Assembly: GCA_027919835.1 (NCBI GenBank)
Contig: JANVFP010000024.1
Coordinates: 310,001 to 374,000 of the forward strand
DNA from: Lentinula raphanica
Taxonomy: Eukaryota; Basidiomycota; Agaricomycetes; Agaricales; Omphalotaceae
Direction: 5' to 3'
Length of the DNA stretch: 64,000 nt
A program made the position numbers and the translations under genes. Positions 1 to 64,000 of this stretch are shown piece after piece (the stretch's first letter is position 1; each line of letters begins with the position of its first letter). Below the pieces are notes generated by a model. It saw only the letters and a program-made list of their open reading frames with translations. It did no database searches and was not told the DNA's origin.

Positions 1-87
1 GTCTGAACGTTGTGAGTGACTCAGTGAGCCTCGAGGGAAGGAAAAGGGATTCGTGGGAAACCTGGCGCTAGCTGAATCTCTGCCACC

Positions 88-241
88 ATGGCACTTCAAG
101 CCGCCGCGGACGTTCAGCTGTCGGACGCCAAGTTGCAACCATCATCATCAATTCGGGATCCAAGGAATGATCTCTTCATCATAGCCTCGCCATTTCTCAA
201 TCTACATATGGTGCATAGAGATTTCATCGACATCCTCCAAG
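88..241 (+). CDS. possible first exon of an unidentified gene
   Basis: An ATG in a strong Kozak-like context (gccaccATGg) opens 51 codons and ends at a good GTGAGA donor at 242. An acceptor at 291-294 gives a 53-nt intron and keeps the frame open (Val-Ala-Pro-Leu-Arg...), but all continuations I tried stop by about position 425. The deduced peptide matches no family I know. It may be a short gene, the 5' end of a gene disrupted by the LINE at 667, or chance. Only the start context and the splice signals support it. Confidence 0.25.
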
Positions 242-294
242 GTGAGACTTGTTAGTATACTTACACGCCTGATATACATGCAATTTTAAATCAG

Positions 295-653
295 TCGCCC
301 CACTGCGGACGGGTATCATTATCATGGTGTTCTCATCCCGAAGTTTGGTATTGTCTATATTACAATCTCATCAAACTAATCATTCAATGTCTTATCGTCT
401 ACCTTTACAGGCTATGCGCTATAGCTAGAGCATTTGAAGGCACTCTCCAGTCACTGCTAGTATAAATAAAGCCATGCAAGGGGTGCAACCGTTGTGCATC
501 AAGCTCATTATGTGCTTTGAAGTTTGGATGATGCAGACCATAGCCGAAGCTGGTCAAACTCAACGAGCAGAGACTTTTGACCAGCTTCAATCCGCGGACC
601 GCATGCGAATGATACCCTGCCACGAACCTAATACACTGCTCAGATGCACACCC
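295..653. other. flanking sequence, no convincing gene
   Basis: This stretch holds weak splice-like signals (an acceptor near 414) and short open frames without recognisable content. It is the 5' flank of the LINE insertion. I see no RNA gene or repeat. Confidence 0.5.
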
Positions 654-666
654 AAGTTTTTCGGGT
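654..666 (+). repeat. 5' target-site duplication of the LINE
   Basis: The 13 bases AAGTTTTTCGGGT recur exactly at 8423-8435, directly after the poly(A) tail. The first two A's cannot be separated from the tail, so the duplication is 11-13 bp. It fixes the 5' end of the element at about 667. Confidence 0.9.
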
Positions 667-768
667 TGGACTGAACAAACTCACACGAGTGGTGGGCCGA
701 CCAACCGACTCTGTTTCAAAATAACCACCTCGAAGCTACTACACACGCATACCACTCGAGGAGCAGAA

Positions 769-2502
769 ATGTCTCAAACATCACCGTTTCCAGCTACGCA
801 AGGAAATGTGGGAGAACAAGGACCCGCCGAAGCGATGGTGAGTTTCCACTCCATCGGGATGTCATGTGGTAACAACGAAATGTATGTTCAGGACCAGAGT
901 TCCGAAATCCAAGAAGGCCCAAACAAAAAGGCCCGGAACAGTTTTGACCAATCGGCACACCAAACGCCTGTCATCACATCTCCCACTACTCGGAAAACTA
1001 CCTCAAACCCCCAGGTAGCGGACTCCCCCACCAGGAGCTATAGGCGGGGCCAATCTGGAGCATCGGATAGTGAGAACGATAACAGCAGTGTCTTCTCCCG
1101 AGGCAGGTACGACCCAGCGCGGGACACCGAAAACCGCTCGATGCATGCTGCGAATGACTGGCCAGATCAGCAAAACTTCACAGCCCAGCCAGCCCCACCT
1201 CCAGAATCGACTGCCTCCCCTTCTGAGGATATGGATGATGAGGACGACACGGCAAAACTCTTTGGACCTGGGAAGGTGCACCCCTACCGTAGGTCTGGAA
1301 GCAGTGTTACACCCAGGAAACCCAACAACCGCGTATCACATGCGTCGGTGGGGACCATACCTGCTCTTATCCTGCAATGGCCCTCGAAAGACGTCGAACG
1401 CGCCAACTTGCCTCCGAACAAGGACTTGAACCCCCATGGCCCCCTGCTTCCCTCCGACCAAGACGCCGACGTCCAGATCCACTTCCAAAAAGCCTCCGTC
1501 TCTGATGGCACATGGGAGTCGGTAGTCTTCTACCCCTCCGATCTCCTCCTCAATCTTGAGCCAGAGCAGCGTAAAGCGGTAACCGAGAACCCGGAGAAGT
1601 GGCTAGCTGTAGTCTACCTCAACGGAGGACGAGACCTCTTCAGGAAGAGAACCTCGACCGTAATCGACACGAAGTCCTTCCTCAATGAGGTTGGATGTCA
1701 GGTCGAGGTGGTGATTGCTCCCTTCTATGAAACCAACGCACCGCTCTCCCCAGCACCGAAGAGGCCTCGAGGCCAGCGAGACAACAGGAAGCCCGCACGA
1801 AAGCCAATCACTGAAGGAGAAGGTGACAAGTACGCAGGTGGATACACCGCTTTTTTCAAAGTTACCGACCCCACCATGCGAGGCTACCTCACAGAACGTC
1901 AGACATGGGCGATCTCCCCCGTGCTAGCCTTCCATGTCCTGGAGTTTGATATGATGGAACGCCCGTGGACGGTCTGCCTCGTGTACGCAAATATCGACTC
2001 AACTAGTATCGGGACGGGGGAAGACATTCTCTATGCGATCAAAAACACCCTCTGGCACGACACCAAATTCACAACTCTCTATATGAACAACACTTCCTAC
2101 ACGGGCTCCCAGCAGGAGGCGGTCCTAGCTTTCACGAATACGTTTGAACTCGTCTACTCCGGCTACAGCGTCACCTACAAAGGAAACAGCCCTCAGGTCT
2201 GGGTCCTTTATGCTGAACCCTTCGCAACTGGGAAGGATTTCTGGGAAATGGATGAGGCGGAAAAGGCTGTCCGGACATACATCTCGAAGAAAGAATTCTT
2301 CGTTGATGGAGCCAAAATCGTCTGCGAAAGGAGAACCTGTGTCACCTGCAAAGCCACGACACACCACTCCGAGGAATGCCGATTCCGTAAAGCCAATGGA
2401 TGGAACGGACCAACCATGGGCGTCAACCAGACCATCGAGGCCCTAGCCAAGAAGAGCGCGGAAGAGAAGCAATCACCGGGTCCAAGCCGCCGTCATCGTT
2501 AG
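769..2502 (+). CDS. LINE ORF1 (gag-like nucleic-acid-binding protein)
   Basis: A 577-residue open frame lies in the first third of the LINE. The N-terminal 190 residues are low-complexity, Ser/Pro/Gln-rich and acidic in places. The middle (about 200-500) is a more ordered, aromatic-rich block. Near residues 530-550 there is a cysteine/histidine cluster (CERRTCVTCKATTHHSEEC) resembling a retroelement zinc knuckle with altered spacing. By family analogy it binds the element RNA and forms the RNP that ORF2 uses. The ATG at 769 is the first good start, about 100 nt inside the element. No stop or frameshift is present, consistent with a young copy. Confidence 0.85.
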   Translation: MSQTSPFPATQGNVGEQGPAEAMVSFHSIGMSCGNNEMYVQDQSSEIQEGPNKKARNSFDQSAHQTPVITSPTTRKTTSNPQVADSPTRSYRRGQSGASDSENDNSSVFSRGRYDPARDTENRSMHAANDWPDQQNFTAQPAPPPESTASPSEDMDDEDDTAKLFGPGKVHPYRRSGSSVTPRKPNNRVSHASVGTIPALILQWPSKDVERANLPPNKDLNPHGPLLPSDQDADVQIHFQKASVSDGTWESVVFYPSDLLLNLEPEQRKAVTENPEKWLAVVYLNGGRDLFRKRTSTVIDTKSFLNEVGCQVEVVIAPFYETNAPLSPAPKRPRGQRDNRKPARKPITEGEGDKYAGGYTAFFKVTDPTMRGYLTERQTWAISPVLAFHVLEFDMMERPWTVCLVYANIDSTSIGTGEDILYAIKNTLWHDTKFTTLYMNNTSYTGSQQEAVLAFTNTFELVYSGYSVTYKGNSPQVWVLYAEPFATGKDFWEMDEAEKAVRTYISKKEFFVDGAKIVCERRTCVTCKATTHHSEECRFRKANGWNGPTMGVNQTIEALAKKSAEEKQSPGPSRRHR

Positions 2503-3029
2503 ATAGGTGCACGCAGGTCATGGTAATCGGTCTTAACGGGTCTATGCAAATGTCAGTACTTGAAGTTCGTGTAACCAAATTTGTCTTGTACCGGGGACTC
2601 TACCCCTCGAATGAATCACAGTTCTTACCACAACAAGAATAGATAAGTGTAAGGACTAACCCGAGCTTGGGTTCGGAAGAAGACATGAGCATTGGGCCAT
2701 GCAACCCTCCCCGCCCAAATTTACTGACTAACCTGGTTAGGACAGGAAAGCGGTGTGAGGGATAAGCGTCTTGGAGGATGGCGGGGCCGATTCCCTGTCA
2801 GAATCTGAGGCGCCGCAATGGTGAGGCTATTTAGCCTGGGGTACACCTGCCAGCAATCCTGGCCTCCTGCTTTGTTCCCTCTACAAGCCCAAGACTGTTC
2901 TGGGGACAAGGTACGGAAACCCCGAAGGTGGGACACCCACTGACAAGCCCTCGCGAGGCTGTCGGTGGATCCATTTTCTTGTTTGTAGCTACTAACTATT
3001 TTACAGATCCTCAAGGTGCCGATGCGTCG

Positions 3030-6000
3030 ATGTTTGGTTCGAGTCATCCCGGCCCCAGAGATTCTGAAACCCCGGCCTCCAGTTTCATTATCAATGAGGG
3101 GGCTGAGAGTAGCGGGGAGGGATCTCGGTCTCGAGATAGCCTGGGTCCTCAACTGGACCAAGGCGGTGTAGGTCGCTACACTCAAAGCTCGAGAGAGCAG
3201 AACGCTAATCATGGCGGAGAGGCTGATCATATGCCAGGCGGAGTTAATCAACTAGCCAACCCCGGTCTCGGGGCTCACCCTGAACTTAACGCAGCTGGGA
3301 GCGTGGGGGATCTGCCCAGGAATCGGGGAGAAGCCCCCAGAGCGAATATATGTAAGCTGAAAACAAAAGCCCACATCAAAGTAGCAGCCCTTAACATTAG
3401 AGGCATTGGGAACTCGGACATATCACACCCAGACAACAAGTGGGTTCACATCAACCAATTGCTACGAGACGAAAAGATAGGCATCCTGGTAGTAGGTGAA
3501 GCCCACTTGAATCCCAGACGTCTAGATGAAATCAGTCGGATAACAGAGTCTCGGATGAAAATACTCTATTCAATGAGGGAAGACACGTCAAATGCCGCGG
3601 GGGTAGCAATAGTCCTTAACAAGAACCGGACAAATGTACAAGGAGTGCTCATGCATGAAATAGTGGCAGGCCATGCCATACAGATCGAAACAAACTGGCA
3701 TGGCCAAGAACGATTGACGCTGCTAGCCATCTATGCCCCAAACTGCTCGGTAACAGCAAACGCTGATTTTTGGACTAGAATCCGTGAATGGTATATAAGA
3801 AACCCTAATCGCCCTCGCCCCGACATCATGCTTGGAGACTGCAATGTTGTAGAGGAGGCCATGGACAGGCTCCCGATGCCCCTGACAGATACAGCATGTG
3901 CAGCAGTCGACTCCCTGGATGAGCTGAAAGCGGAGTTGCAACTAATGGATGGATGGCGCGCAACTTACCCACAATCCAGAGCTTTTACCTATGCACAAAA
4001 GAGAGGTGGAGAGGTTGTCCACCAGTCTAGGCTAGACCGAATATATGTGAAAAGTCACGTCTTTGACCATACCTTTGAATGGGAAATAAAAACTACTGGT
4101 ATCAGAACAGACCACAGACTGGTAAGCGTGCAGTTCACATGCGAGGAGGCTCCAATTGTAGGTCACGGAAGATGGTCATGGCCCACACACCTAACTTACG
4201 ACAAGGAGCTAACAAGATTCATCCACGAAGAAGGGTTGTTACTGCAAACGAAGATGGAAGAGGCCCAACGCGCTCGTCTCATGGGTACCACAACCCATGT
4301 CGATACCCCGCAATCTCTGTGGGCTGTTTTTAAGAAACGGATAACAGCCTTCTCAAGGAAACGCGCTAAGATCGTGGTGCCCAAGTTGCAACAAAAGATC
4401 ACTGACCTGGAGCGAAAGATTGCCTTGGTGGAACGGGTGACTGAAATATCAGAAGATGAGAGAGCCAGCCAGATGGGCCCCCTTACGGAAGAATTAACAG
4501 AACTCGTATGCAGAAGGCACAGGGCTACAAGGGCTACAGTCAAAGCCAGAAACACCCTAGAAGGGGAAACAATTTCTAAATATTGGTCTGGCCTGCACAA
4601 GACCAGAAATAGCAGAGACCTCATACACCGGCTACGAATACCTGCGACAGACCCAACAGAACAGGCATCATATGAAAAACACTCCCCACGTATGGCGGAG
4701 ATGATGCGAGATTACCATGCAAAGGTACAAATTGACGAGCAGGAGCCCAACGTGGAAGCCAGAACACAGGCAATAGTAGAGGTACTCAACAAGGTCACGG
4801 TTCAAACACCGGAAGAATCTCAGGAGGCCCTGGGAGCGCGACTCTCATATGAAGACGTGGCAAATGCACTCTTTTTATCGGCAAACGGCAAGGCCCCAGG
4901 TTTGGATGGAATCCCATATGAGGTCTACAAAACAGTAAATGGGAGATTCAAAGATGATAGAGCCCATGACCGACCTGCATTTGACATTGTGAAAGCCCTC
5001 CTAACGGTCTTCAATGATATTGAGGAATATGGTACACAGGAAGGGTTAGACTTCTCCGTAAGCTGGATGTGCCCACTATACAAGAAAAATGACAAATCAG
5101 ATATGGCAAACTACCGTCCAATATCACTGCTGAACACGGACTACAAGACGATGACCAAAGCAATGTCCATCAAACTGGCCAAAGTTGCCCCACAGATTAT
5201 AAACATGGCACAGGCAGGGTTCGTCCCTGGCCGCCACATTTACGACCAGATCTGGCTGTCGAAGTTGGTGATAAATCTTGCGGAGGTTACGGAAGCTGAC
5301 GGAGCAATTGTTGCACTCGACCAAGAGAAAGCCTATGACAAGATCAAGCATGATTATATGTGGGAAACGCTGCGTTCATATAACATACCGGAAACATTCA
5401 TCAACACAGTCAGGAATCTGTACAGCGATGCACAAACCTACGCGGTTGTAAATGGGGAAACGAGCAAAACACCATTCAAGGTGACCAGAGGTGTGAGACA
5501 AGGAGACCCACTCTCCTGCCTCCTTTTTGACATTGCAATTGAGCCTCTCGCAGAAGCCCTCCGGAAGTCAGACCTGAAAGGGTTCCAAATCCCAGGGAAA
5601 CAGGAACGCCTGATAGCGACCCTGTTTGCAGACGACACGACTGTCTACTTATCCAGTAAGGATGACTTCGGCGACCTAGTCAAAATCCTAGATCACTGGT
5701 GTCTGGCATCAGGAGCGAAATTCAACATCAGCAAGACTGAAATCATACCAATTGGCTCAGAGGAACACCGAGAAGCTATGCGACAAACCAGATATATAAA
5801 TGGCCTAGATGGCACACCCATACCTGACCATATCAAGATTGCCCGAGAGGGTGAAGCAATCCGATCACTCGGAGCCTTGATAGGCAACAACGTCTGCCAA
5901 ATAAGCACATGGTCAAGAGTGATAGAGAAGATCGACGCAGCTCTCACAAGGTGGGAAGCCAGTCACCCCTCTATGGAGGGTCGCCGACTCATTGTGATGA

Positions 6001-8213
6001 TGATCATAGGAGGAATGACCCAATACCTAACGAAGGTACAGGGCATGCCAAAGGATATCGAGACCCGCCTCGACAAGAGGATCCGTAAGTTCCTGTGGGC
6101 GGACAAGGATAAGGTAACCGTGAACAAGGAAACAGTCTTCATGCCAATCGAAGCTGGCGGTCGAAATCTGCTGAACATCGCTGCACGCAACGAAGCCATC
6201 ACAGTAACGTGGATCAAATCATACCTTAACTTTGGACCCGACCGCCCAATATGGGCCTCGGTGGCAGATGCTCTATTCGCGTTCCACACCCCAGAATCAG
6301 AGCGAAGTGTGGAGGACTCCGTCAAGGTGAATGTCTTCCTACAGTCATGGAAGACCAAGTGTAAGGAGCTACCCAAAGATCTGCAAGATCTGTTGAAGGT
6401 AAGCGCGAAACATGGAGTGAGATTAGAAGGCCTTGCCTTCTCAAGGGAGATCCTACGCCAAATGCCCATATGGTATCATATCGAATCAAGACCCATCCGA
6501 CACCTCAACAGGGGACGAGAAAGCTCCTGCCTGAGGGATAACCACCAAGTTCGCACCGTTGGTGAAGCTGAAAAACTAGCGAGGATGAAAGGAACTCCCA
6601 GACACACAAACCGAAGGGACTGCAGGTGCACATCATGTACCGCGGTTCGGTCCGCCACGAAGTGCAACGCACCAAACCGATGCATGAACAGGGCGGAGCA
6701 ACTCTTGGATACACTCCCCCAAAAATGGAACCCATGCAGCGTACTGCCGGAAGACTTCGAACCACAAGTGGTTGAGGCGCCCAGGCGTAGGGAAGGGACT
6801 TTTGATCCTAGAATAACAACAAGAGGATCTCTATCAGATGCTTTCCGTATCTTCACTGAGGGGAGGAAATGTAACACTACCGCCGATCTGAGCGAGCTAG
6901 ATGTGACAAATGACGAGAACATTGCCGCGTACACAGACGGCTCGTGCGAGAACAATGGCGGTGACGATGCAGTAGCAGGAGCCGGAATCTTTGTCACGGA
7001 AAACAGCCCACTAAACAGGGCGATAAGAGTCCCAAATGAGCTGGTACAATCAAATCAGACAGGTGAGATCGTGAGCATCAAGGAGATAGCAGAGTCTGCA
7101 CCTCCGAATGCAGGGCTGAACATATACAGTGATTCCCTGACCATGGTAGAAGGATTGACCAAGAACCTCAAGTCATGGGAAGACAAGGGATTCACAAACG
7201 TTGCAAACAGCCTGGAGATACAGGTAACAGCAGCGCGAATGAGAGCCAGACAAGCCCCCACCAGGCTGAAATGGGTCAAGGGCCACGCAGGGATCCATGG
7301 GAACGAGAAGGCTGACGAGCTGGCAGAGGTTGGCAGGCAGAAGACCGAGGAGGACTTGATAGACCTCACAATTCCCAAGGAACTCCGGGTAACTGGAGTC
7401 AAATTGAACACAATAACCCAGTCGTTGGCCTACGCGAGAATAAGGGAAGAGTTAGCGGAGAGTGATGCGTATGAAAAAGCAACGCACCGAACAAATACCA
7501 CGAAAAACCTCATGCTAGCGAAACAAGCAGCCCTGGATGGCAGTGGAAAAGTGGTGACAGATGCGCGAATCTGGTTGTCGATGCGCAGCAAAGATTTTTC
7601 GAGGCCGTTCCGATATTTCTTGTGGATGACAGCTCACGAAGCATACAAGATTGGAGACTATTGGACGAGGATCAACTGGGAAACCCAGCGTGGAGAATGT
7701 CAAACATGTAACACCACGGAATCGATGGAGCACATCCTAACGAAGTGTCGGTGTGCAGGTCAGGACGAAGTGTGGAAACTATGCGGTGAAATATTCACCA
7801 GGGCTGATATAACATGGGAACGCCCATCTATAGGTGACATCTTAGCATGTGGCCTGATCCAAATCACCAATGGGAAAGGAAAGCCGGACAAAGGAAAATC
7901 GAGGCTTTACCGGATTGTTATATCAGAATCTGTCCATCTCATATGGAAACTAAGGAACAATCGAGTCATTAATGGTAAAGAGCCACCCTCGGAGAGAGAG
8001 ATAGCAAACAAGTGGCATTTTGCACTGAACTCGAGACTGGCAACGGACAGGATTCTGACTAGAAGAAAAACATTTGGCAAGAGGGCCATAGCGGCCCACC
8101 TAGTCCTCAACACATGGAATGGCACACTTGAGGATGAAGGAAACCTCCCGGGCGACTGGACACGGGAGGCTGGAGTTTTAGTGGGTAGGTGCACAACATT
8201 GGATGGAGGATGA
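3030..8213 (+). CDS. LINE ORF2: endonuclease, reverse transcriptase, RNase H
   Basis: The frame is open from 2928; the first ATG is at 3030, giving about 1,727 residues. In order: an APE-type endonuclease (LNIRGIG, a VGEAH motif, LGDCNV, and a TDHR motif near its end); a reverse transcriptase with YRPISLLN, ALDQEKAYDKI (the block holding the first catalytic Asp), RQGDPLS and the FADD catalytic box; an RNase H with the acidic residues in YTDGSC, GEIVS and YSDS plus the late WVKGHAGIHGNEKADELA block; and a C-terminal Cys-rich motif (CQTCN...MEHILTKC). It nicks target DNA and primes reverse transcription on it. A branch-site-like CTAAC and acceptor TTTACAG at 2993-3006 hint at an intron between the ORFs. 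All domains and catalytic residues appear intact. Confidence 0.93.
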   Translation: MFGSSHPGPRDSETPASSFIINEGAESSGEGSRSRDSLGPQLDQGGVGRYTQSSREQNANHGGEADHMPGGVNQLANPGLGAHPELNAAGSVGDLPRNRGEAPRANICKLKTKAHIKVAALNIRGIGNSDISHPDNKWVHINQLLRDEKIGILVVGEAHLNPRRLDEISRITESRMKILYSMREDTSNAAGVAIVLNKNRTNVQGVLMHEIVAGHAIQIETNWHGQERLTLLAIYAPNCSVTANADFWTRIREWYIRNPNRPRPDIMLGDCNVVEEAMDRLPMPLTDTACAAVDSLDELKAELQLMDGWRATYPQSRAFTYAQKRGGEVVHQSRLDRIYVKSHVFDHTFEWEIKTTGIRTDHRLVSVQFTCEEAPIVGHGRWSWPTHLTYDKELTRFIHEEGLLLQTKMEEAQRARLMGTTTHVDTPQSLWAVFKKRITAFSRKRAKIVVPKLQQKITDLERKIALVERVTEISEDERASQMGPLTEELTELVCRRHRATRATVKARNTLEGETISKYWSGLHKTRNSRDLIHRLRIPATDPTEQASYEKHSPRMAEMMRDYHAKVQIDEQEPNVEARTQAIVEVLNKVTVQTPEESQEALGARLSYEDVANALFLSANGKAPGLDGIPYEVYKTVNGRFKDDRAHDRPAFDIVKALLTVFNDIEEYGTQEGLDFSVSWMCPLYKKNDKSDMANYRPISLLNTDYKTMTKAMSIKLAKVAPQIINMAQAGFVPGRHIYDQIWLSKLVINLAEVTEADGAIVALDQEKAYDKIKHDYMWETLRSYNIPETFINTVRNLYSDAQTYAVVNGETSKTPFKVTRGVRQGDPLSCLLFDIAIEPLAEALRKSDLKGFQIPGKQERLIATLFADDTTVYLSSKDDFGDLVKILDHWCLASGAKFNISKTEIIPIGSEEHREAMRQTRYINGLDGTPIPDHIKIAREGEAIRSLGALIGNNVCQISTWSRVIEKIDAALTRWEASHPSMEGRRLIVMMIIGGMTQYLTKVQGMPKDIETRLDKRIRKFLWADKDKVTVNKETVFMPIEAGGRNLLNIAARNEAITVTWIKSYLNFGPDRPIWASVADALFAFHTPESERSVEDSVKVNVFLQSWKTKCKELPKDLQDLLKVSAKHGVRLEGLAFSREILRQMPIWYHIESRPIRHLNRGRESSCLRDNHQVRTVGEAEKLARMKGTPRHTNRRDCRCTSCTAVRSATKCNAPNRCMNRAEQLLDTLPQKWNPCSVLPEDFEPQVVEAPRRREGTFDPRITTRGSLSDAFRIFTEGRKCNTTADLSELDVTNDENIAAYTDGSCENNGGDDAVAGAGIFVTENSPLNRAIRVPNELVQSNQTGEIVSIKEIAESAPPNAGLNIYSDSLTMVEGLTKNLKSWEDKGFTNVANSLEIQVTAARMRARQAPTRLKWVKGHAGIHGNEKADELAEVGRQKTEEDLIDLTIPKELRVTGVKLNTITQSLAYARIREELAESDAYEKATHRTNTTKNLMLAKQAALDGSGKVVTDARIWLSMRSKDFSRPFRYFLWMTAHEAYKIGDYWTRINWETQRGECQTCNTTESMEHILTKCRCAGQDEVWKLCGEIFTRADITWERPSIGDILACGLIQITNGKGKPDKGKSRLYRIVISESVHLIWKLRNNRVINGKEPPSEREIANKWHFALNSRLATDRILTRRKTFGKRAIAAHLVLNTWNGTLEDEGNLPGDWTREAGVLVGRCTTLDGG

Positions 8214-8397
8214 AGGTAAGTGACGGTGTTGGAAGAGGTGTTGACAGTGCTGTGCGAGTCCCACACAAGAGTACCAGGCGGTGCAAGTGCATGATGCATT
8301 TCTCCAGGTGGTTCCCTAACTCGGTCCCCGGACCTTGTACTTTCGAGATGCCCTGATACGATGACCTTGTCAGACGTTGATGGGAGCTACTCGCCAC

Positions 8398-8424
<27 letters not shown>
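8398..8424 (+). repeat. LINE 3' poly(A) tail
   Basis: There are 27 uninterrupted A's, followed at once by the second copy of the target-site duplication. An unmutated homopolymer of this length suggests recent insertion. Confidence 0.92.
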
Positions 8425-8428
<4 letters not shown>

Positions 8429-8435
8429 TTCGGGT
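8423..8435 (+). repeat. 3' target-site duplication of the LINE
   Basis: This is an exact copy of 654-666 and shares its first two A's with the poly(A) tail. Confidence 0.9.
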
Positions 8436-8590
8436 GCGTTCTGCTGCTCCCGTGTATTGATATCATGGCTACTAGGTTGATACTTTGATTCCATCATACG
8501 GAGGATTGAACAAAAACGGGGAGACTCGTCAATTTTCGTACTTATAGCAAGTACACTTCATCATCCGACCCCAACCCGCCAACCCACAAA

Positions 8591-9610
8591 ATGGCTGCTA
8601 CCACCACCATGAAAGTTCCTCACTTGGGAGGTATCACAGTTGGGTACAGATTGTCGGGAAACACATATGACAAGACCAAGCCAACGGCCTTGCTCGTCAA
8701 CTCGTTGTATACTACTGTGTCACTATTCAACGACATGTTCACAAATACCAAGCTCATCGATGCAATGAACATTTTAGCTGTAGAACCCCTAGGTCATGGG
8801 GCAACAACCTGCCCTATCGAGCATTTCACCTACTGGGATAGTGCCATCATGGCGCTGCAGGTAATGGACAGTCTCGGAATCGAGAATGCCTTTGCACTTG
8901 GTGTAGCTCAGGGCGGATGGATTGTCGTCCGGATGGCATTATTGGCACCAGATAGGGTTTGTTCAGCTACTATGATATGCATATGTTCAATAACAACTGG
9001 TTGAATTCGTAGATTTCAGGATTAATGCCCATAGGCACCTCTATGGACTCCGAATCAGAAGAATCCCGCAAGAAAGGTGCTTGGGATCCCCACCGATTTT
9101 CGATCCCATTCATCGAGAAATGGTCCAGCGTGGACCCCACGCCTAGCTTCGTAGTTGATGATATCTGGGTCAAGATGGTTAATGGCCTTGCTTTCGCCGA
9201 GGCTCTCACCCAGGAGCGCGAAATTTTCTGGAATTCGACAATGAAGTCCGTGTATAAGGGAGACGAGGGACGAAAGAAACTCAGGGGAGCGTTGATCTGT
9301 TTGCTCGAAAGAGACGGTCTTTTCTTGCGATTGAGAGATATCAAGTGCCCTGTGCACTGGCTTCAGGTCGGTATCTTGAAATCCAATATCACAAAGAACT
9401 TGATACAAAATTCTATGATATATACAGGGAAGTCAAGATAAGCCCTTCCCACCTGCTCTGGCAAGTGAACATGTCAAACTGTTCACGTCTTCCAAAGATG
9501 CGAAATTGGATATAATCGAAGGAGGTTGCCATTATGTGAATGTATCACATTCACTTGAAGTCAGTGATGCATTGAAGGGACTGGTAGCAGGCTATACAGT
9601 CATGGAGTAG
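8591..9610 (+). CDS. alpha/beta-hydrolase paralogue A, nucleophile lost
   Basis: Three exons (8591-8956, 9013-9366, 9428-9610) with 56- and 61-nt introns join in frame to 300 residues; all four splice sites have counterparts in the downstream paralogue. The fold is a small alpha/beta hydrolase of the PcaD/epoxide-hydrolase-like kind: an oxyanion-side PLGHGA motif, a nucleophile elbow, a lid, then QGSQD and GGCHY carrying the acid (Asp244) and His275. The elbow reads GVAQG, with Ala106 where the family and the neighbour (GASQG) have Ser, so ordinary hydrolysis is not expected although the gene stays open. It may be a binding or sensing derivative or an early pseudogene. The LINE ends about 155 bp upstream, so expression may also be altered. 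Confidence 0.85.
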
Positions 9611-10196
9611 TACCAATGTCACGATTATCAAGTTCTATGGACAGCCCAAGGAATCTAGAAGTACCATTGTTCGCTTACAGCTTTGTACTTACTTTCAGCA
9701 GTACTCGTTCTCGACGTTAGTTTATGTACCACATACAGCAACGGTTCTAACTTTTTGCCCTAGTGTGATCGTCCCGCTGCGCGTTCAACAATGTTCGGAA
9801 ACTAAGTTGTAGGTACTTAATACGTGCTTGATGTTTCGACCAAAGCACCGATTATCATCCCCTCTCAGTAGGACTTTATCAGCCTCAGGATTCATGCTCA
9901 AAGTACATAGATCATGGTCGAAGCCGGTCGAACTTACCACCTACAACCCTCATGCACTACTAGCTTCCATTGTGCATGTGGATAGCCCCCTCAGGATCAT
10001 CGCTGCTGATGACAACATTGTTCGTATGCGTTTCCGAGTTGCTAGTCCCGGATCTCTTTGAAGTCGTCTTTTACTTGTCATTAGGATAAAGCGAAGGGGT
10101 GCTGATCGAGAATGAAGCGAGTTAATTTCGTACTTAAGCCTCGAAGCAACTTGCACATTCCATCGTCAGATCCCACTGTGCAAACCAGTCCACGAA
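9611..10196. other. intergenic, presumed promoter of hydrolase B
   Basis: The 586 bp between the tandem hydrolases contain no supportable gene. The last part presumably carries the promoter of the second copy; no clear TATA box was seen. Confidence 0.5.
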
Positions 10197-11222
10197 ATGG
10201 CTACCACCACCACTACCATGAGAGTAACTCATTTGGGAGGCATCACAGTCGGCTACAGACTGTCGGGAGACAGATACGACAAGACCAAGCCAACGATGTT
10301 GCTTGTTAACCCGATGTGCACTACCGCGGCACTATTCGACAACATGTTCACAAACAAGAAGCTCACCGATACAATGAATCTTTTAGCTGTAGAGCCCTTG
10401 GGTCATGGAGCGACTACATCTCCTACCGAGCATTTCACCTACTGGGATAGTGCCATCATGACGTTGCAGCTAATGGACAATCTCGGAATCAACAACGCTT
10501 TTGCATCCGGTGCAAGTCAAGGCGCATGGATTGTCGTCCGAATGGCGTTATTGGCGCCAGATAAAGTTCGTTCAACTACTGTATATCATGATTCTTCGTA
10601 TTGATTCATGGATATTTGGATGCTCAGATTCTGGGGCTTGTGCTCACAGGAACCTCTATGGATTCCGAATCTGAGGAATCGCGCAAGACAGGCGCCTGGG
10701 ACCCCCACCAGCTTTTAAGCCCGTTGATAGAGGAATGGTCCAGCGCGACCCCCACACCCGGCTTCATAATTGGAGATGACTTGTGCGAAATGGTCCATGA
10801 CTTTGGATTCGCCAAGTCTCTCACCCAGGAGCAGGAAACTTTCTGGACTTCAATATTGAAGTCTGTGTACAAGGGAGACGAGGGAAGAAAGAAACTCAGG
10901 GGGGCATTGATCTGTTTACTCGAAAGAGACAGCCTTCACTTGAGATTGAGGGATATCAAGTGCCCTGTGCACTGGCTTCAGGTCGGTATCTTGGAAATCC
11001 AATATCAGAGAGAACTTACAAAAAAATCGTTGATATATACAGGGAAGTCGAGACAAGCCCTACCCACCTGCTCTGGCAAGTGAGCATGTCAAGTTGTTCA
11101 CGTCCTCTAAAGACGCGAAGTTGGATATAATTGAAGGAGGGTGCCATTATCTCAGTGTAACTCATCCGGTGGAAGTTAATGATGCTTTGAAGGGTCTGGT
11201 AATGAAGCATGCAGCTGTGTAG
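10197..11222 (+). CDS. alpha/beta-hydrolase paralogue B, triad intact
   Basis: Exons 10197-10565, 10628-10981 and 11043-11222 join to 300 residues with introns at the same positions as copy A. The catalytic elements are complete: GASQG (Ser107), GSRD (Asp245) and GGCHY (His276), plus the PLGHGA oxyanion region. No signal peptide is evident, so it probably acts in the cytosol. Sequence, length and intron positions show that the two genes arose by tandem duplication. The substrate cannot be read from sequence; 3-oxoadipate enol-lactonase-like, epoxide-hydrolase-like and esterase roles are all possible within this superfamily. Confidence 0.88.
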
Positions 11223-11481
11223 GACGATGACTTCGATGTGATCCTGAGACATGGCATGTCCAATCCTATACCAAGAGAACAAGTCCCGTTGTTAGAGATG
11301 TTATAACTAGGTTATTCCGAATAGTGAATAGTGATGGCTTTTGATTTGGAGCGAGAGCATGAATACACTGCAAAGTTGGTGAGAGAGAAATATTCAAAAC
11401 TATATGAGACGATCGGTCCCGACTTGGATAGGCTGAGGTCGCCATGAACCTGGGAGGAAAACTTACCATAGATCCAGCCGA

Positions 11482-14400
11482 CTAACTGCCAAAACTGGAC
11501 AGCGCTAACCCTCCAACCCAGACCATTTCCATTACCGCACTCCCGATTGGTGTTAGTTTGACCGTCATGGATTGTTCGGTATCATCAATACTATCTGAGT
11601 CTTCCGACAACTCTCTGCTGCTTAATACTCTACACAAGCCCAATTCTATCAACGCCAAAGGGTCAAACTCCAGGCCAGCATCGCGAGTATTACAAGATGC
11701 GATAACGGAAAGTTGAGGAGTGGGGGGAGAAGTACTAGAGGACGACGATGAAGTCGCGACGTCACTCTCAAGTGCAACCTCATTCGAACCGGGCATCTGT
11801 GCGAATGCATCCTCCAATGAACCACTCACAGAGATGCCCTGTTCTGGAAGTCGGACACCTGTGCCCTGAAGCTCTTGGTGAGAGACTTGCCGAGCGATAA
11901 CATGGAAACCAGGAAGAAGAATCTTCAACCGGGTATCATAAGTTGTCGAATCCCTAGAAGATTCTTCCCTTTGTTGTGGCTTGTAGGAAACCAGCAGATA
12001 TCTTCGGCTTTCCACTGGAATCGATGGAATGTGGAAAGGAGACAATCGTTGAGAATACACATCCGTCTCTGCAGGCCAAAGAGGAACGAGCATGAAGAAC
12101 GCATCTGCAGGAACGGAGGATAATACGTCGCTCTTCTTATGAAGTTTAGGTAAGATACTTCCTACTTGAGCTTCACGACCTCTCTTTGAATCGATGTTAT
12201 TTTTGGTCCTATCCCTGTCTTTATCTTTAGCTGGTAATAGTCCAACTTGCTCGAATGAATTTTCCAGCTGACCAAGAACATTTCGTCTTATTTCCTGGTG
12301 CTCTCTTGAGGGTAAAGTCACCCAAGGAGGACTATACGGCATAGATATATCTGAGCCTGTGGACTGAGTCGGTGTAGTGTCCCGAGTGCTTGCAGATTGG
12401 GTCATTGTTATTGTACTTCCAGTGCTAGATGTGGCTTTCGAGCTCGAACCGTGGCTAGAAGTGGAAGGTGATGACGAAGACAGTTCCCAAGGCAAGAACC
12501 GTTTGAAGATTCTCGACGATTTAGAGGACGTTGGTGTAGTTGTAAACGAGGAAGGCGGATGCTCCAGGGTTCCGTAAGCACGCTTGTGGTTTTCGCGGGA
12601 CAGTGATTCATTTCGAGCCCGGATGTCGTTGATGTTGGCTTCATATGGCCTATCGTAAGCCGGTGCGGATCGGGTGCCAATCTTATCTCGGTCGAGGCCA
12701 GTACTGGCAGTCATATCCGAAGACCTCAAGACACTTTGCCCGAGCTCGCCACTGTCTACGGTATAGTGTACATGTTCTATCTGGCCATCAGATTTGACTT
12801 GGCCGACACCATCAGTGGAACGGTACTTCCCCCTGAACGGGGAATAAAGACTGCCGTGCTTTTTCGCCTTGGGCTTTCCATCCTTTTCTTTTACAGCAGG
12901 ATGATTGAGCCCGGGTGTAAATGCTGCTCGTGCCGCTTCATGACGGTCCAAGACTGTTCCTAGTTTCTTTGTCGTCGCAGTATCGGTGAAAGCCTCTTGG
13001 ACATCACGGGGTGCAAGCATTATCACGTGTAAGCGCCCGGAAGACGACTCTTTCGACTCCTTCGTGCTCGCTCGATGTTGACGGCTTATAGAAAATGCAG
13101 CGACTTTAGAATGTTTGTGCACTAAGATAGATGGATGTTGATTATCGTGGCGAGAGGGACGATTATAGGTTACCGCAGTAGGAGGTTTCGTTTCAGAGGT
13201 AGAAGAATGGAGCAACTGACTATGAAGCGCCCGTTGTGAAGACGAAGGTTGATTTTTCGGGGTAATGAATGTAGCAGGTTCGGGGATTTTTGTTTGGGGT
13301 TGAGACAATCCTACGATTCGAGAATAACTAGTATCGGCAACATGAAAAAACTTGTTCAGAAGTAGGAACACACCAGAGGCGCCAGGATGACCAAATTCAA
13401 CCTTATCTTCGCGTAGATGCTTGATGATTAGTCTTTGCTGCGGTGGTTTCCCAACGGGAACACGAAATCCTATGAAAACCATGAATATCCAAATATCAAA
13501 GGAGATGTAGTGACTAACCTAACACATTTACATCCGCACCTCCATCTACAACTTTACCTCCACCTCCGCCACTACTTTTAGGTCTGATGATAGCATCAGG
13601 AGCAGTACTGGTTTTCCCTCCTGTGCGAGTATTGCCATCATGATCGTCTCTCAAGACACTGAATCTTCCCAATAGATAATTTTCCCACACTTCCTCACTC
13701 CCGACTGACATTCCAGTCCAAACTTCCCTCAAAATTTCCTTGCCCTTGTAGGTCGGTTCCTTCTCCTTCTGTTCGTTCTTGATGCCATGATCAAGGCCTA
13801 CCTGAATTGACCCTGACAAATCCATGACATTAAACACATCCTCTTTCCGTTCTTTCTGAATGACCCATGCCCACTTCGTACCAACGCGATCGGGGTCACC
13901 GCGGACCATAAGAGTGAGTGCATCGTCGCGAGGGGCGGAGAGTTTTCCAGAAGGAGGAGAGAGAACTTGCGGGGAGTCATGTAGCTTAGGACTCGTATGT
14001 CCAACAGGCGAGGGAGTTCTTGTGGACAAAGACAAAGGTACAGACGAGGACGGATGAGAATGAGACATTGAAAAGGACGACGAATCAACTACTGCGCCAG
14101 ATGCACCATCTCGCGATTCAGAGGAAGACCCTGATTTCGTTATTTTCGAGAGTCCTGGGGTGACAGCAGAGAAAATAGAGTGGTCTGTGTTGAATCTCTC
14201 CGGCTCCAATTCCTTCCTCTGAGCTTCTCCCTTGATCGTCCTTGCGGGTGATACGGGAGACACCGGGGGCTTCGAATGGGTCATTTCATCTTCTGTTTCC
14301 TCCGTGTGTGAGCTTGAGAGACCCGAACTCGATGAGCCGATCCCTAGAGCTGTCAGATTCGCAAAAGCACTGCGCTTGCGCCTAACTGCACCGGGGGGTA

Positions 14401-16242
14401 CTGAGAGTAATGAATCATGAATACGAGCGGCGTTCAACATCCCATTGGCAGAGTTGATTTCCGACTGATCCAGGAGGGCGGTCAAGTCTTTATGCAATGA
14501 AGAACTACTATGTTTGTGTCGTGACTGCGAAGGAGATCTCGACCGTGCTATCGGGTTCTTGACTCCAGCCGAAGTTGACTGCACATTCCTCCGCGGAGGA
14601 GGGCCCGAGTTGATATTTGTGTGCGCGAGTATCCCAGGTGTGCTTCCGACTGCAGCTGTCACTGTAGCCGCCCGAGTTCGTTTTCTCTCCGGAGTAATAT
14701 TGATAAATGGTGTAGGGATTGTATAGTCGTCCTCCCATCCCATGGGGACACCTCTGCCTACCTGTTCCCCTCTTTCTGCGCCACGAAGATCGCCACGGTT
14801 GACAGTTGAAGTTTTTCGCACAAAATCCAAATCCTCGAGCGCGGGATGAGGTACGTAAGTGTGGGACGTAGCGTTCGCATTGAGGGATAGTCCAGACGTG
14901 ATGTATGTCAGATCAAAACCAGCTACAGCTGCATTTGGGGCAGCGGTGGTGTACAAGGTGGAAGAGGATGGAAGAGAAGCAGCGGCAGCAGATGTGGAGA
15001 GTGATCTGGGTCGAGTCCGCTGTGAAGGAGGGGCGAGATTCTGGTTGTTAGAAGCGATGGGAACAGCACTAACACCCGTTATAGATTCCCGAGGATTCTG
15101 GGAGTGCGACAAACAGAATAACAGGGAATATCAGATTTCTGACTGAAAACTCATCAGACAAATTTAAACTTGCCTCTGTCTGATTGTGTTGATCAAGAGC
15201 AACTCCTTGGCTTTCGCCGTCGAAACGCAAGGAGCTTACGCTCACATGCATATACGAGGATGTTGCAGAATCCAGCGACATACGTTCGGAGTCTGACAGT
15301 CGTAGGACATCAGACAACTGTCCGGCCCCTCCGTACTGCTCCGAGTTTGCGTCAAACGAAAACGACCTCCGCGCAGAGGATATCGAGAAATCATCGGGAT
15401 CGAATTCGCCGTCCAACATCAAGCCTGACGTGCCGGAGGAAGCAGGACGTGAGGACGATATAGATATAGCTTCCGCTTCTGCCTCGGCACGATCCCTGAC
15501 TTGACTGGACGTATATGAAGGGGCATACGAGCCTGTACGGCTTCCAGAGCGGTAAGAACTCGCGGCGTCGTATCCTGTGTCATAAGAATAGATGGAGATA
15601 TCACTTCTGAGTCGCCTTGCTTGCTCGTTATTCGATTCCTGCAGCTCAGATGGATGATGGTGATCTTCGTCGTAATGAAAATGGATATCACTGTTTTTGT
15701 TTCCAGTAACATCTGTTCCACGATGGTAATAATTAATTTGTTGTAATTGCGATGGATGACTGCGGGAGTGGCTGTCAGAATGACCTATAAGTGATTGAAA
15801 AGAGGGACGGTCAATGGACAGAGTAGATGCAATAAGATCAAAAGGACTCACTAGCTAACACATCTAAAGAGACCAGACTTGCTCTGGGTGTGACATCTCT
15901 CGATTTTCCCCTTGCCCTTCTTCTACTTTCGCCGTCGTCAGAGCTACTCGAACTCGTCTCATCCCCTTCCCTCATCGTAATGTTCCAGCGTTCGTCATCT
16001 GGCGTAGCATCCGGACGACCGAATGAGAACAGCTTGAAGTCATCCACGGTCGAGAGATAGTTAGCTTCCCAAGCACCAGGATGTGATTTATAAGAGGCAT
16101 AAGTGGTCCTCGCAGAAGTCGAAGTCCAGAATCCCGGATTAGTGGACGGTCGATATACAGAACTAGACGTAGGCCTGGTATCATTGGAGCTAGGGCCAGC
16201 AATATAGTGCGCTTGGTGAGAAGTGGGAGGATGTTCGACCAT
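11482..16242 (-). CDS. large Ser-rich low-complexity protein, orphan
   Basis: Four minus-strand exons (16242-15852, 15784-15174, 15097-13519, 13469-11482) join in frame to 1,522 residues. Intron 2 is a GC-AG intron with the donor GCAAGT. Much of the protein is disordered, rich in Ser, Thr, Pro and Arg with many SP/TP dipeptides, which suggests phosphorylation. Two more ordered blocks stand out: around residues 760-860 (motif GTKWAWVIQKERKEDVFNVM) and the C-terminal 250 residues (VPADAFFMLVPLWPAETD, LALIELGLCRV). No transmembrane segment or known domain was recognised. It is probably a lineage-restricted basidiomycete protein, perhaps a scaffold, but its function is unknown. The four-exon model is well supported because every junction keeps frame. 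Confidence 0.75.
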
Positions 16243-17376
16243 TCAGTAATGAGAATTCTGAGTTTCTGGCGTTTGGAGTGTAAAGAGATGCGTGAACGTG
16301 AAACCACAAAGAAAAGGTAGATCACCGACAAGTCGTGGTATATATGTTGCAGGAGTTTCTGCGTTTGAGAAGTATGAAACTGTTATGCGCGAAGAAAACA
16401 CAGATTAGCTATGTGGACACCGGTTCGGTGTATATGGGTTTATGTCAGGAGTATGCAAACTCCAGTAACGTCGATCTGAGGCTCGGCCGTCGTACAAAGA
16501 ATAGTACAATCAGCTCAACATCCAGCGTCACGGGAAGGAAGCAAGGGTATCAAATGGTTGATCCAGATTCCGCAAAGGTATGGGAAGGCGCTCCAGTGTT
16601 TTGTATGTATTCCGTGGTGTATCGTGGGCGTTTTCTGGTTTCCAAATTCCCAGCTTGAGTTCACAGCGTGCCCCGCTTCCCCGAGTTGAGTTTCCCAGCT
16701 GGTCGAAGCTCGCGTTGTTAGAGGTTGACGCACAACGCTGTTGGTATATCTTTGGTGTTTTCACTTGCACCGATGTGGACCTCTATGGGCTTCCCAAGCC
16801 AAGTGAAAGCCAAGGAATGGCTATAATCAGCTCAGGTTATATGTTGGACGTCTTGAACAGATCGCGTGGGGTATCGATAAACTGGAGAACGTTGATAATC
16901 AAGAAGGAGGGATTGCTGATGATGAAAAGAAGAGAGTAGGAATGGAAATAAGGCAGACAAGATCAATGAACGGGAAGAAAAGGATGAGAAAAGAGAGTAG
17001 AGAAGGACTGATTCTGTCAACTCGAGGCCATGAGAGCACATGGAAGTTTGATCTTTACGTTGATTGAATTTCAAAATTTGTATGACGGAACGGATTTCAG
17101 CTTCCGTTCTTCCGATCACGTGCACAAAATAAATGGCCACCCCGCAAGTCCAAGTTGCGAGCTGTTTATTTTTTGTATCCTGGGGTTGCAGCGTATACAT
17201 ACCTGGATTCACACTGGTTATTTGTAGAAGAGCGAAGCAAATCTCCATCCAGATTCAATAGAAACTTCCTATCGTAAAGCAGTGTAATGTCAAAAAAATA
17301 AAGAGCAGAGAACAACACAGAAGCGGTATACAGAGCAGATGAGGTATATACGTTCAAGTATCAGAGATCGAGGATT
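16243..17376. other. intergenic region between two minus-strand genes
   Basis: This 1.1-kb stretch holds the presumed promoter and 5' UTR of the Ser-rich gene and the 3' flank of the Munc13-like gene. Short open frames on both strands have no recognisable content, and no RNA gene was seen. Confidence 0.5.
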
Positions 17377-20300
17377 TCATGACGGTAAAGGAGGTACAGG
17401 AGGAAGGTCTGCATTCTGTCTTTTAACACTGTTATTCGGTCTCGACAGTTTACGAGCTTCAACTAGCTTGGCACGTTTTTCCTGGTCTTGTTGCAATTGT
17501 GTCAATATCTGTAGCTGTTGCGCGATGAACTCTGACGTTCCCGGCCTATGTTAAAAATCAGTAATCAGTGAACATGTGAAGAGACAGGTCATATGAACAA
17601 ACCGCATTCGAAGAATCTGCATGATGGTCTGCCCATTGGTAACCTCCTTCTCCTGTTGTTTCTCCTTCTTTCGCTCCTTGATCGTTCCAAGGTTACGCTG
17701 TTGGTACACACTCTTCGCCCGTTTCTTGATAGTCCCTGCTGAAGAGCGGAGGCTTTGCTGCATCATGCGTACACATTCTTCCATGAGCTCGTCACTTGAA
17801 AGAGACGTGATTAAGGGAAAAAGAGGAAATTGAACACCAAACAACATACGTTGACCAATCGTAGTACAGCCGTATTGACACGACATCACGATACTTCTGG
17901 TTTTGTAGCACCTCGAGAGGTACCGGTCCTTCACCTCCAGCGTAGAAATAATCACGTAGGAACTAGAACAAAGATAAGCGCCCCGATTGCATCCGGAGAA
18001 CAGCATCGACTCACTTTCAACCATTTGAACACAATGTCAACTTCCTTGTCGCTGAGAGGCTTCATATCGCTAGACGCCTCTGATAAAGGCGGTACCAGCA
18101 GACTCTCAATGACAGTAAGAATCTCCTTCCACACCCGAGTCATGACCTTCTCCTTCGCCGTCTCGCTGAGATATGTGTTAAGTGTTTGGAGATTGGCATC
18201 GAAATAATCGAACAAAGGCAGGATTGCTTGTTCAATCTCAACATCGGTGAGCTCTTCAGGACGAACCCGTGGCCGTTCCCCGGAAGGAAGTGGGATTTGA
18301 ACTTCACTGGCTGAGCTGCCCAGAGCTGACCGGTACAGAGCAGTGACGTTACCCAGAGCTTTGTTGACGTCAAGCCCCAGACTGTTGGCTTTGAGGAGAG
18401 TCTTGACTACGGAACGCGAAAGACATTGTCGTATGAAAGGTGACATCTAAACCGCCAGAAGGTTGTTAGTAAACTCAACGGGCAAGAGCAATTTGCGTAC
18501 CTTATCAATGAAGATACGAAGCATGTCCGATTCTGCTCTCTTGAGGAAACGGAATGCACGTCCAAAGTAGAACTGGATATCATCTTTTTCGCCTTCCATG
18601 CTCACTCGAACAAGCACCCGTCCATTAGAATCAAGGTCCATCCACAAATCGTGTGTCATCAGATCTCCGAACCTGCGTGGATCCAGACATAGATACGCTC
18701 TCCCCAACGTGTCGTGTTTTCCAACAAGTGCTCGATCACGGACGCTAACCATCAGCCATAATGGCTTCTCCACTGATATATCGAATGTCTCTTCCCCTGT
18801 AGACGAATAAGACATGACACAAAAAATACAGTTGTAGAATGATAACTTACAACGAGGTGCAGCGCTTTCATAGATCGTTCTTGTCTTCGCGAGCCTATTC
18901 CCTGCTTCGTCACTGAGCGTGACAAACGTGTCTAGCTTGCTTGTGAGAGCAGCTTCACTGGATACTAGACCCTCAGCTAGCACGATCTTCACACTAAACA
19001 AGAACCGTTCTCGTTCCACCTTCTCTGGAACCGGTGGAGCGGAATCTGCGACAACTCCAGCCAGTTTGTCAACCTCCATCTGATTGTACATGTTGTCTAG
19101 TAATTTGCGGGCAGCCTCGACATTGTTCAACTTGACGCAGGATTCTGGCTGGAAATTGAAAGGCTCGACTTTCTTTTCGCCCTGGATTGCGAGTTGGCGT
19201 GCTTTTTCTAGCCAGGCGGAAGATTTCTGAGGTTGTAAGTAATCGTTGGGTCGAGGGAACATTTCTGAGAGGAATTTGGTCTCTATACTCCGACAATATT
19301 GTTCCACAGCTTTGGCAATCGTCTACAGGATCATCAGTTCCAAGGCAGTCTATAATGTAGACGTTATGATTTCCTACCTTAGACAGAGCAGTAAAGAAAC
19401 GAGCATTCTGATAATCATCCTCCCACTCCAGATCTTGCAGGAAATTGATGGGACTTCGAAGGGAGTCGAACAAGTCCACGATGGATGAACTGTGACCCTC
19501 GGCTCCTTCAGCTTCAAACTATTAGAGTGTTAGATAGGTATACATTGTAACACTTAAATCATACCTTGTCAGCAGCAATAGCCTATCAGTGTGTGCGTCA
19601 GCCAAGCTTTTGATGAGACAGAAATATTCTTACAGCTTCCACCCAGTTGGAAGTTTTATTGTCTGTGTTGATTAACCACTGTAACACATAAGGTTCGAAG
19701 AATTGGGTCAGGCCAAAATCGATTGGATGTCTATATGACCATCAATCATGTAGAAATTAAGCGCAGAACTACAGAAACGTACTCCGGAGCAAATGCTGCC
19801 AACATAGCAAGCAATGTCTTCGTGCGTCGGTATAACGCGAAAATATCCTGGATGGGAATATCTGGTGTTGGACCATTCATAGATGACTCATAAAGACGTT
19901 TCTGAGACGATTGTAGCTCGGCAATAAACATAGGAATCTGAACTTCCACGACCAATGAGACCAAGTCAAGTTTGCTAAGAGCGAGGCGAGTGAGATCTAG
20001 ACACATTCATGCAAGTGAAGACTTACCCTAGTATAGGTTCAGGGAACCGTTTGTCCAATGCTTTCGCAGATTTCTCTAACTCATCCGTCATGAGAAGTAG
20101 AGGTAACGCCCGGTTGACGCCTGGAGCAGATTGCAATTCTCGCAGCTTGTTGTTGAAGCTCTCCATAGCGACTTGGCGGACCCGGTTCTGGACATCCGAT
20201 ACACGAGCATTGACGTCCACGTTGAATCGATCGAGGAATCCACTGTCCCGTATATGCTCGAGTATTTGTAAGTACGGTTCAACCTCAGTAGGTTTGAGAT

Positions 20301-22246
20301 TTGGTAATGCGTCCATCGAATGGTATAATGAAGAGAGAAAGATGTTGAAAAGACTTCCGTATATGTTACAGACGTAGTCAACCTGTGAGGAGGCAAGTCA
20401 ATTCAATGCTCGAGCATGAAAATACGAGCGAGCAACGTACATCTGTAAGAGGCCATTTGTCTAGCTCCATATCGTGCATGGCACGAACGATATTCTGCAA
20501 AGCCTCGGGTATACATTCAAGGGGTACGTCGTTGCGCTCGTAGAACTGTTTGACAAGGTCAAGGAAGCATGCGGCCCTATATGCATGCCCTATCCGCCAT
20601 CGGATAGCACATTCGTTCAAGAGGTCGATATGAGGAGGGGATAAGATGCCCAGTGAAACTTCGTCATTGTCGTCAACTTCGGGACTGAGCATGATTTCGA
20701 GGTCTGCTATGAGGCATACTTCAAGAAGGCGCTTGTAGAATCGTTTCGGATTGGGAGGAATATAGGTGAAATGATGTCCAACTTCGATGTCATCTTCATC
20801 ACCATCTTCCGTTGCTGATACATCAACGAAATCACCACCAAGGCCATGCAGAGAGAGCCTACTACTTATCGAGGCTTGTCGGGTAGTAGATTGGGTTTGT
20901 GAGTATAGTGAACCAGGGCGTGCAGAAGATGAAGACGTCCCGGTCGAGGGCAGCACATCTGATGGTGTGGATTTGGCTAGTTCTGGGTTGAACTGCACCA
21001 TGGCTACCATCATCTGCTGAAGTTGGGTCGTCTCTAACGTCTTCCAGTGTTGCCACGCCTCTTCACTCTCAAAGTCTTCTCTTCGTCCAGGAAATGGGGC
21101 ACCTGCGTTGATGTTCTTCAGACAGGTCTACAATACCGGATACCATTAGAGTGCTTCTACGTATCTAAGATGGATGGCAAACCTTTAGATCAGCTAGAGC
21201 AGCCTGAGATATGAGTGCTGTGAGCATGATGTCTCCTTAGAATGACACGAAGGCCTACTTTCTCCGTGCATAGCGCTCGTAGTTTATCAACCTCAGTTTG
21301 CACTGAAGATTCTGGAAGCCTGAATAGAGAAATGACGATTTTCACTAGCGACATGTCGGAGATACTTCCACTAATCGTTAGGGAAGTCATAGAATCTCTA
21401 TCTCTCGTGGTCGATGAGGACTCGTAGCCAGAGTCAGAGGAAGGGGCTGGGCCAAGTTTTGCGGTATACATATCGAGCCTACTGTGCAATTCTGGTGAGA
21501 CATGACTCAGGCCTTTCAAACTTTCTCGGAGAAGCTTGACGAAGAGAGCTATATGGTTATTGAGCTCAAATTTCCACGAGTCGCCGGCCAAGGTAGGTTC
21601 CTTCTTGAGCACAGTGGTGGCATGAGTTGCGAACATCAGGATGAGCTCTTCAATCTTGCGATTCTCCTTCATCTGACGTTTGAAGCTGTCGACCATGAAC
21701 TGGCCATAAAACTTGCCCATCGTTCTTCTGACAAGCTGATCCGAATATCTGTGAACATTTTTAGTTGCATGAAGTGAAAAGATATCCAAGACCACGCACG
21801 CAGCATCCTTTCCCATCGCTATGTCTTGTAGCTTTTGCTCCAGGACTTTAATCAACTTCTCGGGAAACTTCACGCTTTTAGAATTGGGACCATCCCTCAA
21901 GTCCTTGATCATGTCACCAATTGAGAAATTGGACAGTGCCGATAATCTGGACGAATGTTCCCGATCCTTGGAGTCACTAGACTTCATTTCTGCGGTTGTT
22001 GTTGGTTTGGGAACCATAAGGTAGCTCAGCAGACTGGTGATCCAAAGATTGATTAGACACCAGCAGAAATGGGTAGGTCTCTTGAAGCTTACGCTACTCT
22101 GAGAACATAGCTAGACAAATGGTTCGAATGAGCTTCAGAACTTGTGATAGCTGCTACTATACGCACTTTAACAGCTCGTCATCTGTAACGCGGTATTTGG
22201 ATAACCGTCTCTCATGCGCGAAACTGCCATGACTCCTCCTTGACAT
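17377..22246 (-). CDS. Munc13-like protein (MHD1 - C2 - MHD2)
   Basis: This is a minus-strand gene of more than ten exons. I place the start at 22246: exon 1 22246-22167, an 18-nt exon 22110-22093, then 22033 onward, joining as ...VLRVALLSYLMVPKP. The long central part (about 22000-19300) is helical and fits the MUN/MHD1 region. A C2 domain follows (about 19030-18600; FSVKIVLAEGL, SKLDTFVTL, ETFDISV, WLMVSVRDRA). An MHD2-like segment lies at about 18446-17950, and the tail ends in a Gln/Lys-rich coiled coil (stop at 17377-17379). Fungal members of the family (fission yeast Ync13 and Git1) act at the plasma membrane in exocytosis, endocytosis and wall integrity; a vesicle-tethering or SNARE-regulating role is inferred. 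Exon ends in the middle are approximate. Confidence 0.85.
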
Positions 22247-22609
22247 GGACTCTGGTAATTGTAGTGAATATAAGCTGAATGAATTTTACCTGAAGAGGAG
22301 GGGTAGAAGAAGATTGATACAATGCAGGCGAAGTGATCAGAAGCTTAGGGAACGAAAGAAGGCTAGTGATGGCGAACAGTGAAGCAACTGGACAGAGACG
22401 GATGTATGACTAAGCAAGCGTCATTGAAATCCAGACTCAGGGCATTGGGCAAGCTCTAAAACAGCGAGCTGGTTGAGACTATCGGAGGTTCTCCAAGTCA
22501 TTCGAAACTTCTTCCTGGTTCCATCACGCAAACTATCATACACATGGATAAACGTGTTCGGGAGATAGAGACAAGAGATAAAATTTGTGATACAATTTTA
22601 ACGTAGACC
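22247..22609. other. intergenic
   Basis: These 363 bp hold the promoter side of the Munc13-like gene and the 3' flank of TSC2. No gene or repeat was seen. Confidence 0.5.
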
Positions 22610-25600
22610 CTAGAACGATGAAGTAAAGTCCCGGAAGGCTTGCTGTGCTAAGATACTGTCCTTACTAGATTCCTTCGAGTTTTCGTCGACTAATCCATGA
22701 ATTGCCCCATCTTCTTTTTTATCCTCAACAGTCGCTTTCATCTGCTGGTCTTTGAATCTTCGAATGGCAGAAAGCCGTTCTTGCCAGTTTGTCCGTACCT
22801 CTACTCGCTGTGTATCACATTCTGTGCGTGAAAAGACGAACGCGAACCAATCGGCTAGCAGACTGAGCTGACGGACTAGGAGCGGGAGATTTTCCGCGCT
22901 CACTAGCTTGTAGTGCCCTACAGGAGCAAATTCTATCATGCCTTTCGCCCGCTGCACAGTGACTTTGAAATACTCGGTCTCATGAAAGCTGCTGGAGTAT
23001 GCAGAAATGTGGCCAACAGAGTGAGGCTCAATCACAATATTGACAAACTGAAACTGCGTGGAGAGCGTGTCGAACCGATACGGTGTACCCGAGTCGTTCC
23101 AAACAATGCGAACAAAATCGTTACCAATATGACGCTTCTTGAGTGTCGATTGCTCGTCGTCGGAATGTGAAGGCATCATCGTTGCCGTATGATAGAGGAT
23201 TTGACCTATATCGTCCCACCAGGCATATGCATATTCACCGTCTTCGTTAGGATTTAGTCCACCGGCGTAAACGTCAATCTGTCCCCGAAGGTTAATTAAG
23301 CGCCCGATCCCTTCAAGGAAACTTGTGTAAGCAGGAGATCCATGAGTGTTGCGGAGGATTTCAACTTCTGTGGTTTGACCGGGGGCAACGTACATGATCC
23401 CAACCTTGTGAGTGTCAATTACAGGCATTCGGTCGAGATTGACGGTGAACTTGCGCACGGCGGCAGGCTCGACAAGCATACGTACGCTGGATGGCCCGAG
23501 GCGGTTCGGATAGGAAGAAAGTTGAAGAGCAAAAAAGGAGGGATCGATAGCGACGTCTTTACGTCTCTGTGAAGGTGCAGTTCTACTCCAAACATATCCA
23601 GATATCGGATCTGGCCGAGCGGCCTCTCTGTCATTCTCTGGTTGTTCTAATAGATCGCGCACCAAGCGTCGCTGCTCTTCTCGATCCTACAGGTGATTGC
23701 CATGAGTCATCATATGAAGGTAGGGTGAGAAACGCACCTCTTCCATCCCATCTTCATCAACGTTCGGCCGCTGCGCTTGAGGAGACTCACGATCCATTAA
23801 GGACACAGCTGGCATCGTGAGCATATCTGGGTCTACATCCCCGGGACCGACCAAGGGAACGTTCTCTACCCTCCCTAAGAACTTCGTATATCCCGAAGGC
23901 CTTCGAGAGAGTATTTCAATCCAACCAAGTTTCCTGAGCGTACGGATAGTGACCACCGAGTTACCAAGGAGCCAAGTCTTCTCGCTTGTTTCTGTGTCTA
24001 TAAGGGAACGAGGAGCCGCGGTTCCTTCAGGGTCAGACCCATGATTGATGACAATGTCTTGAAGAAGAGAGTTGGCTGGACGTGGGTCCGCACTGGCGTA
24101 GGTGTACCTGGCTAGCCAGTCGAAGCACACTTCTGTGAGATCATCGACTTGCTCGTTACCTTCATTAGCGAGAAGCAGCTGCTTAGTGATGTACCCGAGA
24201 TATTTGGGACGATCTGGAAGTTTGACAGCGAGAAACCACACATAAACGAGATGGTAGGACATGATCCTAACGTGCTGTGATAATGCCCATGAGCTCATGG
24301 GGGAATCCGGGGAATCTGTTCTGGTCATCCGATTATGGTGTTGAAGATACTGGAGGGCGACACCAAAGACCATTTTGTAGTCCTCACCAATGAAGTTGCT
24401 ATAGAGCGGAGGATGGGAGCCAACAATCGCCAAGAAGCTCAATATGTGAACAGCCATGTCCGGGTTGGACATGATCTGGACAAGCTTCTCGAGTATTCTG
24501 GAAAGATGGCGGATCATCGAAGGCTGTAGTTCGAAAGCAGATATGGACAAGGCATTAAGGCAGCACATGATTGTCGCTGGTTGACCACTAAGGCCACCAA
24601 GAAAAACCTCAACCAGTAGATGTCTCTGTTTCGTATCAAAGTACCGTTTGTACGAAACAAGGACTGACAGAGTGTGATAGACAAGGCCATGCGCGTCACG
24701 CATCTTGATCCCGGAGGGCCACCGTTCTATGCTTCGGGCAAAGTTACCACCTTCATGTACCCCTAGACACAGCGTGTTAAGGATTTTGGAGATTACGATT
24801 CGAGATTTGGGTCCGCAGAAAAGGTGCTTATTCGCGAGTTGCACGGGAAGGTGACATAGAACGTAGGACAAGACATCCCAGTTCTTTTCTGATTCTAGAA
24901 TGGCGAGGAGAGCAGAGAGGTATTCTGAAATAGGGAGTACCACCACACCATCTGGTCCGCTGGGATCGTATATGCCTAAAATCTCACTGGTAGTGTCCAC
25001 CGTATCCACGGAGAACAATAACTGCTCAGGAACATTCCACAAGGGAGTTCTGGGGCGTATCCTAGAACCTAATCCGGGACCACCAAGGCGGGAACGGCTT
25101 CTACTGGTTGCATTTCTGCTATACGACTGCGATAAACGTCCACCTCGATCACGGGAGGTCATTATTTCCCGCTCGGAGGGAGGTATTCTCGCACGTGCTC
25201 GAGCTTTCCGAAGACTAGAGACAGCATCAAGTGTAGGAGGTGGTGGCGGGTCTACCATATCAGATGAACCATCTAGGCTGATCAAAGCTGCCAGTGAGAC
25301 AACTTGACCTTCGGGATCGTAGCCCTTGTCACTGAAATAGAGCCTGTGGTCACGATCCGCGCGCAAACGCATCAAAAATTGAAGGGTAGCCAGACGAACA
25401 CGGACTGATTTCGCTTTTACAAGCAAAAAGGTGAGGTTTTCGAAAACACGAAGGATATAGGCAAGAACGTAGTCAAGGTTGGATGGTGGGGCGTGAGGAG
25501 TGAAGCAGAGTTGAGAGAAAATAGATATGAGAGCAGAGAGGGCTTGGATAGGATATGAGCGACTCGGTGCTATTCGGGATATAGTTGGAGTTGGATGCTC

Positions 25601-26017
25601 AGGAATGTCTTCAGATGGATGCAGGGATTGTGATCGAGAAGAACCACTGTCAGGATGAACATCACTTTGTACTCTAGAAAGTAGAGGTGATGCGAAGGAG
25701 GATGTATGAGGTGCCGTATGAGGTGATGAAGGTCCGTGGGTTTCAAAGGTTCCTACGAATTGTACCTCGTCTTCATCGTCGTCAACGCCAGGCTCAATAG
25801 CTTCTGCACATTCAGCCAGAAAGGCGACGATGGTTTCTACTGATTGATCCTGACCATCCTCTCCGTCTGAATCGCCTTCAATTATTCGTAAGACTACCTC
25901 ATCAGCTAGGACTTTCCAAACGATGTCACAGTGATCTGTGTCGCCAGGCTCTCCTGCTACCAACCTTCGACAGAATTCGAGAACGAGACTTGCCAACGGC
26001 CGACGGTAGCCGGGCAT
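22610..26017 (-). CDS. TSC2: tuberin (TSC2) homologue, RapGAP domain
   Basis: Two exons (26017-23738 and 23686-22610, 51-nt intron) join to 1,118 residues. The second half of exon 1 carries the tuberin helical domain (from WNVPEQLLFSV near residue 315). The C-terminus is a Rap/Ran-GAP domain with GIMYV..GQ, AWWDDIGQILYHTATMMP and the diagnostic KKRHIGNDFVRIVWNDSG, whose Asn corresponds to the catalytic Asn thumb. In the TSC1-TSC2 complex this GAP switches off Rheb and restrains TORC1 at the lysosome or vacuole. The protein is short at its N-terminus compared with other tuberins. A coding-looking segment at about 26165-26100 (encoding RAEALLRILLNAFTLD in the minus frame) suggests that a further 5' exon may overlap the divergent ribokinase promoter. 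Confidence 0.88.
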
Positions 26018-26238
26018 TGAAGCAGAATATGAGATGGAAGGATCCTGAGTAGAATGAAGTCTGAACGTGTGAGATCATGAGTGGTAGAAGTACATTTTTG
26101 TAGAGTCCAGAGTGAAAGCATTCAAGAGAATTCGAAGCAAGGCTTCAGCGCGCAAGACCTCTAAACCCTAACCTTAGAAAGAGTAAGGCGCTCGCTGGCC
26201 TATTTTGGAAGCGTGTCATTTTTAGCCGAGACCAACTC
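26018..26238. promoter_or_regulatory. short divergent promoter TSC2 / ribokinase
   Basis: Only 221 bp separate the two opposed start codons as modelled. The region also contains a minus-strand segment that reads like tuberin N-terminal sequence, so the TSC2 transcript may start inside or beyond the ribokinase 5' region. Confidence 0.45.
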
Positions 26239-27580
26239 ATGTCGATGGCTTCCAGATGTGTTGTTCGTGGTTCTATCAGTGAGCTTACTCAAAAACTTCT
26301 CAGAATACTTGATGATTGTCGTCCGATCTGCTTTTAGATATTGACGAGTTCTTTCATGGTACTATCATTACTGTTCTTCGACTTCTATGAAACTGAACAT
26401 CGACATCGAATCGTACAAAAGTGAAGGAAATAGTTCGTCGTGGAGAAACCATCTCATCCCGTGAGCTATCAAGACGAGCTGGAGGGAAAGGTGCCAACCA
26501 AGCAGTCGCCGTCGCCAAAGCTGGAGGTCTGGCTGTCGGAATTGTGGGCTCAGTTGGTGAGGACGGTCGCTGGGTAGTTGAAAATCTCGAAGATTCCGGA
26601 GTTGATGTTGCGGACGTTCAGATCATCCCTGTGGATCAAATATTTTCTTGTCTTAACCAAGACACTAATCAGATCGTAGGAATCAACTGGAAGGGCGGTC
26701 ATTCAACTAGCAGATGACGGCGAGAACAGCATCAGTACGTCCTGACTTCGCCATCGACTCGGAACGCACTTTGATTCCATCTCCTAGTCCTCTACAAGGG
26801 CGCAAATTATGCTTCACATCCCATGAAATCCATTCCGACTGGCGCAACCCATGTTTTACTCCAGAACGAAATCCCATTAGAAGACACTCTAGCCTACCTC
26901 GAATCTGCAGCAGAGGCTACTCCTTCCCCTGTTACTATTTTCAACCCCTCCCCCGTGCCCTCCGATGCAGAGATTACCAACATCCCCTGGCATATTATTT
27001 CCTGGCTGATCGTCAACGAAGGAGAAGCGTCTGATCTATGCAACTCTCTTTCAAGGAAACCTGCAGACTCAACTGTACCTCGGAATGGCGAGGCCCCATT
27101 TGTGGAGAACATCTCTGTCTATCCTACCTTACTTCGACTATCATCTTATATGCCCAAGACCAACATAGTCTGCACGCTTGGTGCGGAAGGAGTTCTCGCC
27201 TTGGTCCCATCTTTTCGGAATATCACAGCTCCTATTACTTCACAGCCAGCTACCACTTCACAGCCAGAATTAATATTACTTCCTGCTATCAAGCTTCAAG
27301 ATGGTGTGATAGATACCACAGGAGCCGGAGACTGTTTTACAGGGTACCTGGTCGCAGGGTTGATGAAGTTGCATGACGAAGGCGTAGAATTTCAGAGAGA
27401 GGGTGTTGTATCTATCCTAAAACGATGTATCCAAGTACGCAATCTCATCTCTGAGATCCTATTTTTAATAACAATATGCAGGCTGCTGGCATGTGTGTCC
27501 AGAGAAGAGGAGCGATGGAGAGTATCCCACTTGCTAAGGAAGTCAATGAAGCTATCGCAAAGCTCAGTTCTCCAGCGTAA
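26239..27580 (+). CDS. RBK1: ribokinase (PfkB family)
   Basis: Six exons (26239-26278, 26338-26358, 26422-26630, 26680-26734, 26788-27434, 27482-27580) join to 356 residues; ATG 26245 is an alternative start two codons downstream. PfkB signature 1 is present (RAGGKGANQAVAVAKAGG) and so is signature 2 (DTTGAGDCFTGYLVAGL), whose Asp is the catalytic base. NID near residue 15 and NE in WLIVNEGEA match sugar- and phosphate-contacting positions of ribokinases. The enzyme phosphorylates D-ribose to ribose 5-phosphate in the cytosol. Several introns contain no in-frame stop, so reading through them would mislead. The gene is convergent with the ABC transporter, with only 66 bp between the stop codons. 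Confidence 0.92.
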
Positions 27581-27646
27581 TGAGACCAAAACTCGGTCAA
27601 AACTGTAACAACATATATACTTCGAACAGATTTGCACAATACTCGA

Positions 27647-30600
27647 TCATGGAACACCAGCTTCCCCTAGTGTCTGCAGTGCCCTCTCGTCGTTCGACTC
27701 CTGCACTAATGCACGAAATCTTCCATTCTCTCGAGTCAGCAATTCCGACGGGCCACCGAATTCAACCTGGAAGACATGTATGAGTTACGTGGAGCACGTT
27801 GAGTGCCAGAAATCTTACAATGTTTCCAGCATCAAGTACCATCTGTCGTGCATGAAAGGATATAATCAGAAAAGCAAAGCAAAATGAGTACGGATCGCAT
27901 ACAATCTTGTCATAGTCCATGATGGTCTGTAACCTATGTGCAATCGTGATCAGAGTTACGTCTCTACCCAGCTGCTGGCGCAAGGCGGTTTGGATAATGT
28001 TGTCCGTTTTGTAGTCTACGGTTTGCGTCAAAGTCTCTCCATGTTGAGAAATTAAGAGATATGCCCTTACCAATAGCAGAAGTAGCTACAGGAAAGGACA
28101 AGTAAATCTCTACACAGACAAGCATTGTTCTTTGTACTTGCCTTCGTCGAGAATGAGCAATTTGTTCTTCTGTACTAAAGCCCTTGCAAGAGCGACAATC
28201 TGCCTTTGACCAACTGATAGATTACTTCCGCTGCCAGAGATGGGGGTATCTAACGAAAGTTTGTTCTCGTCTGCTGCTATGCTCTCTTGTGCAGCATCCA
28301 ATCCAGCAGCACGTAAAGCTTCAATCAACGTCAGATCATCAGCCTCCTCAAATGGGTCGAGGTTTTGTCGCAAGGTTCCGCTGATGAGTTCTGGCTGCAC
28401 AAAAGATGAGTATAACAGTATAGAAACTGACTGTATAGCTTGAGAAGGACTGACCACTTGCGGTATGATCGTTATTTTGGAACGCAAAGAGTCCAGATTG
28501 ATAGAGGACGTGAGAATACTATCATAGGTGACTTCACCGGTAGTAGGAATGCAGCGTAGTAATGAAAGGGCAAGAGTGCTCTAGATTGAAGTCAAACCAC
28601 CGTAGGGGATATTAGAGAAGTTATACTTACTTTTCCTGAACCAGTCCGACCGACTAGTAGATATCAACAACCAAAGATGAGAGAGGTAGGATATATGAGG
28701 CTCACCAACTCCTACACGCTCCCCAGATTTGATATTGAATGATAGATTGTGAAGGATTTCTGGACCATCCGGCGAGTACCTTGCACACAGATTATTGACA
28801 TGTAGCTCTCCAGTTGCAGGCCAATAGGCTGGAGGTTGTCCTTGAATAGTTGGCTTCGGCTCCTGTTCAATGTGCAGATAGGAAGCTACCCTTTCGAGAC
28901 TATAAATGCTTTAAAACTTGTCTAGCTTGTCATATGTTTCTTTTCCACGTACCTATTGCCTAGCAAACAGGTCATATTAGATTTTGGTTATACAGTCATA
29001 CAGAGAGAAGAACTCACTATGACCTTCAAGCATGTTCATGTTGATGATCCAGCCGAAAATGGCCCCAGTGAAGGTTGCTATACCGGTGGTTGATGAGTAC
29101 GAGATAGTCGAAGTAACAATGCCACATACCACCCATATTGAGCGAAAACCCGGTATCGGAAGCACTGGCTTTCTGGATATAGACCATATACCATGCCAGA
29201 AAAGCGATGAACAAAGCCGAAATTACGTGCATTCGCAAGGCCATCCAACGCTGAAGATTATAGAATACCCTTGCAGACCTTGAATACTTATCGACACGAG
29301 TTGCCAGTCGTTCAATAACCATATCCTGTGCTCCATACGCACGGATTGACGCTGGAGGAAAAAATATTGCTTCGATATCTTGCTACGTTTGAGCTTGCTC
29401 ACTTACTCAGACCAGACATGGTTGCGCCAAAACTGTTTGCGCAATCAATGATCAGAATATCTTGGTCATAACAAAGAGATCTCACTGTCCAAGTACCGGT
29501 GCTTTCGCCACTAACATTTCACGCCTTACCGACATCTGAGATTTCAAATAGATACGGGCACAGGTGTATCCAAGGGTGACAGCCAAAACCCCAGGAATGA
29601 AGAATAACGGAGTCAAAACCACGATTGCTGTAAGTTTTAGCACCAATTTCATACTCTGGTCGAGGAAAAACCTAGTCCATTCGGGTATGGAGGTATCAAC
29701 TGCAAACCTTGAGCTCGAGACCTCAACATAAATCAAGAGACTTACTGGCATTGATGTCTTGAGTGAACCGAGTAATTATACGAGAAGTGGGTGTATGGTC
29801 GAGCCATCTACATCATTGCCTGTCATTGTCATATGTGCAAGATTCGTCGATACAACAACAAACCTTATCGTTGTTCCGAGAATGACTTGTGCCAACTGCT
29901 CGTGGATCCTCCGAGAACCTCTAATGGCGCCCGAAATAGATATTGCTGTAGTTCCTCCATACACTGTGATGATCACGGACAGCAAAATCACTTGGGAATC
30001 AAGCATTCAGCTATCATTTCAGATTGAGATGCAATTCCGGACAAACCATAGATGCTCAAATAGAAGACAACGTTGACCTTCCCTGGCAGTTCATACTGGG
30101 AAGACCAATATCCCAGAAACCAAGTTTGGACCACACTGGTCAATTGGGTCAAGAACATCATGGCCAGTAAAATTGTAAAGTACAGAAATGCATGCTGCCC
30201 GCCGATAGCCGACGTATATAATTTCACTGCCCGATGATTCAAAGAAATCAGACCAGTGACCATAATCGCTGGGACAAAGGCTTCACCTGAATTCCCACTT
30301 ATGTGACCTTCTTTAATCTCTTCGGGAATGATTAGTTTACCATCGCGTTCGCGTTCGCATTTGGAATCCGACTCGTTCGTTAGTTCTTGATTGACCGACA
30401 AAGTTTCGTGCAGGTCTTGATTTGGTATAGGCAGACGGTGACGGATATCTTGAACTTGCCCATCCTTCATTGTGACAACAAGGCTTGCGAGAGGTTCAAC
30501 TAATCTCACATTGTGAGTCTATTGAGAGAGTAATGAAGCATCCTTCATTGCGAGTTGGAAGAGCAACCACATACCACAATGATGACTGTTCGATCTTTCA

Positions 30601-33600
30601 AGAGGTCACTAGCTAGGCATTTTTCCACGACCCACTTCGAAGTATGAACACTTTTCTCGCGTCGTGAATCAATGAGAATTCTTATGGGTAGGCCAAGACT
30701 CACTCAAGAGCGGCCAACATGTCATCTAAGAGCAGTATCTTTGCGGAGGAGTAAACAGCTCTTGCCAGTGTCAGACGGGCCTTTTGTCCTCCGCTGAGCG
30801 TTAGGCCCTTTTCTCCCACCTCAGTATCATCACCAGCTTCCAAAGAATCCAGGTCTCGCTGTAGTCCGCATGCGTAAATGACCTGTTGATATCGAGCTTC
30901 ATCGTAGGGCGACGCAAATAGAATGTTATTCTTGACATATGGTTAAAACAAAGTGTCATATCGTTACCCGAGTAGGAGTTTACCTTAATGGTTTCATTCT
31001 GGACCCAAGACTCTTGTGCAGCATACGCTACGCCCCCTTCTCGAGGAAGATGGTAGAACGAATCCGGACCGGAGCGTATGAACGACATCTCTCCTGAGGA
31101 GAAGATATCGTATTGAAAAGATTTGTCGAACGGTATTCAAACATTCAAAACTTACCCAAAAGAGCTAGCAGAAGCGATGTCTTTCCTGACCCGGTTGGGC
31201 CAGTTATCAAATTGAGGCAGTTTCTTTTGAAGAATAACTTGTCATCTATTGAGAGGATGAACCTTCTACTGGGAGTACTACTCCCGTTAGATTCCTTGGA
31301 CCAGGAGAATGAGGCACGGCTGAAACCTATTTCGAGGACCGATTCCGGTGGTGCGTTTTGACCGTCTAGTTGAACTTGGTTTGAAGGGGGTAACTTCTCA
31401 AAACTATCTAACAGTTCCGTCTGAATGAAAATGTGAATAAGCTGACATTCAATCATATTGCCAAGACACGGAACGTACGTCTCGTAAGAAACCTGTGAAC
31501 CGATCCAAGGAGACTTTGGCTGCGAGTGCTCTAGTCCAGTACATGAAGGTTGCATTGATGTACCTCTGCAGGTTCTCAAAAATCACAAGGGAAGAAAAGA
31601 CAGTTGAGGAAGAAAGCGCTTGCTTCATGATCAACGTCTACGAAAGTTTGCTCCCCGTTCAAACTCAAGACTCGGCGATTATTATCTGTACTCACGCTGC
31701 CAGTAGTATTCAATACTGAATCTCGGAATTCCAATGCAAGCACTCACTATGTCGCGTACGTTGCTCCCATGGCCATGACTGGTATTGAGAAACTAGGGTA
31801 GGTAGGGCTTAGGAATAGTTGGTGAAGAGATGATATAACGATATACTTCAAGACCGTGCCCACTAGGTTGGCATATTGTCGCTTTTCCAGAAGCCGGAGT
31901 TCTTCTTCTCTAGCTTCAGAGATTTTCCAAAGCATGCGCTTCTCCCATCCGAAAAATTTGATCATTCGAAGAATGTTGATGACTGCATAAAAATGATTCT
32001 TTGGTTATACCAGACATGTAGACGGAACGCAAACGAAATGTCATAGACGTACTATCTGTGAGTACATGCACCCTAGCATCCGTCTTTTTCATACGAAGTT
32101 CTTGATATTTCCGGATGATTCTTGAGACATAGATGGGAGCCGGAGCTAGTGCTATCGTAAAACCAATCCCCACAAAAGCACTGGAATCAATTATACATTG
32201 AGAAGCCGTCACCATCATGAATAGAATTTTTGGCATACGCACCTCCATCCAAGAATAGTGTAAAGAAATACAGCATACAACGATAGCAAAATAGGTATTT
32301 CAGACAGGAGTACAATACAGTTCCTGGCGTCACTTATCACAGAGAGGTCAGTAGTAACCAAGTTGGTGATCTTCCCAGCCAAATTACTTGAGGCTCTGTG
32401 CTCGTTGTCCTCTGGTGCTGAAGATGACAAACTCGGGGTTTCAGATTTGACACGAATGCGTAGTGCGTGCTCGAAGACCAGTTGCGTTAAAAGCGCTTCC
32501 AACCGAACGAAGGTCCGCAGCTACACGTCCGGCCGGTCATTATTTCAGCATGAAAACAAGCAAGATGCACCGACCGATAGACGTAGATACCATTCTGTGA
32601 AAACAGAGTCAAGAAATGTGCTGAGGAAGAGAATCATGATCCAGAACCAGGGGCGCATCATAGCGGTCGCCTCCCCTTGTTCCACAAATCTGAGAAGAGA
32701 CCGGGACTTGGATTGTGTACTTGGCCAAAGTAAAAGCTAAGAAACCACTCTCACCTCAACAATCTGTTGACGGCGACAGGTTCTGCGAGCAGGATAACCG
32801 CAGAAGTTGCGGACAGAAACCAAAGGACGACAACCTCGTATCGAAAGGCCTTTACAAGGTTTAAGAAAATGCCTCGCGACGTGGCCCCAGTGAACGGATC
32901 AACATGCTTGAAATGGCCAAAGGTCGTTTAACTGTTCTGATCGCCAACGCTTCAGACAAACTGACATACCCGAAAATGTGCAGTCTTCAAATTTTGGATA
33001 GAATCCGTATCCGCAAGTGGAGGTAGGCGTTCGTAAGGGAGATGGGGAACTCCATAAGCTTCAAAAACCACTGGGTCGAGGAAAAAGAACATCGACAATG
33101 AGAAAATCGAAGCTGTTTGCTCTGGGTTGGGCTTTGGCATAGGATGCTAAAATGGGTCTTGTCAAAGCGAGATTTGTCCAAGGGCAACTTTGACTGACTT
33201 TAGGATCGACAGGTATGTACTCCTGCGGGGCCAAAATGGGAATCAAGACGGCTACGACTGTCAGGATGGCAATCTCCAACCATAAAACGCGTCCTTTGCA
33301 CATATCGAGAGGCGTCTTGGTCCAGGTCGCCAGCGGAAACAGATCACGGAAACCATACACCATCCAAGTGACCAAGAGAACGACGTTGAGGTGACGCGTG
33401 AGGATAGTACGCCAACGAGTTGAGTCTATGACAGCTAATGTCATTGCGAGTATCATGGAATAGAACTTCATAGTATGATCAGTACACCACAAAGTTGAAG
33501 GCGCAAACGAGAAAACTGACATAGACTAAAGAAGTTGGAGGTACATCACCAAGACTCCCTACAACGTTCTTCTCTGTGCATTGCTGGGATTTTGTGATGA

Positions 33601-33808
33601 TAGCGAGTGATATAAGCGAAAAACATCCTATAGAGCGTAGGAGATGAAGAGCTTTGATTTCGTAGTTGGGAGAAGAGGTCAAAGCGAGTCCGGGTTCGCC
33701 GGAATGGCACAGTGCGTCGAGTGCAGACTGGATCACAAGAAAAGCCAGGGAGAGAACAGTTGCACATTCAGGAAGTGCTCTCTGCAAATCGTAGCCATTG
33801 ACTGACAT
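27647..33808 (-). CDS. ABCC/MRP-type ABC transporter
   Basis: This multi-exon minus-strand gene encodes a full-length ABC exporter. It begins with a hydrophobic TMD0 (33808 to about 33060), followed by TMD1 (about 32700-31500) and NBD1: Walker [12 protein letters not shown] near 31,170-31,205, signature LSGGQKARL near 30,795, Walker B LLLDD near 30,730. TMD2 (about 30300-29000) and NBD2 follow: Walker A GRTGSGKST near 28,645, signature LSVGQRQ near 28,215, Walker B LLILDE near 28,155, H-loop IAHR near 27,935. It ends with a 30-residue tail after [10 protein letters not shown]. The order and the DD in NBD1 Walker B fit the ABCC (MRP/Yor1/Ycf1-like) subfamily, which exports conjugates and drugs or loads vacuoles. 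Many introns are about 50 nt, so exon ends are approximate. No inactivating change was seen in the motifs. Confidence 0.88.
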
Positions 33809-33973
33809 ACTGGATTTGCGATTGCGAGTCGAAGTTCGAACCGTTATATATAGCTAGGCTCCCGCCTTGACTTCAAATGACTCAATCTTGAAATATACAC
33901 ATGCATAAATTCGGAAAAAAGCTAATTAACCGTTGAGGATGAGCGGTATAGTAGCTCATGATAGAGATACGCT

Positions 33974-35145
33974 CTACAAGTTATAACCCTTGGCCGCATC
34001 TTGAACGTTTCCACTGGCCACGGATAACTCATGCGCGAAGGAAGCAGTTATGGTATCTATGTCTGTCGTGACGCTGACCATCTGAAAGCCTTGGGCAAAT
34101 CGTTTGGCTGCTTGTTCGCCGTTCAGACCTATGGAGAAACCTAGGTGAGCAGATAGATCGATTTGGACAAGAAACCCGGGCCTTACAGAAAATGGCTGCT
34201 ATCTTTCCATGTTTCTTCGCCGAGGCAAGGATTTTGGCAATGGCGGCTTCATGCTCTTCGCCGCCAAATTGCACTCCCATGGAAAGTGCCAAATCAAATG
34301 GACCAATCTATGAACCTAGCTCAACATCCTTCCGCCACATCAGTTTTTGAACTCACAAATACAACGTCGATGCCTTCTTGACAAATCTCGTCAATTTCTG
34401 CGACAGCTTGAGGATGTTCAATCTGAACAGATATCACTAAATCGTTGTTAGCGGCAAGCGCGTAACCACCTCCGAGGACACCAGTTGCACTGGTGAACAT
34501 TGGGCCGAATCCTCGTATGCCGACTGGAGGGTACTTTGTCGCGCGTACAATGCCTCGAACGATTTCCTGACACAGAAAGAGATAAGGGCTTGTATAACAA
34601 AATGTGCACGGATGTCCTACAGCACTGTTAGCCATTGGGACCATCAATCCATGAGCACCGGAATCAAGAGCTCTCTGGAGACCACTGTTAGAAGAATACA
34701 CTTGCTCCTAGATAACCGACATTGCCTTGATCAACCAAGTCTCCTCAGAAGGTACTCGAACTATTGGCGAAGCACCGTTTGCTGCAACGGTGTTCGCAAG
34801 GTCGTAGAGATGTGTATCTAAGTAGAGTGAACAATTTGAGAAACTATCTTTCTTCTAATGAATGCGAACTTGCTGACCATTGATCAAACCGTGCTCTTTA
34901 TGCGAGTAGAAGTTCAGATAAGACAAGCGTATTGTTGTTTGGAATGTCGTTCGTACCCGCATCGATCAAAACCCAAGAAACATTTGGCGTCCTTGCGATA
35001 GTACCTGCGATGGCAGTACTTCAAAGAAAATCAATACCTCGACTTACTATGATCACCTCTCGCTCACCTAGGTAGAGTCAGCCAGGCGCCAGCAGCTTGT
35101 TCTCCTGCAGTGAGCTTTTGGCGCAGAGGGATAGAAAGGACCATG
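33974..35145 (-). CDS. HpcH/HpaI-family aldolase
   Basis: Minus-strand exons from ATG 35145 to TAG 33974-33976 join into a class II, metal-dependent 2-keto-3-deoxy-sugar/HpcH aldolase. Recognisable blocks are WVLIDAEHGLIND, PIVRVP, the metal-site block SVQIEHPQAVAEIDEI (Glu) and VFIGPFDLALSMG (Asp). One intron (34675-34725, 51 nt) is best read as GC-AG: only this gives the conserved WLIKRALDSGAHG run, while a GT donor 9 nt inward would insert three residues. The family cleaves 4-hydroxy-2-oxo acids into pyruvate plus an aldehyde. Whether the role here is in sugar-acid or aromatic catabolism cannot be told. The neighbouring transporter and P450 could be functionally related, but that is speculation. 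Confidence 0.87.
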
Positions 35146-35451
35146 GCAAGTTATGGTTTAGATGGGTATTGATTACGAAGGTCACAGGGAACAGAAAAAT
35201 AAAACGCCCTTGGTGACATTGCAGATTCAACACCGTGGATTGGCTTCGATTTCGACGCTCATGAGAAGAAGGGACCGGGACAAGCGATCCGCTCGGCCCG
35301 GTTTAACGAGAGTGAGCCGGACGCAGTGCCGAAACCCTTTCTTTTCTTTGCACTCAAACCTCAAAGGAGCAGCAATATCTTTCGCGACAGTTGCAACGTT
35401 CAACGTCCCCTTATCCCCTTCAAAGCCGACATCGCGTAAGATCCACTCAAT
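35146..35451. promoter_or_regulatory. divergent promoter region, aldolase / IMP3
   Basis: These 306 bp lie between two opposed start codons. No clear TATA box was seen. Confidence 0.5.
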
Positions 35452-36290
35452 ATGGTTAGAAAACTCAAATATCACGAACAAAAGCTTCTCAAAAAGGTCG
35501 ATTTCTTAAATGTGAGTTCTTGCGTTATAATGCAGCTATGGTCTCTTGCTAATTGTTAAATGCTTTCTCCAGTGGAAACAAGATGCTAACCTACGTGAAG
35601 TCAAAGTGATGAGGCGGTATCATATCCAAAACAGAGAGGACTATCACAAGTGTGTGTTCACCTTACCTTCATCTCTTTCCACTAACATGGTGTTTCGTAG
35701 ATATAACACACTCATAGGCCACTTACGCTCTCTTGCTCACCGTGTATCTCTCCTTCCCGCTCAAGATCCATTCCGGTCAAAAACTGAGGCCCAAATACTT
35801 TCTAAATTATACGACATGGGCGTCCTGAACTCTTCTGCAAAATTATCTGATGTACAGAACAAATTGACTGTATCTGCGTTTTGCAGACGAAGACTGGCAG
35901 TGGTTATGTGTGCTGGGCTGAAGATGGCTGAGACTGTGAGCGCGGCTGCAAAGTTTATTGAGCAAGGGCATGTGAGAGTAGGACCAGATACGATCACAGA
36001 CCCGGCATATTTGGTTACGAGGTGAGTAGTTGGAAGATTCAAATGGTGCTTCTCGTAGACACGACGAATGCTTCGTCTCTTTCACGTACGGCGCCTTCTG
36101 ATTCTGTTCATACCGGCTGACTCGCACTCTCAGGCGGATGGAAGATTTTGTTACTTGGGTAGACACATCCAAGTTGAAGAGGACAATAATGACTTACAAC
36201 GATGAGGTGGGTTTCAAATTATCCTCTCCCGTCATGAACAGCGTTTTCATCTTCGTATCGGAACAGCTGGACGACTTTGATTTACTATGA
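35452..36290 (+). CDS. IMP3: U3 snoRNP protein IMP3
   Basis: Five exons (35452-35511, 35573-35649, 35701-36021, 36134-36206, 36267-36290) join to 184 residues, matching the usual length (about 183). The N-terminus [20 protein letters not shown] and the run [21 protein letters not shown] are hallmark IMP3 sequence. An S4-type RNA-binding domain occupies roughly residues 105-165 (CRRRLAVVM...[14 protein letters not shown]). The protein ends in [16 protein letters not shown]...LDDFDLL. In the nucleolus it binds U3 snoRNA and helps it base-pair with pre-18S rRNA in the small-subunit processome. It is an essential housekeeping gene with no anomalies. Confidence 0.96.
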
Positions 36291-37152
36291 ACCGAGTTCA
36301 AAACATTCAATCCAATTCGAAAGTGGAATACCCACTACAATGGAGAAGACATGAAAGCAGATTCTCTCCGTTGTCGACTCCTGCCCACGCACAAAACGAG
36401 TCGGCAACACAACCTGCACACTATCATGAGGATTCTTACGGGGAGTCAGATGTAAATTATTCATATTAGTGACTATTTTGGCCCTTGTATGTTATCAAAC
36501 GGTCAGTAGCTCATGGTAGGGCGCCATAGCTCAGCGTCGCGATTTGGCGGGAAAAGGAATGCTTGAGAGAAAGAACCTTGGGATTCAGCTTGAGTCATCT
36601 CATCAGAGCCGAAAACCACCAACGGCTCTGATCATACTCTCAAGGCAGGTAACTAGTGACGTTGCTCTGGCGAGTGATAAGCCAAGTCCAATAGTAGGAG
36701 CTTCTCTAACCCGGAATCCCCGACGCCCGACTCCCGACGTATCCCGACGCAAAATCTTACGTAACCACAGCTCTAAGCGAGATCACGCTGCTTTTGCCGA
36801 ACACAAAGCCACCGTTCACTGGTCTTTGAACTTCAAGTTCCCAACCTTGTCTTCTCTCCTTTCCGTGTCACAATATATTTCAAAACCTCAAGCTCGAGCC
36901 GCGCAGCAATTTAACAATCCATGTGATCGTCAAGAACCCCGTGGATGATGGGTTTAATACAGAAAATGGCGAGAGACATGCAAATCTCATGGACCGGATG
37001 GCGTTCGTTGCTTCTCACCTCAAGCATCACCTCATTATGGACATAATTCACCTGCAATTATGAAGATATTGAACTCATGACGAAGCTCGGGAAGGTCCTT
37101 CTTAAATACTAAGTGCTCCCCCAAGAATTGATCTGAGTGTTGCCCTTGAACG
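36291..37152. other. intergenic, no supportable gene
   Basis: In these 862 bp an open frame at about 36544-36948 lacks an ATG start, a family match or splice logic, so I do not call it. The region contains the presumed promoter of the transporter. Confidence 0.5.
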
Positions 37153-39666
37153 ATGGAGGGAAGCCTGGTTGGAACCACACACGACGGTGGAGATATGTTT
37201 CGGAACGTACGGGTGTACTGTGAGTGATTGGGATCCTGCACGACATTTTCCTGATACCAAACTATCCTTAGGGCTTGCGTTCATTGCGTACTGGGGAATT
37301 CTTCTATTTGGATACGATACGTGAGTTGAGATGTTTTCTTCGATGCATCATTTCTCATTGTATATCATTCATAGAGGAATAGCGTACGTGATTTATTTCA
37401 CATCTCCCATGTAGAGGCTTAAACCGATTCTCAGCGGTGGAGTCGTAGGGAACCTGTACTTTGAAGAAACTTTTGGCATAGCGAATTCCACTGGAAGCAT
37501 CGACACGAAGAAGAGTGACAACGTGTCTTCCAATGTAGTCTCCGTTCTTCAAGCTGGCGCTTTCTTCGGGGCGTTGATCAGTGCCCCAATTTCTGGTATG
37601 TACGAAGCATCCATGGTGATCTATGAAATTTAACTTACGCGTTCTTGTGGTATGTAGGCAAGTTTGGTCGGAAATGGCCTTTATTCGCGTACACGTTGAT
37701 CTTCGCCATCGGTGCTGTGAGCTTGTTGATATCGCATTCGTGAACTGAACAGTTGTGCTGACATACCTACAGATCCTGACCATCGTTCCTTCGGGCAGCG
37801 ATCCTGGCAGAGGACTAGGTGAGATATATGCTGGCAGGGTGATCTCTGGGTTCGGAGTTGGTGCGATCACTGCAGGTGAGCTTCAAATCAGTCAGAATTG
37901 GTCTGTAACTATATCGACAACCGTTCATGACATGTACAGTATCTCCTGCATTCGTTTCGGAGTGCTCACCCAAGGACATTCGCGGTCGGATTACTGGGCT
38001 GTTTCAAGTCATGGTAGCGTTGGGAAGTGAGTTCATATTTGAAACCTGTATTCACTCCCGCGGGTCACTTATCGTATTCTCAGTCATGATTTCATACTTC
38101 ATTAACCGTACGCCATTCGAAACTCGAGATATTGACTGTGTCCTTACTCACTCTAGTCGGCGTTGGATTACATATCCACAACGACGCCAGAATTTGGCGT
38201 ATACCTTTCGGTCTCCAACTCGTACCTGCTGGGTTGATGGCACTTGGCTTGTTAACAATCAAGGCAGGTATCACATTCTTGATGACTTATCTAACCATCT
38301 CCTTACCTGACTTTGCGTTGTAACTTGTAGGAGTCTCCCCGCTTCCTCGCCTCCGTCGGCAGCAACAATGAAGCCCTCTCCAATCTCGCCTATCTCCGTC
38401 GATCCTCACCACATTCTGAGTCAGTGATCCTTGAGATGGCCGAAATTGAAGCTGCAATTCAGGAAGAAAACGAAGCGCGCAAGTCTCTTAGGTGGAGGGA
38501 AGCGTTTCTGGGAAAAGGCAATGCGATTCGGTTTGTCATCGCGTTCATGATGTTCTTGTTGCAACAATGGAGTGGGCAGAATAGTGTGACGTGAGTAGTT
38601 TCTGACTCCCGAGTCTGTAGTAGCGCTGATGATTGTGGTGGGGTAGGTATTATGCACCGCAGATATTTGCTTCTGTGAGCCGCTGTCACTAATTGGGAGA
38701 CTCCCAAGAAGGTGCTTATTTTCTCTATTAGATTGGATATACCGGCACAAAAAATTCGCTCCTTGCATCTGGAATATTAGGTAGCACTGTGTTCTTCCTC
38801 GCGTGTATTTTGACCGACTGTACTCACTCGGCGTCGCCCTCCTATACGCCTTTTTGGTTTCCAGGCGTTGTCAAAGTTGTTACTGTATCGATCTTTGTCG
38901 CCTTTGGCGTCGAGAGATATGGTCGCAAACGTTTTCTGCTCATATCCTCATTGGGAATGGGTATATTGTTCTTCATCATCGGCGCTCTACTCAAGACCCA
39001 CCCTCCACCTGCGTCCAACGCGAACGATGCCCCTCCCTCGCCTTCCAGAGCGAGCCAGGCAATGGCGGCTATGTTATATCTGGAAGGAGTATGCTATGTC
39101 ATTGGATGGGGTGAGTCCGGTCGTGAAACTTATCCGGTTTCAGAAAGATCCTATGTGGGTTGACTGGATGACTGAATGACTCGTTGTGCATCCCGTTTAG
39201 GACCTCTTCCGTGGATATATGTTTCTGAAATATTTCCGACGAGGACTAGGCACTACGGACTATCTCTGGCAAGTGCCTCGCAATGGCTATGGAGTGCGCC
39301 TCCTCTACCCGGTTATTCGATAAACACTTATGATCCTTATATGATAACTCTACACATTCGACCGGATGTTGATACCAGATTTCGTAATCTCGAAACAAAC
39401 ACCCATCATGAAGACCGAGTTAGGTTACAAGCTGTTCCTTATGTTCGCGAGTCTCAATATAGGCGCATTGGCGGTATTTTCAATGTGAGTCTTTGAATGC
39501 ATTTTGTCGTTTTCCTGCTGCAAGAGGGGGTTACCAGGGGATACCCAATTGAGCAGTATAAATACTTGTCAAAACGGGATAGGATCGAGATAAACGGACT
39601 AACCAAACATTTTGTAGTTTAATACCCGAAACCAAGGGGAGATCTCTTGAAGAGATGGATATGTGA
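37153..39666 (+). CDS. MFS sugar/quinate-type transporter
   Basis: About a dozen exons from ATG 37153 join in frame to a 12-TM sugar-porter-family protein. Landmarks are FGYDTGIAGGVVG (TM1), GKFGRKW and GRVISGFGVGAITAVSPAFVSE (loop 2-3 and TM4), CSPKDIRGRI, PFGLQLVPAGLMALG (TM6), KESPRFL, FLLQQWSGQNSVTYYAPQIF (TM7), ERYGRKRF (loop 8-9), GPLPWIYVSEIFPTRTRHYG (TM10), WNFVISKQTP and PETKGRSLEEMD. It sits in the plasma membrane and imports sugars or related polyols and acids; the motifs resemble fungal quinate permeases. One intron (38264-38330) must be GC-AG, because the GT four bases later destroys the frame. The C-terminus is short, ending right after LEEMD; an alternative splice adds only one residue. 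Confidence 0.88.
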
Positions 39667-40964
39667 GTCTGACTTGTTCCTAAGTGTAATGATGTGGTGC
39701 TGAAGTTTTCTGTCTTTCTCTTTGTGTGCTGCTCAGAATGTGAGCATGTTTGCTCGATTCCTGCAGTATGACTTGGTAAATTTCACATTAGTTTCGGCGC
39801 AGTGGACGAACAGCAAAGACAAAATGATATCATGGCCCACACTCTTAGTGGGTGTCTTCGATATCAATCGTTCTCTAATTCATTGTTATCTAGTGCGCAA
39901 TCCACAACCACAGCAAGAAAGACAGACGGTGTCTTCCCGAGAATCTATCTCCCTCGGCGATAAAGTTTGATTAGTTGGCACCTGGGGAGTCGGGACCTAC
40001 GAAGCATCAGCGAAAGTCGGAATGTAGCGGCGTGATTTGAGTTGCCGAAGGTTGTATAGTAAGATAAGAAGGATTGAATAAGTATGGTCCAAGAGCACGG
40101 TAGGTAGGTATGTTTAATGATTCAAAGTTCCGTTTCCCCCTTCTGAATAGTGCCATCCAACGAGTGAGCCGCTGTGCATATGGATAAGGGCCTTCAATCG
40201 TTTGCTTGCCTCCTCATCTGTTGCTAACTATATGTGAGTTGAATGATGTATCTCATTTCTGACAGATAGTGCACGTTCAACTGTTTTGACTGTGGGTGCT
40301 TTGGATTCCGATGATGCATGAGGAGATTGGCCGACCCGCGCTCTGGGGATTCATCGATCTTCTCGAGAGGTCTTACAGGTGTCATCGGCCCACTACGCAA
40401 GATACCGAGATCAGAGTGTGTTACTTGGTAAGCTATAAGTACATCTACATCTGTTGTGGTCTGCTGGCTTATCGTATGTCCGTGTCTACTCCAATCTGGA
40501 CAATAAGCTGTAACTGCGCTAAATACTTAGGCTGAATTGGACGTTCCGTATCCAGGCTTCAACTATCTTTGCTTTACCCCGATCGGCGGTCGCTCATTGG
40601 TGGTGTTTCATCGCTCCCGTTCGTCGATCCCTCTGTGGTACCACATGTTGGTGAATGAGGAATAGCGCGCACGGCGGGATCTTCAGCTTGAATGCTTGTC
40701 ATCAACTATGATCAGGTCTCAAACTGTCCTGTGGCAATAACTAGCTTCCCGTCGTCTTCCCGACTCACATCAAACATTTCTAATTTTCTTTCAAAATCAA
40801 AATTTGCCTTATTTTGGTGGGTACGTTTATTTTCTGCGATCCCAATTCCCGAGTCGGGGCCCTTATAAGCAGTTTGCTTCCGATGCTGCGATGTTGGTTC
40901 ATACCACCATACTTCTTTTCTCGCTGGCTGGTGCTAGTACCTGACCGTATTTTAGGCTTTCACC
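39667..40964. other. 1.3-kb intergenic region
   Basis: Small open frames here have no recognisable content. The region presumably contains the transporter 3' UTR and the P450 promoter (CA/CT-rich from about 40730). No repeat or RNA gene was seen. Confidence 0.5.
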
Positions 40965-43153
40965 ATGAATCCATTGTTGTTGGGGCTTGCAGTTCTTTTC
41001 TTCATCTTATTTGTACGGTTGTACTCCAGAGACAGCAACCGCAAACTCCTTCCCCCTGGTCCTACCGGTGTGCCTATCCTTGGAAACTTACCTCAAGTCG
41101 TCGGCGTGTCACAACTTTGGCACCTTTTTGATAAATGGAAGTATGAATATGGTAATAACCTCCTCATTCTCTTGTCATTCATGCGTTCCTCAAACATCTT
41201 GTAAAAGGGTCCCTGACATTCTTGAATCTGGCTGGAAAGGACGTCATGGTCCTGAACTCGAAAGCAGCAGCAACGGAACTTCTTGAACGTCGGTCTGCTA
41301 TCTACTCAGATCGCCCTAGAAGCATTGTCGCCAACCATATCGGCGCACAGATGGCTATCCCTTTCGCAGGATATGGTAAATCGTAAGTAGTTTCGACGCG
41401 GCGGCTATTGAATTTTGTTGAATCGATCTATCATGTAGGTGGCAGAATATGCGCCGAGCAGCCCATGAAGTACTTAATGCCCGAGTCAGTACACAGTATC
41501 AACCCGTGCAGATCGAAGAAGCGATCATTCTTGCGCATGGATTGTTGTACGACAAGTCCTCCACATTGCTTGAGAAGATCAATGGGTTAGGACCTACATC
41601 ACTTGTTTTTTTGTAATCTCTCTGATGTCTGTATGTAGCTCGGCATCCACAGTGATTTCAGTGGTATACGGGAAACGGTCTCTTTCTTCTGAGAAGAAGG
41701 AAGAAGTACTTGATCCAGACGAAGACCTTCATTTACCAGAGTCCGACCCTCTTCAATCTCTTTGCAATATCGGGCATCGATTCACTAGTTCCTTGTACCC
41801 AGGAGCGTACTTGGTAGAGGTCCTCCCGATATTGGACTATGTACCTGCGAAACTGGTCCGATGGAAGAGGAATGCTACGCAGGATTTTCACAGGATATCG
41901 GAGACTTTCCACAAATTCTACGAAGATGCGGTAAGCACCTATGAATTCATACTCTTAGAAGATTTCCCCTTTTCTATAAAGATCTTACAATATCTGTCGA
42001 GCAGGTCCAAAATGACCAGCAACGTAATAGCCTTTGTGCAACTTTGGCCGATACAAAGCTAGCGAATGGACTGACGCATGCCGAGAAAGCATGGGTCACC
42101 GGCTCTATCTCGTACGTGCATCTCGACCTGTGTGGTGACAACTGAGTACTAGATCAAGACCAATAGTGTGGCAGCTCTTGAAACCGTACGTTATCATGAT
42201 CGCTGTGCCCGCGCGAGTCATCTCAGTCTCCTTGATATTTAGACCAGTACTACTTTGTCGTTCTTTATCTACGCTATGATTCAGCACCCGCATGTGCAAC
42301 AGCAAGCGCAAATGGAGCTGGACCGCGTCGTAGGCAGGACCCGCAGTCCAAACTTCACCGATATGGCGTATCTACCATATATGAGGGCGATAGTCAAGGA
42401 GGTAATGTAGCACTTGTCAATGCCACTATAATTCGACTCTTGACATATTACTACAGGTTTTGAGGTGGCAACCTGCAATACCATTGGTCGTGCCGCGCAT
42501 GGCGATGGAGGTACGTTGATGCCTTCGTCAAATCGTATACTTTCCCAGTTGATACGTTTGATTCTGTCCAGGACGACTGGTATGAAGGACATTTCATACC
42601 AAAGGGCACGGCATTGATCCTGAATCTGTGGTCAATGAACCGCGATCGAGACGTATATGGTCCTGATGTCGACCAATTCCGTCCGGAACGTTTCTTGCAA
42701 GAATCCGAAAAGGGAAGCGACTCCTCATACATGATTCGACCAGAATATGAGAATGAGGATGGTCATTGCTCATTCGGGTTTGGAAGGAGGTAGGATTTGA
42801 ACTCCCTTGTTCGTTCTATGATTTGCCGACTCATGATTCTCACTACGATGAACTAGAGGATGCGTAGGAAAATACGTCGCTGACAACGCGCTCTTCATCG
42901 ACATGGCTACAATTTTGTGGGCATTACGCATCGAGCCTGCCCCTTCGAAACCGAAGATCCCAACGAAGCGGGGTCCAACAAAGGACCTTGTCAAGTCAGT
43001 TGCTCGTCTTGTTGCAGTTGTTAGTATTAATTTCAAGTCCACAGTCCAATTCCAGACTTTGAATGCAACTTCCTACCGCGATTTGCGGAAGCGGAAACAA
43101 TACTCCAGTCTTTGCAGGACGACGTTATGCAGGGAAGGAGTAGCGAAGTCTGA
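40965..43153 (+). CDS. cytochrome P450 monooxygenase
   Basis: Exons from ATG 40965 to TGA 43151-43153 join into a full microsomal P450 of roughly 500 residues. An N-terminal membrane anchor (LLLGLAVLFFILFVRLY) is followed by the PPGPTGVPILGN hinge. The I-helix is AALETTSTT (AGxET type), split by an intron, then KEVLR (ExxR), RPERF and the haem loop FGFGRRGCVGK with the axial Cys. All catalytic elements are intact. Sequence style resembles the large CYP64/CYP5037-like class of Agaricomycetes (often labelled O-methylsterigmatocystin oxidoreductase), but the substrate is unknown. It acts at the ER with a P450 reductase encoded elsewhere. Its neighbour upstream is the MFS transporter; downstream the repeat territory starts within about 200 bp. 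Confidence 0.92.
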
Positions 43154-43356
43154 TTAATATCTGTCAGCAACAGGCAAGAACTCTGAACTACACCGGTTTG
43201 AATACTATACATGATGTACACTCGTTTTCATTCCTCTTTCAATTATTTACCTTAGTCCTGTATACTCAAGTCGATTAAATATCTGTACCACTCTTTGCGC
43301 TGGCGTCTCGGCCCCATTGTTTTGAGCCTTTTATCGCTGTAACCTGGCGAGTTCAC

Positions 43357-43900
43357 TTTAAACAACCGATGGCTTGTTCAACTAGTAATTAAACATGTTT
43401 AAACATCTCATTCACAACACATACTAGGGTATTGATTTACATGGTACACTACTATTTAAATACTGCACATCAGAACACCGATGCATGTTTAAACAACCCA
43501 CATCAAGGCCTGATAGGAAAGGTCAAACATTGCTGAATCTCATTTAAACATATAGCTTACCGGACTTGAATCATTCAAACTTGTTTAAACAATGGTGTGT
43601 TGAGGACCTGGTTATGCACGATTAAACATTGTCGGACCTGTTTAAACAGGATGACTCACCGCACTCAAATCAGCTTTGTTTAAGCAAGAGTTAGAGCACA
43701 GTCAATGGTACTGTTTAAATGGAATAGCTCACCATATTCCAGACTTGTTTAAACATTGTGGCTTTGTTTAAACATCGAGACTTGTTTAAACATCGAGACT
43801 TGTTTAAACACTGAGAGCGATTAAACATCAAGATCCGACATCGAGACCTGTTTAAACATTGAATCTTGTTTAAGCATAACTAACAACTCACGTTTAAATC
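43357..43900. repeat. array of the palindrome TGTTTAAACA
   Basis: Nine exact copies of the 10-bp perfect palindrome TGTTTAAACA start at 43396, 43496, 43582, 43639, 43746, 43765, 43783, 43801 and 43849. Close variants lie at 43357, 43542, 43677, 43712, 43820, 43867 and 43892. Copies 43746-43801 are spaced 19, 18 and 18 bp with a CGAGACT spacer; the others sit in longer degenerate units sharing a CTCACC/CTTACC block. The array begins immediately downstream of the KDZ transposase stop codon and ends about 200 bp from the P450 gene. It looks like a set of protein-binding sites, for example subterminal repeats of the transposon. Confidence 0.9.
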
Positions 43901-46900
43901 TCGTCAAATTTGCGTTTAGTGGCTGATGATTCTGCAGATAGGTAATCATCGACGGCTTCACGGATATCACCACCATATTTGAGAGTCGTTGGGTCATGAA
44001 AATCAGGCCTTGATGCCCATCTAAAACGGCGGTTCAGAGATTGCGCCAATCGAAGAGACAATTAAATCATCCATACCGATTGAATTTGAACAGCTTTTCT
44101 TCCTCCGCCCGCCACAGCTGAACTCGATCATGAAGTGTGTTGCCAGATATAGAACATCGTAAGAAAGGTAGCGCACAGCTACGGAACTTCTCCTCAGCGT
44201 CGATACGCAGACTGTCAAACATATCTCTATGTTCCAGTGCATATGCGCGATGACCAGGCGTAGGTGAAAAATGTGCCGAGACGTAATCCCAGGCATCACG
44301 GTACTTGGTGAAGCTTGCGATGAGTCGTAGGAACTCGGCGTGCTTGATTTCAAGCTGTTCCTGCCATCGCTCCAGATCTGCTTCAGCCCGAAACCAATGA
44401 ATACTGTCACCTGTGGGAGGTAATCAAAACATGTAAGAAAAATCCGTTTCCACGAGATGAGCATTACTTTGATCTTCCCATCTTTGTAGTTCCTCCGGGG
44501 TCATGTTCTTCAAAGAGCCATGTTGCCAGATCCAGCCATCTCTCTTGGACGCGGAGACATCTGTATCGAGATCGTTGCCACCGTCGAGTACAGATTTCTC
44601 CTTGAAAGGCATTGAACCATTGGCATGACCGGGAGCACTGTGAGCTGGAGGGTATGTAATTGAGTACAGTCACAGATAGTATTCATGACCTACTCACCTT
44701 GTCGTCGTGAAGACATCTTTGTGCCTGGGGATGTACAGTGAAAACCCTCGTTATTCGAAAGCAAATGCGGTAACTGACCTCCATAGGTGATATTCCTTGT
44801 GTCAAAAATCAGCTCCTCTGCGTTCTCATGAGAAGCTGGCAAATCATTGTCGGAATCTCCAAATATCAAACCACCGGCGATTTGCGAGTGTGCACCGCTA
44901 TGACCATTTGTCGTCATTCTCCAAAGGCTACCATCCATTACCCGAGAATCACCAGGGGAGCGTCGTTTTTCTGTCGGTTTACGGAAGGTATCGTGTATAG
45001 TCATCGAAGGCCATTTTGCATCGTCGAGGCTATCCAGGGTGTCAAGCTTTTGTCGAAATAGGTTGTAATCCGCAATGAGCATGTTACGCTTGTTTTCGAT
45101 GGTTCGTATACCTTCATTTGCTCGTGTATTCGCATCCTGACCGCGCGCGTACTTGTATTTGCGTTCGTAGGCTGCCGATAATGTTTTGACTGTTGTTTGA
45201 AGCAGATGTACTATATCTCCGAGCGCGAATTCCAGCATTTGAGCTTGCTTTGATCCCAGATCCACTAGATGGTGTTTTTGACGCTCAGAAGGCGAAAAGT
45301 CCGAAGGGAGTTGGAGAGGCGTATTCTCTGGAATCTCTGTATTTGGCGCCATTCGGTCCAGTCCAATGGATTGCATATACTGTTGTTGAAGTTTGCGCCA
45401 CTTTTCGATTCGTGTTGTGAGCTTTGTACGCCGGCCTTGGAGCTCCTTACTTGGCTTATCGCCACACGTTCGGGCTAGAGACTGTATCCTTGACCTGTGA
45501 GTCTTCAGTCCTGAACCCATAACCCAGAATACCAGCAAAATAGCTTACTGTAGCTGGAGAATCGTCAACCCTTCCTTCAGCCAAGTCGCGACTGAACCCA
45601 CGTTTGCGGTGCCAGTCGAAATGACCACAGTGTCGTCTGACCTCATCAAAGTGTCGACTAAAGATTTCATTGTAGGAGCTGTTGAAATGCATGAACAACG
45701 AGATAGGAATGGAAGTGAAATAAAAACACCTTTCTCATTGTTATGTGAATATACACTGTTGACATTCTTCTTCTGTCTCGGGTCGATTTTGGGAGAACGG
45801 TCCATGGTATTCCAGGTAATAACTTTGGACTCGAATAAGTCACAAAGTCCAGCAAAATGATCGCGCTTTGACACGTATTGGATTTTTGCTTCTTCCAAGT
45901 CCTTGTATAGATGTTGAGCTAGAGATTCAGAATGAGAATACCAACCGATGCCTGAGGTGAAGCCACTTACACATTGATACAGCCTTGCGCCAATTCCAAT
46001 CACCATAGTGGGTGATGAGAGTGTCGATCCGATGTCCTGGACTCATTTGCAACACCGAGGGACCCAGCTCGTTGAATACAGCCCAAGTAGCCTCTACCGT
46101 TTCACCATGAAAGTGTCCAGTGTTTGGCTTGTACATGTAGCAGTAAAGGTAATCGCACCCCTCAACGTGGTTGCGCACATGGCAGGCAGGAATGGTGAAG
46201 CGTGCGTTGTCAATGATGTGAGATTTCTCGGGGAAATACTTATGCCACCGCGAATGTATGTTTGCAACCGCGCCACATGTGTTGTCATAGCTGATGACCA
46301 GGTCTGGCAACGTGCCGCTGCGAAATGGCCGTGCTTCGATAGCAAGGTTCAACGCGTAGTCGTAGATGGAAAGTCTAATGTCACATCAGTATATTTCAGT
46401 AGTGTTGTCGTTGAAGATGGCATACCGTTCGCCTAGGGCCATGTCTACACTTGACAATACTACCCCATGATCACACTGGACATGAAGGTTCCCGCTGATC
46501 CTTTGGTTCTTGTATTTCGCACTGTTCGCACCGTTAGCAACTTTGAGGTGGTTACATGTTGCTTTCTGAAAAGCGGGGTGTTCAGGTTAAGAGCTCAAAA
46601 TTTCAAGTTATCTTACTTCTTTTTGTAATTGCGGGACTGACTGTTGATAGCGTTCGAAGCGTTGCTCGGATGGCATGTATGCCCTTCCTAAGAATAGGGA
46701 TGTGTCATTCAGGTCATTGTTCTTCGCGTAATTTCCTGTCTTGTTATTACCATCCACGCACCACCGACGAGAATGCAAATGCCTGTTGCTGTAGCCTTAG
46801 ATGTACTGTATTACTCATTGAGAAGAAGACTCACCGAAGATGCGCAGGTGTATGTTCCCAACCAGCTTCCATATTCACACCATCCTCGGGACAAACAATG

Positions 46901-48035
46901 CAGCTGTTCCTCAGGTCGTCAACGGGTCGAAAGGGAAAACACTGTTTCATTCCGTCGCCGTGGAAGTACCCGCTACGCTTTTCTGCTACAAAAAGTGGCC
47001 AGATACGAGCGACAAAACGAAATTGATTCAAGATGTCCTATAAATATATGTGAGATATGAGAATTGAGCGTTTTAGTATTGATGCAACATACAGGAATGT
47101 TTCCAGTGAACACGTTGTCGGTCTGACGTCGAAGCGCTGCTACGAAGTGATGGGCAGTGATTTTGGATTGTAGATTCAGTATCATCCATTGACGTAGAAG
47201 TTCGAATGTGAACGCCGTTTGAGGTTGGTCAATGGTGGCAGAAAAGAAGTTAGCATCGAAAAGTTGGCGCCACTTGCTATGGCCCATGCATTGACAGAAC
47301 GAAACTCGGGTGGCATGGATGCCGTTAACATCCACCAAGGTCATGAGCAGAGGCTCTGTACCCTGGGACAACGGAGACCACCATGGCCTAAGGGAATGCT
47401 GTGGCCTTCGGCAGGTACTGTCGAAATATCTTGACGGCTAAAATAACCTCGAGAGTCATCCCATACTTCAGCCCAGTGAAGGGGCTGGTATTTATGCTGG
47501 TCCACCCAGCAAGACGAGCACAGTGGAGCCATCTGCATGCAGGAGGAGCAACGGACTTGACGAGGAGCGTGACCACATTCGCAAGGGTGACCGATTCGAG
47601 GGTCTGCTTCTTTTGCTATCAGCAAACGCGCAACCAAGGCGAAGTTCTCGCTGTATTCAGCCAAAAGTTGTGCCCGCTGCAAGCAATTATTAGTACAAAA
47701 TTTGGACAAGTAGTCGATGATCATACCCGAGTGCGTGTCTGCTCAGTGTCCTCAAAAGACTCGGCTGTCTGGGGTGCATTTGTAGAAGCAGATGGCTTCT
47801 CATTGTGTAAGTCTGAATGTGGCAGAGCATGAGGCCGCGGAACGACAATGGACGGAGCGTAGCATGGTGGAAGTGAAGAAGACTGGCTTGCCATTGTTGA
47901 AGGCAATACATGCATAGTTTTCTGAAGCACGGGGCCCCCATCGTAGGAAATGAGGATCTGTCGTTGTGCGTTGTAATTGACCAAGACTTCGGTATCACCA
48001 CTGGTCGCGACGACCTTCTTCTTCTTCCTGGCCAT
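43894..48035 (-). pseudogene. KDZ transposase with CxC2-like region, probable frameshift
   Basis: Multi-exon minus-strand gene from ATG 48035 (MARKKKKVV) to TAA 43896-43894. The N-terminal half has a CxC2-like cysteine region (HPCECGH...RCSSC...LCSSCWVDQHKYQPLHW) and the VDVNGIHATRVSFCQC block. The KDZ catalytic domain follows: CVDGNNKTGN (first Asp), the long insert, LVISYDNTCG (second Asp) and FHGETVEATW (Glu), then GHRIDTL..HYGDWN and a helical C-terminus. Most introns splice cleanly (for example GGCGAACG to ACTTTCC). Near 47,362-47,370, however, the frame must slip by one base between GLRCP and QGTEPLLM with no plausible intron, so the copy is probably inactivated by a 1-bp deletion. KDZ proteins are DDE cut-and-paste transposases abundant in Agaricomycetes. 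Confidence 0.85.
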
Positions 48036-48189
48036 GGAAGGAAGGCAGTGGGAAGAAAGAACGGGAGGGAAGAGGGATCGAGAAAGTAGAAAGTTGGACC
48101 ATGAAAATATCGTGTAAGCAGACAAATCGCAATAAGATCTGTGAGCCGGTTTGACTTGACCGCTTCTTGGAACGAGCGGGCGACCGGTT

Positions 48190-48211
48190 TAGTTTAACGT
48201 CATTGCGGACG
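48190..48211 (+). repeat. 22-bp direct repeat, copy 1
   Basis: These 22 bases (begin TAGTTTAACGTC, end GCGGACG) recur exactly at 48292-48313, 102 bp downstream. The pair lies 155-280 bp upstream of the KDZ start codon and contains the GTTTAA core also found in the array at the gene's other end. Confidence 0.88.
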
Positions 48212-48291
48212 AACGTTACGGAAAGCACTTGGTGAAATTCCAACAGGGACTTTGGAGTCTTCAGGGAAAGGAGCGGGCAGATAATCCACAC

Positions 48292-48313
48292 TAGTTTAAC
48301 GTCATTGCGGACG
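48292..48313 (+). repeat. 22-bp direct repeat, copy 2
   Basis: This is an exact second copy of 48190-48211. It may belong to the transposon's right end (subterminal repeats) or to its promoter. Confidence 0.88.
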
Positions 48314-49150
48314 TTGAATCTTGAGAATGAAATCTCGGAAGTCAAAGCAGGGAATACCCTGCCTGTTATAGTATTATAACCACGATAAGACATTATACAG
48401 AAGAAAGTCTATACCGTAACATTTCCGTCAACGTTCAGTGCATTGGAACACTTGTAACTTGCCAGAGCCGTAAGTATTAAAACAGCATTGTATAGATCTG
48501 GATGATGCACAGCAGCCACATATCGCTAAAGGACTGTATTTGAACGTCGCAAAAAGTGACAAACAATGGAAATTGTTCGAAAATTTTATTTCGGAAAGAG
48601 TAATAAAAGGTTTGTAGAGTAGAATTGAGAACAAGGAGCGGAAAATGCGTGTATCGGTAGCGGTAGAGTTATGAAGTGAAGCAAAAGACAGATAGTGATG
48701 AATATTAATCAAATGGTCAACAAGAACTGTGGAAGTCAGTCAAGCGAGAGATAGTATAGATAGTGTATGAAGCGATGAAAATGGGAAGGAGCGAGAACGG
48801 TTCAATTGTGAATGGTATACGAAGGACCAAGAAGGGGAACAGCCGAAGCAACAGATACAACGCCATCTTCAGAATAGGTGTACCATCTGAATCTCCATGT
48901 CTGGAGTTTCCTGGACAGCAGATGACTTGAGTGGCACGACATCACCATCGTTGACCATAAACAAAGTGTTCATCAGTATCGGTAACGAGGTATAAAGTCG
49001 GTTCTTAGTATAATGCCTTATGACAGGTCACTTAGCACGAACACTGAGTACGACTTCACGGATTCGTCAATCAAATTGTATTTATAGCGAGGTGTGGGGC
49101 GTTGTCAGAGATTCCGCACTATCTTATATCTCAAGTCGAACGCAGTCTTG
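48314..49150. other. non-coding, boundary between the KDZ element and the composite retroelement
   Basis: No gene was seen. There is a short inverted repeat (GTTATA-GTAT-TATAAC) near 48365-48380. The palindromes typical of the retroelement start to the right, at 49153. Confidence 0.4.
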
Positions 49151-49152
49151 TA

Positions 49153-50682
49153 AGATCTTTTAGATCAGCAATACTGGTCAGCAGAACGAAGTGACACGGA
49201 TATACCAGTCGTAAGATCTGGACTAAGGGGTTTGTTTTGAGTGGCTTCCACTCGGATAAGGGTTTTTTAGGCTCGGAAAGCAACGGGGTACCAGACGTTA
49301 TGGTAGACCAATCGATTCCGCTCCCGGGTGAAGCAGTACTGATCACTATTCTCAGTAAAACCTCGAAGATCACGCAGATCACCAATCACTACGTGTCAAC
49401 TTGAACAGAGCCACCAAAACTCTGCACATTCACTCGGCACAACCTGAGACCAAGTCCTCTGTATCTCCGGAACGGAGTCTACCTTCAACTAACAAGTGAC
49501 AGACACCAAGTCAAACCACTCAAAAGTCGGGCTTATCGCGATGAAGTAACACACTTAATCTGCAAGGTCCGGTACGGCTTAGAAGCCTTTACTCCCACGT
49601 ATGGATGAAAAGGATTACCAGTTCAGAGAGATCTGGGCGCGAAACTTATTTCATTTGTGCGGATACAGGTCTTTAAGTACACTACGAAAAGTCCAATACC
49701 CGTATTTGTCCTTGATCTAGTAGATCTAGCTATTTCTACGGACGGAGTCCGATAATATACACTTAAATAGTAAAATATGACTGAAACGATACAAACACGC
49801 AAGGAAATAGTAAAGAAAACAGAGAAAAAGATGAAACTTGTCCGTATTTCGTCGTACTTTTGCCAGATCTAGAAGACCAAGCAAGTTCCGACCATGGTCT
49901 GTGCGGCATCCACATGCTAGGGTGCCTAACTCGTCAGAGTGGCTCCTGCCTGTGTTGCTCAAGTGTTTCCGACGAATTTGCTTCCGCGGAATGGTAGTGG
50001 TCTTCCCAAGTTAATGAGATAGACTCGTAACAGCGGTTGATCTCGCGGATCAGGTAGGTCTGGTCCGTAGCTTTCGAACGGTATGCATATAGCCTGGTGT
50101 TCTGGAGCGGACAACGAAGATAAATGCTTCAGAAGTGTTTTCCGTAGGTTTCCGCGCGTTTCCGTGAGTACTGGTCAAAGCTGTACATAGCATACGCTAT
50201 ATCCCAGTTTAGAACTTGAACATATGCGTGTTTCCGCTGCGGGTTTCACCCGTACTGCCACGGAAATGCTAGATCATCATGTTTCCGACGGTTTCCGCTA
50301 CTTTGCGTAGGGTTTCCGTGTGGTAACTCGTCCGGATAGGTTCTCATCGTGTCTGATCTGCTAGATCAAGTGAAATTTCCGTCATCACAGCCAAGTACCT
50401 AACTCAGTTGTGCCAATCCGGCAGATCTTGATACTAAGTCGATATTCCCTTGGTGTGCTCGTACCAGTAGTCAGCATTCTTGAAGGATCCCCGACCAAGG
50501 GTGCGAGCAATAGCTCTAAGTGGATATTCATGGCTGATCCTGCCAACGGATCTGTATCCTAGCTTATACTGATACAAGTTTGACTGCTAGTTCGGGCTCA
50601 CTACAGTCCTTATTGATACTAGGCAACGGTCTAAGTTGATCTTTTTGATCATTGCACGCCTGCGCGGAAAAACCGCGCAACA
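49153..50682 (-). other. candidate 3' LTR / untranslated region of the composite gypsy-type element
   Basis: This gene-free region is rich in TTTCCG and in the TGATCT-N3-AGATCA palindrome. Read on the minus strand, a purine-rich AGTTTGGGGGAGA (complement of 50683-50695) is followed at once by TGTTGCGCGG (50682 downward). That is the arrangement expected for a polypurine tract next to an LTR beginning with TG. The LTR's other end cannot be set because the partner LTR lies outside the window; the left limit given is only the first palindrome. Confidence 0.35.
50661..50679. repeat. hairpin with 7-bp GC stem
   Basis: TGCGCGG-AAAAA-CCGCGCA is a perfect stem with a five-A loop. It lies immediately left of the first CTCCCCCAAACTAA motif. 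Confidence 0.75.
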
Positions 50683-50683
50683 T

Positions 50684-50718
50684 CTCCCCCAAACTAAAGA
50701 TCTGACCGTCCCCGGTCA
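50684..50718. promoter_or_regulatory. 14-mer plus hairpin module, copy 1
   Basis: CTCCCCCAAACTAA (50684-50697) is followed by the hairpin TGACCG-TCCC-CGGTCA (50703-50718). The same 14-mer occurs at 54537 and 56827, each followed by a hairpin of different sequence. Candidates are a polypurine tract (minus strand) or a promoter element of the plus-strand accessory genes. Confidence 0.6.
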
Positions 50719-51140
50719 TCGCTATGGGTAGTGTAGGCTCGTATCCCTCGAAAGGAGTGGTACTGTAGCTGATCCGACAGATCAATCACTTTTTCCGCAA
50801 CATTCTGACTTTATTATACCCGGTGATCTAACAGATCAAGTTGATCCGTTGATCTTAGCACCCGTACCGACAACTCCGCTGTCCTCTTGTCGAAGACGCT
50901 AAGTCCTCGGTTTGTTATCGGCGCTTAATTTCCGAGTGTGATATCATGACATAAATCACGCTTCCAATTCTATCACATCACATATACGCTTCCTCGAAAC
51001 AACTTCTTTTCAACATTTTACATACTATCCCTATGCCTAGGCCTGGGATTAGTAAGTGCTGACAAAGGTTCAATCGGACTTGGAAAATTTCTCTAAGTTC
51101 GTTCTTCCTTCTCCCCGTCGTTGTCCACGTCCTCGACACG

Positions 51141-53860
51141 ATGGCGTCGTCTTCCAAGGCATCCTCCTCTAAGAAAAGACCGGCTCCATCCGCATCCGAC
51201 CCTCCTGTTCGCAAGAAGCTTTCAGTCCGTCCCGTAGATCGCCTCGACTTCGAAGCCGTTCATCGCGTAGCCTTCCATGCCGAGCTTAGGGAATTGGGTA
51301 CGACACCTGATAATCCCGACGCCCTTTTCCTGCCAGCTTCTGCGGAAGAGTGCTCTTCTTTGGTCAATCATTGGAAACATCTTCCCAACTCCGCGCCCCC
51401 AGCTTTCAGCCTTTCACGTTACAACCGCCCTGAGGACGTTAGCTTTTCGGAGGTCCTGGACCAAAACATCGACGATATACGGCCTGATACCTTCTATCCC
51501 CGTCTGTTGACAACCTTCTGCAAAACCTTTGAAACCGGTCCCGTGTCCCGCGCCGAAGGCTTCCAACTTTTCCAAGCGTTGTCCTTCCTACAACATGGGT
51601 TTTCACGCATTATTCGTGGTCATCTGGCTAAACCCGAAATCCATCGCCGACTGCTGGCCTTTACCAACCTAGATAATTTTTCCGACAGTTTGGTACGTTT
51701 CGATTTCTCTCGTTCTCTTGTTCTTATGTTGACCTCTTCGATCCCTTAGCAATATTATCAGTTATACTGGCATGGACACCAGAACTGCCCGCTCGTCGCC
51801 CCCCTTCTTGTTATTCTGATCTGCGAATTTTGCGAGGAGCACCTGACTGAGGGTGAATACGCCGCCCGAGTTTACGATGCTCGGGTTCGGGATGGTCCTG
51901 GCATGAGTACCAAGACACGAGACCGGCTGCTGGTACAAGTTTCCGCCTCCTGGTCCGATCTTCTTACTTAACTAAGCTCTTTCCTAGGAGGACATCCCCG
52001 AGAGCCCTGAACTCCATGAACTGGCTGTACCCTTGCCGCTCGATCCTTCCACTCGGGAAGGACAGCTCTTGCTACGGGTGTCCAGTCAAGGATCCCGGGT
52101 GGACAAGATCGTGCATCCTATCTCCCTGAAGGTCCTCGTACCAGATGCCTCCTTCACAGTTACCTCTCCTCCTAAGCCAAAACGCCGACTGCGCCCACTG
52201 TCTCCAGACTTTGACGAGCCTCCTACTGCCGCTAGTACACCGACTGCTTCCAAAAATCGCCCGCTTGCCCAACCTTTTCCAGTCTCTGACGACCCCATTA
52301 TCTTGGAGGAAGACGAACCTGACACTTTTAAAGGTCCGGCTGCCCCAGACGTTCTGATCGTTCGTCAAAGCATCGCGCGGGCTGCCAAGGCGAAACCCAA
52401 GCTTCCGGATGAGCTTAGGCAGGCTCCTGCTCCCCTACCAGCGAAACGAGAACGGTCCCCTGCTGAAGTCCCTCCTATTCTTGATCCTCCTACCAAGAAG
52501 CGCCGCACTTCTAAAGCTGCAGGCAAAGCTCGAGCCGGTTCTCCCGTTCTTTCCCGTCCTGATCCTCCCGTGATCATAGAACGGGAACGGTTGCGCATTC
52601 AGGAAGGCGAGCCAGACTATTTCTACGGCGACGACGTCGATACCACTACCCATCATCGCTTCCTGACCAATCCTCATTTCCAGCCCAAGACTCCCTTTTC
52701 TGACCTGATTGCTAAGGCTACGGACGCCAACAAGCGGGGTGCCAAGATCCCTTTCTTGCGACCACCGAAATGGAACGTTTCGGACGAATTGAAGGATTTT
52801 GGCGCTTTTGCCACCATTGGCGACACCACCTTCTCTCTGCAGGGCTTAAGCCGTTTCGGCTATGCCAGTTCTCGATTCCTATGGCCGACCAACAACCGTA
52901 CCCTGCCTTCCCCTGAGTCCCTTTACTCGACCAACAACTGCTTGACTTGTATCAGCCGCGGGGAGGTTTGTGAGAGCAGCGATAAGCCAGGTGGCGCTTG
53001 CCGGCAATGCAACGGTACCCATCGATCATGTACCAGTTGTTTGTCCTTGGAAGACCACCGCGACCGATTCCTCGCCCTTCATAACCACGTTCAGGGTTAT
53101 CCTAATGGTAAGTTTCCCAGTTCTCCTTCCTTAACCGTGTTCTGCTGCTAACCCTTACTTCCTAGGTTATGCCGCCGCCCTCGATCAGTATGCTACAGCG
53201 TTGGACCACATCACCAAACTCCAGTCGACCTTCGCTCCGCTTTTTCAGGATGCCCAGCAAGCGCTCCTGAAAGGCATGCAGACCGTTCGCAGTTCAGGCT
53301 TTGATCTGAACGTTGTGCTTTCCCGATGGGCGGAAGACAATCCAAACTTGCCTTTGGACTACGACATCGTAACCTGGTTGGCTACACTATTCGGATGGAC
53401 TTCTTCGTGCAACTTGGTAGACTACCTTTCGACTCCTGAGGATCAGGCCAAGCTGGCTGAGTTCATGCGAGACCATCCTCCCATTCCTTCTTCTTCAGAG
53501 CCTCCCTTCCTTGACCCAACTCCTCTTTCTCCTCGCCCGTCGTCATCCATTACGCCTGCTACCCCGCTTCCCTCAGTTACTGCCATGTCGGAGCCCCTGC
53601 TTCGGTCTCGTCGTCGTCCTGCAGCCGGGGTACCGGTAAATTTCTCTTCCAGTCAACAGTCACACACCCCGCTTGCTTCTACCACAGCCGATGAGGAATT
53701 GGAGATCGAGGAAGGTACTTCGAGGACTTCCGTAGCCCAGGCTCTAGTTGCTGAGTATGATGATAGCGATGAGGATGGTGACGCCGGGGCCGATACGGAT
53801 GAGGCTGAGGTCGAGGTCGCCACTCCCGCGTTTGTGAAATCGCCAAAAATTCGTAAGTAG
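51141..53860 (+). CDS. accessory gene X: Zn2Cys6-spaced cysteine cluster protein
   Basis: Four exons (51141-51692, 51750-51932, 51988-53107, 53166-53860) join in frame to 849 residues without any defect. A Ser/Lys-rich N-terminus is followed by an ordered block (about 30-260; YYQLYWHGHQNCPLVAPLLVILICEFCEEHL). Next come a Pro/Lys/Arg-rich linker with NLS-like PTKKRRTSK and, at about residues 563-593, a cluster C-X2-C-X6-C-X9-C-X2-C-X6-C. This is the exact spacing of fungal Zn(II)2Cys6 domains, though lacking most of their basic residues; another Cys follows three residues later. A helical segment and an acidic tail (DDSDEDGDAGADTDEAE) complete it. It lies antisense to gag-pol, between pol and the putative 3' LTR. 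A DNA-binding or regulatory role for the element is inferred; I recognise no named homologue. Confidence 0.72.
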
Positions 53861-54536
53861 AGTAGTATTTCGGACTCATTATCACACGAGCCATACTTCC
53901 TACTTGTACTTCTATCTGTCTTGACCCCCGGGGCACTTCCCTCTTACTCCGCCTCTAGTGACACCTAGTAGGCTTTCTTTTTGTTAATATCAGCGCCCTT
54001 GTGGCCTTTATCTTGTCTTTTACTGTCTGATCTCTCCTTAAGAATCCCTAAGTTAAGCCTTTAAGACACTTGAGATATCTTCTAAGATGTCTTCTGAGGT
54101 TTCCTTTAAGTCAGCCCATAAGTTAATGCTTCTTTTTCCCTGGCTGTTACCTGATAGAACACTATAAGTATTTTATTGACACTATGTTGTTCTTCTAAGT
54201 ATCTGCCCTAGACCTTCTATGTCTTTTCTAAAGCTTTTGCATTACTTTCCCGCTGTCTTTTCCGCCCGAATTGATGTCTGATCTGCTAGATCATTTTGAT
54301 CTGCTAGATCAGACTCATCAATGTTATTTTTTTCGGTTATCAAGTTGGTGGTTGCAGCCTCATATGGCATGTTAAATCCATTGGGCTTTACAAATTGCAA
54401 ACTGCGTCGGTTTTAGATCTAAGTCTTTGCGTTGTACGCATGCTTAAGCTGTCAATGAGCACAGGTCTTTTAGATCTCGTAAAATTTTCATGAAAATTTC
54501 TGAAATTTCGAAAATTCTTGAAACACCGTGTGTCCC
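53861..54536. other. spacer with multiple palindromes
   Basis: There is no gene. The spacer holds two adjacent exact TGATCTGCTAGATCA copies (54279-54293 and 54297-54311) and the perfect 18-bp palindrome at 54482-54499 (AAATTTTCA followed by its complement). Its AT content is higher than in the flanking exons. Confidence 0.6.
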
Positions 54537-54597
54537 CTCCCCCAAACTAAAGCTCAGCAGTCCCCTGCTGACCCGAAGCATCGGAAAAGGTATAAAA
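54537..54597 (+). promoter_or_regulatory. 14-mer plus hairpin (copy 2) and TATA box of gene Y
   Basis: CTCCCCCAAACTAA (54537-54550) is followed by the hairpin TCAGCAG-TCCC-CTGCTGA (54554-54571) and then TATAAAA at 54591-54597, 34-43 bp before the start codon of gene Y. The TATA box supports a real plus-strand promoter here. Confidence 0.6.
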
Positions 54598-54630
54598 GCC
54601 CTTGATCTAAGAGATCCGACTCCCAACTCA

Positions 54631-56652
54631 ATGAAAAAAATGGCTCCCAACTTCGAGTACCACAATCTCCCTATCTCGCTTGAAGCTGACTTTGCCAACT
54701 GGTGCGTCGACGCGGAGTACTGGGCTGCTCGTGTTAGCGATGACAAGAGCCTGGCCTGGCAAGGTGCCAAGTACAGTTCCAGCAAGGACAAGGTCGAGTT
54801 CACCACGTCCAACAAAACGATCTTTTTGAATGATGTCCGTTGCGCGTACACTCATCTGGTACGGAAATCGTCTGATCTGCTAGATCTAGCAAAGTTAACC
54901 ATTTCCCGTTAGCTCATTCGAGTGTCCCGCGACGCTGCGTGTATGAACAAGGAATATCTGCGGGCGTACGACAATCTCGCGGAGGAATTACTTTCCGCCG
55001 TGAATGCGTACCGCACAATCCGTGACGAGATCCCTAAGCAGTTTCCTAAACTCTCTGAAGAGGGAGGGAAGAACGCTGAGATCGTCAGTTTCTACATTCA
55101 GCTGAACGACCTTCGTCGCAAAAAGCTCCGTGAGGACCAAGGCAGACAGGGTTCTCCTGCTGTCAGTACTCGCGGATCGAGTGTTCCACCTGCTGATCCT
55201 GAAGGACCGTCGAAATCCAAGTCGAAAGGCAAGGAAGTTGCGACTGATCCAGCAGATCCAGCAGTTTCTGATGCTGATGCCAAGTTCATGGCAGAGGTAG
55301 TGCGTTTCCGCAACTATTTTCGAAGATTCGTTTATTGACTAAAGGTTCCAGGATGCTGATCTTGCAGAACATGGTCCTTCTCCTCCAAAAGGTCCTCGAG
55401 GCGCACTTGCTAACCATTTACGAGGCCGCGGACTTCCCATGCGAGGCCACTTCCGTAGTCCACGCGAGCAACGCTTTGAAATGCAAGAATCACTGCGTAT
55501 GGGTGTGCCTGTTCCGCGGTACGACCCTCCGGTAAGTATTGGCCCTTGATCTGTTAGATCAGCTGCTAACTGTTTATCCAGCCTCGTCGTGCTGAACTCG
55601 TCATCGATCATATCATTGGTATGGACGAAAGGATCAAGCACGCCAAGGAGGAACGTGAAAAAGGCGAGAAGGGGAAGAAGACCACGGAAGCGACTCCTCC
55701 TCCTCCTACCAGGCCCTCTACGCGTTCCAAAAGCAAGAAGAAATCTGCTGACGACGAACCCGCCGCTCTGGCAGATCAGGATGTCTCGGTACGTTGCTGA
55801 TCTTGTAGATCAGACAAGTTTATGACTAACCCGTGCCATAGATGGCTGACGACGTCGAGGATTCTACTCCTGCGAAGGCTAAGACCAAAACCAAAAGGCG
55901 CGACACCGTCGACGACGATGACACTCCGAAGTCTTCCAAGAGCAAGAGCAAGCGCAAACGTTCCGAACGCGATGTCGGTCCTGCGGACGGTGATGAGACT
56001 GAGCGGGCTCTGTCTCCTCAAGCACATAGTACTGTGCACGCTGTAACCGCGATCTCCCAGCCTCGTGCTGTTGGTGAAGATCTGATTAAGAGGGTGAAGT
56101 ACTCGTTGGAACTCGCGGATACCAGTGAGTACCACTTCCATTTTCCGCTTTTTCGTACGGACTTCTACGGAAACTCGTTGATCTGCCAGATCACGCATTT
56201 TCCGTTAGATATCCTTTTGCCTAGTCCAGAGACCTTCCGCAAGCTTCGTGTTACTGATTATTGTTACAGGTACCCCCGACGATACAGATCATCGAGATCT
56301 CGTGCAACTTCTTCACAACATCGGACTCGCCCACAACCCGGAGGTTGAATCGTACACCGAAGAGCAGTACAATGCCTTCATCAACTTCCATACGACCCAA
56401 CTCTTCGACTGTGTTATGAAAGCTCGTTTCTATGCACACCGTGGGGAGGCTAGTCAACGGATCATCGACAACGCCAGGGCTGCTCGGAAGGCTGGTGAAC
56501 CTCTGCCCAAAGACGAGGACACCACCATGACTCCTGCCGACGTTGAAGAGGTGTACGTGTTTTCCGCACCACCGTCGCTGCCACCCGTAATTAAAATTGC
56601 GCAGACAGACTTAGAGGATCCCGAAATGCAAGGGCCACGCTCCGCACCTTAA
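54631..56652 (+). CDS. accessory gene Y: unknown, Lys-rich, palindromes in introns
   Basis: Start at 54631 or at the in-frame ATG 54640. Six exons join without a defect through introns starting at 54859, about 55302, 55532, about 55789 and about 56131, ending at TAA 56650-56652 (about 520-530 residues). The N-terminal 150 residues are an ordered alpha-helical region (FANWCVDAEYWAARVSDD, KEYLRAYDNLAEELLSAVNA). A long Lys/Ser/Asp-rich linker with SKSKSKGKE and KSSKSKSKRKR stretches follows, then a C-terminal helical domain (TDDTDHRDLVQLLHNIGL, FDCVMKARFYAHRGEASQR). No known domain was recognised. Four of the five introns carry a TGATCT-N3-AGATCA-type palindrome between donor and branch site. 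The gene is antisense to, and directly behind, the integrase gene; basic linkers suggest nucleic-acid contact, but function is unknown. Confidence 0.7.
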
Positions 56653-56826
56653 GCAAGTGCTTATCGAGGCTGACCATCTAGATCATCGTTCATTCTGCCC
56701 TGTCGCCTATTTTTATACCTGTACTTTTGTCAAGTCAAGTATCATTGGTAGTTTTTGAGGTAATCCAGTGGCAACTAAATTCCTCGAGTGATTATTGAGA
56801 TAGAATAAGTTGAAACATCGCGGAAA

Positions 56827-56857
56827 CTCCCCCAAACTAACTGATCTGTTGGATCAG
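56827..56857. promoter_or_regulatory. 14-mer plus hairpin module, copy 3
   Basis: CTCCCCCAAACTAA (56827-56840) is directly followed by the hairpin CTGATC-TGTTG-GATCAG (56841-56857). It sits between the stop codons of gene Y and of the integrase. On the minus strand it reads as a purine-rich tract just downstream of pol, the place of a polypurine tract. Confidence 0.6.
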
Positions 56858-56863
56858 GCATGT

Positions 56864-58539
56864 TTAGAAAGATTTCCGACGACCACTTCGTCGTGGACCA
56901 TTCGGTAGAGACGGATTCGCCTCTTCCTCTTGATCTTCGGACTCAGCAGCCTTCAGATCCTCCGGATCAAGCTGTTCAACAGGCGGAACCAGTGGTGGTT
57001 CAACGGAATTCGACTGATCATCACCGGAAATGTTTATTCGAGGGACAGTACTGAAAATAAAGTCCTCCACTTCCTCAGGTTCGTCTTCCTCATCCTGTAC
57101 CATAGATTCTAACTGCTCAGGCGACAGATCTATCAGATCATGTATATTTTCCGGCAGTTCAATCGGTTCGTAACGAGCATGATGCGGGATCACACGGAAA
57201 GCACCCACTTTGTCTTTAAGCACAGTGCCATCCATTTCCGCTATGATATATGCGCCTCCTCGTGTTCTCCGGATGACAACCATAGGTCCACAGTATCGAA
57301 GGTACATTTTCCGATCCAAATTCTTCTCGATGGCGGTGTTCCGTACTTGTACTAAGGTACCCGGCTTGAAATCCCAGTCCTTAATGGTGTACTTGTACTT
57401 TTCCTCGAAAACTCTCGCTTCTCGACGTTTGTTCTCGTCGATCCGTGATTTCATGTTCTCGATGAAGGAACGATGTTTGGAAAGAGCCTGAGCCCGGAAA
57501 CCCAGTAACTCTTCCCGTGATAGTATTCAATTTGGTGGATTGACCAAATATGTAGATTCAACAATATCGAAAGGTAGCAGAGGTTCCGTACCGGTAGCTA
57601 CGAAGTATGGGGAACAGCCTAAACCTCTCCGTGCAGTAATACGATCAGCCCAAAGTATTGGTTTCAAGAAGTAGTACCATTTTGACAGATCTCCCGCACA
57701 CGCTTTCGCAAGTGCTTGTCTCAGATCAAAGTGAGCACGCTCAATCTTTCTGTTAGCTTGTGAATTATAAGGCGATATCTGTATTCCACGGATCCCGTAT
57801 TTCTGTTCGAGCCATCGCAACATAAGCTTCATCTGTGGTGCATTGTCCGAGACCACGATTTCCGGACATCCCCATCTACATATGATGTCTTCAAAGAACC
57901 ATTCCGCGAGTGATCTCGCGTTTTCAACTCTCAGTGCCCTAGCTTCCGACCAACTCGACAATGAATCCCTTCCGTGAACGATATATCTGCAACCATTACT
58001 GGCCGGAGACATAACCATCGTATCGATATGTATCTTTTGGAACAAGGATGGCGTGAAGGTCACCGTTGGAGGGATCCGTACCAAAGACCTAAGTCGATCT
58101 TGGCAGGCTTGACATGTTTTCACATACCACTCCACGTCTTTCTCCAGATCAGGCCACCAAAACCTCTTTTCTAAGAAGTCTTTCGTAGCATATGTACCCT
58201 TGTGTCCTAAAGCATCATGAGCACTGTGCAATAGATACATTCGTTTTTCCGGTTCAACCACTAAACGCAGTTGATCTGTGGATGGTTTCCGATGGAACAG
58301 TCGACCTTCCGAGTCTATTGAAAAGGACAGTGTTTTCCGGTCCATTTCCGCTCGTTGTCTCTTGTCCAACTTCGCGAATTGCTCAGCATTCGGGTCCTTA
58401 AGCCATGCTCGGATTTCCGGTAACTGCTGATCTAGACGATTTCCGCCATCCGATCTATGAGATATCGGATATTTGTGATCAGGTCCCCAAGTAGCATTGT
58501 CGGGGATCGCAGTATACTGCAGAAACTGAGAGGTCAAAC
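56864..58539 (-). pseudogene. gypsy-type integrase, one in-frame stop
   Basis: This is the pol C-terminus. It has an HHCC zinc finger (HSAHDALGHKGTY...CQACQ) and a DDE core: IHIDTMVM (Asp), VVSDNAPQM (Asp) and the Glu in NRKIERAH. A C-terminal basic/beta domain (YLRYCGPMVVIRRTRGGAYII) is followed by an acidic tail ending RRSGRRKSF. Between VNPPN and ILSREELLGFRA the frame is broken only by a TGA at 57529-57527; both sides are otherwise in the same frame. The N-terminal boundary is the MITE at 58542. In life the protein would insert the cDNA; this copy needs stop-codon readthrough to make its C-terminal domain. Confidence 0.85.
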
Positions 58540-58541
58540 AT

Positions 58542-58816
58542 CAGGAAAAATATTCTCATCTCTAGAGTCCCCAGAGATACCCCCAATTCCTAGGTAGTCT
58601 CAGAGAGCCTAGAGTATCTGAGTTCTTTGAGGCTTCTAAAAGTTCTCTGGGTGCTTTCTAGTGCTTTCTGGTGCTTTCTGGTGCTTTCAGATGCTTTCAG
58701 GATCTTTCAGGATCTCTAGGATGTTTTTTGATCTTTCAAAGCTCACAAAAATCTCTGAGCAGCCTAGGAATTGGGGGGTATCTCTAGGGACTCTAGAGAT
58801 GGAAATATTTTTCCTG
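58542..58816. mobile_element. 275-bp MITE inserted in pol
   Basis: Terminal inverted repeats of about 53 bp (58542-58594 and 58764-58816) start CAGGAAAAATATT and end CCTAGG inward, with three mismatches and one indel. The interior has a short tandem of GTGCTTTCTG-like units and no ORF. AT dinucleotides flank both ends. Removing the element plus one AT restores pol in frame (...GMPS-C-LTSQFLQY...), which fixes the boundaries and indicates a 2-bp AT duplication. No transposase is visible, so it is non-autonomous; the superfamily is uncertain (Tc1/mariner-like elements duplicate TA, not AT). Confidence 0.9.
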
Positions 58817-61322
58817 ATGAAGGCATTCCCGAGGCCTCTAAACGTTCTTTGAGGAATGCATGCTGGATCTCTTCCTCCCGGGCAACTTGAAGATCTTCCG
58901 CAAACTCATCTTCAATGGTCTCGCAGAAGTATCCTGTCCGGGGATCTATATGATCTTTGAATGATTCAAAGGGCAATGGATCGTCCGCTTCGTCCGCTTT
59001 GAAGAACCTAACGTTGTTGGAGTCATCTGCATCTTCTGCTAGATCCTCTTCGGTTTCCCGACGAGGGGTAGTCCAACCTCCCGGAGGTCTTCGAGACAAA
59101 CCATCAGGTCCAAAGGTTGCTCCTTTGACATGAATCAAATCGAAATGGAATTTACGGATATCTTCAATCCAACGGTTGATCGTAGCGTTTGGACCACTAC
59201 TCGGATTTTCAAGCATTCCTTGAATATAGCTAGCATCCGTTTCCACCGTGAGTTTCCGACATCCATAAAGAAGATAGTGTGTTGCTCGGAGAGCAACCTT
59301 CAAACCATAGAGTTCACGCTTAGATTGAGAAAACCGAGCTTCACGTTCATTATACGGGATGGATCCGAAGTAATTATAGTAAATCTTCGTCTGATCTACA
59401 GGATCAATCTGATAGATGTAAAATCCCGTACCCATGTAAGAACTATCCACTGCTAAGTGTGTTTCCCAGTCATATACTATGACTCTTAAGGCTGGTGCAT
59501 TACGGACTCCGTCTTTCAACAGGTCCATGGCTATGACATGCTCATCCTTCCACTCAAACGGAATATTCGCCGTTAATTTGGTCAAAGGTGAGGCTTTCTT
59601 AGCGTAATTGTGAATGAACATCCGGAGCTGACCAACAGTTCCCAGAAAGGCTCGGACCTGTGTCTTAGAAGAGCACGGAGGCCAAGTTAGAACCGTAGTT
59701 GCGATTCTATCTTCCGGTTTCTGTCCTTCGTACGTGCAACGGTGTCCAACCACTACAGTTTCAGCGCAACACAGGAATGCTTTAGGTCCCGAGAAGGTTC
59801 CGCCGCAATACCGCATCCGCTGAATGATTCGGTTCACATTTTGGAGATGCTCCCAGACAAATCGTCTGATCAAAGGATTTTCAGGGATAGTTTCGTATCC
59901 GCCACCCGGTAATTCATAACGAGTCCCGGGGCCTCTGATAGGAACATCATCGACGTATGGAATAGTATATTCCGGAATTTCATCTCGCATCATGTAAGTT
60001 ACATCGTCATGGAATATCGGAACAGAGTTCGTCCAACCCATAGGCAACTTTACGAGACGGTGTGGTCCGTACGGAGTTTGGAATGTCGTCAGATCTCGCG
60101 AACTAACATCGAGTGGTCGTTCATCATAACCCACATAGATGTCCAACAAACCACCACAGGCACGACCCGCAAAATGACGAGCAATATCCGCGGTAGCAGG
60201 AGGAATCCCGGAGTGTTGAATGGTCACCTTGTTCAAGGGTTCCAAACTATGTACTAAACGAAGACTCGTTCCATCCTTCTTGACCACACAAAACCATTTT
60301 GAACGATAACTCGAGCAAGATGGTTCATAAACTCCAGCATCAATCTTATCCTTGATGATCTTACAAACCTTTTCGAAGATTCCGGGAGGAATTGGAATAT
60401 TTCGTTCGACCCAGGGCTCATGAGGTATGACCGGAATTTTCACGGGAGGAAAGAAGTCCTCTCTGAATGTTCCGCCCTCGGAAGCTTCCCAAGCAAAACC
60501 CATTTCCTGCAACTTCATCATATGATGAACTAGCTTCATCTCCTCGTCCGTAAGGAAACCTTCCGCATGGTTTTTCTCGATGATCTCTTTCCGTTCTTGC
60601 GTATACCGAATACCCGGCGTGAATTCCGGAGGATGAGTTGGTAGATCTGGTAGATCAGCCAAAGGATCCCCGTAAATGTGTCTCCGCACACGGAATTCTT
60701 CCGGTAGATCAGCCTTGACAGGGCGAACTTTCACCGCTACAGGCTTATATTTTCGAGAACCGAAGACCGAAACTGGCTGATCTGGCAAAGACACATCATT
60801 ATATGCGCATATATGCTGGTCGCTCGTCTCATTCTTGAGTTCCCAGAGCTTAACACGATGCATCGCAGCCTCCAAATCTTGGGTCATTGAAGACAATTCC
60901 GCATCTTTTGTTTGATCTACTTGATCTGGTAGATCTTCCGTGTTATCATATGGACGAGTTAACCCGTGTAAGTCTTTCCACCTAACGTCCTTTGTCATGG
61001 ACTGGTAAAAGGTCTCTTTCAGGTCCTCAACGGTCGAATCAGCTCTAAATCCTTCCTTCCATGGGTTGATCACACGGTTTTGTTGATGATCTACACCTTT
61101 GTTCAGGTATAGTGATATGGTTTCGGCAATTCCGGGGTGGGACTTCTCGATCGTTGGCAGACAGCATTGTACATACACGTCCGCTAATTCTTCATCTGAG
61201 AAGGTGCCTCGTTTCACCTGATTCGACTCTATAACCACTTCCTCCGCTTGAGCATCCCAGTACCCACTAAGAGCGATTTCTACCTCTCCCTGGTCGCTAC
61301 TCAGATCCCAGAGGTTATTCAA
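58817..61322 (-). pseudogene. gypsy-type reverse transcriptase and RNase H
   Basis: The minus frame is open through about 835 residues up to the MITE. After a long N-terminal extension come the reverse transcriptase blocks: RWFCVVKKDG/LRLVHSLEPLN, GLLDIYVGYDERPLD, FQTPYGPHRLVKLPMGWTNSVPIFHDDV and the catalytic box YTIPYVDDVPI. A connection follows (KTQVRAFLGTVGQLRMFI, FEWKDEHVIAMDLLKD). RNase H is next (LAVDSSYMGTGFYIYQ, SQSKRELYGLKVALRATHYLLYGCRKLTVETDASYI), ending DLIHVKGATFGPDGLSRRP. The order protease-RT-RNaseH-integrase defines Ty3/gypsy. There is no ATG at its 5' end; it connects to the protease frame by a -1 shift at 61322-61328. The domains themselves look intact. Confidence 0.92.
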
Positions 61323-61834
61323 AAATTTGGTTGCGGAACTTTCTCTGCCTCCTCGTGAGTGTCTTCCCGTCTTGATTCGGGTTGCAACTGTTGAGTTGGC
61401 TGTGATACTTTTCGTTCCACCACCTTTCTTGGTGCTCTCGGTCCATGTCCTTTCGGATATGTACCCATGGTATACCGTTTTCCAGTATTCGGATCCGTAA
61501 TCGTAAGTTCCTGATCACCCGATCCAAAAGTCTGAATGACACTCTCAGTTAACACATCAAACGGACGTCCCAACAGTATTTCGAAGGGAGCCTTTTCTTG
61601 GACATGTAACTGCAAATACACTGTGACTGGTCCAAATCGAAAGGGCACATTTCGGGCTAAACCTTTGGTCCGCGCGATCCCGCCATGTACATTTTGCATC
61701 TGTATGGTGATTCCGGGATCCCAACCTAGACCTAAGCCTAACGCCACGCTCATATCGATTGCGACTATCTGTGATCCTGAGTCCAGGAGGTTCTCTACTT
61801 CGAGATCTTCCCGATCATTCACAACAGGCCACAC
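61319..61834 (-). pseudogene. gypsy-type aspartic protease region
   Basis: The frame contains the retropepsin-like block VENLLDSGSQIVAID with the catalytic DSG, then LARNVPFRFGPVTVYLQLHV and EILLGRPFDVL, the typical protease core of basidiomycete gypsy elements. It ends VPQPNF-stop. At its 5' side the upstream frame (ending ...VDENDERRDMTIVAT) is out of register by one base near 61840, which is probably a mutation. Confidence 0.82.
61322..61328 (-). promoter_or_regulatory. A_AAT_TTT slippery heptamer at the protease/RT junction
   Basis: On the minus strand the protease frame reads CCA AAT TTT TGA. The heptamer A-AAT-TTT has the canonical X-XXY-YYZ form, and a -1 slip leads exactly into the RT frame (AAA TTT TTG AAT AAC). 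It may be a programmed frameshift site or an ordinary indel in the T5 run of a decaying copy. Confidence 0.45.
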
Positions 61835-62949
61835 TGCACGGAGACCATTGCCATAGTAGCAACTATGGTCATATCTCGTCGTTCATCATTCTCGTCTACA
61901 TCACTCAAGAATGATTCTACTGGATCTACTTGAACAAACGCTCCTGCTTTCATCCCATCCCGATCCTCAGATAATCTTTCAAAAGCCCAAGCTTCGGGTA
62001 ATGCTAGATCATCCACGGAAATGACTTGCTCGTCTTCGGAATCATCATTTGAAAGTGTTTCCGTAGCTAGATCTTGTTGATCAGCCACGTTCAGCAGCAT
62101 TTTCTTTCGATCTTGCGGAAGTACTCGCTTATTCCGTATCTTTCGTGCTACGATCTGCCTGATCTTCCCCGAAAGCTGTAAAGCTTCGGAAGAAGTCAAT
62201 TCAATCGTCTTTCGCACTATCCGGTCAGCAAGCTCTTCCTCTAGACCAGGCGTGAACAGTTCATTCTGCAGCCGGTATTTTGGTGCCTTCGAAGATCCCT
62301 TAGATTCAGGTATCTTTTCCGGCTTTGGTTGATTTCGAGGGTGAGGTGTAACTTCCTGGGCTGAACATCATCAAATGGTCTTCTCGGATTTTCCGTACGA
62401 GGAGGTGACGGATCGCGGAATCGTACTTGCTTCGATTTCCGTTGATCTGTCTGATCAGGCTCGCGTCCCGAACCTAACGCATTCTCATCCGTTAAATCGT
62501 CAATGGTCACTGACTGTATCTTTCCAAAGCAGCTTCCCTCAGTGATTGAGAAGAATTGGGGTCTGATCCAGCAGATCTGTCATGATTAGGCATAGAATTG
62601 TCCGGATTGGACTTCGGTTTTTCGGATGTTTGTTTTTACTAGGGTTATTTCGATCTATGGGTATATGCACCCCGTCAAAGCGTTTATTCTTGACGGCAGG
62701 TATTGCTTTTGGTGAGTTAGGCTTTGGGGCACCCTCATGAGTTGTTGCCTGTTGCTGAGACCGTGTCCTTGGCCCAGAGGTCAACTCAATCATTGGATTC
62801 CTCAGTTTCCCGACTCGTTCGTGTACACCGTAGCCACACCATTGCTAGATCTCCCTTGCACCATTCCGCCAGATTGGCAATGACCATCCAAGCTGGGGAT
62901 CCGGCCAACTGTTCCGAGTAATCCTCATTGTCCGGGATCATCTCGTTCA
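61835..62949 (-). pseudogene. degenerate gag/pre-protease linker
   Basis: The frame KYRLQNELFTPGLEEELADRI...IRQIVARKIRNKR (about 62290-62090) is typical of the segment before gypsy protease. Upstream it is interrupted by a one-base frameshift near 62355, between DDVQPRK and EVTPHPRNQ. Between 62510 and 62950 only short disordered frames remain (RTRSQQQATTHEG, MTDLLDQTPI). I see no complete gene here. Confidence 0.6.
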
Positions 62950-64000
62950 TCATTGTCGAAACTCGGGCCATCCTTTGGCCTGACCATATTTCATGATCTT
63001 TTGGTATCTACTCTCACTTCCGAAGTTATTCGGTAGCGGAGACCCATCCTTCAACTTAAGACGCTTTGGATCTTGCGGATCACGCATAATCCAACCTTTC
63101 CCTAAGAGTTCCAAGAACATTGGACAACTTTGCATCATATGATTCGGTTCCCGACAAAGGAAACACAACATCTCAGACCTTTGACCTTGTGCATTACTCG
63201 GATTCGTGTTAATGATTCCGCGGGGAGGCCCACTGTTTCCGGGATTACCACTACCAGAAGCGACAGCATGGGGCTGCACCCGTTGCGCAGGTTGAACATT
63301 TCCAGTCTTGATGTTAGCCAGCATTTGAGCCAACGTCTCAAGTTCCTCTTTGTAGGTAGCCTTAAGTGCTCCCAAATCTTTGACCAACACACTGTACTGG
63401 TCCCTATTCGCAGCTAGTGCTCTTTCCGTTTCCTCGGAAGCCTCTCGTTTCACTTCAACGGGCTTAGCTGGAGACCGGAAGAAATGCGAAGATCCGGTAC
63501 TTCTTCTTTGATCACCGGAGGACCACCAATCGGAACGTATACGCCTCCTCTTGATGGGTTTCCGCATTGAAGACCACCCATCCCGACTTGTTACCGTCCG
63601 GTACAACGATTCCAAGGGTGGGTGCCTTGCTACGGCCTCTGCTGCTTCCTTGTACTCTATGAACAGATATGGATCATCGACCCGACGTTTCTCTACGCGG
63701 AAAGCAGGTACTGCTGTTGAACCTTACGATTCACAGCTTTCCGTAACTCGTCATCGAATGCTGACAGGAAAAGAGACACCAATTCCGTGTTTCCTATCGC
63801 CGGAGGCGGTTTCAACAACTTATTGGCTTCTACCTCCATCAACAAACAATATCCGAGCAACCTATCTCCGTCCCGGACACCCAAAGGGCATAGTTCTGTA
63901 CGATCTGCAAGAGCGTATTCTTCGAACCCATTGGTCTCCCTAGAGATGCCGGGAATCTTTCACACAAGGAACGCAGAAAACAGTCCGCGTCTTCCCTTCC
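62950..64000 (-). pseudogene. gypsy-type gag with CCHC zinc knuckle, runs off the window
   Basis: From the window edge leftwards the capsid-like sequence (LVSLFLSAFDDELRKAVNRKV) changes frame once near 63715-63725 and continues as AFRVEKRRVDDPYLFIEYKEAAEAV. It then runs on to a coiled coil (63450-63330) and one zinc knuckle, C-X2-C-X4-H-X4-C (CFLCREPNHMMQSC, near 63170-63125). It ends at 62950 with KYGQAKGWPEFRQ. Gag would package element RNA in the cytoplasmic particle. The frameshift makes the copy non-functional unless it is supplied in trans. Confidence 0.8.

Follow-up and report, generated by a model that had tools for sequence, protein, structure and literature searches.

Two spliced genes lie antisense behind the pol region of a Ty3/gypsy-type retrotransposon in Lentinula raphanica, and the question raised by this locus is whether they belong to the element and, if so, what they might do for it. 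We analysed a stretch of 64,000 nucleotides, which is referred to here as the window. An earlier note on this DNA had assigned gag, protease, RT-RNaseH and integrase to the minus strand as far as 56864, with two multi-exon plus-strand genes, X (51141-53860) and Y (54631-56652), lying before an LTR/polypurine tract at about 50.69 kb. The coding order was borne out, the span of X was exact and that of Y right, and the polypurine tract was located at 50683-50699. The left edge given in that note, 49153, sits 170 bp inside the 3' LTR (48983-50682). The features of the window copy are as follows.

48979..48982, target site duplication TCGG (4 bp), with its partner at C24:376508-376511
48983..50682, minus strand, 3' LTR of 1,700 bp (TGTTGCG...CGTTA), with a direct repeat at C24:374810-376507
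50683..50699, minus strand, polypurine tract adjoining the 3' LTR
50684..50697, plus strand of the polypurine tract, first copy of the 14-mer CTCCCCCAAACTAA
50703..50718, hairpin with a 6-bp stem beside the polypurine tract, identical in sequence in family-B copy C1
50719..51140, plus strand, 5' flank of X, presumed promoter/5' UTR
51141..53860, plus strand, gene X, 849 aa, 4 exons (51141-51692, 51750-51932, 51988-53107, 53166-53860)
51141..54275, plus strand, exchangeable cassette (coding sequence and introns of X plus its 3' region)
54280..54310, overlapping palindromes GATCTGCTAGATC at 54280 and 54298, right cassette edge
54537..54550, second copy of the 14-mer, beside a hairpin upstream of Y
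54591, TATAAAA upstream of Y
54631..56652, plus strand, gene Y, Lys/Arg-rich protein of about 552 aa, 6 exons (54631 or 54640-54858, 54913-55299 or -55296, 55352-55531, 55582-55788, 55842-56124, 56270-56652)
56827..56840, third copy of the 14-mer, at the Y/integrase junction
56864..58540, minus strand, integrase (C-terminal part 56864-57526; H2C2 and core 57527-58540)
58539..58819, MITE-like insert of 281 bp with inverted ends, interrupting pol of the window copy
58820..61514, minus strand, reverse transcriptase-RNase H (RNase H above the Pfam cut-off, RVT_1 only at E 0.06)
61319..61882, minus strand, aspartic protease (Pfam PF13650, E 5e-6)
62950..64000, minus strand, gag, continuing past the window towards the 5' LTR (zinc knuckle only at E 0.07, below the Pfam cut-off)

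Triplets of the 14-mer were sought among 100 of its 217 sites. The 5' LTR, which the earlier note had advised seeking rightward on the contig, was found there, beyond the window's end (at 64810-66507 when window numbering is continued), giving an element of 17,525 bp from LTR to LTR. Its two LTRs differ in 21 of 1,698 columns (K2P 0.0125), and LTRs of different copies are 0.010-0.019 apart; since the gap within the window copy equals that between copies, this copy is either old or recombinant. Four other copies were read for target duplications, which are GCGC in C23, CCGC in C26 and GCGA in C8, and absent in C13 (CCGT/GCGC at its ends), whose LTRs are also unlike each other (18/1,698). From their near-identical LTR pairs (1/1,699 and 4/1,701 differences), C23 and C26 are judged to be young copies. 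The order PR-RT-RNaseH-integrase, together with the LTR pair, the target duplication and the polypurine tract, places the element in Ty3/gypsy (Metaviridae). In the integrase, H2C2 scored above the Pfam cut-off and the core below it. The nearest solved chain to the pol of a second family, B, is Ty3 Gag-Pol 7q5b (E 3e-36), and a Pfam chromodomain was found at E up to 0.5 neither in family-B pol nor in the window's integrase C-terminal ORF. The sequence TGGAGCCCACCGCGAGG stands 2 bases behind the 5' LTR, at the place tested as a candidate tRNA primer binding site. The 281-bp insert is missing from the homologous place in C23, C26, C13 and C8. A 96% copy of it was seen at C26:225357-225644.

The four-exon splice of X equals the annotated L. 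raphanica protein C8R42DRAFT_725565 (100% over 849 aa), and an annotated relative of Y, P0057, shares joins 1/2, 3/4 and 4/5, with the exon 2 donor 3 bp later. Pfam gave no known domain in X or in Y. The X protein consists of a helical N domain (residues 40-305), a low-confidence linker and a C part with seven spaced cysteines that includes the stretch C-x2-C-x6-C-x9-C-x2-C-x6-C; a permissive form of this six-cysteine pattern occurs in 39 of 56 X relatives, several of the remaining ones being partial models. The N domain, modelled confidently by AlphaFold, had no clear match to any solved fold, and the cysteine region was not resolved (pLDDT 28-48 in residues 541-620). Judged by eye, both proteins carry Lys/Arg-rich stretches. 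Two protein searches, limited to candidates with 5-residue words in common and scoring 8,000 of them, returned 56 and 55 X proteins, with none from outside L. raphanica, and a Y search found 4. Because each X protein stands for a cluster at 90% identity, near-duplicates are not counted separately.

Could X and Y simply be genes of the host that happen to adjoin a gypsy insertion? Their splicing and their annotation as hypothetical proteins would fit, yet they are multi-copy, lie between LTRs and keep a fixed orientation to pol, which leaves this explanation next to no chance, and we rejected it. Y was found at 40 or more places in the same genome (40 of 80 candidates scored), 26 of 40 over the full query. 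At 36/40 of these places an X match lies no more than 9 kb upstream of Y and shares its strand, and pol lies within 9 kb downstream at 29/40, on the opposite strand in 29/29. This count used all 40 Y matches, 75 of 118 X matches (43 weaker matches or second pieces omitted), 50 of 57 pol matches and 4 of 40 family-B pol matches; the underlying searches gave at least 118 matches for an X exon (110 of 140 candidates scored) and at least 57 for pol (50 of 409 scored). Among 40 listed LTR matches, all at 98-100% (40 scored of 302 candidates), 10 pairs bracket 17-31 kb; 9 of these enclose a listed Y, and in the tenth an X match adjoins the LTR (15 of the 40 Y matches entered this count). Neither outcome that the earlier note had named as refuting appeared among the best candidates scored in the genome searches: we found no intact element copy without X and Y, and the two genes are not single-copy genes of the host. 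In family B, whose pol is 78% identical, the X-Y antisense order is the same. The element is multi-copy and recently active, with X and Y antisense, spliced and placed between integrase and 3' LTR; the proposal that the two genes are parts of it is strongly supported by co-occurrence, LTR bracketing and the second family.

A shared palindrome and TTTCCG-rich composition had also been put forward as a sign that all parts form one unit, and this argument held in part. With X set aside, the part of the element inside the window contains 33 GATC-N5-GATC sites, where 60 shuffles gave a mean of 0.48; the window's remaining 48,982 bp contain one (shuffles averaged 1.2). These palindromes run over the LTRs, spacers, Y introns and coding gag-pol; with TRF at score 40, tandem repeats appeared only within the MITE-like insert, so the palindrome is dispersed. 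TTTCCG/CGGAAA is likewise enriched outside X. The window's X has no GATC-N5-GATC, nor do the X stretches of C23, C26, C13 (part), C8, C11 and C5 (part), nor the family-B X of C1. Composition therefore ties Y, and not X, to gag-pol, and with the palindrome missing from X in all copies read, we rejected it as a demonstration that X is native. In family B the dominant palindrome form is a different one (AGATCT), and TTTCCG is not in excess.

X is a cassette whose old versions have been shuffled among near-identical backbones. Between the window and the same place in C23, C26, C13, C8 and C5, the cassette is 64-70% identical over the aligned part, and beyond its edges identity is 95-98%. The borders are sharp and common to the copies, running from the X start codon to the palindromes in front of Y. 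The backbones are 95-99% identical between copies, with pol dS of 0.031-0.071 (five copies), and Y is 94-100% alike (exons 2 and 6 against four copies: dS 0.01-0.09, dN 0-0.018). For X exon 3, pS is 0.69-0.83 and dN 0.22-0.55 (six copies), and four-fold divergence in X (0.59-0.80) exceeds that of pol between families A and B (0.556). By these substitution estimates, the silent sites of X are saturated and its protein is constrained between copies with near-identical backbones. The pattern recurs in family B, where C1 and C26 agree at 94-98.6% outside X and yield no DNA alignment over 396088-399034, and where full-length pol is 98-100% identical while X falls from 100 to 45%.

The large divergence of X between close copies might also come from exceptionally fast mutation in place, by hypermutation or positive selection. 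This is very improbable: the 3' region of the cassette is diverged too (72-82% where aligned), dN lies well below dS, and the allele-sharing pair of the window and C11 has changed less in X than in Y. Hypermutation itself was rejected because these two copies share X at 99.6% (12/2,720 differ) while their Y genes are about 2% apart. The 5' flank of X is 97-98% identical to the window in C23, C26, C13 and C8, and 99.3% in C11, where it is no more distant than X itself; the cassette can therefore travel together with this flank. X proteins are also mosaics themselves, X recombining internally. Protein P0018 is 85-100% identical in blocks to the best N1C1 protein up to residue 239, and 95-100% to the best N2C2 protein from residue 240 to 719 in blocks with data. 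The 32 family-A X proteins in our trees (37 of 56 proteins, partial or far ones omitted) comprise 13 N1C1, 13 N2C2, 6 N1C2 and 0 N2C1, with N1, C1 and C2 supported and the fork uniting N2 weakly supported; strains are interleaved among the X proteins.

Taken as a whole, we favour the reading, at a probability of about 0.55, that X and Y are element-encoded regulators and that X is an old, exchangeable cassette kept by an arms race. Exchange would most simply occur by template switching in the conserved flanks during joint reverse transcription of two element RNAs, Y moving along with the backbone. X and Y would each be expressed from their own upstream flank, and most likely they act in the nucleus to regulate or protect the element family that encodes them, for which the family-specific GATC palindromes are candidate binding sites in a manner analogous to VANC anti-silencing. 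A host factor could equally be the binder of these sites. The diversity of X would most likely stem from the arms race itself, rare versions escaping host silencing or interference by resident copies. The earlier note had suggested that the accessory proteins could be regulators or silencing antagonists, and the dispersed, family-specific palindrome makes this idea testable.

The same data can be read without selection for diversity. X may have been exchanged freely like any other segment, one recent backbone having spread through copies with old X versions; template-switch recombination between LTR-element variants is documented in the available part of a Drosophila study (PMC12992720), C13 lacks a target duplication and has unlike LTRs, and reassortment of old versions could yield the pattern. 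This neutral course is possible, although on the unlikely side, as the old variation of the backbone is gone and many saturated X versions have survived, in two families and across strains. It is also conceivable, albeit tentative, that X is an allelic recognition gene whose distinct old versions are kept by negative frequency-dependent selection, within the genome and across strains. An element would then gain by placing a new X in the same backbone, and the system would match, in a eukaryote, the swapped immunity modules of phages, the constant partner being Y together with the GATC palindromes.

Temperate phages do swap their immunity regions, and X might in the same way limit copy number or exclude elements with the same X, favouring a backbone with a new one. 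The swapping of a single gene while the backbone stays constant, the presence of many alleles in one genome and the interleaving of strains would suit such heteroimmunity; however, the flank upstream of X hardly varies from one version to the next, which would require any matched operator to lie inside the cassette, and we regard the idea as unlikely. Escape from RNA silencing is a doubtful candidate. X and Y would make dsRNA because both are antisense to genomic RNA, and a diverged X would keep one copy's genomic RNA from pairing with another's X mRNA. The saturated silent sites and constrained protein of X fit this, and the available text of PMC7264820 considers dsRNA arising from the antisense ORFs of plant elements, but Y is antisense as well and near-uniform across copies, so dsRNA would still form there.

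The sequence signature of X, with its old alleles, constrained protein and precise exchange in two families, implies that X matters and that its diversity is favoured or at least tolerated. In plants, LTR retrotransposons with antisense genes are on record, where the function of these genes is not settled, and their role now becomes testable in a mushroom, a relative of shiitake. The locus may also present, outside plants and animals, an arms race that sets retrotransposons against silencing or against one another.

Among the titles and abstracts listed by our search of the open-access literature, none dealt with antisense accessory genes of fungal gypsy elements or with X-like exchange, which speaks only weakly for their absence. 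In fungi, Zn(II)2Cys6 proteins have the spacing C-x2-C-x6-C-x9-C-x2-C-x6-C and typically a basic loop. X resembles them in this spacing, but it lacks the loop, usually has a seventh cysteine, has a cysteine region that AlphaFold left at low confidence and had no match to the family profile in 15/15 X proteins at E up to 10. The VANDALs of Arabidopsis are DNA transposons. As far as the available parts of PMC5735166 and PMC10398659 describe, the VANDAL/VANC system shares with our element a diverging, element-encoded accessory protein family and a short motif that is dense in one element family, different in another, and present in non-coding parts and introns. VANDAL motif arrays are tandem repeats in a plant host, whereas the motif here is dispersed, also through coding gag-pol, and binding to it is a candidate function.

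Among plant gypsy elements, antisense ORFs between pol and the 3' LTR are described for Grande (gene23), RIRE2 and Retand, with an internal promoter reported for Grande and a TRP28 protein thought able to bind DNA (PMC7264820, PMC11963269, in the parts available). TRP28 (PF04195) had no Pfam match in 15 X proteins (E up to 10) or in P0057 (E up to 0.5). Our element differs in its fungal host, in having two multi-intron genes, and in that X is a swapped, multi-allelic cassette, an exchange which the available text does not describe for plants. The Drosophila rover/iERV variants, in the accessible portion of PMC12992720, offer a parallel for that exchange: coexisting LTR-element variants recombine, LTRs are unlike and internal sequence is exchanged. 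The env-F tree there mirrors the pol and gag trees, whereas X here is decoupled from its backbone.

The element that carries X and Y, the two accessory genes on the plus strand, extends past the right edge of the window. Searching the genome (49 Mb in 75 contigs, the window being 310001-374000 of contig C24), we found the 5' LTR that the earlier note had expected in that direction, and it differs from the 3' LTR in 21 of 1,698 columns. The features of this copy are the following:

48983-50682, 3' LTR of the element, which lies on the minus strand; direct repeat with its partner at C24:374810-376507
51141-53860, plus strand, gene X
54631-56652, plus strand, gene Y
58539-58819, MITE-like insert of 281 bp that splits pol; it has long inverted ends, with tandem repeats of 10-bp period in its interior
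C24:374810-376507, past the window edge, 5' LTR

The minus strand between the LTRs encodes gag (weak zinc-knuckle match only), aspartic protease, RT-RNaseH and integrase. We call this family A; for the pol of a diverged second family with the same layout, family B, structure comparison gave Ty3 as the nearest solved relative. The 281-bp insert is absent from the homologous pol place in the copies on contigs C23, C26, C13 and C8, and a 96% copy of it lies within a family-B element (C26:225357-225644). Both flanks of the window copy carry the target duplication TCGG (48979-48982 on the 3' LTR side), and NCGN duplications bound three of four other copies read (C23, GCGC; C26, CCGC; C8, GCGA), the C13 copy having none at its ends. 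These 4-bp duplications share a central CG, hinting at integration at CpG. Since the LTR pairs of C23 and C26 are nearly identical (1/1,699 and 4/1,701 differences), the family has transposed recently. The window copy and C13 are older or recombinant, because their within-pair difference equals that between different copies; with 18/1,698 LTR differences and no duplication, C13 is likely a recombinant of two insertions.

By splice modelling, X has 4 exons and Y has 6; both genes lie between integrase and the 3' LTR. Spliced X is identical across all 849 residues to the annotated L. raphanica protein C8R42DRAFT_725565, and P0057, an annotated relative of Y, has joins 1/2, 3/4 and 4/5 as in Y, with the exon 2 donor 3 bp later. 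Relatives of X and Y sit on consecutive locus tags in the window's strain (647524/647525; 649347/649348) and likewise in strain EV360 (89280/89281). With 40 of 80 candidates scored, the genome holds at least 40 Y places, 94-100% identical, the full query being covered in 26. At 36/40, Y has an X match upstream on its own strand, and pol turned up downstream at 29/40, on the opposite strand in every one of these 29. Ten LTR pairs span 17-31 kb; a listed Y lies inside nine of them, and in the tenth an X match sits next to the LTR. This co-occurrence, fixed orientation and bracketing make X and Y parts of the element, as the earlier note had proposed.

The copies differ sharply at X. Between the window and C23, C26, C13 and C8, the LTR is 98-99% identical, the upstream flank of X 97-98% and Y 96-97.5%, while X reaches 64-70% across the aligned part (77-98% of X); the C5 copy shows 95-97% identity in Y and 66% in X, with 39% of X aligned. 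Both borders are abrupt. The left one lies near the start codon of X, with partial sharing of the preceding 20-30 bp and of the MASSSK codons; the right one lies at about 54276, where the first of a pair of overlapping palindromes is found. Comparing codons gave dS 0.031-0.071 and dN 0.002-0.004 for pol (five copies, ten pairs), dS 0.01-0.09 for Y (exons 2 and 6), and pS 0.69-0.83 with dN 0.22-0.55 for X exon 3 (window, C23, C26, C8, C13, C5). Four-fold site divergence is 0.59-0.80 in X versus 0.556 between the pol genes of families A and B, so X versions in near-identical backbones are about as old as the family split or older, saturation of X silent sites precluding finer dating. Fast mutation of X is ruled out by C11, where X shows 12 differences in 2,720 from the window and its 3' region 0 substitutions and 3 gap columns in 410 bp, while Y is about 2% different; the left flank of X is also close there (99.3%), so X can move together with its flank. 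We regard exchange of an X cassette between backbones as almost certain. The titles and abstracts listed from the open-access literature included no fungal case of such antisense genes, in line with the earlier note, and no X-like exchange; the new part is an exchangeable cassette of old alleles.

Trees of the N and C parts of 32 family-A X proteins gave 13 N1C1, 13 N2C2, 6 N1C2 and no N2C1 combinations, with strains interleaved. P0018, whose closest N-part relative is the window's X, is N1-type, with blocks 85-100% identical to the best N1C1 match up to residue 239; from there to residue 719, the blocks with data are 95-100% identical to an N2C2 allele. Judged from these trees and alignments, recombination is also at work within X proteins. 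The two longest contigs seen, C1 and C2, both start with GATCCAATCCGGCCTG inside an X gene, though their X sequences differ; none of eight other contig starts read does so (C40 starts AGATCC), and the common start is possibly an assembly effect.

In family B, whose pol is 78% identical to that of family A, genes resembling X and Y again lie antisense and in the same order. Identity among its full-length pol copies is 98-100%, fragments going down to 95%, and X among copies with such pol, e.g. on C26, C11 and C15, ranges from 100% down to 45%. The C1 and C26 copies are 96-98.6% identical from the LTR to 396087, show no DNA alignment from there to 399034, and are 94-98% identical beyond. On this pattern, family B repeats the cassette and borders of family A. 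One family-B X cassette also harbors a nested family-A element (C26:206186-223475; LTR pair 4/1,701 different).

Within the window, a PPT-like 14-mer, CTCCCCCAAACTAA, which on the minus strand is the PPT, is confined to the element, where it has three copies:

50684, at the PPT, beside a short strong hairpin
54537, upstream of Y, beside a short strong hairpin
56827, at the Y/integrase junction, beside a weak hairpin

Family B keeps all three sites in C1, and two of three are visible in the C26 stretch read. Exact copies number 217 genome-wide (reversed control, 0). The 100 sites listed form 40 groups, and 27 of these are triplets; the X interval measures 3,824-4,068 bp in 24/27 and the Y interval 2,254-2,300 bp in 23/27. 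The two copies away from the PPT may be PPTs inside the element, or may mark joints where modules were added.

X would be exchanged through template switching within the conserved flanks, a process described for other LTR elements in PMC12992720. X and Y would be expressed from their own upstream flanks and act in the nucleus; both have Lys/Arg-rich stretches by eye, and in X the cysteines are spaced as in a Zn2Cys6 cluster, with no Zn2Cys6 profile match and with this region not resolved in the predicted structure model. The X proteins are constrained, since dN lies well below dS. Building on the observed architecture, co-occurrence, exchange, relative age and constraint, we favor X and Y as regulators or anti-silencing factors of their own family, with an arms race keeping X diverse, and give this whole chain a probability of about 0.55; the main rival reading, neutral reassortment of X among backbones, seems to us less likely.

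The palindrome that the earlier note saw running through gag-pol, spacers and gene Y introns marks the backbone (the element minus X) and is absent from X. The in-window backbone has 33 GATC-N5-GATC sites versus a shuffle mean of 0.48 (maximum 2, 60 shuffles), the window X has 0, and the other 48,982 bp of the window have 1; the X stretches of C23, C26, C13, C8, C11 and C5 also have 0. GATC density per kb is 12.1 in the backbone, 4.1 in the host part, 6.3 in the window X and 3.1-5.4 in those other X stretches. Family B has 5.0 in X versus 14.1 in its gag-pol part, with AGATCT-centred sites and no TTTCCG excess. From these counts, each family's backbone is marked in its own way and X is spared. 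Such family-specific marking resembles that of VANC targets as described in PMC5735166; unlike the targets described there, the GATC motif forms no tandem arrays and also lies within coding gag-pol.
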